This document shows positions 1 to 64,000 of a DNA stretch of 64,000 nucleotides, piece by piece. Origin of the DNA: Isotricha intestinalis (taxonomy: Eukaryota; Ciliophora; Litostomatea; Vestibuliferida; Isotrichidae); contig JAJJLU010003509.1 in assembly GCA_023807065.1 (NCBI GenBank), forward strand, positions 1 to 64,000, in the 5' to 3' direction. The position numbers and the translations under genes are program-made. A model generated the notes under the pieces. That model did not search any database. It saw nothing but the letters and a program-made list of their open reading frames with translations, and was not told where the DNA came from. Each line of letters opens with the position of its first letter. Positions within the stretch are counted from its first letter, which is position 1.

Positions 1-339
1 TTAATAATACTAAAATTATTATATATAAACTATGAATATATTATAAAACCAAATTTAATTAATAGAATCGTAATCTTTAAATTATTATAAAAATATCCAA
101 TTCATAAAATATTTTATATTTTTTATTATAAATATTATATTCAAGTGTTTTTTACTTTTTTTAATTTTGAAAAAAAGGAAAATAGCAAATTAATTAAACA
201 AATTTGATTTAAATTCATAATTTTTCCCTTATTCTAATTAATTAAAAATTATTACAATATTTCACACAATTTCAATTTTGTTATTTGTAATTTCAAAAAA
301 TTATTTTTTAATTTAAATTTTAATTATTAATACATTATA
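1..339. other. AT-rich intergenic sequence
   Basis: I see no supported gene here. It is composed almost entirely of A/T runs and lies downstream of the minus-strand small membrane-protein gene. Confidence 0.5.
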
Positions 340-846
340 TTATATATTTAATAAAGGATCCTCTAACTCATCATCTGCATTTAGTCTTTGAGTTTCAGTA
401 TCATTACTATTGCCTACATTATTATGTGTAATAATATTATTTTCATTCATTTTTGCATTTATTGATTCCATAAGTATTTTCATATATAATATTTGTTCCA
501 TTATTTTTTTTAATATAATTCCTTTTTTCTTTTTCAATAAAGATAATAAAGTCATTAATAAACAAATAAATATTAATATTTTAATTTTTGAGTAACTAAT
601 TCCTCTAAATATAATTATCAAAACCAGAAATAATGTTAAATAAACTAAAAATTGAGAAGAAGTTATTTTTTTTCTAATTCTAGGTCTATGGGTATTTATT
701 TCAAATTCTTCATTTTTGATTTCTTCTTCTTTTTTATTTTCCTCTTTTTCTTCTTCATCATTAACTCTAAAAATTTCATCTAAAAATTGCATTTTTTCAT
801 TATCATGATTATCATTTTGTAATAAAGAAGAAGTATTACTTTCCAT
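340..846 (-). CDS. small two-TM membrane protein, unknown function
   Basis: This 168-residue reading frame starts at ATG 846 and ends in TAA. The first ~60 residues are acidic and Lys/Glu-rich (residues ~30-48 are mostly E and K). Two hydrophobic stretches follow, at about residues 62-82 and 87-106, separated by a short basic loop, and then an amphipathic helix-like segment and an Asn/Thr-rich tail. This suggests a double-spanning membrane protein with both ends on the same side. I recognise no family. No intron is needed. It is isolated, with about 1.4 kb of non-coding sequence on its 5' side. Confidence 0.6.
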   Translation of the reverse strand: MESNTSSLLQNDNHDNEKMQFLDEIFRVNDEEEKEENKKEEEIKNEEFEINTHRPRIRKKITSSQFLVYLTLFLVLIIIFRGISYSKIKILIFICLLMTLLSLLKKKKGIILKKIMEQILYMKILMESINAKMNENNIITHNNVGNSNDTETQRLNADDELEDPLLNI

Positions 847-2259
847 TTAATTTAGTAAATTAAATTTAATTATAATAAACAAATTTAAAGAAAGTAAAAA
901 AAATAAAAATTTCAAAAAAAGCAATTCATCCAAACAATAATTTCAAAATATTAAATATTGGTTTGTTGAATCAAAGAAGATAGCTTTTTTATATTAATTG
1001 ATATAGATAAAATAATAAAAATTTGGAATCTTCATATAAATCAATTAAAACAATAAAAATAAGATAAAATTAAATTTCTCATACAATTTTTTCTTTTAAT
1101 AATTTTATATTTTCATTAGAAAAAATAAATTACTTTTTGGTTGATTTTTAAAAAAAAGACATTTCAAATATAAATAGATAAATTGCAAAAATAAAAAGTT
1201 TTAATATTTTCTATTACAGAAGATAATAAACTAATATGGCTTGTTGAAAGTTAAAATCTTAAATATTAAAGGTCCTGTTTTTTGAATTATAACTATTATT
1301 TAATGATTATTATACTATTGTTTTTTTGATTCTTTTTTTGTATTTTAATTAAAAAAAATATGTAAATTTAAGAAAATAAATTATTTAATATTTATAATAA
1401 AGATAAGTTTTTATCTATTTTTTATTATTATTTTTTGTTTTAAAAAATCTTAAATTTTTAATGTTTATTATGTTATAATATATATATATTATTTATGTTT
1501 TATGATTATAATGATAGTAAAAATAAATAATAATTAAAAAATAAGTTTACTTTTTTAAAATTGTTTTTTCATAAAAAATTGTGAATCTATTTATTAAATG
1601 AGGAGGTCATGAACAATCCAATTTTTATTTAAGGATAAAAGTATTATAGAAATAAATAAAATAAAACTTTGTAACATTAATTCTTTTAATTATTTTAATA
1701 TTTAAAAGTACATTTTTAATAAATACATCATAATTTAAATTATCAAAATAAAAAAAGACCTTAATAAAAAAGATTATTTAAAAGAGTTAATTAAACAAAC
1801 TTTAAATATAAATAACAATAAAGATAATAAAAAAGATGAAGAACAATTTACTTGAAGAAGATGAAATGGAAGAAAAAAAAAAAGAAATTAAAAAAAAGAA
1901 AAGAAGGCTTATCAACAAATTTGACTTTATTATTTAATAAATTTATATAAATTGATGGTTTATATCAAATTTTAATTGTAGTATAAATTGGTTGACTATT
2001 TTATAATTTAAAAACAATTATAAATTATATATTATTCCTTTATTTATTTAAAAAAGTCTTATTCTTTCGACTTTTTTTTGAATAACAAATATATTTTAAT
2101 AATTGATAAAATAAAAAAAGTTTTTTAAAATCATTGAATGAGAAATTTGATGAAGTTATATTATTTCTTTTTTTTATTGTTTACTATGACCAACAAAAAT
2201 ATTTTGATCGCTTTTATAAAAAATAAAATAAAGCCTAAAAACCTGTAAAAATCCACAAA
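847..2259. other. gene-poor AT-rich region
   Basis: No intact gene is visible. The only coding-like trace is on the plus strand at about 1751-1938: a Lys/Glu/Asn-rich frame that needs a shift near 1850 to stay open. It is too biased in composition to assign and may be a relic or chance. Confidence 0.4.
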
Positions 2260-2660
2260 TTATTTTTTCCACGCTTTATCATGAGATTTTAAATGTTGAA
2301 TTGTTTTTTCAGTTTAACAATTTTCCAAAAAATTACAACAATCTAGTTCCTTGTCTTTCTTAATGATAATTTTAACACTTTTACAATTATGGCATTGGAC
2401 AATAATCATGAATATATTTTCTTAAAATAGTTTCAATATCTTTAGAATTAATTTATTTTTGAAAAAAAATTGATTTTCTCCTCAATAGTTCCTTCAACAC
2501 TAATTCACCTTCAATTTGACTTCTATTTAAAACTTTACCAAAATCATTAAAATTAGCCAAATAATTATACTTTTTCCTACTAAATTTACTTGAGGAAATG
2601 GAATTTTAATTGTTCCTCTATTTTCAGTTATTTGAATCTCTTGGTTTTATGATTTATTTA
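2260..2660 (-). pseudogene. decayed translation initiation factor eIF2 subunit beta (C-terminal half)
   Basis: Reading the minus strand and moving between frames recovers the eIF2-beta core in order. First comes a segment reading RGTIKIPFPQVNLVGK. After a shift comes ANFNDFGKVLNRSQ, matching the family's 'NF.D..K.L.R' block. Then comes a divergent Gly/Glu block, then KDIETILRKYIHDY, matching the family's 'ENVLRRYIKEYV', and then the zinc-ribbon start VQCHNCKS with a later Cys pair. At least three frameshifts and several internal stops break it, and the N-terminal Lys-block half is absent. eIF2-beta is the subunit of the Met-tRNA-carrying eIF2 GTPase that contacts eIF5 and eIF2B. This copy cannot be functional, so the working gene must lie elsewhere. 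eIF5 shares the fold and is the main alternative, but the spacing fits eIF2-beta better. Confidence 0.6.
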
Positions 2661-2931
2661 CTCTTTTTCTGATTTTTAAATTTCTTATTTCTTTTTTTTT
2701 AATTTGAAAAATCTATTAAGGGAAGAATTTCTTGTTCCATTTTTTGATTATTTTTTTTTCATTTTTTTGAGTTTTTAAAAAATAATTTTTACGGAAAAGA
2801 ATTAATTGATTATATTATATTATAATTAAATAATGAACATCATTAATCTTATTATACTTAATTATACTATTTAATTAAAGAAGTGTATTTATTTACTATT
2901 TTTATGGGAAAAATAATTAGAAATATATGTA

Positions 2932-3295
2932 TTAATAATCTTCATCACTGAATAAAGAAAGACTTTTTTCACTTTCTATTTGAGAACTTATAACATTATT
3001 AATTTCTTTTTCAATAATTATATTATTATTGTTATTTTTATCATCAAAATCAGTTTCATCAGAAATACTATGTGAAATTCCAAGCAATTTTTTAATTCTT
3101 TCATAAAAATCATTTATGTTTCCTTCTTCAAAAATAAATTTTTGTAGTTCTTCAGAATCAAGAGGGAATATACACTAAATAAATTATATAATGTTTTACA
3201 TTTTTATTAGAACAAATTAACATTTGTTTTTTTTCATTCAAATATTTTAAAACTAAACTAGAATTACAACAAGTACAATGAAATGAATTTTTCAT
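2932..3295 (-). CDS. small zinc-ribbon-like protein with a 25-nt intron
   Basis: Exon 1 runs from ATG 3295 to 3200 and exon 2 from 3174 to TAA at 2932. A 25-nt intron (3175-3199, GTAAAAC...TTTAG) separates them. Splicing restores one frame of about 112 residues; unspliced, it hits a stop at once. The N-terminal ~40 residues carry two Cys pairs, HCTCC and LICSNKNC, followed by a FPLD turn, which suggests a small zinc-binding fold. The rest is acidic and Asn-rich and ends in SDEDY. I do not recognise the family. The frame restoration, the Cys pattern and the shared intron style with neighbours support it as real. Confidence 0.6.
3175..3199 (-). other. 25-nt spliceosomal intron in the zinc-ribbon gene
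   Basis: The donor is GTAAAA and the acceptor TTTAG on the minus strand. Removing it joins AAT to TGT and keeps the downstream frame open to the TAA at 2932. Confidence 0.6.
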
Positions 3296-3683
3296 TTTTA
3301 TATGATTAAATAATTTATGGAAATAATTTTATTTAAATAATAATTTATTATTTTTATTATAATGACACACCAAAAGAATCAAATAAACTTTATTAAAAAC
3401 TTTAAATGAAAAATTATTTGTTCAAAAAAGAAAATTCATAAATATTATTAAAGTAAAAAAAAGAAATATAGAAATTTAAATAAAATCATAATTAAAAAGA
3501 AATATAAGTCATAGTTCATATAATCTATAATCATGTTCTTTACCATAAAAAAAGAATTTACATATATTATAAAAATTTCCACATTTTGTATTCCATCTTC
3601 TTGTTTATTTGATAATTCTAATTTATCATTTTTAAAAAAAATTAGTAGTTAGTTAGTAAGATTAAGTCATGTATAAAAAAAAA
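3296..3683. other. intergenic sequence with a short coding-like trace
   Basis: No supported gene. On the minus strand 3509-3604 is open for 31 codons and contains KCGNFYNICK, with a different composition from the surrounding A/T runs. It could be the last exon of something lost or a chance frame. Confidence 0.35.
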
Positions 3684-3755
3684 CTCCGAGCCGGAGAATT
3701 GAACTCCGGTCACCTGCGTGACAGGCAGGTATACTAACCACTATACTAGCTCGGA
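3684..3755 (-). tRNA. tRNA-Asp (GUC)
   Basis: This is a 72-nt cloverleaf on the minus strand. The 7-bp acceptor stem is TCCGAGC/GCTCGGA with discriminator G, as expected for Asp. The anticodon stem is CCTGC/GCAGG around the loop CTGTCAC, giving anticodon GTC. The T-stem is CCGGA/TCCGG around GTTCAAT, which also forms the Pol III B box. A run of nine T follows as a Pol III terminator. There is no tRNA intron. A base-for-base identical copy lies at 44593-44664. The high G+C stands out sharply from the surroundings. Confidence 0.97.
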
Positions 3756-3871
3756 AACCTGCAAATATTATATTTTAATATGTTTAGAATTATAATTTTT
3801 GAAGTGATGAATTTTTTTTTTTATTTGATTTTAAATTAAAATATTGTTCAATAATTAAAATTTATTTTTTT

Positions 3872-4374
3872 TTAAATTAATACTTGTTTATATTCATCTT
3901 TAAATTCATATTCTAATTTATTGAATTCTTGGTTTAATGGAATATAATTGTTATTTAAAGATATATTGTTAAAATTGATTTTATCAGAAATGATTTTCCA
4001 AAATAAATAAAAAATAAAAATAAAAATTAAAACAGCATTAAAATGTTGCATACCATAAACAATATTATTATCCTTTTCTATTAAAACACAACCACAATTA
4101 TTAATACATTTAACAAAAAAATTTTGATTTTTTAAATTCGATTGTAAACAATTATTTGAACACTGATAATTACACTATTAAAATAATTATATATATTAAA
4201 TAAACTTACATTTGGAAGTTGTTTATTATAAATTCCCAAAAAAAATTCATTAATAAAATTATTATATAAAAGAGTTTTTTCATATTTTCCAAAATGAAAA
4301 CCAAAATAGAAAAATAAAAGAATAATTGTAATTATAGTAAATCTTTTTTTATTAATGCTTCTTTTACTATTCAT
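3872..4374 (-). CDS. small Cys-rich protein with two membrane segments
   Basis: Exon 1 (4374-4210, 55 codons) and exon 2 (4174-3872) are joined across a 35-nt intron, giving about 155 residues. Unspliced, the frame closes after a few codons; splicing opens a further 100 codons. The N-terminus has a hydrophobic helix at residues ~12-30 (signal anchor or signal peptide). A Cys cluster follows directly after the splice junction (CNYQCSNNC, then KCINNCGC), suggesting a disulfide-bonded lumenal or extracellular knot. A second hydrophobic helix lies near residues 102-122, with a polar tail after it. Function unknown. It is divergently paired with the coiled-coil gene at 4443, with 68 bp between the two ATGs. 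Confidence 0.65.
4175..4209 (-). other. 35-nt intron in the Cys-rich membrane-protein gene
   Basis: The donor is GTAAGT and the acceptor AATAG on the minus strand. Its removal changes frame by one base and opens the second exon to the stop at 3872. Confidence 0.65.
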
Positions 4375-4442
4375 TTTATTTATTTATATTAAATAACATA
4401 AAATATTTTATTAATAATTATAATTAGAAAAAAGAATAAATT

Positions 4443-5708
4443 ATGTCAAATTTTAAAAGAAAAGATGTAAAAGAAATGACTTTAAAAGAATTAGAAGATT
4501 ATATTAAACAAAATTCTTTAAAAAATTTAAAAATGAATTTTTCAATTGAAAAAAATAAAAATGAAGAAAATGATAACTTTTCAAATTCTTTAAATTATAA
4601 TTATCTTGATAATAAAAATCTTCCAGATAAAAATTTATTTGAAAGTAAAGATGAAGAAATACAAAAATTATTAAAAGAAAATAATGAATTAAAATTTGAT
4701 ATGAAACAATTATTTTTTTTTACTGATCAAAATAAAAATGAATTAGAAATTAAAATTAAAGAATTATCTAATGAAAATTTTAAGTTAAAATTAGAAATAA
4801 ATGATTTAAAAAATAAATTAATTTTACAAGGAAATATTTTAACTAACACAGAAGTTGATAAACATGAAATAATAAATGAAAAAAAAATTATGAAAGATAA
4901 ATATGATAATGAAATAAGAGAATTAAATTCACAATTAAATAATTATAAATCAAGATTAAATCATTTAAATTTTGAATATCAAAATCTTTTAGAAAATTTT
5001 CATAAATTAAAACAAGAAATAATTTTTCAAAATAGTAAAATAAAAAATTCATTTTTAAATAAAGAAGAAAGAAAAGAATCTTTAGAAAATGAATATATAA
5101 AGAATAATAAACAATTAAATAATAATAATAACATCATTAACAACAAGAATATAAATCAACAAAATAATATTAATGAAGAAAAGAATATAAACAAAAATGA
5201 AAATAATAATTCAAATAATTCTCAAATATTAAAAAAAAATAAATATTCAAAATTAAAAAGATCAAAAACTTTTAATGAAAAGAATAAAATAAATAAATCA
5301 AATTCAAATATTAAGAATAAGTTAAAAAATAAAATAAATAATACAATAAAATCAAAAAAAAAAATAATTAGAAAAAATATATCAAACATAGATAAAAATT
5401 TATTAATTGATTTAAATAATCCTTTAAAAAGAAGATTTATAACAAATGAAGAACAAAAAAATTCAATTCAATATATTGAAGAAGAAATTTTTTCTCTTGA
5501 AAGAAAAGTTGCTGAATTAAATGTTTCTTATCAATCTTTTTTACAAAAATTAAAAGAACTTCCTAATAATAATTTTAAAGAATCTAATGATTTGAAAAAT
5601 ACTTTAAAATATCTTCAAGATACAATTGAAGATAAAAATAAAAAATTAAAAGAATTAAAAGTTAAACAACAACAATTTTTAATTCAATCTGCAATGGAAA
5701 TTAATTAA
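4443..5708 (+). CDS. coiled-coil protein, Asn/Lys-rich, unknown function
   Basis: The frame encodes 421 residues with no intron needed. The N-terminus starts with a short charged helix (MTLKELEDYIKQ). Predicted coiled coil runs from about residue 65 to 210 with regular Leu/Ile spacing. A basic Asn/Lys low-complexity linker follows at ~225-320, and then a second coiled coil at ~343-415 ending in QQQFLIQSAMEIN. The layout resembles cytoskeletal or basal-body scaffold proteins, but I see no family signature. It is divergent from the gene ending at 4374 and shares a 68-bp promoter interval with it. Confidence 0.7.
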   Translation: MSNFKRKDVKEMTLKELEDYIKQNSLKNLKMNFSIEKNKNEENDNFSNSLNYNYLDNKNLPDKNLFESKDEEIQKLLKENNELKFDMKQLFFFTDQNKNELEIKIKELSNENFKLKLEINDLKNKLILQGNILTNTEVDKHEIINEKKIMKDKYDNEIRELNSQLNNYKSRLNHLNFEYQNLLENFHKLKQEIIFQNSKIKNSFLNKEERKESLENEYIKNNKQLNNNNNIINNKNINQQNNINEEKNINKNENNNSNNSQILKKNKYSKLKRSKTFNEKNKINKSNSNIKNKLKNKINNTIKSKKKIIRKNISNIDKNLLIDLNNPLKRRFITNEEQKNSIQYIEEEIFSLERKVAELNVSYQSFLQKLKELPNNNFKESNDLKNTLKYLQDTIEDKNKKLKELKVKQQQFLIQSAMEIN

Positions 5709-6637
5709 ATATCTTTTTTAGAAAATCAAACTTTCTTAAATATTATTTAATACATTACAATATTTAAAAACATATATTTCACATCAAATATATTATTTAA
5801 AATATTCTTCTTTTTTATAGTTTTTAGATAAACATAAAAGATTATTATAAATGATATATTATATTTTTTACCTAAAATACAACTAAATTTAATTTTTTTA
5901 ATTAAATGCTTCTAAATGTAAATCAAGATAAAAATATATTATAACCTCAATTGAAAAATATTTACTAATTTTATTCAAGGTATTTTAAATTTAATTATGC
6001 TTTCTATTTTTTTAATTAATTGAATTTTAATTATTATTATTTTATTATATTATTATTTCACTTAAAAAACAGCAATTTAAATAATAAAAAATTCTATTTA
6101 ATTAATTATAATTTTTTTCTACTTTTGAATTACAACTTTAAATGAATGTTGAAAAAGAAGTAGAATTTCTCGATTTTTTTTAACATTAAATAAATTCGAA
6201 ATTAATTAAAATTTGTTAATATTTTGATTTTTTTAATGTAATTTAGATTTAAATTTATAATTATAAATATCATTCCAATTATAGTATTTAAATACTTTTT
6301 ATTATATATTAATGATTTATATTCTTTACTTTAATATAGAGTGTTTCTGGAATGTGATATTAAACTATTAAGTATTAAATTTTCTTTTCAAAGAATATTC
6401 TTTGGTATATAATTAGATTTAATTTTTATATAATATTTTTTCAATTTTTATAATATAATTGCTTATAATATAAGATAATTTAGTTATTTCTTAAATCTAT
6501 TTTATAGATTATAATATTATTTATTTTTTTTATTTTTTTACTATTAAATTTATAACTATATAATTACTTATTTTTTTATTTTTATATATATGGGATATTA
6601 AATAAAGAATATTTAAAAAATACCAAATATAATAAAA
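5709..6637. other. AT-rich intergenic region
   Basis: No supported gene. Short open stretches occur, for example around 6335-6410 on the plus strand, but they are no longer than expected and show no recognisable motif. It separates two plus-strand genes and would hold the 3' end of one and the promoter of the next. Confidence 0.45.
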
Positions 6638-8544
6638 ATGGATGAATTAATTATAGAAGATGATTATAATAAATGGTTGGATGATATAAATAATTTACAA
6701 GAAAAAGAATTAGTGAGTTTAAATTGGAGAAACATTTTTCAAAGATTCAAAAAAATATTATCTTCAAGACTTCCAAATTTTGAAATAAGAATAAATATAT
6801 TTAATTTTTTATTAAAAATAATAACAAAGGATTTCATAACATCAGATACAGAAATAAAATCATATTTTAATAATATAATTCCAGTATTAATTTCATATAC
6901 AACACATCCAAATGTAAATATATTTTATAACTATTTAAATAGACAATTCTTCAAAAATATTCAATTAGATTAATGAGATATTTAATAGATTTTAATGAAA
7001 ATTTAGAATATATAGTAAAATATTCAATAAATTTATCAATTGATGGAAAAGATTGGCAAGAAAGATATTCAGCTTTAATAATAATCAAATTATTATGTGA
7101 ATATAAAAGAGATTTCTTTATAATAAAGAAAAATTACTGTAAAAAAATAATAGAAAGTTTAGTTTATGGATTTAAAAATTGTAGTGAAGTTATTAAAAAA
7201 GAATCATCAAATATTTTAACTGATTTTATTGCAAAATTACCAAATTATGCTGAAATGACTAAAATATTATCACCTGAAATTATTAATAGAATTTATCAAA
7301 TGCAATGTCAATCTTCAACTGAAATTGAAAGTAAATTAGATAAATTAATTGAAAAATCTATTAAAGTTCTTTCAAACCCTTTATATAATACAAATAAAAA
7401 TTTCGAAGATAATATTAATAATATTGATAATTATAATAATGAAGAAAATAAAAATATTAATAATGATTATTATTATGTAGATCATGCTGGATTTGTTTTT
7501 GGAATTTTTCCTTCAGATTTAATAAATAAATTAAATAATATTGAATTATCTCTAGAAGAAAAAATTGAAAGTTTTGAAGAATTATATGAAATATTTCAAG
7601 AGAAATCAAAAGAAAATTCGTTTTTACGTTTTTCAAATTCTTTTTTTAAATTTATATCAAAATATATTTCAAGTTCTTCAATAAGAATAAGTAAAATATC
7701 ATTAAATATAATGAATAATATGATAGGAGGAATAAAAGGAGTAAATTTAATAGCAAGTTTTTATCAAACAATACCAATAATAATTAATTCTTTTGATAAT
7801 AATAATGTAAGTGTAAGAGAATTAATATTTAAAATTTTAAGTAAAATAATAATGATAATTCCAACATCACAAATGATTCCTTATTTAATAAATGCAATAA
7901 ATAAAAATAATGATAAATGGATTTTATTACAAGAATCATTAAATTTTATTGATTATATATTTCTTCATTTGAATGAAATTTATAATGATATTGAATGGTC
8001 AGGTCAAAATAAGAATTATGATATAAATATATTTTTAGAAATATTAAAATTATGGGATCATCCTATTAAAAAAGTTATATCTTGTGCTAAGAAAGTTATT
8101 TTAGATTTTGGTGAAAAAATTTCAGGGGATAAAGAAAATTTTTGTAAAACTTTAACTTATTATACTAATGATGCATTAGCTTTTGAAATCCAATGTTTAT
8201 TTAATCATACAAAAATTTTTAGATTCAATAATAATAAATTTGATGTTGCTACACAAAGAGTTCTTTCTGCATTAAATCCTAAATTTGATATTAAAACTGC
8301 TGATGAACAAAATAATTTATTAATTTTTAATAAAATTAATAAATATAATAAATTAAGTGATAATGGTGATAGAATTGTTGATGAAAATTTAATGAATAAT
8401 TTAAATGATGATTACAGAAGTTTAAATAAAATTATTCATCGTCCTCCTAATGAAAATTATCAAAATTATGGTATTGGAGATGAAAATGTTGAAAAAGAAT
8501 TTACTAAAACTGATTATGAATATATGTTTCTTCATTCTAATTAA
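6638..8544 (+). CDS. TOG/HEAT-repeat microtubule-binding protein (TOGARAM/crescerin-like)
   Basis: Exon 1 (6638-6913, 92 codons) and exon 2 (6943-8544) are joined by removing a 29-nt intron, giving 625 residues. Without splicing the frame stops at 6973. Residues ~1-215 form a first alpha-helical HEAT array. An Asn-rich linker follows, and then a block beginning FVFGIFPSDLINKL that starts a second array (~270-520). That phrase resembles the entry to TOG2 of TOGARAM/crescerin, where 'FG.(I/F)P..L...L' precedes the helices. Family members bind tubulin and regulate axonemal microtubules, which would imply a ciliated cell. Other TOG proteins (CLASP, XMAP215) or a plain HEAT protein remain possible. 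The C-terminal ~100 residues are polar and Asn-rich. Confidence 0.6.
6914..6942 (+). other. 29-nt intron in the TOG-array gene
   Basis: The donor is GTAAAT and the acceptor AATAG. Removing it joins the codons for THPN to TILQKYSIRL and links two otherwise separate open frames. Confidence 0.7.
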
Positions 8545-9052
8545 ATTTATATATTATTTTATTTGTTAATATTTTTCTTATTTTAAAATATTATTTTTTT
8601 TTATAATTTTAATTCATATAAATAAAGGAATATAAATATTAGTTAATTAAAAAAATTGTTTTCAAATAGAATTAAATTAAATTACATTTTAAATATTATA
8701 TATATAATTTTGTGATGTTTCTTTGTTACATCATATTGCATTTTTCTATTATTGTTATCTGATATTTTTTATATTTTATAATCCTTATTTGTTTAAATCA
8801 ATTTATTAGAACTAATTTATTTGATGATAAATTAAAAGAAATTAATTATTAAAATGTAGAAAAATCATCAAAATTATAAATAAATTTGAAGATAAATATA
8901 TTTACCATTTGGAATTTAACAAAGATAAAACCCTAAAGAATAATAAAAAAAAATATTAAATAAAATTAAATAAATCATTAACCCCAAAAAAAATAAAATA
9001 AAAATATTAAATATACTGTAAATAAAATTGTTACTCAAAAAAAAAATTACAA
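8545..9052. other. convergent intergenic region
   Basis: This lies between the 3' ends of the TOG-array gene and the PP2C-like gene. I see only A/T runs and no coding or RNA feature. Confidence 0.5.
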
Positions 9053-10732
9053 TTATCTTTTCCATTCCAAAAAAATAATTACAACAGTAATATCATCAAC
9101 TCTCCTCATATTTTTTTTCCATCTTTCTCTTGCAATTTCTTCTAATTCTCTACAAGCAGCGAATGTATTATTATCTCTAGAATGTTTTCTGACAATATCA
9201 CCAACTTCTTCTTCAGATAAATATTTCCATAAACTTAAAGTACCAAGAACACAAACTTTACCTCTATCTAATTTTAAATTAGATTCAACTATTTCTGGCT
9301 CTGAAATTATTCCTAATTCTTTAGCTTGTAAATCTCCTAAACTTCTTGATATGTTTAATTTTATAAATTTCTTTAAATATGCATTTTTTGCTTTCTCAAA
9401 TTTATTCTTTTCTTGAATTTTTTCCAAGTAATTTAATCCTTTACCAATATTATTTAATCCTTCATTATTTATTTTATTATTATTATTATTATTATCATTA
9501 TTAGGAGAATTATTATTTAAATTCATATTAATATTAATATTATTATTATTAAAATGACTTAAATTATTATAAGAATTAATATTATTATATTCATTATTCT
9601 TTTTAAATTCATTTCTCTTTTCTAAAATTCTTTGTGCTTCACTAGGTCGATCAGGTACATGAGGATAAGACAATTTAACAAAATGTGAATTAGAATATAA
9701 AACACATTTACAATCTCCACAATTAGCACAATATAAATTATTATTAGAATCATTAGGATATAAAACTAAACAACAAGTAACACCACTAAAATCAACATTA
9801 ATACCTAAATTATCTTTATTATTAATTAAATAATTTTGACAATTTATAAATGCTTCAGTTAATATTGAATAATAATTATCATGATTTAAAGAAACTTTAA
9901 TTGTATTACTATATTGGAAATAATTAGTAAAAAAATCTTTTACTATTTTTGAAATTTCTAATGCATTTATTCCATGACCATCAAATACTCCAAATAAAGA
10001 AATTGATCCTAATTTTTTTGATCTAATATTTACTTTTGAAAAACATGTATCTTGAATTTTTTTTCTATATTTTTTCTTTGTATATGATAAAGGATTTAAT
10101 TCTCCTTTAATAATTTTTTCTTGTGCTTTTAATATTCTTAATGAATTTTTTATTGATATTTTTTGAGTATAATCTATTTCTTCTTTCTCTTTTTCTTTTT
10201 CTTTTTCTAAGCTTTTATTTCTACTAAAATCACTTGCTCCTTTAATTACATAATTTGAATCTTTTGTTGAAAAATCTATGAATGGAAAAATTAATTTTTT
10301 ATATTTTTTTGATGTTCGATTTGATACATTTTGACTTTGACTTTTTTCTATTTTGGAAAAATCTAATATTGGGAAATTATATTTATTGTTTCTTTCATTT
10401 TTTATATTTCCAAATAACATTGAATTTGTTCTTGGATAATTATTATTATTCTCTTTTTTTTTTTTCGTTTTTGATAAAAGAAAGGATGATGATTTTGAAC
10501 TGTGTAATGATTTTGAATAATTAATTATTATGTTTTTTATGTCTTTGTTTTGAATTAAATGAAGATTTTTTTTTTTTAGCAATTCTGATAATTTAAATGA
10601 TGTATTATGAGGTTTTTTTTCCTCTACAAATGGGTAATAGTTTATTATTCTTCTTCTCTCTCTTGATGTAAATATTGATGAATCTTGATATAAAGGATTT
10701 TTATTTAAAGAAATTAAAGGAATTTTTCTCAT
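9053..10732 (-). CDS. PP2C-family (PPM) phosphatase-like protein, one metal-binding Asp missing
   Basis: The frame encodes 559 residues. The first ~200 are basic and Ser/Lys-rich without a fold I recognise. The PPM domain then runs from ~205 to the C-terminus. It has IQD (~227-228), the DGHG metal motif (251-254), SGVTCCLVL (~316-324), ANCGD (336-340), ISRSLGD (461-467), and VDDITVVII near the end. An Asn-rich insert (~380-430) splits the domain. The usual ASDG(L/V)W motif reads GTLSLW (497-502), so the Asp that coordinates the metal site in PPM enzymes is replaced by Leu. PPM enzymes are Mg/Mn-dependent Ser/Thr phosphatases. This one may be impaired or a pseudophosphatase. Confidence 0.85.
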   Translation of the reverse strand: MRKIPLISLNKNPLYQDSSIFTSRERRRIINYYPFVEEKKPHNTSFKLSELLKKKNLHLIQNKDIKNIIINYSKSLHSSKSSSFLLSKTKKKKENNNNYPRTNSMLFGNIKNERNNKYNFPILDFSKIEKSQSQNVSNRTSKKYKKLIFPFIDFSTKDSNYVIKGASDFSRNKSLEKEKEKEKEEIDYTQKISIKNSLRILKAQEKIIKGELNPLSYTKKKYRKKIQDTCFSKVNIRSKKLGSISLFGVFDGHGINALEISKIVKDFFTNYFQYSNTIKVSLNHDNYYSILTEAFINCQNYLINNKDNLGINVDFSGVTCCLVLYPNDSNNNLYCANCGDCKCVLYSNSHFVKLSYPHVPDRPSEAQRILEKRNEFKKNNEYNNINSYNNLSHFNNNNININMNLNNNSPNNDNNNNNNKINNEGLNNIGKGLNYLEKIQEKNKFEKAKNAYLKKFIKLNISRSLGDLQAKELGIISEPEIVESNLKLDRGKVCVLGTLSLWKYLSEEEVGDIVRKHSRDNNTFAACRELEEIARERWKKNMRRVDDITVVIIFLEWKR

Positions 10733-11110
10733 TTTTTTAATTTTTTTTTTGAGAAATAATTTATTTCATAAATTTACTTTAGATTATTTGTTTTTGAAAA
10801 AGTTTTTTTTAGTATCTTTAGTTTGTTATAAATAATGATTTAATTGCAATATTAATATATTCTTCTTTTTTTTAACTTTTTTTATTTAATTTTTAAAGAA
10901 CAAAGAATTTTCTAATTTATTATTTATAAAATAATTATCTACTTTTTAAAAAGACAAATAATTGTTTTTTATTTTTATATATTTATAAATAATAATTAAA
11001 TTTTCTTATAAATAAATTTCATTTTCATAAGATGAAAAAATATTATTATATTATTCCTATAAGTTATTTAATTCAACCACTCCCATTTATATACATATAT
11101 ATATAATTAT
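10733..11110. other. AT-rich intergenic region
   Basis: This lies upstream of the PP2C-like gene and downstream of the otubain-RING gene, both on the minus strand. No coding feature is seen. Confidence 0.5.
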
Positions 11111-13090
11111 TTACATATCACCAAGTATTAAATGAATTCTATGTTCAGCAAGACAAAAATTACATTTAAAAAAATCTTTATTTTTAATTTGTCTTAAACA
11201 TTCTTTACAAAAATAATGAGTGATTTTTGAATTAATTAATAATTTTTTATCGAGAATTTCACATTTAATAACATCATAAAATTTCTTTAAACAAATAAAG
11301 CATTTATTACTATTAGTTTCAATATAATAATTAATTAATTCTTGAGAATCAATTTGATAATAATTAGTTATTTCTAAAAATTTATAAACTTCCCAAAATT
11401 CATAATTTTCTCCACAAAAACAAAACATATTTTCTTTTGAATTTACTGAATTTTTCATATAATCATAAAATTCTTTTAAACATTCTTTTGAACAAATTGA
11501 ACAATTACATGGTAAAGTAATTTTGAAATTATTTTTATCTTTGATTGTTTTATTACAAACTATACAAATTGAATTTTTAATATTTTTCACTAAAGTTTCA
11601 AAATTAAAATGTTCAAAAATTTTTTCCACTCTTTTAATTGCTTCTTTTATATTTATTTCTATTATATTTCCAAATAAAATATCACAATCTAAGAAATGTT
11701 GAATTGTTTCTTCATTTCTACTTAAATAAAATCTTTTTTGTTTTTGCATAAAATACAATATTAAATTTCTAAAAGAAAATTTAATTTCTTTAATCATACA
11801 TTTAGCACAAATGAATAATTCTTTTCTACCTAATTTTTTAAATCTTTCTAAAATAGATTTATCATCTTCTTTACAAATAACACAAGAAAATTTAGGTTTA
11901 ATATTAATATAATCAATTAAAACATAATTTTTATATTTTTTAATATACTCACTTCTATAAACTAAATCATAATGAGTTTGTTTATAAAGAAGAGTAATTA
12001 AATTATCTTCAGAATTATAATTTCCAGCATTTAACAAAGATTTTTTACAATGAATAGTATTAATTTCAGAAATACTATTTAAATATAATATTTCAATATT
12101 AAAACCTAAAATAAAAGGAGTTAAATAAATAACAATTCTTTCTGCTAATTGATTAAATTTTAATAAATAATTATCAAAAAATTTATCATAATCATATTTT
12201 TGATTATGAATAAACTCAGAAGGAAGTAAATTTCCAATAAAAATAGGGAAATCTTCTAATAAAGTTTTATCTCTATTTTGATCAATATATATATATAATA
12301 ATATTCTATAATAAGCTATTAAACCTTTATCAAAATCTTCAAAATTATTAAATAATTTTATTAAAACTGCATATGACTTTAATATAGGATCTCTACTTTT
12401 TGAAGTCATAGAAAAATATATCATAATTAAACATTTAAAAGTTTGATTTAGATTTATATTATTTTCATGTGCCATTTTAATTAGTTTTTCATTTTGTAAT
12501 TTCATTTTAAAATCTACTATAAAATTTTTAAGGAAAACTAAATCTTTTTTAAAAATTAAATTTTCTAAAAAAGCAAAAATAACAACTCTAAAAAAAGAAT
12601 TTCCATTACCTTTAACTTTTCTAAACATTAAATAATCATATTTTTTATTAATATTATTATCATCTAATAAAAAATTTTTAATAGAACAAATAGTATTAAA
12701 TTTAATTTTTTTTTCACATTCATAATTAATAAGTTCTAATTTATCAATATTTTTTTTTAACGAATAAATTTCTTCATCAGAAAAATTTAATAAAACATGT
12801 TTAATAAATAATTGTCCTGTTTTAGAAGGATCATCAGGTAAAAAATTCCAATTATATTTTTTTAAAAATTGATTTGCTAAACAAAGACATTCTATTGTTT
12901 TACTTACACTATATTTATCTGATTCTAATTGAATCAATAAATTAAATATGTCATTGTGAAGAAAAGAATAATCTATTTTTTTTGGAACATTTACACTGTT
13001 ATATACATTTGGACTGTCTTGATCTCCTACTACATCTGTGTTTTTTGTATATGGCTTAAACATTTCATTAAAAAATTCATTTTCGTTCAT
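11111..13090 (-). CDS. otubain-like (peptidase C65) pseudo-DUB fused to RING-type zinc fingers
   Basis: The frame encodes 659 residues. Residues ~100-395 match otubain: YDYLMFRKVKGNGNSFFR (151-168) aligns with the family's 'Y.YIR...DGNCFYR', and THYDLVY (372-378) aligns with 'HYD.LY'. In active otubains the DGNC block carries the catalytic Cys. Here Ser165 (TCT) stands at that place and Asn162 replaces the Asp, while His373 is kept. The C-terminal third has three Cys-rich clusters: CVIC/CAKC (403-431), CIVC with CNCSICSKEC and CFC (~508-565), and CFIC...HYFCKEC...CNFC near the end. These suggest RING or RING-related folds. Established otubains cleave ubiquitin chains or bind E2 enzymes. A dead otubain could position ubiquitin or an E2 for the RINGs; that role is inference. 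Confidence 0.75.
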   Translation of the reverse strand: MNENEFFNEMFKPYTKNTDVVGDQDSPNVYNSVNVPKKIDYSFLHNDIFNLLIQLESDKYSVSKTIECLCLANQFLKKYNWNFLPDDPSKTGQLFIKHVLLNFSDEEIYSLKKNIDKLELINYECEKKIKFNTICSIKNFLLDDNNINKKYDYLMFRKVKGNGNSFFRVVIFAFLENLIFKKDLVFLKNFIVDFKMKLQNEKLIKMAHENNINLNQTFKCLIMIYFSMTSKSRDPILKSYAVLIKLFNNFEDFDKGLIAYYRILLYIYIDQNRDKTLLEDFPIFIGNLLPSEFIHNQKYDYDKFFDNYLLKFNQLAERIVIYLTPFILGFNIEILYLNSISEINTIHCKKSLLNAGNYNSEDNLITLLYKQTHYDLVYRSEYIKKYKNYVLIDYINIKPKFSCVICKEDDKSILERFKKLGRKELFICAKCMIKEIKFSFRNLILYFMQKQKRFYLSRNEETIQHFLDCDILFGNIIEINIKEAIKRVEKIFEHFNFETLVKNIKNSICIVCNKTIKDKNNFKITLPCNCSICSKECLKEFYDYMKNSVNSKENMFCFCGENYEFWEVYKFLEITNYYQIDSQELINYYIETNSNKCFICLKKFYDVIKCEILDKKLLINSKITHYFCKECLRQIKNKDFFKCNFCLAEHRIHLILGDM

Positions 13091-13307
13091 TTTTTTTTTT
13101 TTAGAAATTTTTTTTTATATTTTTTTTATTTTTAGTTATAAGTTTTATTATGTTATTATTATTGTTGAAAAAATTGTTTTAATTAAAAAGAAAAAGCTTC
13201 TTTATTGTAAATATAATCATATAGGAGAATTAAATATTATAAAAATGTTGTTAAATAAAAAGAATTATAATATAAATTTTTTTATATTTATTTAAATAAA
13301 ATAAATT

Positions 13308-14417
13308 ATGTCCAATTTTTTTCGTTTGAAAAAATTAAATTTTAAAGTTGAATATTTAGGAAGAATAAAATCAACAGAAATTCCAACAAATAAAACAATA
13401 GAATACTTAATTGAAGTATTAAAAAATTTATTTTATCCAATAACAACAAAAATAAAAATATTATATAATCAAAGTGACATAATTCCTTTTAGTAAATATA
13501 CTTTAGGAGATTTTTTTAAATTACAAAATCAAATTAACTTAAAAATAGTATCTCAAAATTATACAAAGCCAAATTCAAATTATTTAAATAGTAAAAACAA
13601 GAAATTTAATGATAATTTAAATTTTTTATGTTTATGTGGGAAAGATATAATAAAATATTATTGTAGAGATTGTAAAATATTTATTTGTGATTCATGTAAA
13701 TTTAATTCTATTCATAATAATCATAGAACTTTAAAAATTGATACAAATAATTTAATTGATAGTATAAAATTATATGCTAATGTTTTGGCTAAAGAAGTTT
13801 TAATTAATATTGAAAAAACTCAAAATTATTCTGAAAAATTAGAAAAAGAAGAATATGATATTAATAATAGAAATGAAGTTATAAAAGAAAAATTAAATAA
13901 ATTATTAGATAATTATAATGAAATAATAAGTAAGTTAAAAATAAAAAATATTGAAAAAGTAATTGAAAAATATAAATTAGAATCAAATATCACAAATGAT
14001 GAAATTGAAGAAATTTTAGAAAAAATATATAAAAAATTTACCAAAACAAGAAGAGAAATGAATAGTGATGAATTTAAACAATATTTTAATGAAATTAGTC
14101 TAAAAGAAGATATTTTAAATAAACAATCAGTTGATTTAATGGCTATTAAAGTTAAATATGAGTTTACTGAAAAAATGAGATTAATTTATGATAAAATTGA
14201 ATTAATTATTGAAAAAACATTTAATGGAGATAATGTTTTAAATCTTAATTCACAAACTAATTATTTATATAGTTTAATTTTGAAGAATGAAGAAAATAAA
14301 AATATTATAAAAGATAAAGTAGAAGAAAATGAAGATAATAGTTCTGAAAAAAATGAAGACCATGAAAACGTTAATTTAGATTATCCAGATTCACAAAATT
14401 TAGAAGTTACTGATTAA
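13308..14417 (+). CDS. B-box zinc-finger coiled-coil protein
   Basis: The frame encodes 369 residues. Residues ~1-85 are beta-rich and may form a ubiquitin-like fold; this is weak. A B-box follows at ~106-143, with the ligand order CLCG, YYCRDC, FICDSC, then H..H. Residues ~155-300 are a long Lys/Glu coiled coil, and the tail is acidic (EENEDNSSEKNEDHEN). There is no RING, so it is not a standard TRIM E3. B-box coiled-coil proteins often dimerise and scaffold on microtubules or ubiquitin complexes. It is divergent from the otubain-RING gene, with 217 bp between starts. Confidence 0.75.
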   Translation: MSNFFRLKKLNFKVEYLGRIKSTEIPTNKTIEYLIEVLKNLFYPITTKIKILYNQSDIIPFSKYTLGDFFKLQNQINLKIVSQNYTKPNSNYLNSKNKKFNDNLNFLCLCGKDIIKYYCRDCKIFICDSCKFNSIHNNHRTLKIDTNNLIDSIKLYANVLAKEVLINIEKTQNYSEKLEKEEYDINNRNEVIKEKLNKLLDNYNEIISKLKIKNIEKVIEKYKLESNITNDEIEEILEKIYKKFTKTRREMNSDEFKQYFNEISLKEDILNKQSVDLMAIKVKYEFTEKMRLIYDKIELIIEKTFNGDNVLNLNSQTNYLYSLILKNEENKNIIKDKVEENEDNSSEKNEDHENVNLDYPDSQNLEVTD

Positions 14418-14561
14418 ATAATTATTGAAATATTTTATTTTAAAAGTAATTATTGGATAATAAAAATTAAGAAAAAAGAAAATATAAAAAAGGTATATTA
14501 AATATATCTTATATAAACTCTGAAAATAAATAAAAACTAAAAAAAACAAAAAATATAAATT

Positions 14562-15671
14562 TCAAATATTATTATTAATATTATTAATATGTAAAGTTTC
14601 ATTATTACTTTTCTTTTCCTTACTTTTTTTATCAGATCTACTTAAACTATTAGAAGAAGGAGATCTGGAGCTTCTACTTTCACTTCTGGAGTAATTAGAC
14701 ATTGAATTACTTCTTCTACTTCTGGAAGAACTGCTCCTTGAATATCTCCTCGAATCATTTGATGAACTTTTTCTTCTTGAACTTGAAGATGATGATGAAC
14801 TTGATTTTGAACTTTTACTATAATCCTTTTTATTTCTATATTTCTTATGATCTTTTCTTTTCCTATAATTACTGTCTCTGTCTCTATTTCTGTTATTATT
14901 ATTATGATAATTACTATAATTTATATTATTATTATATTCTCTTCTTTCTTTATTATTATTATTTCCTATTCTATTTCTATTATAATTATTATTATTAATC
15001 TTATCTGAATCATTCTTTGATATATGACATTTATTACATAGAGTTCTCCATCCAAAATTAATATTTTGACAATTATTGCATTTCCAATCTCCTTCTTTGA
15101 ATAAACCAGGTGGTCCTCCTAAATATCCTCTATTTTGAAAAGTTAATTTTTTCCTATCAGGACTTCTTCTTCTTTCTCGACTTCTACTCCTACTTATACT
15201 CCTACTTCTACTCCTACTACTAGAACTACTTCTTTTAGTATGTCTATGATGTCTTCTTTCTCTTTCTCTACTTTTATCTTTTTCTTTATATTTACTCCTA
15301 TGCTCGAAATGACCTTAAAAAAAGATTTTTATAAAAAAAAATACCTTCTTTTAGATTTTGAAAATATGTACTTTCTGGTTTTAAAGTTCCACAACGGTTA
15401 CATTTTACTCTTTTTGCAAAATTTTTGTTTTTACATTCTGGATTAGGACATTCCCAGTCTCCAACTTTGAAAATATATCTTTTTTTTTTTTGTTGAAGAG
15501 ACTGGTTCATCATGTTCTCAGAAAGGAATCTATCACTACCTATACAATTTTACCATTATTACCCTATACCATACCGGATTTTTCATCTTTTATTTCATTC
15601 CCCAATTTATGGGATATTCTTACATATCCATTTGGATCAGGGAGATATATTTTTGATTTTTGTTCATTCAT
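14562..15671 (-). CDS. ZRANB2: ZRANB2-like SR splicing factor with two RanBP2-type zinc fingers
   Basis: Three exons (15671-15575, 15539-15345, 15313-14562) give 347 residues once introns of 35 and 31 nt are removed. The start reads MNEQKSKIYLPDPNGY. Zinc finger 1 is GDWECPNPECKNKNFAKRVKC followed by NRC, and finger 2 is GDWKCNNC with TLCNKC. Both fit the W-x-C-x(2-4)-C-x3-N-x6-C-x2-C pattern that binds GGU-containing single-stranded RNA. An Arg/Ser block lies between the fingers, and the C-terminal half is a long RS domain with Asn-rich insertions. ZRANB2 modulates 5' splice-site choice. The gene ends in TGA (14562-14564), the only TGA end seen. It is divergent from uS13, 111 bp away. Confidence 0.88.
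15314..15344 (-). other. 31-nt intron, ZRANB2-like gene
   Basis: The donor is GTATTT and the acceptor TTAAG on the minus strand. Removal joins NLKEG to HFEHRSKYKEK and opens the RS domain frame. Confidence 0.75.
15540..15574 (-). other. 35-nt intron, ZRANB2-like gene
   Basis: The donor is GTATGG and the acceptor TATAG on the minus strand. Removal joins the first exon (32 codons and one base) to the exon coding the first zinc finger. Confidence 0.7.
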
Positions 15672-15782
15672 TTTTTTATATTTTTTTGATATTAAACTTA
15701 TCTTTTTATATATATTTTTAATGTATATTTAAAAAAAATAATTTTTTTAATGAAAAAATAATTATTTATTTATTAAATCCAA

Positions 15783-16253
15783 ATGAGTAGAATCCAATTC
15801 AAAACAGAGAAAGATTTCAAATTTATTCTTCGTCTCTTTAACTCTAACATCGATGGAAAGCAGAAAATTCCATATGCACTTCGTAAAATAAAGGGAATAG
15901 GAAGGCGTTTTGCACATGCAGTGACAATAAAAGCAGGATTGGATCCAAGTCGTAGAGCAGGAGAATTAAATGATAAAGAAATAGAACAAATAATAGATGT
16001 AGTTTCAAATCCATTAAATCATCATTTACCTCAATGGATACTTAATAGGAAGAAAGATACTAAAGATGGTACTTATACTCAACAAGTTGCTAATGGTTGG
16101 GATACTAAAATTAGAGAAGATTTAGAAAGAATGAAAAAAATGAAATTACATAAAGGATTAAGACATTATTTTGGATTGAAAGTTAGAGGACAACATACTT
16201 GCTCAACTGGAAGAAGAGGAAAAACTGTTGGTGTTTCTAGAACCAAAGGATAA
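15783..16253 (+). CDS. RPS18: 40S ribosomal protein S18 (uS13)
   Basis: The frame encodes 156 residues, the usual length for eukaryotic S18. Conserved blocks are FILRLFNSNIDG near the N-terminus, IKGIGRRFAH (~38-47), RAGELND (~58-64), a block resembling 'ANG.D.K.REDLER.KK', then HKGLRHYFGLKVRGQHT and GRRGKTVGVS near the C-terminus. uS13 sits at the head of the 40S subunit, where it contacts P-site tRNA and the 60S bridge. No intron. The first half uses less AT-rich codons than the neighbours, as expected for a highly expressed gene. Confidence 0.98.
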   Translation: MSRIQFKTEKDFKFILRLFNSNIDGKQKIPYALRKIKGIGRRFAHAVTIKAGLDPSRRAGELNDKEIEQIIDVVSNPLNHHLPQWILNRKKDTKDGTYTQQVANGWDTKIREDLERMKKMKLHKGLRHYFGLKVRGQHTCSTGRRGKTVGVSRTKG

Positions 16254-16363
16254 ATATATTTTTTCCTTTTTTTTAATTGATTTTTTTCATAAATGAAATT
16301 CTTTTATTTGTTTTTTAATTCTTTAATTTTTTTTCTTTTTATATTTTTTTATTTTTTTTATAA

Positions 16364-18340
16364 ATGATTTCTTTACATGGAGAAAATAATATTGTTGTTA
16401 AGGTTAAAATGATTAATAATGAAGTAATTAATGTTGGGATTAATTTAGGGAAAAGTGTTTTGGATTTGAAAGAAGAAATTAGAAGGAAAATTAATATGCC
16501 AATTGTCAATCAGAAGTTGATTTTTCAAGGGAAAGTTTTAAAGGATAATGATGGGTTATCAGTATATAAATTAGAGAATGATGATGTGATTCATTTAGTA
16601 AGAGTAGATCCAAGGAATGAAAATCATTTAGAAAATGAAGAAAGAAATAATAGCAATACACCTACATTATTAGAATATTTAGCTTTATTATCAATGATGA
16701 ATAATGGAATAAATACAAATTTAATGCAAATAAGAAATCAAAATAATAATAATAACAATCCTTTAATAAATTCAATGAATAATTATGGTAATAATAATAA
16801 TAATAACAATAACAATAATTATAATATATTTAGAATAAATAGAAATTTGGAAGATACTTTAATATCAGATTCTTTTGCAAATTTATTAAAACCTTCAAAT
16901 TTCAATATGTATAATAGTATAGAAAACATAATTCAAAACATAAATAATATAAATATATTAATATCAAGTAAAAATGATTTAAAAGAAGTGAAAACAAAAT
17001 TATATAAAATATCAAATTCCTTAGGAAAGTCTCATATAAATTTTAAAGTAGGACAATGGGTAGATGTATATGATACATTTCAAACATGGAGTGAAGCACA
17101 AATAATAGAAATAAATGAAAATAATAATAAAGGTTTATTTCATTTTATAGGATGGTCAAATGAATTGAATGAATGGATTAATTTAGATTCTCCTAGAATA
17201 TGTTTATATAGAACTCATACTATTCAATCTCCTTATAGTAGATTTTTCTCTCCTTTTCCTAATAAAAAAGATGATAGTTCTAATATTAGTATTAATAATA
17301 TTGGAATTAATGATGTTTTTCATAAAATGAATCATTTAGTTTCTTTTGTTGATTTATTCAAATGTGATTTGGAAAATATTTTAAATATTAATTTCGAAAA
17401 ATTTAAAAAAAAATTTTATGTTTCTATTATGCAATTATATCCTTTAATGGATAGAATTGGAAGATTATTCTTAGATTATTCTATGTTATTAATGAATCTT
17501 AGTTTTAAATTTTTTAATGAAAATCCTGATTTATTTAGAGAAAATATTATTGATAATAATGTATCAAATAATTTAAATGATAATGATGCATTACTTAAAG
17601 AAAGGGTTTTACAATATGAAAAATTCACACAAATTCCAGCAATGAGAAATAATGGAGAAATTGCTCAAAGTTATAGATTATTAAATAGTAATTCAATTTT
17701 ATCTAATAATAATAATATTAATGTTAGAAGAACTGGAGGAGCAAATTTTCAACAACAATTAAGAGCAATGAATAATAATAATAATATAAATAATAATATA
17801 AATAATAATAATGAAATTAATACTAGTTCAAATAATAATAATAGAAACAGAAATGAACAAAATTGGAATATTGTTCGAAATTTTGTTAATTCTGATAATT
17901 ATCCTTTTAGAAATTCTAATAATAATAATATGTCTATAGAATATTTAAATGAAGTAAGAATTCTTCCTAGTTTAAATGTAAGGAATAAATTTAATGAAAA
18001 TAAAACTAAAGTAATAAAACAAAATACTTTTTCAATAATACATTATAATAAATTTAAAACAAGAACTTTTGAAACATTTACTCAAACTTTTCCTATTTAT
18101 TCAGATTGCAAAATATCAAATACTTTTATTCTTGAATTTAAAACAAATAAAAAAATAATAAATTCTCAACCTAAAAATAATAATAATAATTTAAGATCAA
18201 GTCAAAATATAAAAACTTCAAAATTTATGATTGATGCAGGAAAAACTCAAAGACAAACAAATAAATTTGAAATAAGTAAAAATTCAAATACTCAAAATAG
18301 TAAAAATGGAAAATATAAATTAAAGAAAATAAACAAATAA
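16364..18340 (+). CDS. ubiquitin-like domain protein with a Tudor/chromo-barrel-like domain
   Basis: The frame encodes 658 residues. Residues ~8-82 form a ubiquitin-like domain (VLDLKEEIRRKINMP, QKLIFQGKVLKDN), close to those of ubiquilin or BAG6. An Asn-rich spacer follows. Residues ~224-290 read VGQWVDVYDTFQTWSEAQII and then FHFIGWSNELNEWI, with the aromatic spacing of a Tudor or chromo-barrel module. SPRICLYRTHT follows it. The C-terminal half is Asn-rich and otherwise unrecognised; there is no C-terminal Gly-Gly, so the UBL is not a conjugated modifier. It may be a proteasome- or ubiquitin-linked adaptor, but that is inferred from the UBL alone. It lies 110 bp downstream of uS13 on the same strand. 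Confidence 0.75.
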   Translation: MISLHGENNIVVKVKMINNEVINVGINLGKSVLDLKEEIRRKINMPIVNQKLIFQGKVLKDNDGLSVYKLENDDVIHLVRVDPRNENHLENEERNNSNTPTLLEYLALLSMMNNGINTNLMQIRNQNNNNNNPLINSMNNYGNNNNNNNNNNYNIFRINRNLEDTLISDSFANLLKPSNFNMYNSIENIIQNINNINILISSKNDLKEVKTKLYKISNSLGKSHINFKVGQWVDVYDTFQTWSEAQIIEINENNNKGLFHFIGWSNELNEWINLDSPRICLYRTHTIQSPYSRFFSPFPNKKDDSSNISINNIGINDVFHKMNHLVSFVDLFKCDLENILNINFEKFKKKFYVSIMQLYPLMDRIGRLFLDYSMLLMNLSFKFFNENPDLFRENIIDNNVSNNLNDNDALLKERVLQYEKFTQIPAMRNNGEIAQSYRLLNSNSILSNNNNINVRRTGGANFQQQLRAMNNNNNINNNINNNNEINTSSNNNNRNRNEQNWNIVRNFVNSDNYPFRNSNNNNMSIEYLNEVRILPSLNVRNKFNENKTKVIKQNTFSIIHYNKFKTRTFETFTQTFPIYSDCKISNTFILEFKTNKKIINSQPKNNNNNLRSSQNIKTSKFMIDAGKTQRQTNKFEISKNSNTQNSKNGKYKLKKINK

Positions 18341-18383
18341 TTAAATAATATGTATTAAAAATTTAAAAAAAAAAATTAAATAA

Positions 18384-19709
18384 TTATTCATCATCATTTT
18401 TTTTCATTGGAGGAAGTCTTCTTCTTTTAGGTTGAAGAGTAGGAACAGGCAATTCACTATTTAAATTTCCATTATCATTATTATCATTATTATTATTATC
18501 ATTATTATTATTATTATTATTATCATTATTATTATTATTATTTTGATTCAAAGGAATATTTTCATTATTTCTATCATTTAAATCTTGATTTTTATTAGTA
18601 ACTTTAGGTAATTCAATTCCTTCATTTGCCTCATTCTTATTTGGTATTTGTTCATATTGATTTTGAATATCATCATTATTTAAATTATTTTGTTGAATAG
18701 GAACATCCTCATTAGTAGCATTAGGATGTTCAGCTTGATATAATTTTCTGAAATCTTCATTATATTTCAAATAATAATTGATAATTCTTTGTTCTCTATC
18801 ATTATGTAATCTTGATCTTAAAGGAGGTCTCCAATCAAAAACAGTTTGAGTTAAAACAAAATAGAAATGACAAGAAGTAAATAGTATAATTAACATTAAA
18901 AAAAAAATAATAGCAAAGAAAATAAAAGTTATTATCATATGTTGTCTATAAGCTTTCTTTAATTTATTTGATTCATTATCATAATAATTTTTAGAATTAG
19001 AAGTTAAAGTAGCAAATTTTTCTTCTATTTTTTTAGGTTTTAACCCATAAATTAAAGTAAAAACTCCAAAAACAATTAAAGTAAAAATTAAAAGTAAATG
19101 AACAATTATCATACCTTTAATCCAATTTTTAGATAAATAATTAATCGAGAAGAATAATATTGTACTAATAATAATTAATAAAAAAAGAAAAGGACAAATA
19201 AAATGACTTATCCATTCTTTCATATGAACTGATTCTCCATAACAAACATTATAATACATACATAAAAATTCCCATATACAACAATATATTACTATTGATA
19301 TTATTATAAATAATAAAAGACATTTTCTTGTTCTATTATTTGATATTACATTTTTATTAAATAAATTTTTAAATTCATTATGTATTGTACCTGGTTTTTC
19401 TTCTTCTTCTAATTTATTTTTTAATTCTTCTTCTTCTTTTTTTAATAATTCTTCATTTTCTTTTTCTTCTTTTTCCTTTTGTAATCTTTCTTCTTCTTCT
19501 TTTTTTTCTTCTTCTGTTTTTATATCTGGCATTACATCTTTATATGATCTTCCTTCTTGTCTTTCTTTTACTTGCTTCATTAAATGATATAAACCAGGAT
19601 CATTTACTTGTTGTAGATTATCATCGTTTGGTGCTTCAGGATTTATTTGAGGATTGTTGTTTGGAAATGCGTTTGTATTTATTTCATTTTGATTATCTAA
19701 AGGATTCAT
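18384..19709 (-). CDS. four-TM membrane protein with acidic coiled-coil N-terminus
   Basis: The frame encodes 441 residues. Residues ~62-105 form a Glu/Lys coiled coil. Four hydrophobic helices follow at about 129-152, 167-190, 196-218 and 255-281. Between helices 3 and 4 lies a polar loop of ~35 residues. The C-terminal ~150 residues are Gln/Asn/Asp-rich with a long Asn/Asp microsatellite (plus-strand ATT/ATC repeats at 18473-18545) and a basic Pro end. The positions fit a plasma-membrane or vesicle protein with both termini cytosolic. I do not recognise the family. It converges on the UBL gene, only 43 bp between stops. Confidence 0.7.
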   Translation of the reverse strand: MNPLDNQNEINTNAFPNNNPQINPEAPNDDNLQQVNDPGLYHLMKQVKERQEGRSYKDVMPDIKTEEEKKEEEERLQKEKEEKENEELLKKEEEELKNKLEEEEKPGTIHNEFKNLFNKNVISNNRTRKCLLLFIIISIVIYCCIWEFLCMYYNVCYGESVHMKEWISHFICPFLFLLIIISTILFFSINYLSKNWIKGMIIVHLLLIFTLIVFGVFTLIYGLKPKKIEEKFATLTSNSKNYYDNESNKLKKAYRQHMIITFIFFAIIFFLMLIILFTSCHFYFVLTQTVFDWRPPLRSRLHNDREQRIINYYLKYNEDFRKLYQAEHPNATNEDVPIQQNNLNNDDIQNQYEQIPNKNEANEGIELPKVTNKNQDLNDRNNENIPLNQNNNNNNDNNNNNNNDNNNNDNNDNGNLNSELPVPTLQPKRRRLPPMKKNDDE

Positions 19710-19784
19710 TTTTTATTAAAAGGTTTTTAATATATTTTTTATTTATTTATATTATTATTTTTTAATTATTTTTTTGTTTTGTTT

Positions 19785-22070
19785 TTATTCCATTTCATCT
19801 TCTAAATAATTTTCTGTTACTGAATTATCTGTGTCATTCTTTTCTCCTCCGTTTCTTCTTCTTAATAAAGCAGAATCTATTTTTTTTTTCATTTCTTTCA
19901 TTTGTTTAATAGTTTTTATAGTTTTCAAAGCATTATTTTTCATAGCTTTAACAGCTTGATCACTAGTATCGAAAAATAAAGGATGAAAATGGTTTTTAAA
20001 TTCATCTTGAGAAACTTGATATTTTTCTAATTCATTAGCATAATATTCATCAAAATTAGAATTTAAATTAGAAGTATTATTATTATCTTCAAATAATTTT
20101 TCTAATTTTAAATTAGTATTAATATTACCATTATCTAAATTTTCAATATAAGTAACATGTTCATCATATATTTTATTTAAAGATTGAATAACCTCTTCTT
20201 TATTAATATTTGCTAAATCACCAAAAGAATTTGGTTTTCTTTCTAATAAATCAAACATTAATTTTGAATTATGAATGCATTTTTTTAAATATTTAATCAT
20301 AATAACTTGTGTATCAGTATAACCTAAAAAAGAAGTATTCATTTTTTGTAATATATCAACTTCACTTTTAATTTCTTTTATATCAATATCAATTCTTTCA
20401 GAAATATCAAATAATTGATCTTTAGTGGGAATAATATCAAAAGATTTAATTTTTTCTGATAAAATTTTATTTTCATCAATAATAGAAATAATTGCTCTTT
20501 TTTCACAATTATAAACAATTTCAAATTGTTTTTCAGTCATTATATGATTTTTATATTGAGAAGAAATAAGCATCATTCTAAGAGAATGATAAATAATATT
20601 AGAGTGAGTATCTTTTAATTGATTTCTAGTTTTTAATCTTGTAATTAATTTATAAGCTTTTTGCTCAGATTCAGTTAAAATACTTTTTTGAGTCATAAAT
20701 ATCATCATCATACTTACAAAATAAATTCCAATAACACATGCAATTATAATAAAAACTCTTCCAAAATGAGTTTTAGGAAAAAAATCTCCATAACCTACTG
20801 TTGTCATTGATATAAAAACACACCAAATTGAATTCATTCTAAATCTCCAGTTTTGAAGAAAAACTATTTGACTTTCCCAATAATATAATTCAAATACTCT
20901 TACACATAATCCGAAACTTATACAAAAAGTAAAAAAAACAAATAGTAAGAATATAAATGGATTTTCTTTTTGTTCTGCTTTCATTGAAAATAAAAATGAG
21001 GAATTTATTGAATATTTTTCTAAGATTTGTTCACTTTGAACATTATCCCAAATTGATAAAGCATTTAAAATTTGGAAAATATAAAGAAATCTAAATGAAG
21101 ATAATGAATTAAAAAAAGATGATAGAGGCATGACTATAACATTATCTAATTGAGCATAAATAGATATTAATTTCATTGAAGGATAAGGAAGAATTAATAA
21201 ATATATTATTTCAAAAAATAATATTAAACAATATTTACTTTTATAAAAAGGTAATCCTGTTTCTTTTCTTAATCTTTCTTCTCTAAAAAAAGATAAATAT
21301 CTTGCTCCTAATAATCCTAATCCTGCAATCATTGATATAATTAATATTGCATATCTTAAATTTTGATCTTTATCACTTATTTCTAAAGGAATTTTTATAT
21401 TATTAAATTTTGTTTCTCCTATTATATAATTATATGTATCTTCTGTTATATTATGAGATGTTAATATATCAAAATTTGAAATATTATTATTAAAAGAATA
21501 GGAATTATTTATGTAATGATTTAATAATGTTGGAATTGAATTTCCATTATATTCTAATAAATTGGTTAAATTTACTCTTGAATCAGCAAAAATTGTTTGA
21601 AAATTTTGATTTGAATCAAAAGTATTTATATAATTAATTAATAAACTTCCAATTATTCTAGTATATATGTTTTTATAATAAAATTTATCATCTTCAATTT
21701 GACATAAAATTGCAGAAATAATAATTAAAAAAGAAGAAATAATTTCAAATATATGAATATAAGTTTTATATAAAGTTATTTTCTTCATATATGCTTTATT
21801 ACCTTTTGTTGTTGGATCTAAATCGATTTGACTTGATTTTAATTTTGAAGAAATAAGTGAACTTGCATTTGAATTATCATCATAATCTGTATAAGTTTCA
21901 CTTGATAAATTTGATAAATTATAATTTTCTTTTATATCTGTATCTTTACTTTTAAATCTATTTTTTAAATCAATTTCCATTCCTTCAAAATCTTTTTGAA
22001 TTTCATGACCTTGAGGATTTTTATTCAATTCTTCTAAATAAGGATTATTTCTAGATAGAAGTAAATACAT
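19785..22070 (-). CDS. SK-like (calmodulin-gated type) potassium channel
   Basis: The frame encodes 761 residues. The N-terminal ~100 residues are polar. Hydrophobic helices follow at ~109-128 and in the 240-465 region, consistent with S1-S6 with a large lumenal loop of several Asn glycosylation sites between S1 and S2. The pore reads SMTTVGYGDFFPK (~418-430), the K+ selectivity filter. After S6 comes LTESEQKAYKLITRLK, which resembles the SK-channel start of the calmodulin-binding region. A long helical cytosolic tail follows. SK channels open on Ca2+-calmodulin and repolarise the membrane. A more general 6-TM K+ channel is the alternative. Its start lies 67 bp from the divergent RING-DUSP gene. 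Confidence 0.85.
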   Translation of the reverse strand: MYLLLSRNNPYLEELNKNPQGHEIQKDFEGMEIDLKNRFKSKDTDIKENYNLSNLSSETYTDYDDNSNASSLISSKLKSSQIDLDPTTKGNKAYMKKITLYKTYIHIFEIISSFLIIISAILCQIEDDKFYYKNIYTRIIGSLLINYINTFDSNQNFQTIFADSRVNLTNLLEYNGNSIPTLLNHYINNSYSFNNNISNFDILTSHNITEDTYNYIIGETKFNNIKIPLEISDKDQNLRYAILIISMIAGLGLLGARYLSFFREERLRKETGLPFYKSKYCLILFFEIIYLLILPYPSMKLISIYAQLDNVIVMPLSSFFNSLSSFRFLYIFQILNALSIWDNVQSEQILEKYSINSSFLFSMKAEQKENPFIFLLFVFFTFCISFGLCVRVFELYYWESQIVFLQNWRFRMNSIWCVFISMTTVGYGDFFPKTHFGRVFIIIACVIGIYFVSMMMIFMTQKSILTESEQKAYKLITRLKTRNQLKDTHSNIIYHSLRMMLISSQYKNHIMTEKQFEIVYNCEKRAIISIIDENKILSEKIKSFDIIPTKDQLFDISERIDIDIKEIKSEVDILQKMNTSFLGYTDTQVIMIKYLKKCIHNSKLMFDLLERKPNSFGDLANINKEEVIQSLNKIYDEHVTYIENLDNGNINTNLKLEKLFEDNNNTSNLNSNFDEYYANELEKYQVSQDEFKNHFHPLFFDTSDQAVKAMKNNALKTIKTIKQMKEMKKKIDSALLRRRNGGEKNDTDNSVTENYLEDEME

Positions 22071-22137
22071 TATAAAAATAAAATATAAAATTTAAAATAA
22101 TTTTAAAAAAAAATATAAAAAAAAATATAAGAAATAA

Positions 22138-23979
22138 ATGGAATGTGATATTTGCCTGACTGAATGGGATCCAAATAAAAGAATTCCTCGTTTATTATCA
22201 TGTGGACATACATTTTGTCAGGAATGTTTAAAGCAAATGTTTAATAAATGTAAAAAAGAGAAAAAGAAATTTCAATGTCCAACATGTAATACAATTCAAG
22301 ATAATTTATATGAAGAGAAAGATATTTTATCATTAATAAAAAATTACAATTTACTTCAAATAGCAGAAAAAATAGAAGAGAGAAAAACAACAAATAGAGG
22401 AACAAATGCATCTATACAAAACATACTTCCAATCAATTTAAATGACAGAGAATCAATAACATCGAAAAATAATAATATAATCAATCCACGAAATTCTCAA
22501 AAATTTTTTTTTGATATTAATAGAAAATGTGCAAAACATAATTTAGTTATTCATTCTTATGCGGCAGGAACAAATATATTATTTTGTGATAAATGTATTG
22601 AAGAAACTAAAATGTCTACTTTACCTTTACCTAATGCTATTAAAGATTTAAGAAGAAGAGTTGATTCTTCTCAATTAAAAGCTTGTATTACTAAAAATCA
22701 AATTAGTCAATTAAAAAGATTTTTTGAAAGTTATTTAATTGAATTTGAAAAAGAAAATTCTTCAAAAATTGAAGAATTATTTTCTTATTTTAATAAAATC
22801 ATCGAATATTTTCATAATAGTGCAAAACAACTTTTATCTCAATGTGTAAGTGAACAAAAATTACATATTTCTTCTTATTTGGAAGAAATGAAAAAATTAA
22901 GTTTTCAATTAACAAATATAGAAAAAGATTTAAGTGAAATGTTAAATAATAAAGATAATTCATTTTTATTACATAATATAGATAAAATTCGAAAAATAGA
23001 AAATCGAATGATAAATTTTATAAATTATGATTTAGAATTTGATTTATTATCAATGAAGATAGGATTTAATGAGAAAGAGAAGGAAAATTTATTATCATCA
23101 ATTCAAAAAAGTTTTTATACTCAAGTAGAATTTTTTGAAATTCAAAATAAATTACCTTCAATAAGGCAAATATTAAAAGTAGATGAAAGTTGGCCATGTA
23201 TATGTGATGAAGTGAATAATTCATTAAATGAAGTAAAATGTAGTTCTTGTGGTTTATTTAGAAGATATGAAACTTTAGGTCATAATACTATTAATTATTA
23301 TGATGATATTGATACTAGTTTAAATTTAAATAATTCTATTATTAGTAATATTGAAAGAGAATTAGATGTTATTAAACAAATTAAAGAAGAAGAATCTAAT
23401 GAATTTAAATATTTAATACAAATCAACAATAGAAAAAATAAATCTTTCTATGCTATTGATTTAGATTGGTTTAATTCCTGGAAAAATTTTGTTCAAAAAA
23501 ATAAAGAAATTCCTCCTGGTCCTATTACTAATAATAATTTAATTAATTTAAATAAATCTAATGGAAAATATGAAGTTAAAAATAAAATGATTAAAAATAA
23601 AGATTTTATTATTGTTGAAGATGATGTTTGGGATTTTTTCTTCTTAAATTTTAATGGAGGACCTTGTATTGAGTTAATTGATGATAAACATGTTAAAATT
23701 GAAGATGCTGTAGTTAAAATTAGTGGAAGTTTTTATACTAGTTATACTCAAATTAAAGAAGAATTTATTGATGAAGATGAAAAAGATGATAATTTAGAAA
23801 ATGAATATGAAAATGATGATAATAAATATTTGAAGAAAAATTCCAATCATAATAAAAATTCGAATAAAAACTCTAATAATAAAAGTAATTATGATCCTGA
23901 TGATACTATTGAAAATGATAATGATATTTATGATGAAAGTGATTTGCCTTCGAAGTTAATTAATAAATATGGAAAATAA
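22138..23979 (+). CDS. RING, B-box, RanBP2 zinc finger and DUSP-domain protein (probable E3)
   Basis: The frame encodes 613 residues. A C3HC4 RING lies at residues 4-51 (CDIC, LSCGHTFCQEC, CPTC). A B-box-like Cys/His cluster follows at ~130-155 (KCAKHN, FCDKC), and then a coiled coil at ~180-330. A RanBP2-like finger lies near 352-375 (WPCIC, then VKCSSCGLFRR). Residues ~425-560 match a DUSP domain: FYAIDLDWFNSWKNFV, then PPGPITNNNLI, then NFNGGPCIEL, the last resembling the 'YGGGP.I' end of DUSPs. DUSP modules usually sit in ubiquitin-specific proteases, where they bind substrates. Here there is no USP catalytic core. The acidic Asn/Asp tail is low complexity. A ubiquitin ligase is the likely function. 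Confidence 0.85.
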   Translation: MECDICLTEWDPNKRIPRLLSCGHTFCQECLKQMFNKCKKEKKKFQCPTCNTIQDNLYEEKDILSLIKNYNLLQIAEKIEERKTTNRGTNASIQNILPINLNDRESITSKNNNIINPRNSQKFFFDINRKCAKHNLVIHSYAAGTNILFCDKCIEETKMSTLPLPNAIKDLRRRVDSSQLKACITKNQISQLKRFFESYLIEFEKENSSKIEELFSYFNKIIEYFHNSAKQLLSQCVSEQKLHISSYLEEMKKLSFQLTNIEKDLSEMLNNKDNSFLLHNIDKIRKIENRMINFINYDLEFDLLSMKIGFNEKEKENLLSSIQKSFYTQVEFFEIQNKLPSIRQILKVDESWPCICDEVNNSLNEVKCSSCGLFRRYETLGHNTINYYDDIDTSLNLNNSIISNIERELDVIKQIKEEESNEFKYLIQINNRKNKSFYAIDLDWFNSWKNFVQKNKEIPPGPITNNNLINLNKSNGKYEVKNKMIKNKDFIIVEDDVWDFFFLNFNGGPCIELIDDKHVKIEDAVVKISGSFYTSYTQIKEEFIDEDEKDDNLENEYENDDNKYLKKNSNHNKNSNKNSNNKSNYDPDDTIENDNDIYDESDLPSKLINKYGK

Positions 23980-24089
23980 GAACAAAATGTTTAATGAGTT
24001 TTTTAAATATCATATATTAATTTATTTTATAAAATAATTATTATCCCACATAAAAATTTTTAATCCCAAAAAAAATAAAAAAATAAAAA

Positions 24090-24932
24090 ATGGATGATTT
24101 ACCTTCTTCAGATTTAGATAATCAAATGATAAGTTTAGAAAATCCTGAAAATCCCCCTACAGAAAATACATTAAACATAAATGAAATAAAATTAAAAAAT
24201 GAGAAAAACATAAGTTCAAATTATTCATCATTATTAACTTCAGAAGGAACTCAGAAAAAAATAGCAGAGAAAGTAGTAGAAAATGCTGAAAAAAAAGTAG
24301 AAAAAGCATATATAGAGAAATTATTATGTTGTGTAAATTACTTTAAGAAATATTTTAAAATAAAAACAAAAGAAGTAGAAAGAAGATTAATATTATCATT
24401 AAAACCATTAAATAATTCATTTTATGAAGAAGCATTAAATAATCCTGATTTATATGGTCCATTTTGGATATATACAACATTAATTTTTGCAATTGCATCA
24501 GGAGGTTCATTATCTAAATATTTTCAGAATTCAAATGATAATTTTTTTCAAAAATTTATTCCTAGTGCAAGTTTAATTATTTATATTATGGGATTTGGTT
24601 TCCCACTTTTATTATTTGCAAGTATGAAATTTTTTGGAGAAAAAATTCCTTATTTTACTCATGTTTGTATTTATGGTTATTCACTCTCTTGTTTTATTCC
24701 TATTATGCTTATTTGCTCTTGTGGAATTGGCTTTGTTCAATGGATTCTACTTTCTTATGGAATTATTAATTCTACTCTTTTTGTTATTGTCAATTTTTGG
24801 AATGGAATTAAAGCACTTGAAAATAAAAAAAGATTTATTATTCTTGGATTTATTATTGTAGTACAATTTATTCTTTTTCTCATTTTGAAATTAAAGTTCT
24901 TTGATTCTTTTAGTTCTGATAATCAAAAATAA
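24090..24932 (+). CDS. YIPF1: YIPF1/YIPF2-type Yip1-domain Golgi membrane protein
   Basis: The frame encodes 280 residues. The N-terminal ~110 residues are cytosolic. NPDLYGPFWIYTTLIFAIA (~119-137) is the Yip1-domain signature just before the first membrane helix. About five hydrophobic helices follow to the C-terminus, including IPYFTHVCIYGYSL between helices. YIPF proteins cycle between ER and Golgi, bind Rab GTPases, and support Golgi structure and vesicle traffic. The match to the YIPF1/2 branch is better than to YIPF5 or YIPF6 because of the DLYGPFWI wording. It sits 110 bp downstream of the RING-DUSP gene, same strand. Confidence 0.88.
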   Translation: MDDLPSSDLDNQMISLENPENPPTENTLNINEIKLKNEKNISSNYSSLLTSEGTQKKIAEKVVENAEKKVEKAYIEKLLCCVNYFKKYFKIKTKEVERRLILSLKPLNNSFYEEALNNPDLYGPFWIYTTLIFAIASGGSLSKYFQNSNDNFFQKFIPSASLIIYIMGFGFPLLLFASMKFFGEKIPYFTHVCIYGYSLSCFIPIMLICSCGIGFVQWILLSYGIINSTLFVIVNFWNGIKALENKKRFIILGFIIVVQFILFLILKLKFFDSFSSDNQK

Positions 24933-25100
24933 GTTTAAATGGATAATATTTAATTAATAATATTTAAATCGGATAATTAAGTTTAATGAAATTATTCAAA
25001 AATTAATTTTTTATATTTAAAAATTACTATCAGAAAAGATTAAGAAAAGAATGAATAATTAATTTATTTTTTTTTTAATTATATTTTTAAAAATAATTAA

Positions 25101-26477
25101 ATGGGAAGTAGAATAGAATCATTTTGTAAATGTCAAAATAATGAAATATCATCATTAAAAAAATTTGAAAGAAATAATGATAAAGAGTCTTCAACAAGAT
25201 CAAATTCTCGTACAAAAAAAAACCAAAACTTAAAGATAATAAATAAAGAAATAATTAAATATAATTGTATAAAATCTTTAAATAATGAAAATAATATTAT
25301 AATAAATAAAATAAAATTAAACACAGCATCAAGAAAAATAACGAAATTTTTTTTAGAAGTAAAGAAGGAAAAAAAATCAATAAAAGAATTAATAAAAAGT
25401 GAAAATTATTTTAATACAAAAATAAAAGAAGAAAAAGAAGAGAAAAAAGAAAAAATAAAAATAGAAAATAAAAAGAAAATAAAAATAATATCAGATTTTT
25501 TAAAAGAAAATTCTCCATCAACATATTTAGGTGCTACAAAAAAAGGAATAAAACAAGGATTAGGATTTCAAATATTTTATACAAATAATAAAGATAATAA
25601 TAATAAGAATAAAAATTTAATAAAATCAGTTATTTTAATAAGTAATTTTATAAATAATTATCCAATTGGAATTGGAAAAGCATATTTTATAAAAAAATAT
25701 CATTGTTATTATTATGGAGAATTTAAAGAATATTTTGCTGAAGGTTATGGAATTTATTATGATAATGAAAAATCTTATTATGAAGGTTATTGGAAAAATG
25801 ATTCTCCTTTTCAAATTGGAATTGAAAAATGGGATGATGATTCTTTTTATCAAGGAGAATATTTTAATGGAAAAAAAAATGGTATTGGCTCTTATTTCTG
25901 GAATAATGGAAGTTTTTATCAAGGAGAATGGAAAAATAATTTAATTCATGGTTTTGGAATTTATTGTTATCCTAATCAAAATAATCACAATAATCATTTC
26001 TTTCATAATAATCTTAATAATAATGATAATTCCTTAAATTTAAATGATGATGATATCTTAATTAATAATAATAATAATAATAAGAAATTTTATATTGGTT
26101 CTTGGAAAAATAATTTAAGAAGTGGTTTAGGAGAAGATATATCTAATAATAAAAAATATTTTGGATTTTATAAAAATGATAAAAGAAATGGTTTTGGAAT
26201 TATGTATTGGATTAATTCAAATAAAGCTTTTATTGGTTTTTGGAGAGATGGAAAACAAATTGGAATTGGAAAATGCTTGTTTGGTGAAAAAATTCAATTT
26301 GGATTTTGGAATTTTAATCATAAAGTTTTTTTTTTTAATGAAAATTATTTCCTTATTTATATTTCTTATTGGAATTTATATGATATTTATTCTCCATATT
26401 TTCATTTTTTTAATTTTAAATTAACAGATGTTCAATTTTTTTTTGATAATAATGATTTTTCAGAAGGATTAAATTAA
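25101..26477 (+). CDS. MORN-repeat protein with acylation-type N-terminus
   Basis: The frame encodes 458 residues. The start MGSRIESFCKC offers Gly2 for myristoylation and Cys9/Cys11 for palmitoylation. A basic, Lys/Glu-rich region follows to ~residue 130. MORN repeats then run from ~135 to ~410: examples are YYYGEFKEYFAEGYGIYY, SFYQGEYFNGKKNGIGSYF, SFYQGEWKNNLIHGFGIY and NDKRNGFGIMYW, about eight in all, interrupted by an Asn-rich insert (~292-330). MORN proteins attach to membranes or cytoskeleton and organise cell-division or cortical structures in protists. Membrane tethering here is inferred from the N-terminus. Confidence 0.85.
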   Translation: MGSRIESFCKCQNNEISSLKKFERNNDKESSTRSNSRTKKNQNLKIINKEIIKYNCIKSLNNENNIIINKIKLNTASRKITKFFLEVKKEKKSIKELIKSENYFNTKIKEEKEEKKEKIKIENKKKIKIISDFLKENSPSTYLGATKKGIKQGLGFQIFYTNNKDNNNKNKNLIKSVILISNFINNYPIGIGKAYFIKKYHCYYYGEFKEYFAEGYGIYYDNEKSYYEGYWKNDSPFQIGIEKWDDDSFYQGEYFNGKKNGIGSYFWNNGSFYQGEWKNNLIHGFGIYCYPNQNNHNNHFFHNNLNNNDNSLNLNDDDILINNNNNNKKFYIGSWKNNLRSGLGEDISNNKKYFGFYKNDKRNGFGIMYWINSNKAFIGFWRDGKQIGIGKCLFGEKIQFGFWNFNHKVFFFNENYFLIYISYWNLYDIYSPYFHFFNFKLTDVQFFFDNNDFSEGLN

Positions 26478-26762
26478 ATTATTTTTTGAGTTTATTTTAT
26501 AATGTAAATAATGTTTTTATATATTATAATTATTTTAAAATTTATATATTGTTTGTTTACTTAATTTATGAAATTTTTTTTTCTTAAAAAATAATGCATA
26601 TTAAATTCTATTTATCCTTCTTCAATATAATCTAGCCTTTTTTATTTTAGGTAAACATTTTTACTTTCATATATTGTATCATTGAATAAATACTCATTCA
26701 TTTAAAAAGTAAATACATTATTAATTAAATATGAATAAAAAAAATAAAAAATAATATATAAT

Positions 26763-28082
26763 ATGTATAATTCAGGTTACACTGGTATGGGAGTTAATAC
26801 AAATATGTATCCACAAAACATATATCAACCAGGTACACAACTCCCTACATTAAATACAGGGCTTACTTCAGGAACTACATTCCAAAATCCAGGTGGTTTC
26901 CTTCAACCAGGAATGCAGGGTGTGGGAGTTGGAGGATACTCAGCCCAACCAATAATGACTCAACCAATAATGACTCAACCAATAATGACTCAACCTATGA
27001 TGACTCAACCAATGATGGGTCAACCTATTATGAATCAACCAATGATGAATCAACCTATGATGACTCAACCAATAATAAATCAACCAATAATGAATCAACC
27101 AATAATGAATCAACCAATGATGGGTCAAGGTATGATGGGTCAAGGTATGACGGGATTAGGTCCATTTAATGTAGAAATGGACTGTGCTGCATTAAGGGGA
27201 GCAATGCGTGGTTTAGGGACAGATGAAGATACAATAATTAACATAATATGTCAAAGAACAAACATGCAACGTCAGCAAATAAAACAATACTATATTTCAG
27301 CATATGGTCGTGATTTAATAACAGACTTAAAAAAGGAATTAAGTGGTAACTTCGAAAACGTAGTAGTAGCCTTATTCCAAACCCCATCTGAATTTGACGC
27401 ATCTTCCCTATATCATGCAATGAAAGGAATTGGTACAGATGAAGGAACATTAATTGAGATAATAGGTACTCGTCCTTCATTCCAATTATCCCAAATAAAG
27501 CAATCATTCCGTCAAATGTATAACAAAGACTTAGTAAAGTGGGTAGAGAGTGAAACTAGTGGTGGTCTCCGTAAACTTCTGGTTTCCCTTCTCTTAGCTC
27601 AAAGAAGTGAGAACCAAGTTCCAAATCAACAACAATGTATGATGGATGCACAATCATTATATCAAGCAGGTGAAGCGAGATGGGGAACTGATGAAGGCAT
27701 TTTTAATCAAATTTTTTCAACAAGGTCGAGAGCTGATATTATTTGCATTAATCAATGTTATCAAAGTTTAAGAGGAAAAACTTTAGAACGTGTTATTGAA
27801 AAAGAATTTATGGGTGACACACAAAAATTATTTTTAACTTTACTTAAAGTTTTTGTTAATCCTTCTGCTTATTTTGCAGAAAGGATTCATGAAAGTATTA
27901 CTGGACTTGGAACTAATGATAAGAAGTTAATTAGAAATATTGTTTCTAGATGTGAAATTGATATGCCACAAATTAAAGATGCTTATAGAAGAATGTATGG
28001 AAGAGAATTAGTTAGTGATGTTAGAGGAGATACTAGTGGAGATTATAAGAAAATTCTCTCAAGACTCATTTCAAGGTTTTAA
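26763..28082 (+). CDS. annexin with Met/Gln pentapeptide-repeat N-terminal tail
   Basis: The frame encodes 439 residues. Residues 1-60 are Gly/Pro/Gln-rich. Fourteen pentapeptides of the form QP(I/M)M(T/N/G) follow at ~62-131, and then a four-repeat annexin core. Ca2+-binding loops of the GxGTD type are visible in each repeat: GLGTDED, GIGTDEG, RWGTDEG and GLGTNDK. Downstream acidic caps such as GDTSGDYKK fit type-II sites. Annexins bind anionic membranes when Ca2+ rises. The Gln/Pro tail recalls long-tailed annexins (annexin A7/A11, Dictyostelium annexin C1). Codon use is less AT-biased than in the neighbours, which suggests high expression. Confidence 0.95.
   Translation: MYNSGYTGMGVNTNMYPQNIYQPGTQLPTLNTGLTSGTTFQNPGGFLQPGMQGVGVGGYSAQPIMTQPIMTQPIMTQPMMTQPMMGQPIMNQPMMNQPMMTQPIINQPIMNQPIMNQPMMGQGMMGQGMTGLGPFNVEMDCAALRGAMRGLGTDEDTIINIICQRTNMQRQQIKQYYISAYGRDLITDLKKELSGNFENVVVALFQTPSEFDASSLYHAMKGIGTDEGTLIEIIGTRPSFQLSQIKQSFRQMYNKDLVKWVESETSGGLRKLLVSLLLAQRSENQVPNQQQCMMDAQSLYQAGEARWGTDEGIFNQIFSTRSRADIICINQCYQSLRGKTLERVIEKEFMGDTQKLFLTLLKVFVNPSAYFAERIHESITGLGTNDKKLIRNIVSRCEIDMPQIKDAYRRMYGRELVSDVRGDTSGDYKKILSRLISRF
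26946..27155 (+). repeat. 15-bp coding minisatellite in the annexin tail (14 units)
   Basis: The unit is CAACCAATAATGACT with point variants, encoding QPIMT-like pentapeptides. Twelve units begin QP and the last two QG. Variation is mainly at codons 3 and 5. No unit breaks the frame. Confidence 0.9.
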
Positions 28083-28263
28083 ATATTTTTTATTTATTTT
28101 TTATAGTTTTATAATTTTTTAATTTTTGTGTTATGAATTATTAAAAAATTTTTTTGATAAATTAACAAATAAAGGATAAGATAAAACTAACTTAAAAAAA
28201 TTTTATTTAAAATTTTTAAAAATAATAAACCTTAATAAATAAAATTTATTGATTTTTAAAACT

Positions 28264-28698
28264 CTAATTATCTAATCTATTAGTTTGCATTAACTGTATT
28301 AAAACTTCTTTTAAAGAATGATACAATCTATCAGTTTTAGAAATAATATCCAATAAATTTTCAGGATTAGTTTTAATAAGAATTCCAGTTAATCTAGAGC
28401 AAATAGTAGTATCATCATATCTTCCATTAGTAATATTTAAATTATATTCAGGAATAAATTTAATTAAAAAATAAAATAAAGTTTCTCCAAGTGCTTCTGT
28501 CATATCATCTGGATTTTCAATTTTTAATTTTTCTTTTACTTGTTCAACTAAATGTTCCCCTTCAACAGTAATTCTTTTATTTTCAAATCCAATATTTTGA
28601 TTATTATTAACAACATTATTATTTAAATTTAAATTATTATTATTGATGAAATTTTGAATATTATTATTATTATTATTATTATTCACATTCATATTTAA

Positions 28699-28737
<39 letters not shown>

Positions 28738-30096
28738 ATCAAATCTATTTTGAGGATTATTCATAAATCTATTATTTCCTCTTCCTCTTCCTCTCATATT
28801 ATTATTTTTATGACCTCTATTATTAATATTATTATAATTTCTATTTCCTCCAAAACCTTCCATATTATGTCTTATCATTTCAAATTGTTTTTTTTCTCCT
28901 TTATTATAATCATAATTTTCAATTAATAATTTCATTTTAATACCATTAAATTCACTTTCTTTATCATTTAATTCTTCTTTTGCTTTTTGTGCATTTTCTT
29001 CTTTTTTAAATAAAACAAAACCATATCCTTTACTTTCATAAATAAATTCTTTATCTATAATTTCTCCTTTCTCATTTTTTTTATCTTTCATTACTCCCAT
29101 TGTTGCTATTCTTGCTGATGAAATTTCACCATATTTTTTAAACATATCTAATAAGTCTTTTTCATTTATTTCTTTTGGTAAATTTTTTACTACTAAATTA
29201 CATCCTTGAAATTTATTTTTCATACTTTCTTGTTTTTGCTTATTTACTTGTTCTATTATATTATTATCTATTGGAATTATTGATATATCAAAATTTTTAT
29301 TTAATTTATTTAATGCACTTTCACATTCTTCTTTCTTTGAAAAAATCACTACTCCATTTTTTTTTCTTTCTATAGTATTTTCAATATAAATTCCACAAAA
29401 TCTAATTTCTCCATAAATTTCAAATATATTTGATAAGGAATTTTCATTATCATTATCAGATAAATTTCTTATTAATAACATAGAAACTTCAGTATTATTT
29501 TCTAATCTTTTTTCTCTTGGTTCAAACATAGAAACTAATAAATTTTTTCCTTTAAATTCTTTTTGATTTAAATTTTCAATTGCATCTTTTGCACTTTGTT
29601 CTTTTTCAAAATTAACATATCCATAACCTAAATTTTCTCCATTTTTTCCTTTTTTTAAATTAATGGAAATAATATTTCCAAATTCAGAAAATAAATCATA
29701 TAATTCTTTATTAGTAATATCCAAAGATAAATTTTTAACAAATAAATTAGAAGTAGTTTTATTTTTATCAGTTTGATCATTAGATTTAAAAGGTTCAGCT
29801 TTAATAATTTGATCTTTGAAAGATTTCATATTTAAAGCTTTTAAAGCATTCATTGCTTCTAAAGTAGATTTAAATTTTACATATGCAAATGATTTATTAT
29901 CTTTTCCTTTTCTTACAAATATATAATCTATATTAAAATTTCCTTGAGATAATATAAATTGATTTAATTCATATTGATCACAATTTGCTGGAAGTTCTCC
30001 TATATATATTACTTGTTTTGTATTCATTGGCTTCTCTTTCTTTGCTTTTATTTTTTGAGATGATGCTTTTTCTACGTCTTCTAAGTAGTAATGCAT
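28264..30096 (-). CDS. PABPC: cytoplasmic poly(A)-binding protein (PABP)
   Basis: The frame encodes 610 residues. Four RRMs lie at about 28-102, 115-192, 205-283 and 297-400. RNP motifs are visible, such as IYIGEL and FAYVKFKS in RRM1, LFVKNL and YGYVNFEK in RRM2, and KGYGFVLFKK in RRM4. An Asn/Gly-rich linker with RGRGRGN follows (~415-515). A C-terminal MLLE domain (~528-605) reads ALGETLFYFL, then LTGILIKTNPENLL, the site for PAM2 peptides. PABPs coat poly(A) tails and link to eIF4G, deadenylation and decay. The gene ends in TAG, the only TAG end in the window. Confidence 0.95.
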
Positions 30097-30335
30097 TTTT
30101 TTTTATTATGTTTTTTTTAAGGAGGTTTTTGGCTTAAATAAATTTTTTTTTATTTTACTTTTTATTTTTTAATTTTAAATATTTATTTATTGTTTTATTT
30201 AATGTTACATAATGAGTTTTTTAATTTATATTATTTTAAATATTTATTTTTTTAAATTTAAAAAAATTAAATTTTTTTCTAATAGAAGAAATATGTAAAA
30301 ATTTTTTTCTTTTTTATGATACAAATTTACATATT

Positions 30336-31319
30336 TTAATTATTAAATTTATTAGCGAGAGCATTCATTTTTTTATTTCCTTTCTGAATTAATTCAACCA
30401 GTGAAAAATGAATAATTTCTGGTCCTTCTAAATCTCTTTCACTTAAAATATCATTTTGAACTGTATTAATACAATTATTATTATAACTTAAATTATTATT
30501 ATCATTATTATTTTTTTTTTCTTTATTTAAATCATTAATTGAATTCGAAGAACTTATGTTTAAATTATTTAAATATATATTTTCCTTTTTATTTATTAAT
30601 TTTGAACTTAAACAACGAAAAGATTTTTTTTCTATTTCATTTTCAGTTTTTATATTTTTGTATAGTTCATTTTCAAATTCTAAATTTTCTTTTTGTTTTT
30701 CTTTATTTAATTTGATTGAATGTCTTACACTATTAACAGTCATTCCAATTTGTTTTAAATTTAATAATTTATTTTTTCCTATTTCTTTCACTTTAGAATT
30801 AAAATTTTTTTTTGTAAATTTATTTATTTTCTGAGAATTAAATAATTTTTCATTTGAAGAGCTTTGAGAATTATTATTTTTTGAATTTGTGTTTACTTTT
30901 ATAATTTCACCTATTTTTTTTCTTTGATATAAAGTTTTAACAAACTTATTATTATAATTATTATAAACTTTACTACTATGATTAATTATTCTAAAACTAA
31001 TATTATTTGCAATATTTTTATTTACAGATATATTATTATTATTAGTATTATTAAATGATGTTGTAAATTTTGTATTTTTAAATTCTGTTTCTGTTGAATA
31101 TATATTTATATTTGAATTTTTTATTTTATTTCTTGTTTTATGATGTAATGAACTTATTTTTTCTAAATAATTTTCATAATTTAAGTTTTTAACTATTGAA
31201 GCACTTGAACTTTTCAATAAATTTTTATTTAACTTTTTTTTATTCAATGATGAATCTATTATTTTATTTGACGAGGATGATGTACTCATTTTAATAAATA
31301 TTATTTTTTTATTATTCAT
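30336..31319 (-). CDS. Ser/Asn/Lys-rich protein, unknown function
   Basis: The frame encodes 327 residues, mostly low-complexity Ser, Asn and Lys. A short Lys/Glu coiled-coil segment lies at ~200-232. The last ~30 residues are more ordered: LEGPEIIHFSLVELIQKGNK. I recognise no domain. Met11 (MSTSSSS, ATG at 31289) may be the true start, because starting at 31319 leaves just 22 bp to the divergent ATG at 31342. The upstream ten residues read like A/T-rich leader sequence. Confidence 0.55.
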   Translation of the reverse strand: MNNKKIIFIKMSTSSSSNKIIDSSLNKKKLNKNLLKSSSASIVKNLNYENYLEKISSLHHKTRNKIKNSNINIYSTETEFKNTKFTTSFNNTNNNNISVNKNIANNISFRIINHSSKVYNNYNNKFVKTLYQRKKIGEIIKVNTNSKNNNSQSSSNEKLFNSQKINKFTKKNFNSKVKEIGKNKLLNLKQIGMTVNSVRHSIKLNKEKQKENLEFENELYKNIKTENEIEKKSFRCLSSKLINKKENIYLNNLNISSSNSINDLNKEKKNNNDNNNLSYNNNCINTVQNDILSERDLEGPEIIHFSLVELIQKGNKKMNALANKFNN

Positions 31320-31341
31320 AATTTAATAAATATATATTTTA

Positions 31342-32181
31342 ATGGATGAAAAAGTTCCCAATTTAGAAAACGAAAAAGAAGATTTAAATTATAATATTTT
31401 TCAAAAAATTAAAAGTATATTTATTAAATTTAATAATGATAAAAAGATTAAATTAAGAAAAATTGATATTTCTAAAATTTTCAATTTATATGAAATAAAA
31501 GAGAAAGAAATAATAAATTATATTTTATTTCCAAAATATAAAAAAATAAATATTTTAGATGAAATATTATCATTAAAAGAACAAGGTAATTTAAAAATAA
31601 AAGAAAATATAGATGAAGCTATAAAAAAATATGATGAAGCAATAAAAATAATATATGATTATGAAGATAGTGAAAAAAAAGATTTAAATATACTTAAACA
31701 AGTAATTTACCAAAAAAAATTAATATTATCAAATAAAAGTCAAATGTTATTAAAACAAAAAAAATATTTTTCTTCAATAGAAATTGATAAATATATTATT
31801 GAAAATGTAGATAATAAATTTGATAAATCTTATGCAAGATTAATTTCAAATTATTTATCTTTGGATAATATTTCAGATGCAAAATATTATAGTGAACAAA
31901 TGAAGAATTTATTCAATAAAGAAATATTAGATAAATATAATGATATATTTAATAGATTAAAACAAAAAGAAGAAGAAAAAAATTCTTTTTTAAAAACTTT
32001 TTATAAAAAAAGTAAAAAAAATGAAAATAAAACAATTCAAACTTATAAAGAAAATTTAATAAATGAATCAAATCAAAAAAAACAAAAAAATTTTTGGAAA
32101 ATGGTTTTTCATAGTACAATGTTTATAGGAAGTGGAATAGCATTATATATATTATATAAAAAAAGAAGTAATTTCATCTAA
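31342..32181 (+). CDS. tail-anchored TPR-like protein
   Basis: The frame encodes 279 residues. Residues ~70-195 form paired helices in the style of tetratricopeptide repeats: NLKIKENIDEAIKKYDEAIK opens the first pair, followed by SNKSQMLLKQKKYFSSIEID. A charged linker follows, and then a single C-terminal hydrophobic helix (~253-270, MFIGSGIALYILY) with the basic tail KKRSNFI. That end is typical of tail-anchored proteins of mitochondrial or peroxisomal outer membranes, as in FKBP8- or FIS1-like TPR proteins. Targeting and chaperone binding are inferences. Confidence 0.65.
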   Translation: MDEKVPNLENEKEDLNYNIFQKIKSIFIKFNNDKKIKLRKIDISKIFNLYEIKEKEIINYILFPKYKKINILDEILSLKEQGNLKIKENIDEAIKKYDEAIKIIYDYEDSEKKDLNILKQVIYQKKLILSNKSQMLLKQKKYFSSIEIDKYIIENVDNKFDKSYARLISNYLSLDNISDAKYYSEQMKNLFNKEILDKYNDIFNRLKQKEEEKNSFLKTFYKKSKKNENKTIQTYKENLINESNQKKQKNFWKMVFHSTMFIGSGIALYILYKKRSNFI

Positions 32182-32449
32182 ATAAATAATGAATTAATAT
32201 TATTAATTAAAATATAATTTTATGAAAGAAGAAATTATTTTTATCTATTATTTTAATTAATATTAATATATGAAAACAATTATACTTTATATATTTTTGT
32301 TTATATATATTTTAGAAAAAATATTTTTTTATTTTTTTTAATTTGAAAATAAATAAATTTATTAGAAATTGAATTAATAAAATTAATTTATAAAAACATA
32401 AAAAGAAACAAAGAAAATTTAAATAATAATAATTAAATTGTTAAAAAAT

Positions 32450-33343
32450 ATGAGTTCTGAAAATTTAATATTAAATATTATTCCCCAAGAAAATTTTTAT
32501 AAATATTTAAAAATATTATGTGATATATTAATGGTATTTTCTCCAAGTATAGGTTATATAGCACAAGCAATGAAATTTAAGGAAACAAAATCATCAGAAG
32601 GTTTTTCAAAATATATGTGTTTAATATTATTATTTGCAAACTTATTAAGAATTTTTTTTTGGATAGGAAAACAATTTACAATAGTTCTTTTATATCAATC
32701 AATAATAGTAATTTTATCTCAATTTTATTTAATTCATCAAAGTTTAAAATATGATAAATCAATAAAATTAGATAATAAAATAGAAAAAAGTAAAGAAAAA
32801 ATAATAAAAGATTATTTGAAAATATCTCATTTATTTAAAAGTGAAAATTTTTGGAAATGGGAAAATGAATTAGAATACTATAAATTTATAATAATATTTA
32901 TAATATCATTTTCAATAATTAGTAATTTAATCGGATTTCAAAATAAAATATTTATAGATATTATAGGATTAATAAGTGCATTTTTAGAATCAATAATAGG
33001 AATTCCTCAAATCAAAAATAATTTCATTACTAAAAATGTTTCTAATATATCTTTTATAATGATATTTATGTGGTTAGGAGGAGATATATTTAAAACTATA
33101 TATTATATTTATTCTAATTCTCCTATTCAAATGATTTTTTGTGGTTTTCTTGTTGTTTTCTTAGATATTATTTTATCTTTTCAAATTATTATTTATTCTG
33201 AAAATAAATTGAATGAAAACAAAAAATTTTATAAAGATGAAGAAGCAATGGATTTAATTAATGAAATTGATGATGATGATGATTTAAAAATTAATGTAGA
33301 TATTAAAAAAATTAATAAGAAAAAATTGAAAAATGAAAAATAA
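32450..33343 (+). CDS. SLC66A2: PQ-loop transporter-like protein, SLC66A2 (PQLC1) type
   Basis: I start at ATG 32450 (MSSENLILN), as there is no upstream in-frame ATG; 297 residues. Seven hydrophobic helices are visible. The first PQ-loop reads SIGYIAQAMKF, with GFSKYMCLILLFANLLRIFFW after it. The second reads IGIPQIKNNF, followed by SFIMIFMWLGGDIFKTIYY. Both phrases follow human SLC66A2 closely. The SLC66 family includes lysosomal amino-acid exporters; SLC66A2 acts at endosomes and the trans-Golgi and is linked to lipid flipping control in yeast and animals. The C-terminus is acidic then basic. Confidence 0.88.
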   Translation: MSSENLILNIIPQENFYKYLKILCDILMVFSPSIGYIAQAMKFKETKSSEGFSKYMCLILLFANLLRIFFWIGKQFTIVLLYQSIIVILSQFYLIHQSLKYDKSIKLDNKIEKSKEKIIKDYLKISHLFKSENFWKWENELEYYKFIIIFIISFSIISNLIGFQNKIFIDIIGLISAFLESIIGIPQIKNNFITKNVSNISFIMIFMWLGGDIFKTIYYIYSNSPIQMIFCGFLVVFLDIILSFQIIIYSENKLNENKKFYKDEEAMDLINEIDDDDDLKINVDIKKINKKKLKNEK

Positions 33344-33469
33344 TTAAAAAATTTATTATTGCTAATTAAAATATTATATTTAAATATAATATTTATAATT
33401 AAAACAATGGCCTTATCAAATGTAAAAGTAAAAATGAGCATTTATATAAAATAATTGCAAATAAAAAAT

Positions 33470-34831
33470 TTATACAAATTTTGTTTTATCTTGATTTCCA
33501 TTATCAATATTCATTTGATCAGCAGGATTAAAATTATTGTTTTTTTGTTGTTCATTTTTATCTTGATGAATTTGTTTTTGTTTTTTTTCTTTTTTCAATT
33601 TTTCAAAATCTTTCATACTCATTAAAGAAGCTTCAATATAAGTTCTTCCAATTTGAAGATGGATTTTTTTTTCTTTAATAGTTAAAGGTTTTTTTAATAA
33701 AACTAAAGTTCCAAATTTACTTTTTAAATCTCTTAATAATAATCTTCCACTTTGAATATCATATTTTAAACAAGCATGACTTCTACTAACACTAATATCA
33801 TTTATTCTAACATCACTTTCATGTCCTCTTCCAATTGTAATATTTTCTCCTGTTAATTTTATAACATGAATTGATTTAATGTTACAATTTTCTTTCATTT
33901 GATTTAATGATTCTAAAATAATATAATCACAATCTGGTCTTTCAATTTCAATTAAATCAAAGACTTCATTTCTTCCATTAATTTTAAATCTAACTATAAA
34001 AAATAATTAAATAAAATATAACTTACAAGGATAAGGAGTTTTACAAATTTCACAATTGAAAGATTTAATATTATAACTTTTTACAGTTTTTTTTTCATTT
34101 TCCTTAATAACTAATTTAGTTTCCATCCATTTCTTAATGCAAAAATAATGTGCAAATCTAATTCCACCAGCACAAGAACAAATATGAACTAAAGGATTAT
34201 CAATTTCATTACTATCACCATAACAAATTTTACACATATTTTCTTCTCCTGCTATTGTATCAGCTGCTTTTGCTTCAAATATGAAATTAAATACTGGTTG
34301 GGAATTTATATTTAATGCATCTATATCATAATTTTTAGGATCTGTTGGAGTTGTTATTATATCTATTATATCCATTCTTTCAGGAATGTGAATTTCATTT
34401 AATGCATATTTTACTCTTCCTAATTTTATTAAATCATTTTTACATAAATAATAATCATCATTTGTATTCATTACTGTTTGATTATTTGTTGAATTTTGTG
34501 ATTCTTCATGTTTTAGAACATACCATATTTTATTTGAAAGATCTGTTATATTTTTTTCAGTTGGTTCCATTAATACTTGAACTGGATTTTCTATATTATA
34601 TTTATCTACTTTCTCATATTTTACATCTAATAACATCTCCTCATCTGATTGTAAATCATTTTTATAGGGAACTGTCTTTATTTCATGCTTTTTACGTGCT
34701 ATTATCACTGATTCTGCTAATACTGCATTCAAATTTTTTGTCTGGTTTGATTCATAATCGTATAAACCATGAGAATCACGAACCCATGTTTTTGTAAAGA
34801 GACTTAAAACAAAATGCTTCTCGTTACTCAT
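33470..34831 (-). CDS. RING-CH (MARCH-type) and FHA-domain protein
   Basis: Exon 1 (34831-34027) and exon 2 (33993-33470) join across a 33-nt intron to give 442 residues. Residues ~200-272 hold a C4HC3 RING-CH: CKIC, CSCAGGIRFAHYFCIKKW, CEIC, ending KTPYPF. The FHA domain follows directly (~300-390): NITIGRGHESDVRINDISVS, RSHACLKY, then KFGTLVLL. FHA modules bind phosphothreonine and RING-CH domains recruit E2 enzymes. Together they suggest a phosphorylation-directed ubiquitin ligase. There is no membrane helix, unlike most MARCH ligases. The last ~50 residues are Lys/Gln/Asn-rich. Confidence 0.88.
33994..34026 (-). other. 33-nt intron, RING-CH/FHA gene
   Basis: The donor is GTAAGT and the acceptor TATAG on the minus strand. 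Removal turns PYPCKLYF-stop into PYPFRFKING, linking the RING-CH and FHA parts in one frame. Confidence 0.8.
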
Positions 34832-35191
34832 TTTTTATCTTTTTTTTTTTTAAAGTTTTTTTTATTTATTTTGACATACTATTTTATAAATTTTTATAAA
34901 AAGTGGAATTTACTCTTTAAAATTTTTTTAATTTTTTTTCAAAGCTAAAATGATTATTAATTTATTTATTTTTTATCTTTATTTAAATATTAGTAAATAA
35001 GAAATATTTATCTATTTTGTATTGATTTATTAAGAAAAAATAGTTAAATGCCACCTTGTTAATAAATTTAATTGATAAAAATAAAAAAAACTATTTTTTT
35101 AAACAAAAATAATAAAAAAATTAATATCCCAAAATAAAATTTAAAAATAAATAAAAATTATATATTAACGGAAAAAGGACAATCAATAAAA
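34832..35191. other. AT-rich intergenic region
   Basis: No gene seen. It lies between two minus-strand genes. Confidence 0.5.
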
Positions 35192-36340
35192 TTAATAAAG
35201 CCATTCCTGTGGAATTTCCTTTAAAATATGTTCTTTAGGATTAAAAAGAATAAGTTCATGATCTCCTCCATAAGCAAACAAATAATAATCTTGACTGACT
35301 TCACTTCTTTGAAGAAGGAAAGTTTCACTGAAGCAAGTAGCAAAAGGTAAATTATATTTAGATTTTTGTAGAAGATAATCACCTTCAGTGAATTTAATCA
35401 CAGAAGGTTGTGAAGTAGCATTATGACTTCCACCAAAAAAATAAAAACATCCATCATTTCTAATAAAGGAAATTCCACAATATGTTCTTGGCATATTTAA
35501 TCCATAATAATTGTTTAAAGGAAGTAATTTCCATTTTTCAGTAAATGGTTCTGCTTTAACATCTAATTTTTCATAATTATCGGAAACTCCTCCAATTTCA
35601 TCACAATAACCCATGAAAACATATAAATATCTTTCATTAACATAACAAAGAGAAGAATCTTTTCTAGTATAATTCATATCTGGGAATTGAGTATAAGTTT
35701 CTTTTTGAGTATCTAAACAAGTTATTTTTTTACTTCCAGCACCACCGACAATGAAAACTTTATAATAACCACAATAAATCATAGAATGTCTTTGACGAGG
35801 ATATTTCATATTAGGAAAAGCAACAACTGCATTAGTATCAGCATCATAATAACAAGATTGATATTCATGATTTACACCTCCTGTTATAACTAATTGATTT
35901 TCTTGTAAAACATGACAACTTCTTGAATTATATGGAAATTTCATTGTTTCATAAAATGAAAGTGATGATGACATTGACGGACAAACTTTTAACCATTTCA
36001 TACTTAAAATTTTATATAATATTATCCAACAATCTCCTTCTATATATGATATTAATACTGTTTGCTTTTCATATTTTTTTAATGTTGAATTTAATGTTAA
36101 ATAAATGTCAAATTCATCTTTCTTTGAAAATAAAAACATGTGTTTTAATGTCCATGTGTCAAATCCTCCTATATCATGGTCATTGTATTCCATTTTGTAG
36201 TTTAGGGAATATAATCCTAGTTTTTCTAATATTAAAGTCTTTATGTCCTCAATTTTTATATTTGGGTCTACTAATTGGTTAAATTTAAATTCTTTGTCTA
36301 AATATATGTTTATTATATATTTGTTATCCAGACTATCCAT
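35192..36340 (-). CDS. Kelch-repeat beta-propeller protein
   Basis: The frame encodes 382 residues. Residues ~1-85 are mixed alpha/beta, possibly a ubiquitin-like or DWNN-like fold (weak). From ~135 onward there are Kelch-style repeats: RSCHVLQENQLVITGG, RHSMIYCGYYKVFIVGG, DSSLCYVNERYLYVFMG, TYCGISFIRNDGCFYFFGG and a last blade YYLFAYGG. The Gly-Gly doublets preceded by hydrophobic strands define about five or six blades. Kelch propellers bind partner proteins, often as ubiquitin-ligase adaptors, but no BTB domain is present. It is divergent from AP-1 sigma, 138 bp apart. Confidence 0.85.
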   Translation of the reverse strand: MDSLDNKYIINIYLDKEFKFNQLVDPNIKIEDIKTLILEKLGLYSLNYKMEYNDHDIGGFDTWTLKHMFLFSKKDEFDIYLTLNSTLKKYEKQTVLISYIEGDCWIILYKILSMKWLKVCPSMSSSLSFYETMKFPYNSRSCHVLQENQLVITGGVNHEYQSCYYDADTNAVVAFPNMKYPRQRHSMIYCGYYKVFIVGGAGSKKITCLDTQKETYTQFPDMNYTRKDSSLCYVNERYLYVFMGYCDEIGGVSDNYEKLDVKAEPFTEKWKLLPLNNYYGLNMPRTYCGISFIRNDGCFYFFGGSHNATSQPSVIKFTEGDYLLQKSKYNLPFATCFSETFLLQRSEVSQDYYLFAYGGDHELILFNPKEHILKEIPQEWLY

Positions 36341-36478
36341 TTTAAAATCATTTTTTTTTATTTTTTTTATTTTTTTTAAATGGAGAATTTTTATTTTTTT
36401 TTATATTAATTTTTGGGGAATATATAGTAAATATAATCAATAAATAAAAAAATTAAAAATATTAAACCATTAAAAAAA

Positions 36479-36946
36479 ATGATTCACTGTATAATGTTAA
36501 TAAATCGTCAAGGAAAAATAAGATTAGTGAAATGGTATGAAGCAAATTTTATTCAAGATAAATATAAATATATGAGAGAAGTAGCAGTAACAGTAATAGG
36601 AAGATCAAGTAGACTTTGTAATTTTTTAGAATGGGGAGAATATAAAATAGTTTATAAGAGATATGCATCATTATATTTTATAACATTAGTTGATAAAGAT
36701 GATAATGAATTAATTATTCTTGAAATGATTCATCATTTTGTTGAATGTCTTGATAGATATTTTGGAAGTGTTTGTGAATTAGATATTATTTTTAATTATC
36801 ATAAAGCTTATTATATTGTAGAAGAAATTTTAGCCGCTGGATTCATTCAAGAAAGTGATAAAAAAGGAATTTTGAGGTCTCTTCAACAACAAGATTCTCT
36901 TCTTCAAGAAGAAAAAGAAATTGAATATAATTCTAATAAGAATTAA
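36479..36946 (+). CDS. AP1S: AP-1 complex sigma subunit
   Basis: The frame encodes 155 residues, the family's normal length. It matches sigma-1 adaptins end to end: INRQGKIRLVKWYEA, RLCNFLEWGEYKIVYKRYAS, LYFITLVDKDDNELI, LEMIHHFVECLDRYFGSVCE, LDIIFNYHKAYYIVEEILAA. The 'CNFLEW...K.VYKRYASLYF' and 'YFGNVCELDIIF' wording separates the small adaptins from other longins, and AP-1 is favoured over AP-2 by 'CSFLEW' like spelling. AP-1 sorts cargo into clathrin carriers between trans-Golgi and endosomes. Sigma forms the dileucine-signal site with gamma. Confidence 0.95.
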   Translation: MIHCIMLINRQGKIRLVKWYEANFIQDKYKYMREVAVTVIGRSSRLCNFLEWGEYKIVYKRYASLYFITLVDKDDNELIILEMIHHFVECLDRYFGSVCELDIIFNYHKAYYIVEEILAAGFIQESDKKGILRSLQQQDSLLQEEKEIEYNSNKN

Positions 36947-37001
36947 AAACAAATTTTTTTTTAAATTTTAAAAAAAATTTTTTTTAAATTTTAATTTTTA
37001 T

Positions 37002-39866
37002 TTAATCTTCATCACTATTATCTTCCTCACTATTTTGGAAAAAATTATCACTGTTTGTTTTTTGGAAATTATTCATTCCAGGTTTTATATTATTTTCACT
37101 TTGTTCTTCTTCAATAATTTGATTAACATTATTATTTTGATTAGGAATATTTTGTTGAAGATCATTTATATTTAATCCTAAATTTTCAGAATTTTGAATA
37201 TTTTGAATATGTTTAGGTAAATTTTCATTATATTGTTTAAGTAATAATAAATCAAGTCCAGTTTTATTTTTATTAACATTGTTATAATTTCTATTTATTT
37301 TTAAATTTCCTTTTTCATCAATATCAGAATCAGAAATATCTTGTCCTTTAGAAATAGAATTATCATCATTATTACTTTCTTCAATTTCATGTTGAATAAT
37401 ATGTTGTTCAGAATATTTAATCATATCATATGTATTATTTATTTTTGCATCACTTATATAAGATGAAGTTTGAGAAACTTCATATTCTTCTAAATTTATT
37501 TTATGAGGCATTCTAAAATATTGTTCTAAATCATCAAGTTGAATTTTTGTATTTTCATCAAAAATTTTATCATCTACTTTCTCTTTTTTTAAAATTTCAT
37601 TTTCTTTAATATTTTTAATTGAGGGTTTTTTTTTCCCACTTATTCTTACACTAGATCTACTTTCACTTAAATTAATATTATTATTATATCTTTGTGATTC
37701 ATTTTTATTATTTTTATCTGTTATATTTATTTTTGTTTTTACTAAATTTTGACCTTGTAATTTTTGCATTACTTTCCTTGATATTTCATCTATATTTGGA
37801 ATATTATTATTTAATTGAGAAGGATATAAAATTTGAACTGGTTGTTTATTATTATTTAAGTTATTTAATGCTGATTCTATTCCACCAAATTTTTGTTCTA
37901 AACTTAATATTAATTTCTCTAATAAATTATTATTTTGATTATTCATATTATTATTTGTTATTATTTCCTTTTCTATTACACGAACTATTTCATTTTTATT
38001 ATTATCATTTTTTAAATTATTATTTTGATTTCTTAAAGGAATAATATTTTCTTTTATTTCTTTTTTTGGAATAACTTTCTTTTTATTAATAATATCATTA
38101 TCAGAATTATTATTTAATAATCCTATTCTTACAGCATTTCTAATATAATTTTCTATTTGTTCTTTAGTTAAATTATTAAAATCATCATCAGAGAAAAATT
38201 CTTTATTTTCTTCTTTAATTTCATTTCTATAAGGCTCATTATTTCCCTTTAAATCTTTAGTTACAATTTTATCAATACAAACTTTTAATAATTCATCTTC
38301 AATATATTTTCTTTGTTCTACTTCACCAGGTTCAACTTGCATCATAGTAATTTCGTTTCTATTAATTGGTTTAATATTTTTTATTTCTTTATTAATAATA
38401 TTTTGGTCATATTTTGGTTTTTCTGGTATTTCATTATAAATTATAGGATTTTCTTTTTTTTCTTTTTTAAAATTTTGTAATGTTATTACACTCTTTTGAT
38501 TTCCCATTGAATAATCTTCGAAAGGATTTAAATTTTCAGGTTTATTTACATTTACATATTTATATGAATTATCTATTGTTTTTATTTGTCCTTTCATTTC
38601 ATTCATTTTTCTTTTATATTCTTTCATTCTTTCTAACACACTTAATTTTGAATAATCTACTTTTTCTTCTTTTGGAATTTGATATGTTTTATTTTGATTT
38701 AATGGAATATTGGTTTCTTTTGTTTTTTTGGGAATTTTAGTTGTGTTATTTTTATCTATTTTTGATTTGGAATTTGCTAAATTTTGATTAAATATATTTT
38801 TGCTATTATCAAATTCACTTAATGAACTTTTTGTCATATTTAAATTTGATGAAGGTGATGTTGGGAAATCTAAATTATATGAATAATTTATTTTTTGTTT
38901 TGGTTTTTCTAATTTTTTCATTTCTGGAATATTACTTTTATATTCATTTAATATTCTATCTTTTTCCAAATTAATATTATTTAAATCATTTTTAAAATCA
39001 TTATAATCTATTTCATCTAATATTTTACTTTTTATTGAGTTTGGATCTTTTTTACTTATTCCTCTTATATTTGTATCTAATTTTGGCTTTCCTATTATAT
39101 TTTTTAAATTTTTTTTTTCTGTGTCTTCTACTACTTTATTTAATTTTTCATTAAAATTTGTTCCTAATTTATTCATTTCTTCAGTTAAATTTGTCATTGT
39201 ATTTTTTAAATTTGATATTTCTTTTATTAATTTTTGATTTTCTTTATTTTGATTTTGGTCTTTTTTAATTTTGGGATTTGGAACTTTAAAATTATTTCTT
39301 TTATTTAAATTTGAATGTTTTAAATTTATATTTTCATAATTTTGAGCATTAATATCGTTGAATGTATTACTGTTTTTATTATAATCAAATTGATTATTAT
39401 TTTGTTTATTTGATAATTCTTTTACTTGTTCTTTTAATTCATTTATATTATTATAAAGGGGAGTTAACATTTCTTTTAAAATTGGATTATTTATTTTATT
39501 TTTGTTTTTTTCAATTTCATCTTTTCTCATATTATATATTATAAAATCTTGAAGTGATCTTTGAGTTTCTTGAAGAATATCAACATTCCTTTCCATTAAT
39601 TTGTTTTGAGTATATATTATATTCATTTGCTGTGATGATATTCCATTATTATTCATATTTTGAGGCTCAAATTCATTTTTGTTTTCATTGAAAAATTTAT
39701 TCATATCTTCTTCTGGTATTTTTTCTAAATTATTTTTGGATTCTTCTATTTCATTGGACAATACTTTTGAATCTAATTTATTTGTTTTTCTATTGAAAAA
39801 ATCAGCTTTTAATTTCTTTTCTCTTTCACTTAATTCAAATTTTGTGATTATACTATTATCATTCAT
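37002..39866 (-). CDS. large Asn/Lys/Glu-rich coiled-coil protein, unknown
   Basis: The frame encodes 954 residues with no intron needed. Most is low complexity (Asn, Lys, Glu, Ile). Short coiled-coil segments occur at about 95-170, 205-255 and 410-440. An ordered-looking block lies at ~505-590 (VEPGEVEQRKYIEDELLKVC, then LTKEQIENYIRNAVRIGLL). The C-terminus is acidic and ends EEDNSDED. The ordered block faintly recalls the ciliary protein TALPID3, but I would not assign it on this evidence. The long open frame in such AT-rich DNA is itself strong support that it is expressed. Confidence 0.7.
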   Translation of the reverse strand: MNDNSIITKFELSEREKKLKADFFNRKTNKLDSKVLSNEIEESKNNLEKIPEEDMNKFFNENKNEFEPQNMNNNGISSQQMNIIYTQNKLMERNVDILQETQRSLQDFIIYNMRKDEIEKNKNKINNPILKEMLTPLYNNINELKEQVKELSNKQNNNQFDYNKNSNTFNDINAQNYENINLKHSNLNKRNNFKVPNPKIKKDQNQNKENQKLIKEISNLKNTMTNLTEEMNKLGTNFNEKLNKVVEDTEKKNLKNIIGKPKLDTNIRGISKKDPNSIKSKILDEIDYNDFKNDLNNINLEKDRILNEYKSNIPEMKKLEKPKQKINYSYNLDFPTSPSSNLNMTKSSLSEFDNSKNIFNQNLANSKSKIDKNNTTKIPKKTKETNIPLNQNKTYQIPKEEKVDYSKLSVLERMKEYKRKMNEMKGQIKTIDNSYKYVNVNKPENLNPFEDYSMGNQKSVITLQNFKKEKKENPIIYNEIPEKPKYDQNIINKEIKNIKPINRNEITMMQVEPGEVEQRKYIEDELLKVCIDKIVTKDLKGNNEPYRNEIKEENKEFFSDDDFNNLTKEQIENYIRNAVRIGLLNNNSDNDIINKKKVIPKKEIKENIIPLRNQNNNLKNDNNKNEIVRVIEKEIITNNNMNNQNNNLLEKLILSLEQKFGGIESALNNLNNNKQPVQILYPSQLNNNIPNIDEISRKVMQKLQGQNLVKTKINITDKNNKNESQRYNNNINLSESRSSVRISGKKKPSIKNIKENEILKKEKVDDKIFDENTKIQLDDLEQYFRMPHKINLEEYEVSQTSSYISDAKINNTYDMIKYSEQHIIQHEIEESNNDDNSISKGQDISDSDIDEKGNLKINRNYNNVNKNKTGLDLLLLKQYNENLPKHIQNIQNSENLGLNINDLQQNIPNQNNNVNQIIEEEQSENNIKPGMNNFQKTNSDNFFQNSEEDNSDED

Positions 39867-39944
39867 TTTATTTAATATAGAAAAAAAAAAATTAAACTTT
39901 AAACAAAATTAAAAAAATCCCATATAAAAACATAACAAAAATAA

Positions 39945-40805
39945 ATGTCATCAGAAGAATTTTCCTTTTTAATTGTATCAGACATACATGACAACATAGA
40001 AAATACAAAAAAACTAATATTAGAAGTACAAAATAAGAAATTTGATTATGTAATATGTTTAGGAGATATAATATCAATCCCTCCAAAAATGCAGAATTTA
40101 AAAGAAATGGAAGAAAAATATTGTCCTAAAATGAAAGAAATATTTGAAGAATTGAAAAAAATAGGCCCAATAATTTGGGTTCCTGGAAATCATGAGCCTA
40201 AAATATCATTTGAAGAAAATTATGAAATAAATTCAAATTCAATGAATTTACATAAAAAATATAAAAAATTATCAAAAGACTTATATTTAATAGGAATAGG
40301 AGGATCAACACCAATATTAAATGGTAATAAATATTATCCAGAAATGATACCATTTAAATCATTAGATTTTAAAAATATAAAATATGAAGGTTACCCTTAT
40401 AATGTAGATAATACAAGTGAAAATTATATTAAGAGTGATTTATTATTATTAAAAGATTTAGAAAATATAATTAATAAAGTAAAAGAAGAAGGAGGTGAAA
40501 ATATTAAAATAATATTAATTAGTCATATTGGTCCTGTTTATACTTGGACTAATGTTTTAGTTATAGATGGTGAAGTTCTATATTTGGGAAGTAAAAATTT
40601 AGGAGACGTATTTGTTAAGGAAAAATCTTTTTTCTTAAATTTACATGGTCATTCACATGAAGCTAAAGGACTTATTTCTATTAATGAAAATCAATCTGTT
40701 TTAAATCCTGGAGATTTAGATCATGGAAATTATTCTACTTTGAAAATTAAAAAAAATCCAAATGATGAATGGGTTATTAGTGAAGTTACTTTGGATGTTC
40801 TTTAA
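39945..40805 (+). CDS. calcineurin-like metallophosphoesterase
   Basis: The frame encodes 286 residues. The metal-ligand motifs of the family appear in order: SDIHDN (DxH), LGDII (GD), WVPGNHEP (GNHE), ILISHIGP (a later His) and LHGHSHEAKG (GHxH). NPGDLDHGNYSTLKI near the end matches the usual closing strand. The second Asp block reads GDIISIP, where many members have GDxxD, so one ligand may come from another residue. Such enzymes hydrolyse phosphomonoesters, diesters or nucleotides; the substrate cannot be told. It is divergent from the large coiled-coil gene, 78 bp apart. Confidence 0.88.
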   Translation: MSSEEFSFLIVSDIHDNIENTKKLILEVQNKKFDYVICLGDIISIPPKMQNLKEMEEKYCPKMKEIFEELKKIGPIIWVPGNHEPKISFEENYEINSNSMNLHKKYKKLSKDLYLIGIGGSTPILNGNKYYPEMIPFKSLDFKNIKYEGYPYNVDNTSENYIKSDLLLLKDLENIINKVKEEGGENIKIILISHIGPVYTWTNVLVIDGEVLYLGSKNLGDVFVKEKSFFLNLHGHSHEAKGLISINENQSVLNPGDLDHGNYSTLKIKKNPNDEWVISEVTLDVL

Positions 40806-40901
40806 AAAAGGTATTTTCAATTTTTTCTTTTTTTTTGTTTTTTTAAAAACTTTTTAAATAAGAAAAATATAATAAATATTGAATATAAAAAGAAAATATA
40901 A

Positions 40902-41714
40902 TTATTTAACATCCTCTTTATTTTTTTCATCTTGTAGATTTTGTTGTTGAACATTTTGATCTTGAGCATCATAGAAAGCAGAATATTTATTAATAATAGA
41001 ATCACCAATATATTTATCTTCATGCCATTTATGTTGAGAGCAAAAAGATTTATGAATTCCTTTAAGCCAAGTATCAATACTTTTAAAATGATATTGAATA
41101 TTATAATATTTTTCACTCATAAATTGGAAAGTATCAAAAATACTAACTACACCATCACTATCTCTACTTCCAATAGTTTTTTCTCCTTCTCCATAATAAA
41201 TTTCAACATGAGTCATATTATGAGGTTGTAATCTCATGTTTTTGTCAGGATAATAAATTCCAGAATAAAAGATTAAATCTCCTGGTTTCATTTCTTCAAA
41301 TTGTATTTCTTCAGGTAGAACATCAAATTGATATCCTTGATTCCAATTACATAAATGAAAACCAAAATCTTCTTCCATTAATTTCACTACGTGACGAACT
41401 AATCCACAACAATCTAAAAATAATTCTCCTTGGTAATCGGGATGCTTTTCTAAATATTTTTTACCGTATGGAATTCCTAAAAGTGATTTTGCTGTTTCTA
41501 AAAATTTTATACGAAGTTCTTCCATTCTTTTTGGATCTTCTTTTTTCTTTTCATTTGCAATTTTATTCTGTTTTCTAAGGGAATTTATATATGAACGAAA
41601 ATTTTTGAAATTTCCTTGTAAGGAATTGTCTTTTGATGAAAAATTACAATTATCGTTTGATATTATTATTAATTCTGGCTTCTTATTTTCTTTCTTTTTT
41701 TCTCCTTCTGACAT
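40902..41714 (-). CDS. NlpC/P60-superfamily cysteine hydrolase-like protein
   Basis: The frame encodes 270 residues. After a Lys-rich N-terminal ~70 residues comes the papain-like NlpC/P60 fold: LDCCGLVRHVVKLM (~100-113) carries the catalytic Cys in the family's 'DC.GLV' setting, MKPGDLIFYSG follows, and MTHVEIYYGEG (~164-174) supplies the His. The Cys/Gln-rich C-terminal part contains HFKSIDTWLKGIHKS. Bacterial members cleave peptidoglycan stem peptides. In eukaryotes related proteins act on various amide or thioester bonds. There is no signal peptide, so a cytosolic role is likely. It converges on the phosphoesterase, 96 bp between stops. Confidence 0.8.
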   Translation of the reverse strand: MSEGEKKKENKKPELIIISNDNCNFSSKDNSLQGNFKNFRSYINSLRKQNKIANEKKKEDPKRMEELRIKFLETAKSLLGIPYGKKYLEKHPDYQGELFLDCCGLVRHVVKLMEEDFGFHLCNWNQGYQFDVLPEEIQFEEMKPGDLIFYSGIYYPDKNMRLQPHNMTHVEIYYGEGEKTIGSRDSDGVVSIFDTFQFMSEKYYNIQYHFKSIDTWLKGIHKSFCSQHKWHEDKYIGDSIINKYSAFYDAQDQNVQQQNLQDEKNKEDVK

Positions 41715-41832
41715 TTTTTAATTTTTTAAATTGGGTTTTTAAAAATTATTTATTAATTATATATATTTTTCAAAAAATTTGATTTATTATTATATATTAG
41801 GATTTAAAAAATTTATTTGATTTTTATTTTTT

Positions 41833-42678
41833 TTATTGTTCTTGTTGGTTTTCTTTTATGTTTTTACTTAATTTTTCTATTTTTGAATCTTTTTCTTGTA
41901 ATTCTTTTTGAAGTCTTTGTAATTTCTCTTCTAAATAACCTAATTTAATAGAATTATTTATTTCTAAAACTGGACTTAAAGTTTTATTATTGATTTGTTT
42001 AAATATATTTTCTAATTCTTTTGGTATTTTAGAACCATATTTTCTTTTAAATTCATTTAAAGCTCTAAAAATATTAATTTTAAATTCATTTTCTTTAATA
42101 ATTTCATTTTGTAATTTATTATTATCAATTAATATTTTTTTTAACTCATTTTCCATTTGAAATAATTTAGTAATAGATTCAGTTTTTGCCATTTCAACTG
42201 TATGATAATTATAATTTTGAGTTTGTAATTCATAATTAACTTTATCAAAATTTTCTTTTAAAGATTTATATTCTTCTTGAAGTTTTTTTCTCAAAGCTTT
42301 AAATTCAACATTATCTTTTTTCATTTTTTCAAATTCTGCTTTATCAATTAATTCATATTTTTCATTTCCTTTTTCACTATCATTAACTTTTTGATTATTA
42401 AATAATTCTAAATTATCATCAATTAAATTTAAAGTAATATGTTGAACACTTGCATTATCAATAACATCCTTTAAAGACAATTTTTCATTTGAACTTATTT
42501 CATCTGAAGGTGGTTGTTGTTGAGTTGCATTTAAATGTGATTTATTAAATTTATTTGTGTTTTTAAAAAATGAATTTCTTTGTGTTTTTGATAATCTAGA
42601 TCTTTCGGGTGATGAAACTGAATCATTTTTCGAATTTAATAAATTTTTAGTAGATTTTCTTTTTGTTGATTCTGCCAT
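41833..42678 (-). CDS. coiled-coil protein, unknown function
   Basis: The frame encodes 281 residues. The first ~90 residues are Ser/Lys/Asn-rich with several SP or SxxS sites, so phosphorylation is plausible. From ~100 to the C-terminus, heptad-spaced Leu/Ile/Met run almost without break (KFEKMKKDN..., KKLQEEYKSLKENFDKV, KLQRLQKELQEKDSKIEKL). A short break near 195-225 contains KRKYGSKIPKEL. I recognise no family. Its start is 59 bp from the divergent WD40 gene. Confidence 0.7.
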   Translation of the reverse strand: MAESTKRKSTKNLLNSKNDSVSSPERSRLSKTQRNSFFKNTNKFNKSHLNATQQQPPSDEISSNEKLSLKDVIDNASVQHITLNLIDDNLELFNNQKVNDSEKGNEKYELIDKAEFEKMKKDNVEFKALRKKLQEEYKSLKENFDKVNYELQTQNYNYHTVEMAKTESITKLFQMENELKKILIDNNKLQNEIIKENEFKINIFRALNEFKRKYGSKIPKELENIFKQINNKTLSPVLEINNSIKLGYLEEKLQRLQKELQEKDSKIEKLSKNIKENQQEQ

Positions 42679-42737
42679 TTTAAAATTATTTTTTTCACAT
42701 TTTATTTTTTTATATTATGGATTTTTATTCTATTTAA

Positions 42738-43637
42738 ATGAATAAAAATTTGAAGTTGATTCATATTATTAAAGATAATAATATTAATGAGAATATTATT
42801 ACTTCTATTGGGATTTTTCCTTCTGGAAATTTTATTTGTGTTTCTTCTGATAAATCCATTAAAATTTACAATGAAAATTTTATACTTATTGAATATATAA
42901 ATAATTCTCATAATGATAAAATTACTTTTGTTGACGTTAAAGATGAAAATAATTTTGTGACTTGTTCTTGTGATAAAAATATTAAAACTTGGATTAAAAG
43001 AGGAAATAAATTTGAAGAAAATAAAATAATAAGAAATGCACATAAATTACAAATTAATAAAGTTTTATTTTATGGAAAAAATATTATATCTTGTTCAAAT
43101 GATAATTTAATAAAAGTATGGGAAGAAAATAATAATAATAATTATCAATCAAATATAATTTTTAAACATTTAAATAGTGTATGTGCTATTTTATTATTAA
43201 ATGAGAAAAATATATTAGTTTCTTCTGGATTAGATGGAACTAAAATTTGGAATTTAAATAATTGTAATTTTATTTTTTCAATAGATGAAACTTGGTGTGC
43301 TTCTTGGAATGGTATATGTAAAATAAATAATGATGAAATTTTGGTACAAGAAAAAGTTGATTTTTCATTTAAAATTATTTCAATTTCTCAAAGAAAAGTT
43401 ATTAAAGCAATTGAATGTAATCATATTTGTTTTGGATTAATATCTATTGAAGATAAAGGAATTATTATAATTGGAGATGAGAGTATTATAAGAATTTTTA
43501 ATTCTAAAAATTATAATTTGATGAAAATAATAACTAATGCTCATGAAAAATATATTATAGGATTTCAACAATTAAAAAATGGATTAATTATTTCTTATTC
43601 ATATGATAAAACTTTAAAAATATGGTCATATGAATAA
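42738..43637 (+). CDS. WD40-repeat protein
   Basis: The frame encodes 299 residues, about one seven-bladed propeller. Repeats end in WD-like dipeptides: SVSSDKSIKIYNE, TCSCDKNIKTWIK, SCSNDNLIKVWEE, SSGLDGTKIWNL, GDESIIRIFNS and SYSYDKTLKIWS. GH-type or NAH starts precede several (NSHNDKITFVD, NAHKLQINKVL, NAHEKYIIGFQ). No other domain is attached, so it is probably a scaffold subunit. The partner cannot be inferred. Confidence 0.88.
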   Translation: MNKNLKLIHIIKDNNINENIITSIGIFPSGNFICVSSDKSIKIYNENFILIEYINNSHNDKITFVDVKDENNFVTCSCDKNIKTWIKRGNKFEENKIIRNAHKLQINKVLFYGKNIISCSNDNLIKVWEENNNNNYQSNIIFKHLNSVCAILLLNEKNILVSSGLDGTKIWNLNNCNFIFSIDETWCASWNGICKINNDEILVQEKVDFSFKIISISQRKVIKAIECNHICFGLISIEDKGIIIIGDESIIRIFNSKNYNLMKIITNAHEKYIIGFQQLKNGLIISYSYDKTLKIWSYE

Positions 43638-43784
43638 TTATTAAATATATTTATCATATTATTTATAAATTATTTTTTAATATTTAATTCTTGAATTAAC
43701 AAAAAAATAAAGAAAATAAGTTTTCTATTAAATCTATAAAAATATTTGAATAAAAATAAAAAAATAAAGTTTTTGATTAAATAG

Positions 43785-44630
43785 ATGGGAAATGAAGTTT
43801 CAAAGAACACAACAAATATATCAAATTCTCCAAAGAAAATAATAAAAGCTCAACTTCCTCCAATAAAAGGAATAGAGCATAGAAAGAGTCAATATTACAA
43901 TCACAATCAATTACATCCTCGTCCTTCGGGGATAAACATTCCAAATAGGAAAGGAGAGAAGAAGAAAAGAATAATAATAACAGCAAAAGATGTAAAAATT
44001 TCAACAACAGAATATGATGTATTAGAAGTAATAAAAAAAAATAATCATGAAGATATTGATCATAATTTAATAGAAAAATGTATATTGAATCATTTTTTTA
44101 TGAGAAATTTAGAGAAAGAAGCAAGGAATGAAATAATAAGAGAAATGACTCTTTGTAGAGTAAAAGCAAAAGATATTGTTTTTAAACAAGGTACAATAGG
44201 TAATTTTTTTTATATTATAAAAGAAGGTGATCTTGATTTAATTATTGATAATAAAAAAGTTAAAACACTTTCTAAAGGAAATTCTTTTGGTGAATTAGCT
44301 TTAATTAATGGTGCTTCAAGAAGTGGAACTGTTAAATCTATTAATGGAAGTTTACTTTGGTGTATGGAAAGAAAAAATTTTAAGAAAATTATTGATCATA
44401 TTAATTCTCAAAATTATATGGAAAATATTAAATTTATTAATGATATTAATTTCTTTTCTGGTTTAAGTAACAATTTAAAAACTTTACTTTCTAAAAATAT
44501 TATTAAAGTTTATTTTGAACCTAAAGATATTATTGTTAAAGAAGGTGATTTAGCAAGTTGTTTATATATTATTAAAGAAGGAGAAGTAAAAACTCCGAGC
44601 CGGAGAATTGAACTCCGGTCACCTGCGTGA
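43785..44630 (+). pseudogene. PKG-like cyclic-nucleotide-binding protein, truncated by a tRNA-Asp gene
   Basis: The frame encodes 281 residues. MGNEVSKN offers Gly2 for myristoylation. A first cNMP-binding domain lies at ~100-205 with the phosphate-binding cassette FGELALINGASRSGTV, including the conserved Glu and Arg, followed by LWCMERKNF as in alveolate PKGs. A second domain starts at ~216 and reaches YIIKEGEVK, where the sequence runs into the antisense of a tRNA gene. The last 12 residues and the stop are tRNA sequence. The rest of the second domain, any further ones and the kinase domain are absent from the next 340 bp and from the window. The donor-like GTAAAAA at 44586-44592 could be a splice site, but no downstream exon is visible. 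It is therefore a fragment, or an assembly join. Confidence 0.75.
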
Positions 44631-44664
44631 CAGGCAGGTATACTAACCACTATACTAGCTCGGA
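44593..44664 (-). tRNA. tRNA-Asp (GUC), second identical copy
   Basis: All 72 bases match the copy at 3684-3755, including the discriminator G. The identity stops exactly at the mature tRNA ends apart from a shared short T run. The Pol III terminator here is five T. The gene lies antisense to, and overlaps, the truncated PKG frame. Nothing in the stems is mutated, so it should be functional. Confidence 0.95.
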
Positions 44665-45008
44665 TTATTAATTTTTAATTAAATTACATCAATAAGTCGA
44701 TAAACAAAGGAATAAATTTACTAAACTTATTTTATTTTATAAAGGAAATATAAAAAAAAATTGAAAATTCAAATTAAATGAAAAACTATTTTTAAATATA
44801 TATTTCAAAAAGAAAATATTTTTTACAGGAAAAAATCATAACAATTTTTTCATTTAATTTCATTGAAATGAATTTAAATGGGAATAACATTAAATATTAA
44901 ACATAAATTATAAAAATTAAATTAAAACCTAAGAAATAATAATATATAAAAAATAAAAGATTAAATAATAAAATCACAAATTATTCAATACTATTTAAAA
45001 AAACAAAA
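44665..45008. other. AT-rich sequence between tRNA-Asp and DDX6
   Basis: I searched this stretch for the missing PKG exons and see none; it contains only A/T-rich sequence and the probable DDX6 promoter. Confidence 0.5.
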
Positions 45009-46369
45009 ATGCAAACAAACGATTTTCAAAAACCAAATAATCAATCATCAGAAACTCAAAAAGATCCAAAACAAGAAATTGAGAAAGAATCTGAGAAAGA
45101 AAATATTCAAAATCAAAAAGAAGAGCCAAAATCCTTAATACGTAAAATAGATGAAAGAGTGAAAACAAAAGTAAAAAAAATATAAAATAATAATATAAAA
45201 AAAAAATTTAATAAAAATAGGATGTAACAAATACAAAAGGTCAAAATTTTGATGATTACAAATTAAAAATAGAGCTTCTAAAAGGAATATATGAGAAAGG
45301 ATATGAAAAGCCAAGTCCAGTTCAAGAAGAAGTGATTCCAATAGCATTAATGGGAAAAGATATAATAGCTAGGGCAAAGAATGGAACAGGAAAAACAGGT
45401 TCATTTGTAATTCCAATATTAGAAAAAATAAATATTAATCAAAAATATGTTCAATCACTTATATTAGTTCCAACAAGAGAATTAGCACTTCAAACATCAG
45501 CCACAATAAGAGAAATAGGTAAATATTTAAATGTTCAATGTATGATTACTACAGGAGGAACAAATTTAAAAGATGATATATATAGATTATATAATCCTGT
45601 TCAAATTCTTGTTGGAACTCCTGGAAGAGTTTTTGATTTGGCTAATAAAGGAGCTTTAGATTTAAGTAAATGTGGAATTATAGTTCTAGATGAAGCTGAT
45701 AAATTATTAAGTCAAGATTTTCACAAAGTTTTAGAAAATATTTTAAATTTTTTACCTTCCAAAAGACAAATTATGCTTTTTTCAGCAACTTTTCCTTTAA
45801 ATGTTAAAAGTTTTAAAGATAAATATTTAAAAAATGCAATTCTGAAAAATTTAATGGAAGAATTAACTTTATTAGGTATTACACAATATTATACTTATTT
45901 AGAAGAGAAATTAAAATTACATTGTTTGCATACATTATTTCAAAAATTAGAAATAAATCAAGCAATAATATTTTGTAATACAACAAAAAGAGTAGAATTA
46001 TTAGCGAAGAAAATAACAGACATGGGATTTTCATGTTATTATATTCATGCAAGAATGGAGCAAGAAGATAGAAATAGAGTATATCATGATTTTAGACATA
46101 ACGCATGTAGATGTTTAGTTTCTTCAGATTTAATGACAAGAGGTATTGATATTCCTAATGTTAATGTTGTTATTAATTTTGATTTTCCTAAAAATGCTGA
46201 AACTTATTTACATAGAATTGGAAGAAGTGGAAGATTCGGTCATTTAGGTATTTCTATTAGTTTTATCACTGATGATGACGTCAATAATTTTTATGCTATT
46301 CAAAAAGATTTAGATACTGAAATTGAAGCAATGCCACAATCTATTGATAGAAATTTATATGCTATTTAA
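45009..46369 (+). CDS. DDX6: DEAD-box RNA helicase DDX6/Dhh1
   Basis: Exon 1 (45009-45170, 54 codons) and exon 2 (45221-46369) join across a 50-nt intron to give 436 residues. Exon 1 encodes a polar lead ending [19 protein letters not shown]. Helicase motifs appear in order: Q-motif around [46 protein letters not shown] and [10 protein letters not shown]. The phrases [10 protein letters not shown] and [15 protein letters not shown] are specific to the DDX6 group rather than eIF4A. DDX6 represses translation and drives decapping in P-bodies with Pat1, EDC3 and CCR4-NOT. The start codon is set by exon 1; without it the frame lacks the Q-motif lead. Confidence 0.95.
45171..45220 (+). other. 50-nt intron, DDX6 gene
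   Basis: The donor is GTAAAA and the acceptor AATAG. It has several stops in all frames. Removal joins KTK to [10 protein letters not shown] and keeps frame. Confidence 0.8.
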
Positions 46370-46554
46370 AATAGAAATAATGGTTGGTTATTTTTTTTTT
46401 GATTGCTATTTTTCTTATTTTTTTGGATTTGATGATTTTAAATTAAAGTTAATGATTTTTATAATTTAATTATATAAGTTTTTAATATATGGGTTTAAAA
46501 ATTAGAAAATTATTTTTTTTAATGAGATATTAAAATAATTTTAAATCTTCATTA

Positions 46555-46767
46555 ATGGGTTTATGCTGTTCTCATAATGAATGTATATTTCTTCAAAATA
46601 GCATTAAACAAAATCAAGTTAAATTACAAAATTATTTTGATGATTCATCGATTGAAATAACACCAAAGGAAATTAGAAATAAAGAAATTAAAATTGATTC
46701 TGAATATAAAAATTTAAAATTTGTCTCAGGACCAATTTTAAGACTTTTATTAAAAAAATTTAAATAA
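46555..46767 (+). CDS. small protein with dual-acylation-type N-terminus, possibly frameshifted
   Basis: The frame encodes 70 residues from ATG 46555. MGLCCSHNEC offers Gly2 for myristoylation with adjacent Cys4/Cys5 for palmitoylation. The rest is polar, ending GPILRLLLKKFK. An A7 run sits at 46750-46756. One A fewer there would extend the frame through NLNKTDLEKEVSNEGLDVL to a stop near 46818, giving about 93 residues. The codons in that extension look coding. The gene may be intact and short, frameshifted, or affected by a sequencing error in the homopolymer. Function unknown. Confidence 0.45.
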   Translation: MGLCCSHNECIFLQNSIKQNQVKLQNYFDDSSIEITPKEIRNKEIKIDSEYKNLKFVSGPILRLLLKKFK

Positions 46768-47249
46768 AACAGACCTTGAAAAAGAAGTTTCAAATGAAGG
46801 TTTAGACGTTCTAAAAGTTTAATTATAATCCTTATTTGGAAGTAATAAGTGAATTTTTTTGTATATCTTATGTAAATATTTTTTATTGATTTTAAGGATA
46901 TTTATCAAATGTAAAAAATATCTATTTTTAATGGTAAAGGAATTTTTTAATTCTAGGTAAAATAAAAAATTTATTCTCTTTTAATATTATTGAAATTATT
47001 TATATTGATTTTTCAATATTATCTTATCAAATTTAAAGACTTGAATTATATCTATTTGTTTTTATTGTTCTTAAATAAAATCATATCAAAATTATTATAG
47101 AAAATAAATTTAATAATATTAAATATATTAAATAAATATTAAAGTTAATTTTAAATTGAAATTCTTGTATATATAATTATTCACATAATATAAATTAAAG
47201 ATATATCCAATAAATAAACAAAAAAAAAATTTATTTCTAAATTTATGAA
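46768..47249. other. AT-rich intergenic region
   Basis: Apart from the possible frameshifted extension of the previous gene up to ~46818, I see no gene. It is the 3' flank of the FCP1-like gene on the other strand. Confidence 0.45.
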
Positions 47250-49454
47250 TTATTTTAAAGAAATTTTTCCCAAAATATCTTCTCTATATTTGAAAAGGAG
47301 TTCTCTAACATCAATTAAATAATTACTTTCAACAATTTCCATAGCAATAGTAACTAAAATTCTTCCTAAGAAAAGAAGTGAATTATCATGAGCATTATCT
47401 CCCCAAAAAGAAGAAATTAATATTCCATTTTCTTTTTGCATTTTGAAACTTTGTAAATTATTATCAACAATAATACATTTAGAAAGATCTCTTCCAAATT
47501 TAGAAATATCTTTAATATAATTATTATTATATATTGTACAATTATCTCTATATAATCTATGATTAAAATAAGTTCCTCTATTTTCTTCAATTACATCTAT
47601 AATTGGATCTGCATAATCTCTTGTAGATGAAGTAAATATAATACATTCATAATAATTTTTAACTAAATTTAAAAATTGAAATAAATATGGTCTTATCCTT
47701 GAAAATCCTTCATTTTCTTTACTATAAACAAATGATATTAAAGTTTCATCTAAATCTATGAATAATGTTAATGGCTTTATAGGAGATTTTTTTAAAATGA
47801 AATTATTTTTTGGATAACTATTTTTAATTTTTGTATATAATATAGAACCATTATTATTAATTTTTAAAATATCTAATATAAAAATTCTATATAATTCTTC
47901 ATATCTATATTTTGAATAATTATTATAAATTTCCAATAATTGATTATTTATAATATTCATATTAAATTTATGAGGTCTTAAAATTATTGATATTATTTCG
48001 TATATTTTGTCCATATTTCTATTAATTTGATTTATATAATATTGGGTGCTAGAAATTTTTCTTGATATTAATGATTTAAGTTTAATTACCCAAATGTTAT
48101 TTAAATATCCTTTTTGAATTAATGGTAAGAAATTATTCACAATTAATAAGAAATTGATATTATTTAAATAAATAATTTCTTTCATATATTTGACACATAA
48201 ACAAAAATATTCTGGTTTTAATGAAAATTCGTATACAATTAATAATGAAAATAAGATAAAAGTATTTGATTCTTCAATTATATTGGTGATTTTTTGATCA
48301 ATGAAATATTTACTAAGATTTCCTTTAATACAACAATTAAAATAAAAATCCCATAATTCTAAACAAGCTTTATTAACTAGATAAGAATTACTATGTTCAA
48401 GAAATTGTTCAATATTCCAAAATTTTTCTTCAAGAATTATTAAATCTTCAAAATTAACTGTTTTCTCAGAATCATTATTATAATTACAATTATTAAAATT
48501 TTCGTTAACAACTTTATGATTTCTATAATCATAAGTTTTAGAAACATAATCTAAAGATCTATTCATTCTATTATGACAATAAATATATTCATTTCCATTA
48601 TTAATATTCTTATTAATATAACAATTATAAGTATTACTATTTAAATTATTATTCATATAATTCTCATTATTATTATTATTACAATTATTATTATTACAAT
48701 TATTAACATTCTTAACAATGATTTTAGAAGGAACTTTCATAATAGGTTTCTTAATAATTTTTTTTTTATCCAGAAATTTAAAAATGTTTTTATTACAATC
48801 ACTTAAATATTTTGATAAAAGTGAATAAGGTTTAACTTCTTTTAAAGATTTAGTAGAAGCAGATGTAGTACTACTATATTCTTCACTTTCTTCCATTTCA
48901 TCATTTTCATGAACTGTTTCTAAAGTTTTTAAAGATAATCTAGAAAGAAAAGGATGAATTTTTAAATCTTTTTTAGTTTTTGCTGGTTTTTCAGGTTTTC
49001 TTATAACTAAATCTTTATTTAATTTATTTGAAAAATTTGAAAAAGAATTTGATCTTTTTATACATTTGTTTTTATTTTTTGATTGAATATTATTTTTAAT
49101 AGAAGATTGAAATTGAAGGAAATTATTTTGAAAAGGATTTTTCTTTATTTTAGGAGAACTTCTACTAGCATTTTTTTTTCTTTCATTAATAATTGGTTTA
49201 GGAGGAGAAGTTTTTATTGTTTCTTTTACACATGATGAACTTGAAGATTTCAATAATGAATGAATATAGTTTTTTTTAATAAGATTTTTTCCTTTTTGTT
49301 GATTTTGATTCGGAGAATTTGATTTTGTTTTTTCTATTGAATTATTTTTTTTTTCTATTTTTTCTTGAGTTTTTGTCATTGGGTAATTTCTCATTGTTCT
49401 TGATTGATATTTTATTTGCTTATTAATTCTATTTTTCATTTTTTCTGTCTCCAT
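47250..49454 (-). CDS. FCP1/SCP-like (NIF domain) phosphatase
   Basis: The frame encodes 734 residues. The first ~330 are Lys/Ser/Asn-rich with no fold I recognise. A helical region follows (~340-555). The C-terminal ~170 residues form a HAD-type NIF domain: LFIDLDETLIS (~563-573) with the catalytic DxDxT, RPYLFQFLNLV, IIFTSSTRDYADPIID, DNCTIYNNNYIKDIS, and CIIVDNNLQSF. Family members dephosphorylate RNA polymerase II CTD, lipin or other Ser/Thr targets; SCP and Dullard types are nearest. No BRCT domain follows, so it is not FCP1 itself. There is no membrane helix. Confidence 0.88.
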   Translation of the reverse strand: METEKMKNRINKQIKYQSRTMRNYPMTKTQEKIEKKNNSIEKTKSNSPNQNQQKGKNLIKKNYIHSLLKSSSSSCVKETIKTSPPKPIINERKKNASRSSPKIKKNPFQNNFLQFQSSIKNNIQSKNKNKCIKRSNSFSNFSNKLNKDLVIRKPEKPAKTKKDLKIHPFLSRLSLKTLETVHENDEMEESEEYSSTTSASTKSLKEVKPYSLLSKYLSDCNKNIFKFLDKKKIIKKPIMKVPSKIIVKNVNNCNNNNCNNNNNENYMNNNLNSNTYNCYINKNINNGNEYIYCHNRMNRSLDYVSKTYDYRNHKVVNENFNNCNYNNDSEKTVNFEDLIILEEKFWNIEQFLEHSNSYLVNKACLELWDFYFNCCIKGNLSKYFIDQKITNIIEESNTFILFSLLIVYEFSLKPEYFCLCVKYMKEIIYLNNINFLLIVNNFLPLIQKGYLNNIWVIKLKSLISRKISSTQYYINQINRNMDKIYEIISIILRPHKFNMNIINNQLLEIYNNYSKYRYEELYRIFILDILKINNNGSILYTKIKNSYPKNNFILKKSPIKPLTLFIDLDETLISFVYSKENEGFSRIRPYLFQFLNLVKNYYECIIFTSSTRDYADPIIDVIEENRGTYFNHRLYRDNCTIYNNNYIKDISKFGRDLSKCIIVDNNLQSFKMQKENGILISSFWGDNAHDNSLLFLGRILVTIAMEIVESNYLIDVRELLFKYREDILGKISLK

Positions 49455-49728
49455 TTTATTTTTTATACAATATAAAATGAATCAAATATTTAAAAAAAAT
49501 TTTTTTCTTTGTTTAATTATTCTGTGATTATATTAAACTATAATGTATTTTTATTTTTTTTTATTTATAAAGTAATTTTTAATAAAAGATATAAGGGAAT
49601 ACACTTTAATAATATTGTAATTTCACTTTTATATAATAATATTATTAATTGTTAAAAGACATTTGAATAAATAATTATTATCATTATTTTTTTTTAAAAA
49701 ATATATAAAACATTAAAAAATTATTGAT
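49455..49728. other. AT-rich intergenic region
   Basis: This holds the 5' flank of the FCP1-like gene and any continuation of the DDX6-like fragment. No helicase sequence is visible in it. Confidence 0.5.
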
Positions 49729-49890
49729 TTATAAAAAATTTTTTTCATCTATTTTACGTATTAAACTTTTTGGCTCTTCTTTTTGACTTTGATATAATTC
49801 TTGTTGATTGTCTTTTGGGGTATCTTGTTGAGGGACTTTTGGAATTACTGATAAAGGATTGTTTTGTTTTTGATCTTCGTTGGTTTGCAT
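49729..49890 (-). pseudogene. duplicate of DDX6 exon 1 (fragment)
   Basis: The minus strand encodes 53 residues starting MQTNEDQKQNN and containing [15 protein letters not shown] near the end. The real DDX6 exon 1 begins [11 protein letters not shown] and contains [15 protein letters not shown]. The match covers both ends of the exon, at the same length of 54 codons, and the middle has diverged. After the conserved end the sequence reaches TAA, no clean splice donor remains, and no helicase domain follows. I take it as a broken partial copy of DDX6. It could also be the lead exon of a lost paralogue. Confidence 0.75.
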
Positions 49891-51020
49891 TTTTTTTTTA
49901 AATATAATGATATTTTAGTGTTTTTATTATTTATCTTTTTTTTTATATATAATTTTAATTTCTTGAATTTTTTTATATTAATTTTTAAATATATTTATTT
50001 AAAAATCTCCACATTTTTAGAGGATGTTTATTATTTATTCATTTACTTTTATCTTATCTAAAATTATTAATGCATTTAAAAAAAGTTTATTTTTTTTGAG
50101 TATTTTAATAAAAGAATTTTCTTATCATTAATCCATACATTTCTTTTTTTTGTCTATTCTTTTAAATTCAGATTTTATTATTTATTATTAGGTTAATTAA
50201 TATATATATTTAATCAATTAATTTATTTAAAAAAGGTATATTCACAATTATTTGGAATTAGAAGTTTTATCAATTCCAATAACTTATAATCTTTTGATAA
50301 TAATATCATAAGAAAGATTAAAAGTAGAAAAATATTATGTTTAATATGATAATTTTACTATTTATTAAATAACCTAATTTAAATTTTAAGTTATCATCTT
50401 TTGGATATTGAAAGATAGTAATTTCTTTATTTTATTAATTTCATAAAAACCGGTTCAATTTTATAAAAGTTTTAATTACTTTAAATTCAAAAATTTCTAT
50501 CATTAATTTGATATATTTGTTGTTTCTTTTAAATTAATCTTTATAAGATAACTTAAAGATATATTCTATTATAAGTTCAATCTCATTTATAATATAACTA
50601 TTTATGATATCACCTTTTTACTTTTCATCAATTAAAAAAGGAATTCACAAAAAAATCTATATTCCCTATATTATTTATTATGTTCCAAAATTTCCTTTTA
50701 CAATCGATAAGTTTTCTTTTTCTTTAGTTATATTATCATGATTATAATATTAATAGTTATTATTAAATCATTGTTATAATTATAATCATTAGTAGTATAA
50801 AATTAACATTTTTACTATAAAATTGGTTATAAACTAATTTTAAAAAGGAGTATATGATTATTTCTAATAAAATAAATAATAAATTGAATTTAAATATAAT
50901 ATTAAGAAATTACTTTTATAAAAAACAAAAATTTTTAAAAAATATTTTTTTTCAATATATATTTCATATAAATAATATAATTATATTTCAAAATTCCTAT
51001 ACTAATATAAAATTTTTTTC
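49891..51020. other. gene-poor AT-rich region
   Basis: No gene I can support. Minus-strand stretches near 50280-50420 stay open for about 30 codons with mixed composition, but frames change repeatedly and I recognise nothing. It may hold decayed sequence. Confidence 0.4.
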
Positions 51021-52092
51021 TTAATTTGTACAAAGAAATCTATTCCTTTTTTGATTCAATAATTTTTTATCATTCATTTCCTTGATAAAATAATGATTAC
51101 CATTACTACTAAAAGTATCAAAAGAAACAGGTTGAATATCAACATATATTTTTTTATCTTCTATTAATATACTAATTCTTTCCATAGCAAGTTCATACTT
51201 TAAATTTGTTTTTTTTTCAAATTTTTTTTTTTCAGCTTCTTCATTATTTAAACAATTAATACATCTACAATTATCATTACATTTTTCTCCAATTTTATAA
51301 CATTCACAATATTTTTTATTACAATTTGATTTAGTACAAGTACAACTTACAATTTCTTTTTCTCCTCTTAAATTTTTTTTTGTATAATCAGGTTTATTAT
51401 GACAATCAATGCAATTACAATTATAACAATATTGATTATTTGAAAGGCATTCACAATATTTTTTTATACATTTTGTTTTTGAACAAGAACAAATTCTATT
51501 TAAAGATTTTATATTATTGTTTAGACAGTTATCTATTTTTTTATTAAATGAAGTTGTCATTTGAAAAATTTTAAATTCATTTTCATTTGAAAATTCATAA
51601 TTATTTAAATAAGAAAGTTGATTAATTGAATTTCCAAATATTTCTTTTTCAATACAATTATCTTTTAAATTTTCACAATAAACAACTTTTACTCTTTTGA
51701 AACTTGGAGGATTATTTTGACCTAAAATAAATATTTAAATATATTAGAAAAATAATTAATTACTTATTTCATTTACTGAATATGAACTTTCAGGAAAATC
51801 ATTAAAAGTTGTTTTTTTATTTGAAATTCCATTAATAATTGGTGTTAATAAAGCTTTTGGACTTTGAATATTACTAAATATTTAAAAAAATAATTTACAG
51901 TTCTTTTAATGAAGAAGAAGTTGAATTACTTGAAATTGAATCTTTATTTTTAAATTTTGGAGAAATTTCATTTTTATAATCATTTTGATTTGATAAATCA
52001 TTTAATGGAGATATTTTTTCCTTTTCTTCATTTATTTTTTGAAAATTTTTTGAATTGTCAATGTCATCTGATATATAACTTTTAAAACACAT
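51021..52092 (-). CDS. CXC (Tesmin/TSO1, LIN54-like) DNA-binding protein
   Basis: Three exons (52092-51899, 51873-51764, 51721-51021) join to 334 residues after removing introns of 25 and 42 nt. The first ~185 residues are Ser/Asn/Lys-rich. Two CXC repeats follow: CSCSKTKCIKKYCECLSNN with YCYNCNCIDC, and CTCTKSNCNKKYCECYKIG with CNDNCRCINC. A linker with YTKKNLRGE separates them, where most relatives have RNP. LIN54-type proteins bind the CHR element through a Tyr in each repeat and control cell-cycle genes, as part of DREAM in animals. CXC proteins are found in animals, plants and many protists but not typically in fungi. Confidence 0.88.
51722..51763 (-). other. 42-nt intron, CXC gene
   Basis: The donor is GTAATT and the acceptor TTTAG on the minus strand. 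Removal joins VNEI to SQNNPPSFKR. Confidence 0.7.
51874..51898 (-). other. 25-nt intron, CXC gene
   Basis: The donor is GTAAAT and the acceptor TTTAG on the minus strand. Removal joins SSLKEL to NIQSPKALLTP. Confidence 0.75.
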
Positions 52093-52258
52093 AATTGATT
52101 TAATTAAATTTAATTTTGATTTAAATAAATCCGATTTATAAAATTTGAAAAAAAAAATTAAAAAATTATTTAAATTTCTAAATAAAAATAAATAAATAAA
52201 TAAAAAAAAAAATAATTCATAAAAAAAAAATTAAATTTATTAAATTTATTATATCTAA

Positions 52259-52621
52259 ATGGACTACGAGACAGACAAAGGGAAAAAAGGAGAAGAATAC
52301 AATCCAGATGAAATGCCAACAATAAGAATAATATTAAAATCTCAAGAAACAAAAAATTTAGAATATGTTGCAAATACAATAGTAAAAAATGCAAAAGAAA
52401 AACAATTTGTAGTTAGAGGACCTAAATTTATGCCAAATAAAAATTTAAGAGTAACTGTTAGAAAAAGTCCTTGTGGAGAAGGAACTAATACTTATGATGC
52501 TTTTGAAATGAAAATTCATACTAGAATTGTTGATATTAAATGCTCTCCAAATGCTGTTAGTGATATTACTAATTTTAAAATTAAACCTGGAGTCGATATT
52601 AATATTAAAATATGGAGTTAA
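52259..52621 (+). CDS. RPS20: 40S ribosomal protein S20 (uS10)
   Basis: The frame encodes 120 residues, near the family's usual length. After a ~20-residue lead come IRIILKSQETKNLEYVA, then VRGPKFMPNKNLRVTVRKSP, CGEGTNTYDAFEMKIHTRIV and DITNFKIKPGVDINIKI. These match uS10 throughout, including 'GP...P.K...TTRK.PCGEG..T.D..EM.IH.R.I'. uS10 sits in the 40S head near mRNA entry. No intron. It is divergent from the CXC gene, 166 bp apart. Confidence 0.97.
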   Translation: MDYETDKGKKGEEYNPDEMPTIRIILKSQETKNLEYVANTIVKNAKEKQFVVRGPKFMPNKNLRVTVRKSPCGEGTNTYDAFEMKIHTRIVDIKCSPNAVSDITNFKIKPGVDINIKIWS

Positions 52622-53446
52622 ATAAAGAAATATTGAGATAATCGATGATAAATCTTTTTTTATTTAATTTTTTTACTTTTTTTTTTTGATTTTTTAACTT
52701 TTTTCTTTAGTTTTCATAAATTTTTTTATTTAATTGTTTTTTTTACAAATAATAAGTTGCCAATTGTTATTTTTCATTAATTTATTAAATATTAGTTAAT
52801 TATTATCGATAATTAATAAACTGCAAAAGGTATGAAACCAAAGGTTTTAAAACTTTATCTTTTTCAAATTTTTCAATCATCGATTTTAGATATTACAATA
52901 AACAAAAATGAAAAAATTATTTTTTTATAATAATAAATATTCTTTTTTTGATGATAATCTAATTTCAATATAAATTATATATTCTTAAATTAGAAAATAA
53001 ATGTAAGAAAAAAGAAGTAATATTTTTTGATATAAAAATATGGATATATTTAAAAGAAATAGTAATTTCAAAAAATTAAAAGTTTTAAAATTCTAATGTT
53101 ATGTTTTTCGAATAGAAAAAGTTATTTCTTTTTGAATGATAAAAATATTAAATAGTAAAATGAAGGAATAAACAATATTTATGGTTATATTAGATAATTA
53201 TTGTGAAGATTTAATGAATAGATAATTTTAAAAGTATAATAAAACAGATTAAAATTTATTTCATCAAAAAGAAATTTTCTTTAAATCAAATACTTTATAT
53301 AATTTAATATATATAGGAAGATAAGATTATTACTGGATAAAAATAATTAAATATATTATTAATTACCTAAAATAAACAAAATTTTAAAAATATTATTTAC
53401 AAAATTTTAAATATAAATAGATTTATTATTCTAAATTTTAAATAAA
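52622..53446. other. gene-poor AT-rich region
   Basis: A 32-codon plus-strand frame (MKPKVLKLYLFQIF..., from about 52832) and short fragments near 53040-53210 look faintly coding, but no frame holds and no family is recognisable. I do not call a gene. Confidence 0.4.
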
Positions 53447-54307
53447 ATGCCAAAGAAGGATAAAAAACTAATAGAAACCCCAATAGAACTATCAGAATCA
53501 GATGTTGAATATGAAGTTGAAGCAATAAAAGACAAAAGAATAAAAAATGGGAAAATAGAATATTTAATAAAATGGGCAAAATATAAAGATGATGAATCAA
53601 CATGGGAACCTATTGAAAATTTAGAAAATTCAAAAGAATTAATTGAAGAATATGAAAATAAAATAAACCAAAAAATTATCAAATTAAAAACTGTTTCAAA
53701 AACTATTAAAAATGATTTTATAAGTCCAAATAAATTAAGAATACCTTTAAGTAAAATAAATATGAATAATTCAGTTGAAAATATTAAAAAAAAAATTGAA
53801 AAAGATAAGGAAAAGAAAAGAAAAGTGGAATTTTTAGAGAAATTTTTTCTTTATAAAAAAAGAAAAATAGAAGGTGATAATAATTTGCTTCCCAAATTAC
53901 CTTTTTCATATAAAGAATTAATTGAATTGTATTATAATTCAAAACCTAATAATTTAAATAATTCAGTTGAAAATAAAAAAAATATTATTAATGAAATAAT
54001 TCAAGTTGATTCTTTTTCACTTAATTTAAATGATAAAAATAAAATGAAAGAAAATAAAATCCAAGAAAAAGAAAATGAAGCTAATTTAAAATTTCCTTCA
54101 GATAAATATGAATTGATAGAAATTATAAATTGTTGTAAAAAAGATAATGATATTATTCTTTGTGTTTCTGCAAAAGATAAAGAAACCTCAAAGATTGAAT
54201 TTTTTGATTTATTTTCTAATGATGTTGCTGATATAAATCCAAAATTATTAATAAATTATTATGAATCAAATTTGTCTTTTTCTTTTGAAAATGAAAATTC
54301 CCAATAA
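53447..54307 (+). CDS. HP1-like chromodomain protein with probable chromoshadow domain
   Basis: The frame encodes 286 residues. The chromodomain (~17-72) reads [20 protein letters not shown], then [18 protein letters not shown]. The three aromatic cage positions (Tyr, Trp, Tyr) that hold methyl-lysine in HP1 are kept. A basic linker with RKRKIEG-like stretches follows. Residues ~222-280 ([15 protein letters not shown]...FDLFSN...[15 protein letters not shown]) fit the chromoshadow pattern that ends in a helix with 'P..L(I/L).(F/Y)YE..L.F'. HP1 proteins bind H3K9me and dimerise through the shadow domain to build heterochromatin. The shadow assignment is weaker than the chromodomain. Confidence 0.85.
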
Positions 54308-55076
54308 ATTATATATATTATAATTTTAATTTAATTTTTTAAATTAATTAATATAAAAAATGAACAATGATTAAAAAAATAAATAATTGTTTATATATCT
54401 AAATTCTTTATATACAATATTGTAATTTTTTCAAATATGAATATAATATTAATGAGATAAACAAGAAATTTTTTCATCATTTAATATTCAATAAATCTAT
54501 TTATATTTTCAATATAATCATTATGATAGTTTACAATTCATTTAAAATTATCTCTTCAATATATTAATAAATTATATCATATTCCACTATATATATAATA
54601 ATTCCTTTGTTTTTAATTACTTTAATTCCCCATTCAAAAAGAATTTTTATATTAAAATTAAATTATGGTTAGTAATTGATTTTCTTGAATAATAATTCTG
54701 TCTTCATTTAAAATACAAAAATACTTTTAATTTATAATTGTATTTAAAAAACCAATTTAAAAATATTAATTAGTTTTCTTAAACTTTTATTTAACTATAA
54801 TTTAGGTTTTTTCAATTAATTTTATTCAATTTTTTTTATTTTTTGTCAATTGTGAATTATTCTTAATTTTTTTCTTGGAATTAAAATTAAAAGATAAAAT
54901 AAAATATAATCAAAATAAAGTACACTTATTTTTTATTATTAACAATTATCTTTTATCTAAATTAAAACTATTTCTTTGTTAATAATACTAATTATCTTTG
55001 AAAATATTTTTAATTCAATTTTGGTTGTATTTTATTTATTTTTCATTCATAAAAACATTATAAATTACCAAATAAA
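54308..55076. other. AT-rich intergenic region
   Basis: No coding or RNA feature seen. It lies between two plus-strand genes. Confidence 0.5.
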
Positions 55077-56012
55077 ATGAACAACAATGAATATAAAGAA
55101 TTTTCAATTTCAAAAGAAGGAATTGAATTATTTAAAACAATTAAAAATTATCAACTAAATAACTTTAATTTAAAAGAAATATATGAAAAAGGAATGTTAC
55201 AATCAACTCGTAATGAATATGAAAAAACATTAACAAAAAATAAAGAAGATATTTTAAATAAAAATAAAATATTTCAAAAAATAAATACTTATAATGGAGT
55301 AACAGTATATGAATATTATCCTGAAAAAACATCATCAAATAAAATTTGTTTTCACATTCATGGAGGAGCTTTTTCTTTATTAAATTCAAATTCTTCTTTT
55401 ATGATTCCAGTTCAATTGTCAAAAATATGTAAAATTAAAGTAATTTCAATTGAATTTGGTAATGCTCCAGAAAAAAAATATTCTGATATGATAAATAATA
55501 TAAATAAAGTAATAAATAAATTTATTTTAGATGGAACTTTAAGTGAAAATATATATTTAATAGGAGAATCATCAGGAGGTTCATTATGTATTTCATCTGC
55601 TTATAATTTAATGATAAATAATATTTTTATTAAAGGTATTATCCTTTTATCTCCTTGGTTAGATTTATCTTGTAATTTAATTTCTTCTGATATTGATGAT
55701 CCTATTTTATGTAAAAAGAATTATTTAGATTTTGCTGCATCATTAGTTATTAATGATGAAAAAGATAATAATTTATTACCATTTAATTTAAAATATAATA
55801 ATCAATTTCCTAAAGTTATTATTCAATTTGGAAGTAAAGAAATTTTAAGTGAACAAATTTTAAAGTTTTATGATTTACTTAAAAAATATGAAGTATTAAT
55901 ACAAGTTGAATGTTATAAAGGTTTATGGCATGTTTTTCAAAGTTATCAAGATTTACCAGAAACATTAATTGCAATGGAAAATATAAGATCTTTCATATCT
56001 ATTAACATTTAA
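55077..56012 (+). CDS. hormone-sensitive-lipase-type alpha/beta hydrolase
   Basis: The frame encodes 311 residues. FHIHGGAFSLL (~97-107) is the oxyanion HGG motif of the HSL (alpha/beta-hydrolase-3) family. LIGESSGGSLC (~161-171) carries the nucleophile Ser in GxSxG. Near the end, QFGSKEILSE is where the acid usually sits, and YKGLWHVFQSY carries the catalytic His. Family members hydrolyse acyl esters of short to medium chain or deacetylate small molecules. There is no signal peptide or membrane helix, so it is probably cytosolic. Close relatives are common in bacteria, so lateral transfer is possible, but codon use looks native. Confidence 0.88.
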   Translation: MNNNEYKEFSISKEGIELFKTIKNYQLNNFNLKEIYEKGMLQSTRNEYEKTLTKNKEDILNKNKIFQKINTYNGVTVYEYYPEKTSSNKICFHIHGGAFSLLNSNSSFMIPVQLSKICKIKVISIEFGNAPEKKYSDMINNINKVINKFILDGTLSENIYLIGESSGGSLCISSAYNLMINNIFIKGIILLSPWLDLSCNLISSDIDDPILCKKNYLDFAASLVINDEKDNNLLPFNLKYNNQFPKVIIQFGSKEILSEQILKFYDLLKKYEVLIQVECYKGLWHVFQSYQDLPETLIAMENIRSFISINI

Positions 56013-56949
56013 TATATTAATGTTAATGATATTTATTTTATTTTCAACAAATTTTAATTTAAAGTATTTATATTTATTTTATTTAATGTATTAATAAAAT
56101 AAGAATAGTATTTCAATAAAATAATAAATTAAAAATATTCTGATTAAAATGGATATTCAAAAGAAGAGGTTTATTTCTTATACTTTTAAAGTAATTAATA
56201 TTCATTTTTTTATCACTTGTTTTTTAAATAATTAAATATCAATTATTACTCTCCAAAAATACTCAATTTATTTTATTCGGTTTGATTCTTCTTCAATTCT
56301 CTTAGAACTTTTAATAGAATTTTAGAATCTTTAAAAATATTAGTAAATTGTGGATTAATGAACTTTCCACTATTTAAATAAGATTTTTATGAATTGATTT
56401 TTTTTAAAGATTAAAGATTTATTCTATATATATTAATTTTAGTTCTTTAAATGAAATATTAATCAAATATTAATTAATTTAAATTTGATGAAGAAATATT
56501 ATTACATTTTTATATTACTTTATTTAACTATAAAATTGTGAATTTTTGAATTTATTTTATTTTTAATTTAATTCATAATATTCAAAAAAATAATAAATTA
56601 AACATAAATAAAAAAATAATTTTTATTTAAAATAATGATTCATTAATTAAATTTTAATGTATTCTCTTAATTAATAAAATTAACTTTATATCTTAATTCC
56701 AATTAAAAAACCTCTTTTAATATAAAAATACTAATCCTTATTTCAATCGAAAATGAAAAAAATTAAAAAAAACCTGAAAAAAAATCAAAAATATCTGAAA
56801 AAAATTCAAAAACCCAAAAAAAAAACTGAAAAAATCATTTAAAAAAACTTAAAAAATCTTTTTAAAAAGGATGAAAAAACCTAAAAAAAAAAAAAAATAA
56901 AAGAAAAACAAATAATAAATAAGAAAGAAGGAAAAAAATAGAAAAAAAA
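56013..56949. other. AT-rich intergenic region with an A-rich tract before ATG3
   Basis: No gene is seen. The last ~200 bases (about 56750-56949) are strongly A-rich on the plus strand, with repeated short units such as AAAAAATCAAAAA and CTGAAAAAA. This is the ATG3 promoter/5' leader; a tract like this often excludes nucleosomes. Confidence 0.45.
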
Positions 56950-57852
56950 ATGAGTGGCGACATGAATAATATTGGTCATACTATACTTGACAAATACCAT
57001 AATTTGGTATCCAAATTTACAAGTCCATTAAAAGAGAGTAAATTTTACACAGAAGGAAAATTAACTCCAGAAGAATATTTATTAGCAGGTGATTTCCTAG
57101 TTCAAAAATGTCCATCATGGAAATGGTGTGCAGCAAAAGAAGGTTTATCATCAAAGGCATTACCAAAAGATAAACAATATTTAAAAACAACAGTTCCATG
57201 TTCTCGTAGAGCTGCAGATTATTTGAAAAGTAATTTAACAACTGAAAAAGAAATTGAAGGTGATTGGGTTGAAGCCAATGTTGTTGGGAATACTAATAAA
57301 GGAAATAAAGAAGATCAAGTTTTAGATTTTGATAATCAAACAAATAATAACAATAAGAAAGTTATTGCTAATAATAATGAGGATGATGATTTCTTCTGTG
57401 ATGATGATAATAATAATAATAATAATAAAAATGAAAAAAAAGAAGTTGATGATTTTGTTGTTGTTGATGATGAAGAAGAAAAAGGTGAAGTATTAAAAAC
57501 AAGAACATATGATGTTACAGTAACATATGATTTTTATTATTGTGTTCCTAGAATGTGGTTAATGGGTTATAATGAGAATGGAACTCCTTTAAGTGATAAT
57601 GAAATGAAACAAGATGTAATGATGGAATATAGAAATAAAACTGTTACTATTGAACCTCATCCTCATACTGGATTTAGAAATATCTCTGTTCATCCTTGTA
57701 GACATTCAATGCTTTTGAAAAAAATGATTGAAAATTTTCAGAATTCTGGAAAAAAATTAGAAATTTATATGAGTATTTTAATCTTTTTAAAATTTTTACA
57801 TTCTGTTGTTCCTACTATTCAATATGATTTTACTATGGATATTAATTTTTAA
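56950..57852 (+). CDS. ATG3: autophagy E2-like enzyme ATG3
   Basis: The frame encodes 300 residues; human ATG3 has 314. The N-terminal amphipathic helix, needed to sense curved membrane, precedes SKFTSPLKESKFYTEGKLTP and then DFLVQKCPSWKW. TVPCSRRAADYL follows. A flexible Asn/Asp/Glu-rich loop (~118-182) replaces the ATG7/ATG12-binding region. The E2 core contains TYDVTVTYDFYYCVPRMWL, and SVHPCRHSMLLKK (~253-265) holds the catalytic Cys in the HPC motif. LIFLKFLHSVVPTIQYDF ends the domain. ATG3 transfers ATG8 to phosphatidylethanolamine. It indicates a conserved autophagy pathway. Confidence 0.97.
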   Translation: MSGDMNNIGHTILDKYHNLVSKFTSPLKESKFYTEGKLTPEEYLLAGDFLVQKCPSWKWCAAKEGLSSKALPKDKQYLKTTVPCSRRAADYLKSNLTTEKEIEGDWVEANVVGNTNKGNKEDQVLDFDNQTNNNNKKVIANNNEDDDFFCDDDNNNNNNKNEKKEVDDFVVVDDEEEKGEVLKTRTYDVTVTYDFYYCVPRMWLMGYNENGTPLSDNEMKQDVMMEYRNKTVTIEPHPHTGFRNISVHPCRHSMLLKKMIENFQNSGKKLEIYMSILIFLKFLHSVVPTIQYDFTMDINF

Positions 57853-58918
57853 ATCATTTTTTTTTAGGTTTTCTTTTTGATTATTGGGATTTATTAAAAA
57901 ATTTATTTTTTTGTTTTTTAAAAATTTTTAGAAACAAACTTTTTTTTTTGATTTTTTTTTCTAAAAATAGTTTATTAAATTTAAGTATTCACCCCTAATA
58001 ATGAAATTTTTAAAAGTAGAAAATATGTAAAAAATACGATAGAAAAATCTACTAAAGTTGATTTGAAATTTGAAATTATTTTATGTTCTAAATTATTAGA
58101 TGTTTATAAATGGATACTATAAAAAAATAATTAATCATTTATATTGAATTATGTATTTTTCAAACTTGATTTAATTGATTTATTAAAATGATAAAAATAA
58201 GACAATTTGATAATATCAAAATGAGGTTTAATAGAATTAAATAAAAAAAATAAAATTAAAAACAACATTTATAATAGTTAATTAGATTTTTCTAGTTTAT
58301 TTTTAATTACTTATGAATAAATTTGATAATATTTAATAATATTTTATAAGAATTAATTATACATCTCAAAGGAATAATAATAATTGATAATAATATATTC
58401 ATAATATTTTTGAATAAAGAACTCTTGTTTTACTATAATTAAAGACTCTTAAATAAAGAATTAAATAATAATTACCCAAATAGATCAATTAAAGTTTTAT
58501 ATCCTATTTCTTTTTCTATTGATAAAAATTTTAAATTTAGGGAAATTTCATTATAACTCTTCTTTTGAAGAAATGATAATTTCTAAACCTTGTTTTTTTG
58601 AACTTTAAATTAATTTAAAATGAAATTTATAATAATATAATTATACTGATGTTTTTTTATATATTCAAAAAAAGATATTTGAAAAAAATAATATATTGTA
58701 GAATAAAGGAAAAAATAAAATCATATGAAGGGAAAATTTAAAGTTATAAACTTTGATTTTCAATTCATTTTTTATATTTAAATTTTTTAATTCATTGATT
58801 ATGAATAAATTCACTGAATTACGGATATTATATTTTTCTAAATATATTTTTTTTATATAAATAAACATTAATTAAATTATTCTTTTATGGACTATTATTT
58901 AAATTAATTTTAAATAGT
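57853..58918. other. intergenic region with coding traces and a duplicated segment
   Basis: Convergent end region of ATG3 and the ABCA gene. A 45-codon open stretch on the plus strand (57985-58119, containing KYVKNTIEKSTKVDLKFE) has coding-like composition but no start or family. The segment at 58394-58586 recurs at the right edge of the window. No intact gene. Confidence 0.4.
58394..58586. repeat. direct repeat, left copy (3' side of ABCA gene)
   Basis: This ~193-bp segment matches 63808-64000 in the same orientation with scattered substitutions and one or two short indels. Shared landmarks include TTTTTGAATAAAGAACT, AATTACCCAAATAGATCAAT and TCTATTGATAAAAATTTTAA. On the minus strand both copies can be read as KFLSIEKEIGYK(T/I)LIDLFG, and three of four third-position differences there are silent. 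Confidence 0.85.
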
Positions 58919-61900
58919 TTATTCAGATTTATCATTTTTTAATAAGGATGCAATACCTTGTATAACTTCTAAAATATTTATAATTTGTAATAATTTTTTA
59001 TATATTAAATTTGAAAAAATTGTTTCAAGTGATTCCATTTTAATGCTCACTTCTTGAACAAATTCAAAATCATTTTTCAAATTAAGAATGTTTGAAAAAA
59101 ATTTTCCTTTTTGATTATCATCAAATTTAATGATAAATTCAAAAGAATAATTATCAAGATCATATTCCTCTAAAGAAATTTTTGTATAAAATGGTTTGAT
59201 AGAATTTATAATAATATTCAAATAATTTAAGCAACCATAATCATTATTAAAATTTTTACTTATTTTATCATAACCCGAAATTTCATTTGCTAATTTTTTT
59301 TCTAATTCTTCATAATTAATATCTATATTATTATTATTAATTTTATTTTCTTTTTTAAATTTAATTTTTAAAATATAACCAGCTGAATGCTCAATTTTCA
59401 ATTGTTCAGAATTTCCTATAAAATCTATTTTTCCTGAATCTAACCAACCAATTCTATCACATAAAATTTCAGCTTCTTCCATTGAACTAGGAATTAATAT
59501 CATATTAAATTTATGTTCCAAAGATAAATCAAATAAATTATTAAACATCATTCTTCTATTCTCAGGATCAATTCCAGTGGTTGGTTCATCTAATAATAAT
59601 AATTTAGGTTTATTCATCAAAGTAATAGCAAAATATAATTTTCTTTTATTTCCTTGTGATAAATTTTCAAAATTTGTATTTAAATAATTTTCTAATCCAA
59701 ATTTTTTAGCAAAATGTTCAATATTAATTGAAACTTTTTTTAAATGTTTAAAATAATTTAAAGTTTGTTCTACTGTTAATTTGTTAAAAAGTTTGATTTC
59801 TTGCGGACAATATCCTACTTTATTCCTTATTATATCAATATTATCATTAATATTTGAACCAAATAAATATATTTCACCTGAATCATATTTTAATTCTCTA
59901 ATTATTAATTTTAAAATTGTTGTTTTTCCTGAACCATTGTTTCCAATTAAACCAAATTTTTCATCTTCATCTAATGATAAATTTAAATCTTGTAATATCT
60001 TATTCTCTTTCTTTTTACAACATTCTTTTGTTATGAACTTTTTAGATAAAGAAATTATTTTAATTGGAGTGTTTATTTCTTTTAAATCATTTTTTTCTTT
60101 TTCTAAAGGAATTAAACCCTTTTCATCATTGAAATTATTATCTATTAAATTTTGCTTAAGTGAATCACTATTTTCATTTTTATCAATAACAATTTCCTCT
60201 ATTTTTGTTTTATTTTCAAATTCTTTTTCTTTCTTTCCTATTAACTTAAATTCTTTTATAATAAAAAAAATTCCATATAAAAAAAATTGAAGAATAAAAA
60301 CCAGAAAATTCCTTTTTATTTTTGAATTATCAAAATATTCTGTTTTATATATTATTCTATACAACAAAGTAATAGGAGTAAAATCATATCCTGATAAAAA
60401 TGTTTGATTAAAAATATTTATTAATTCAAATAAATACATAAAAAAATATGGGACAATATAAATAATAAAAAAAATCACCCTATGGTGTACATTTATAAAT
60501 AAACTTAAAAAATAAGAAAAAGTGGACATTGCTATTAAATATCCAATTATTAAAATTAAAAAATTATAATCAGATCCTAAAATGAACAATGAAAAGAAAA
60601 TGAAAAATATAACAATAGTATTTTTAATTAAATCAGAAATGAAAATTCCAAGCCAATAATTAACCATACTATTTCCATTTAAATACAATAAATATTTTAA
60701 ATGTCTAACTCTTTCTTTGATAGGAGTCTCAATTAAAAATGCAGAAATTAATATTATATAAGTAAACATAAAAGAAAAAAATGAACTATCAAGACGATCT
60801 ATATTTTTATTATTTTTATAACTACTTCCTGAATTTATAATTAAGTTAAATTCTTTTTCAGTTATTATATTAATTAACATATTCATTGATGCTTGATAAT
60901 AATCAGGACTATAAGATTGATATAAATTATATATTTTTATATCATTTAAATCTTTATGAAAATAAATTATATTTTTCTCATTTCTTAATGATGATTGATT
61001 ATAAATATAATGCATAAATGATGAAATATTTGGAAAATTAATTTCACAAGTTTTAAACTCAATTTGGGATTTATTAATTTTATTATAATACTTTGAACTA
61101 GAAATATATTCTGATTCATTTGAAAAAATATAAATTTTATTTTTATTAAGTAATTCTTCAACATTAACATACTGGAAATTTTTAGAAGAGTAGTGTAATG
61201 AAATTAGATAAAACAGAAATAGTATAAAAAATATATATAATATCAGCAAACTTTTTAATGAAGAAAGAATATTTTTTTTTATATTTTCTTTTAATTGAGC
61301 AAAAAATGAAAATTTATTATTTTCAATTTGTTCAATGTCTTCTAAATCAATGTTTTTTTTTTCTAAATTTAATTTTTTTGATTTATCCCTATTAATAATA
61401 TTAATAAATATATCTTCAAGTGAAGTTGTTGAAATTGTATAATTAGTAATATCAAAATCTTTTTTTGATTCTTCTATATATTCAAAAAGATCATTTATTG
61501 CTTTTTTGTCTTTTGTGCTAAAATTAATTTGAATTAAAGAATTTGATTTTATACGAATAAAAAAAGTAGGAATAATTTCTTTTAATCCATTTAATAATTG
61601 TTGTCTATTTTCTTCATTAAATTTTGATTTAATAAAAAAGCTAATATTAAAACCATTTGGAAATTTTTCTTTTAAAAAATAAGAACTACCACTACATATT
61701 AATTTCCCATCTTTTATAATTCCAATTTTATCACCAAACAATTCAGCTTCTTCTAATAAATGAGTCGTTAAAATAATTATTTTATCTTTTTTATATTTTT
61801 TTAAAAATTTCCATAATTCTTTTCTTGAATTACGATCAAAACCTATTGTTGGTTCATCTAAAAGAATAACTCTTTTATTTCCAATTAAAGATAAAATAAT

Positions 61901-63733
61901 ATTTAATTTAAATTTATCTCCAAGTGATAAACTATTATAGTTAGCTTTTAAATCTAATTTAATATCATTAATAAATAAAATGATATTTTCATCAATATTT
62001 TCTTCTCCTCTTATATTTAAAAATAATTTTATATGTTCAATCACAGTAAAATTTTCAAACAAATATTCTTGTTGAGAAAATCCAATTTTTTTTAATAAAG
62101 TCATTTTGTTTTCAATGAATGATTCACCATCAATCAATATATCTCCTCCATCAGGATTTTCAATTCCTGAAAGTAATTTCATTAAAGTAGTTTTTCCAAC
62201 TCCATTTTCTCCTAATAAACAAAATATTTCTCCAGGGAAAAATATACCTGAAAAATTATCGAGTACTTTTAAATCATTATATTTTTTTGTTAAATTTTTT
62301 ACAATTAAACTATTATTTGATGTTTTATTGTTTTCCTCTTCTTTATTTAATTTTTCATAATAGGTTTTAGTTAAAGAATCATTTTGCTCTATATTACTAT
62401 TTTCTAAAATTGAAATAACGCCTTCTTTATTTTTTATAATTTGTTTTTTATAATTTTGAATATAAATGACTATAGTAATTGAAATTATAAATAAAAACAT
62501 CAAAATAAATGAATATGTTAAATTAAAAAAAATACTAAATTCATTAATATAATTCATTGTAAAAATTTCCCAAGAAAATTGACTTAAAGCATTTATTCGA
62601 ATTAAATGTTTTATTGTTATTAAAAGACCTATATCAGGAATAATCATTAAAAATATAATTAAACTTTTAGATAAATTATTTTCTGTGTTATAAAAAACTA
62701 TAATAGAAAGAATTATCATTGCAAATATATAATAAATTATTTCTTTTTTTTTAAAAACCAAATGCACAAATATTATTAACAAAAAACTATTGAAAAAATA
62801 TAATATAATAACAAACAAAACTATAAATGAATTTAAATTCTTAAAATACATCAAAGAATAATAAATTGTCACTAAACAAGGAATTGAATAATATAATAAA
62901 AAAACAAAAAACCATGAAATATAATATTGTTTAATTGTAATACCTTCTCTTAGAAATAATTCTTTATAATATTTACTTTTTTCATTTATAATTTGTAAAT
63001 GAAAACCGAAAAATTGCATTTGAAGGTATATTGATAATATAGAAAAAGAAGTCAGAATTGAATAATCTAAAAAATGAGTTAAATTATTAATAAATTGCCC
63101 TGATTCAATTTTTGTGTTTATTGATCTTGTTGTATAATACCTTAAAAAATTTGTTATAATTTCTTGATGTTCAGAAAAACGAATAACTTTTTTAAAGGCA
63201 TTTATTTTTTTACGGTTATCTTCTAATATATTTAATTTATGAGATGATTCTTTTATTGAATTATGTTCAAGACCTTTCATTCCAAATTTAACTTCAATTT
63301 CATTTTCTGAATCATTTTTATTTGATATTTCAATAATATAATTCATTTCTATTTTTAAATTTTCATATTCCTTTGATTTTAAATAATGAGATAATTCTTT
63401 TGTTGAATTAAAAATTTTTACTGCTTTAACTATTTTACTCTCTTTTAAAAATTGAAATAATTCATTCGTAAAATCTTTATTATTTCCTGAAATTATTCCA
63501 ATGATACCATTTACATATAATAAGTTTGATGTATTTTTTTTAAATAGAGAATACTTATATATATATTTTTCTGGGAAAAGAAGGGAATTATTAGTTTTAT
63601 AAAAATTTTCCTTTATTTCTTCACTATAATTATGAATTCTAAAAAAAAAAAAACAATAGATAAATAATACAAAGAAATTCTTATATAATTCTTTCCTGAA
63701 TTCTGATGTTCTTATTTTATAAAGAACTTTCAT
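58919..63733 (-). CDS. full-length ABCA-type ABC transporter
   Basis: The frame encodes 1604 residues arranged TMD1-NBD1-TMD2-NBD2. TMD1 has one N-terminal helix (~17-33), a lumenal loop, and a cluster of helices to ~430. NBD1 has Walker A GENGVGKTTL (~505-514), a signature-like LSLGDKFKLN and Walker B VILLDEPTIGFD (~620). TMD2 starts near 835. NBD2 has Walker A GNNGSGKTTI (~1262), signature LSQGNKRKLYFAI (~1355) and Walker B LLLLDEPTTGID (~1380). NBD1's signature lacks the usual Gly-Gly, so the two ATP sites may differ. The ABCA family moves lipids across membranes; such genes are often expanded in protists. The gene is intronless and bracketed by direct repeats. Confidence 0.93.
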   Translation of the reverse strand: MKVLYKIRTSEFRKELYKNFFVLFIYCFFFFRIHNYSEEIKENFYKTNNSLLFPEKYIYKYSLFKKNTSNLLYVNGIIGIISGNNKDFTNELFQFLKESKIVKAVKIFNSTKELSHYLKSKEYENLKIEMNYIIEISNKNDSENEIEVKFGMKGLEHNSIKESSHKLNILEDNRKKINAFKKVIRFSEHQEIITNFLRYYTTRSINTKIESGQFINNLTHFLDYSILTSFSILSIYLQMQFFGFHLQIINEKSKYYKELFLREGITIKQYYISWFFVFLLYYSIPCLVTIYYSLMYFKNLNSFIVLFVIILYFFNSFLLIIFVHLVFKKKEIIYYIFAMIILSIIVFYNTENNLSKSLIIFLMIIPDIGLLITIKHLIRINALSQFSWEIFTMNYINEFSIFFNLTYSFILMFLFIISITIVIYIQNYKKQIIKNKEGVISILENSNIEQNDSLTKTYYEKLNKEEENNKTSNNSLIVKNLTKKYNDLKVLDNFSGIFFPGEIFCLLGENGVGKTTLMKLLSGIENPDGGDILIDGESFIENKMTLLKKIGFSQQEYLFENFTVIEHIKLFLNIRGEENIDENIILFINDIKLDLKANYNSLSLGDKFKLNIILSLIGNKRVILLDEPTIGFDRNSRKELWKFLKKYKKDKIIILTTHLLEEAELFGDKIGIIKDGKLICSGSSYFLKEKFPNGFNISFFIKSKFNEENRQQLLNGLKEIIPTFFIRIKSNSLIQINFSTKDKKAINDLFEYIEESKKDFDITNYTISTTSLEDIFINIINRDKSKKLNLEKKNIDLEDIEQIENNKFSFFAQLKENIKKNILSSLKSLLILYIFFILFLFYLISLHYSSKNFQYVNVEELLNKNKIYIFSNESEYISSSKYYNKINKSQIEFKTCEINFPNISSFMHYIYNQSSLRNEKNIIYFHKDLNDIKIYNLYQSYSPDYYQASMNMLINIITEKEFNLIINSGSSYKNNKNIDRLDSSFFSFMFTYIILISAFLIETPIKERVRHLKYLLYLNGNSMVNYWLGIFISDLIKNTIVIFFIFFSLFILGSDYNFLILIIGYLIAMSTFSYFLSLFINVHHRVIFFIIYIVPYFFMYLFELINIFNQTFLSGYDFTPITLLYRIIYKTEYFDNSKIKRNFLVFILQFFLYGIFFIIKEFKLIGKKEKEFENKTKIEEIVIDKNENSDSLKQNLIDNNFNDEKGLIPLEKEKNDLKEINTPIKIISLSKKFITKECCKKKENKILQDLNLSLDEDEKFGLIGNNGSGKTTILKLIIRELKYDSGEIYLFGSNINDNIDIIRNKVGYCPQEIKLFNKLTVEQTLNYFKHLKKVSINIEHFAKKFGLENYLNTNFENLSQGNKRKLYFAITLMNKPKLLLLDEPTTGIDPENRRMMFNNLFDLSLEHKFNMILIPSSMEEAEILCDRIGWLDSGKIDFIGNSEQLKIEHSAGYILKIKFKKENKINNNNIDINYEELEKKLANEISGYDKISKNFNNDYGCLNYLNIIINSIKPFYTKISLEEYDLDNYSFEFIIKFDDNQKGKFFSNILNLKNDFEFVQEVSIKMESLETIFSNLIYKKLLQIINILEVIQGIASLLKNDKSE

Positions 63734-63807
63734 ATTTGAATAAATTATTTTAATTATTATATTATATTAAATGATTATAAACAACAATAAGAAAAAAACA
63801 ACATTTT
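63734..63807 (-). promoter_or_regulatory. probable ABCA promoter interval
   Basis: Only 74 bp separate the ABCA start codon from the repeat. It is pure A/T-rich sequence with no motif I can name; a promoter is expected here or within the repeat. Confidence 0.3.
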
Positions 63808-64000
63808 ATATTCATAATAATTTTTGAATAAAGAACTGTTATTTTCCTACAGTTAAAGACTCTTGAATGAAAGAATTAAATAATAATTACCCAAATAGAT
63901 CAATTAAAATTTTATATCCAATTTCCTTTTCTATTGATAAAAATTTTAAATTTAGAGAATATAATTATAACACTTCTTTTGAAAAAATGATAATTCCTAA
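63808..64000. repeat. direct repeat, right copy (5' side of ABCA gene, runs to window edge)
   Basis: This matches 58394-58586 and starts 74 bp upstream of the ABCA start codon. It is cut by the end of the window. The spacing between copies is about 5.41 kb. Confidence 0.85.

Follow-up and report, generated by a model that had tools for sequence, protein, structure and literature searches.

A PKG reading frame that ends in a tRNA-Asp gene: most likely a fault of the assembly and not a novel gene type

Can a tRNA gene bring a protein kinase gene to its end? In the window, by which we mean the whole stretch of DNA analysed here (bases 1-64000 of the 65178 in contig C945, from an assembly of 57.3 Mb in 2153 contigs), a PKG-like stop-to-stop frame of 281 amino acids (43785-44630, plus strand) with a match to the cNMP-binding family PF00027 (E 7.3e-22, in two stretches) ends inside the antisense of a tRNA-Asp gene. 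Taken at face value, the locus suggests that a tRNA has cut the gene short, or that a chromosome broke here; if real, the break would sit exactly behind a tRNA gene. A first-pass annotation of this DNA described a frame that passes through one cNMP-binding domain into a second and then into the tRNA-Asp antisense, with the kinase half not downstream. Both statements are confirmed in the assembled sequence: past the tRNA we saw no kinase sequence in the window, and an intergenic stretch leads to a DDX6-type helicase frame. The window has 18.7% G+C and contains no N, including none at the join. The gene is named PKG after database labels and is a putative cGMP-dependent protein kinase; such enzymes combine several cNMP-binding domains with a C-terminal kinase. 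The likeness to known PKG lies in the cNMP-binding domains of the window piece and in the kinase domain of a probable further piece of the gene on another contig (C1612) and of the protein P0157, both described below; the difference is that the window frame stops inside the second cNMP domain, at the tRNA. The features of the locus are as follows.

3684..3755, minus strand: tRNA-Asp copy 1, 72/72 identical to copy 2 (Rfam, 62.2 bits)
42738..43637, plus strand: WD40-repeat gene directly upstream of PKG, member of a large family
43785..44587, plus strand: 5' part of PKG, with one complete cNMP-binding domain and the first half of the second (residues 1-268); 94% identical to the protein P0122; similarity to paralogues ends at this point
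44588..44630, plus strand: end of the chimeric PKG frame, 13 residues (269-281) and a stop, from an A-run and tRNA antisense (frame translation)
44588..44592, minus strand: T5 run directly after the tRNA, a putative Pol III terminator, common to the copy at 3684
44593..44664, minus strand: tRNA-Asp (GTC) copy 2, structurally intact (ARAGORN and Rfam, 62.2 bits)
44665..45009, no strand: tRNA 5' flank and intergenic DNA without PKG sequence
45010..46369, plus strand: DDX6/DHH1-type DEAD-box helicase gene beyond the junction (frame 45221-46366; a short upstream exon from 45010 is predicted)

An inverted, 78% identical copy of the DDX6 upstream region together with its initial coding sequence (44903-45156) lies at 49743-49994, ahead of a NIF-type phosphatase gene. 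Among the 120 DDX6 protein matches listed, those bearing organism names came mostly from ciliates and apicomplexans, plus a plant and a fish. Searches of viral_contigs and genome_contigs gave no relative with P0122 and one distant viral match (29%) with DDX6. Beyond the window, translated pieces at the contig end (C945:64346-65115) show 90-98% identity to the large gene at 58919-63766.

The junction and the relatives of its two sides

The DNA similarity to other PKG genes stops at 44587-44590 in 12 of 13 cases and at 44583 in the remaining one; with the other three tRNA-Asp genes, similarity sets in at 44588. The junction is therefore defined to within a few bases. The final 26 PKG bases, to 44587, are found exactly in C963, the nearest paralogue among the loci compared, which continues as PKG.

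On the other side of the junction, the tRNA-Asp gene has a cloverleaf, a GTC anticodon and a score above the Rfam cut-off. Searching the genome gave four tRNA-Asp genes: an identical pair in the window, and two others, on C1544 and C309, that are 97% identical. The 72/72 identity of the window copies, reported earlier, is confirmed; the copies also share the five-base terminator (77/77 once these five A/T positions are counted). Identity ending at the mature ends is common in this genome and carries little weight: four tRNA-Ile genes that were compared agree at 74/74 positions but differ in their 5' flanks, and three of them have unlike 3' flanks, the fourth having none because its contig ends one base later. 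A run of at least four T starts no more than 13 nt from the 3' end in 28 of 30 tRNA genes; of the other two, one lacks such a run and one is truncated by its contig end. The T5 of the tRNA-Asp at 44593 lies at offset 0. Twenty-seven of these 30 genes are in the 62-gene tRNA list used below; those on C1544, C309 and C933 are absent, and the list is therefore incomplete.

A swap with the other identical tRNA-Asp copy was rejected, since beyond 3755 there is no PKG by eye and no match to P0122. The tRNA-Asp genes at 3684 and on C1544 (10862-10933) each stand head to head with a related gene (4440-5705 in the window and C1544:9572-10762, 53% identical), and C309, with its tRNA-Asp at 16110-16181, carries by eye a decayed look-alike; the stretches in the window, on C1544 and on C309 are read as paralogous segments.

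The 281-residue frame, searched against about 5.8 billion proteins, had 30 matches, six of which we read through. The PKG goes on past the junction, with no tRNA or intron, in P0122, P0123 and P0124 (94%, 93% and 96% identical; 92-96%), and likewise in P0125 (55% identical); P0126 and P0128 end short of the junction, and a tRNA-derived tail occurs in none of the six. Within this genome, the comparison covered the frames of 13 out of 29 paralogous loci, and these 13 read straight through the site with no intron at this codon. The first-pass annotation had named long reads in which the PKG 5' half continues without a tRNA as the mark of an artefact, and a 5' half that continues in this way is the arrangement in the sequences of close relatives. 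Because the orthologues P0122-P0125 have coding sequence and no tRNA at this site, PKG offered no second tRNA for recombination; the idea of recombination between tRNA genes is thus contradicted, a tRNA having been found at only one of the two parental sites.

None of the compared orthologues near the window piece spans the whole gene, P0122, P0123 and P0124 ending at 491, 284 and 320 residues, respectively. Over the 268 residues, private amino-acid changes number 3 in the window piece, 8 in P0122 and 12 in P0123, and all three differ at 4 sites. A long-broken gene should show the most private changes and the window piece has the fewest, which counts against an old break. To judge by these residues, the window piece is without sign of relaxed constraint or decay.

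The missing kinase end

A search of the assembly with P0122 recovered the front part on C945 (94%), and residues 271-491 were without a match above 47%. With the full-length C963 paralogue as the query, a kinase half (PF00069, E 7e-62) was found on C1612 near the contig end, linked to the window piece via P0157 and not via joining sequence. P0157, a protein of 923 residues from a profile search (among 120 listed of 483 matches), is the best full-length match among the full-length proteins compared to the window piece (71%), to the middle of P0122 (61%) and to both C1612 pieces (69% and 71%). The runner-up full-length matches stand at about 54% (window piece), 51% (P0122 middle), 55-59% (short C1612 piece) and 55% (long C1612 piece). 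On account of this common best match, we read the window piece and the C1612 edge as the front and the back of one gene. The remainder of PKG, which the first-pass annotation had wanted sought in the genome, was therefore likely found at the C1612 edge, and an insertion with local deletion is contradicted by this survival of the kinase end on another contig.

About 218 codons of P0157 between the window piece and C1612 are absent from the assembly. The end of C1612 falls within the gene. Other contigs match the final 150 bases of C1612 at only 69-79%, and in its part of the gene the reading frame shifts about 166 nt from the contig edge. The same six residues, KIEKYS, stand where P0122 stops and where C1612 begins, a coincidence for which hard-to-assemble sequence would be one reason. 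An orphan 3' half on C219 was discarded as the partner, being a decayed gene; C1612 was preferred since its pieces match best with P0157, a comparison made for C1612 alone. A tRNA-Lys called inside the PKG of C248 was likewise discarded as a false ARAGORN hit, lying in kinase coding sequence and having a poor cloverleaf.

Misassembly, rearrangement and other explanations of the join

Judging from these sequences, the join between PKG and the tRNA is most likely a misassembly at an assembly hole (probability about 0.72), and not simply a join through an identical tRNA. The earlier suggestion of an assembly join through an identical tRNA thus survives in its first half; the identical tRNA fails as a full explanation, there being no tRNA in PKG itself. 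The locus would be an ordinary PKG whose middle stayed unassembled, C945 up to 44587 and the C1612 edge being fragments of the same gene, separated by a missing stretch of about 650 bp. There, the assembly would have joined the PKG front to the 3' edge of a real tRNA-Asp that belongs ahead of the DDX6 gene. A chimeric read or a scaffold closure are candidate origins of the join, and presumably no chromosome carries it. The support for a misassembly consists of both pieces, the missing middle, the orthologues that run through the junction and the unrelaxed constraint. By simple arithmetic (4306 contig ends in 57.3 Mb), the chance of a contig end in the remaining approximately 2 kb of the gene is about 0.15, and the presence of such an end despite this chance favours an assembly hole about six-fold. 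Moreover, at least 3 of the 62 listed tRNA genes lie within 15 nt of a contig end versus 0.07 expected (p ~5e-5), a lower bound from contig ends checked for part of the 62: two contigs, C919 and C1161, start a single base outside a tRNA, and on C1786 the contig end comes 15 nt after one. In this assembly, tRNA genes are points of weakness.

As in a chimeric contig at a gap, the gene is split over two contigs, its middle is missing and its orthologues are intact at the junction. The present case differs in being known from assembled sequence alone and in that the joined ends have no common repeat. A section of PMC5760741 describes a single-cell ciliate assembly checked for chimeras via read coverage. 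Several observations count against a misjoin. The joined ends share no repeat, so that the join must stem from some read or closing step, and no N stands there. No close orthologue is full-length, the KIEKYS coincidence counts on the same side, and the genome has real small rearrangements. The frameshift in C1612 could also be decay of a really broken gene. Should the join be a misassembly, the locus would show how a gene end that is clean but probably false can arise when the assembly of an AT-rich protist is fragmented.

The C919 contig starts one base before a tRNA-Ala, and its start (1-260) repeats sequence near its end (75629-76330) save one T (about 260 nt by eye). The contig pairs C187/C294 and C894/C924 have equal PKG and WD40 match scores, which suggests uncollapsed duplicates or alleles.

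Alternatively, the join could be a real and very recent rearrangement that left the broken PKG just 3' of the tRNA-Asp and the back of the gene on another chromosome, which we regard as fairly unlikely. The assembled sequence as it stands, the precise junction behind the T5 run and the frameshift in the C1612 part all speak for it, as do true partial copies elsewhere. A PKG on C933 (30374-33289) has a truncated copy without the 3' part at C933:36549-37397 (98.4% over 1477 bases). On C915, two identical tRNA-Lys genes (41941-42012 and 63329-63400) have 53 nt of 5' flank and the first part of the T-run in common and then diverge on both sides, being a small copied cassette. These two cases indicate that real small rearrangements exist in the genome. 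However, a real rearrangement is hard to reconcile with a window piece free of decay, with a middle that is wholly absent and with a C1612 that ends at an unassembled edge and not in new sequence. Chromosome rearrangements with a tRNA gene at the breakpoint are known from yeasts. The present locus is like them in having a tRNA exactly at the join, but here the tRNA is in one partner only, and hence the join is not tRNA-tRNA recombination. The part of PMC5433688 available to us shows no tRNA genes at breakpoints.

A more elaborate version of a real join, which we consider improbable, is that a retroelement aimed at tRNA 3' flanks opened the DNA behind the tRNA-Asp and the break was sealed to a broken PKG, such breaks driving rearrangements. 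It gains a point from six of nine reverse-transcriptase matches that lie behind a tRNA (see below), but no retroelement was seen at the PKG/tRNA junction, where PKG is antisense to the tRNA. A PKG retrocopy made by a tRNA-associated element was rejected, as it is the 3' end of PKG that is missing and the 5' end that is present.

It is very improbable that the window piece is a recent partial PKG copy whose whole parent lies on the C1612 chromosome, with the parent's front collapsed into C945; there is a like case for another PKG in C933, but no second copy above 50% identity was found, and the parent's unique middle should be assembled but is absent. Least credible of all is the earlier proposal of a tRNA in a PKG intron with lost or more distant 3' exons, for which the bases GTAAAAA at 44586-44592 could serve as the start, but which is contradicted by P0122-P0125 and the 13 paralogous frames without an intron at this codon, by the lack of PKG sequence later in the window and by the back part being on another contig.

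Reverse-transcriptase matches behind tRNA genes

Six of the nine RVT_1 matches in the genome lie 34-2517 nt downstream of a same-strand tRNA (binomial p ~1.5e-15); those on C1786 and C478 are below the Pfam curated cut-off, and the tRNA on C1458 is weak (38 bits). The remaining three (C437, C656 and C1743) have no listed tRNA on their contigs. The six are as follows.

C1458:156-866
C1423:20872-21414
C236:3587-4021
C1456:16701-16955
C1786:9647-9802
C478:4442-4675

Behind the tRNA-Lys at C915:41941-42012, a protein-like reading starts 10 nt after the tRNA. The peptide belongs to a 67-residue family found at five places (six matches, two of them overlapping in C897), for which Pfam named no family. 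Four of the five places lie 10-1486 nt behind a same-strand tRNA.

C915:42023-42223
C649:196-390
C1458:2760-2951
C897:1525-1713
C1264:20816-21007

On C1458, the peptide and the reverse-transcriptase domain are both reported in one 1150-residue frame on the same strand. Together, these positions suggest a retroelement family aimed at tRNA 3' flanks. The RVT_1 matches are alike in position to Dictyostelium TRE3, as the portion of PMC5006619 at hand describes it. Given that the organism-named DDX6 matches are mainly from ciliates and apicomplexans, this may be an independent case of tRNA-3'-flank targeting, and reverse-transcriptase sequences behind tRNA genes in what is probably an alveolate, perhaps a ciliate, may matter more than the PKG join. 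The 24-kb contig C1360 stands apart in that its tRNA flanks (10743-10943 and 22761-22962) have 37% and 45% G+C, unlike the rest, and one of them resembles a bacterial terminator; C1360 is possibly a foreign or organelle contig.
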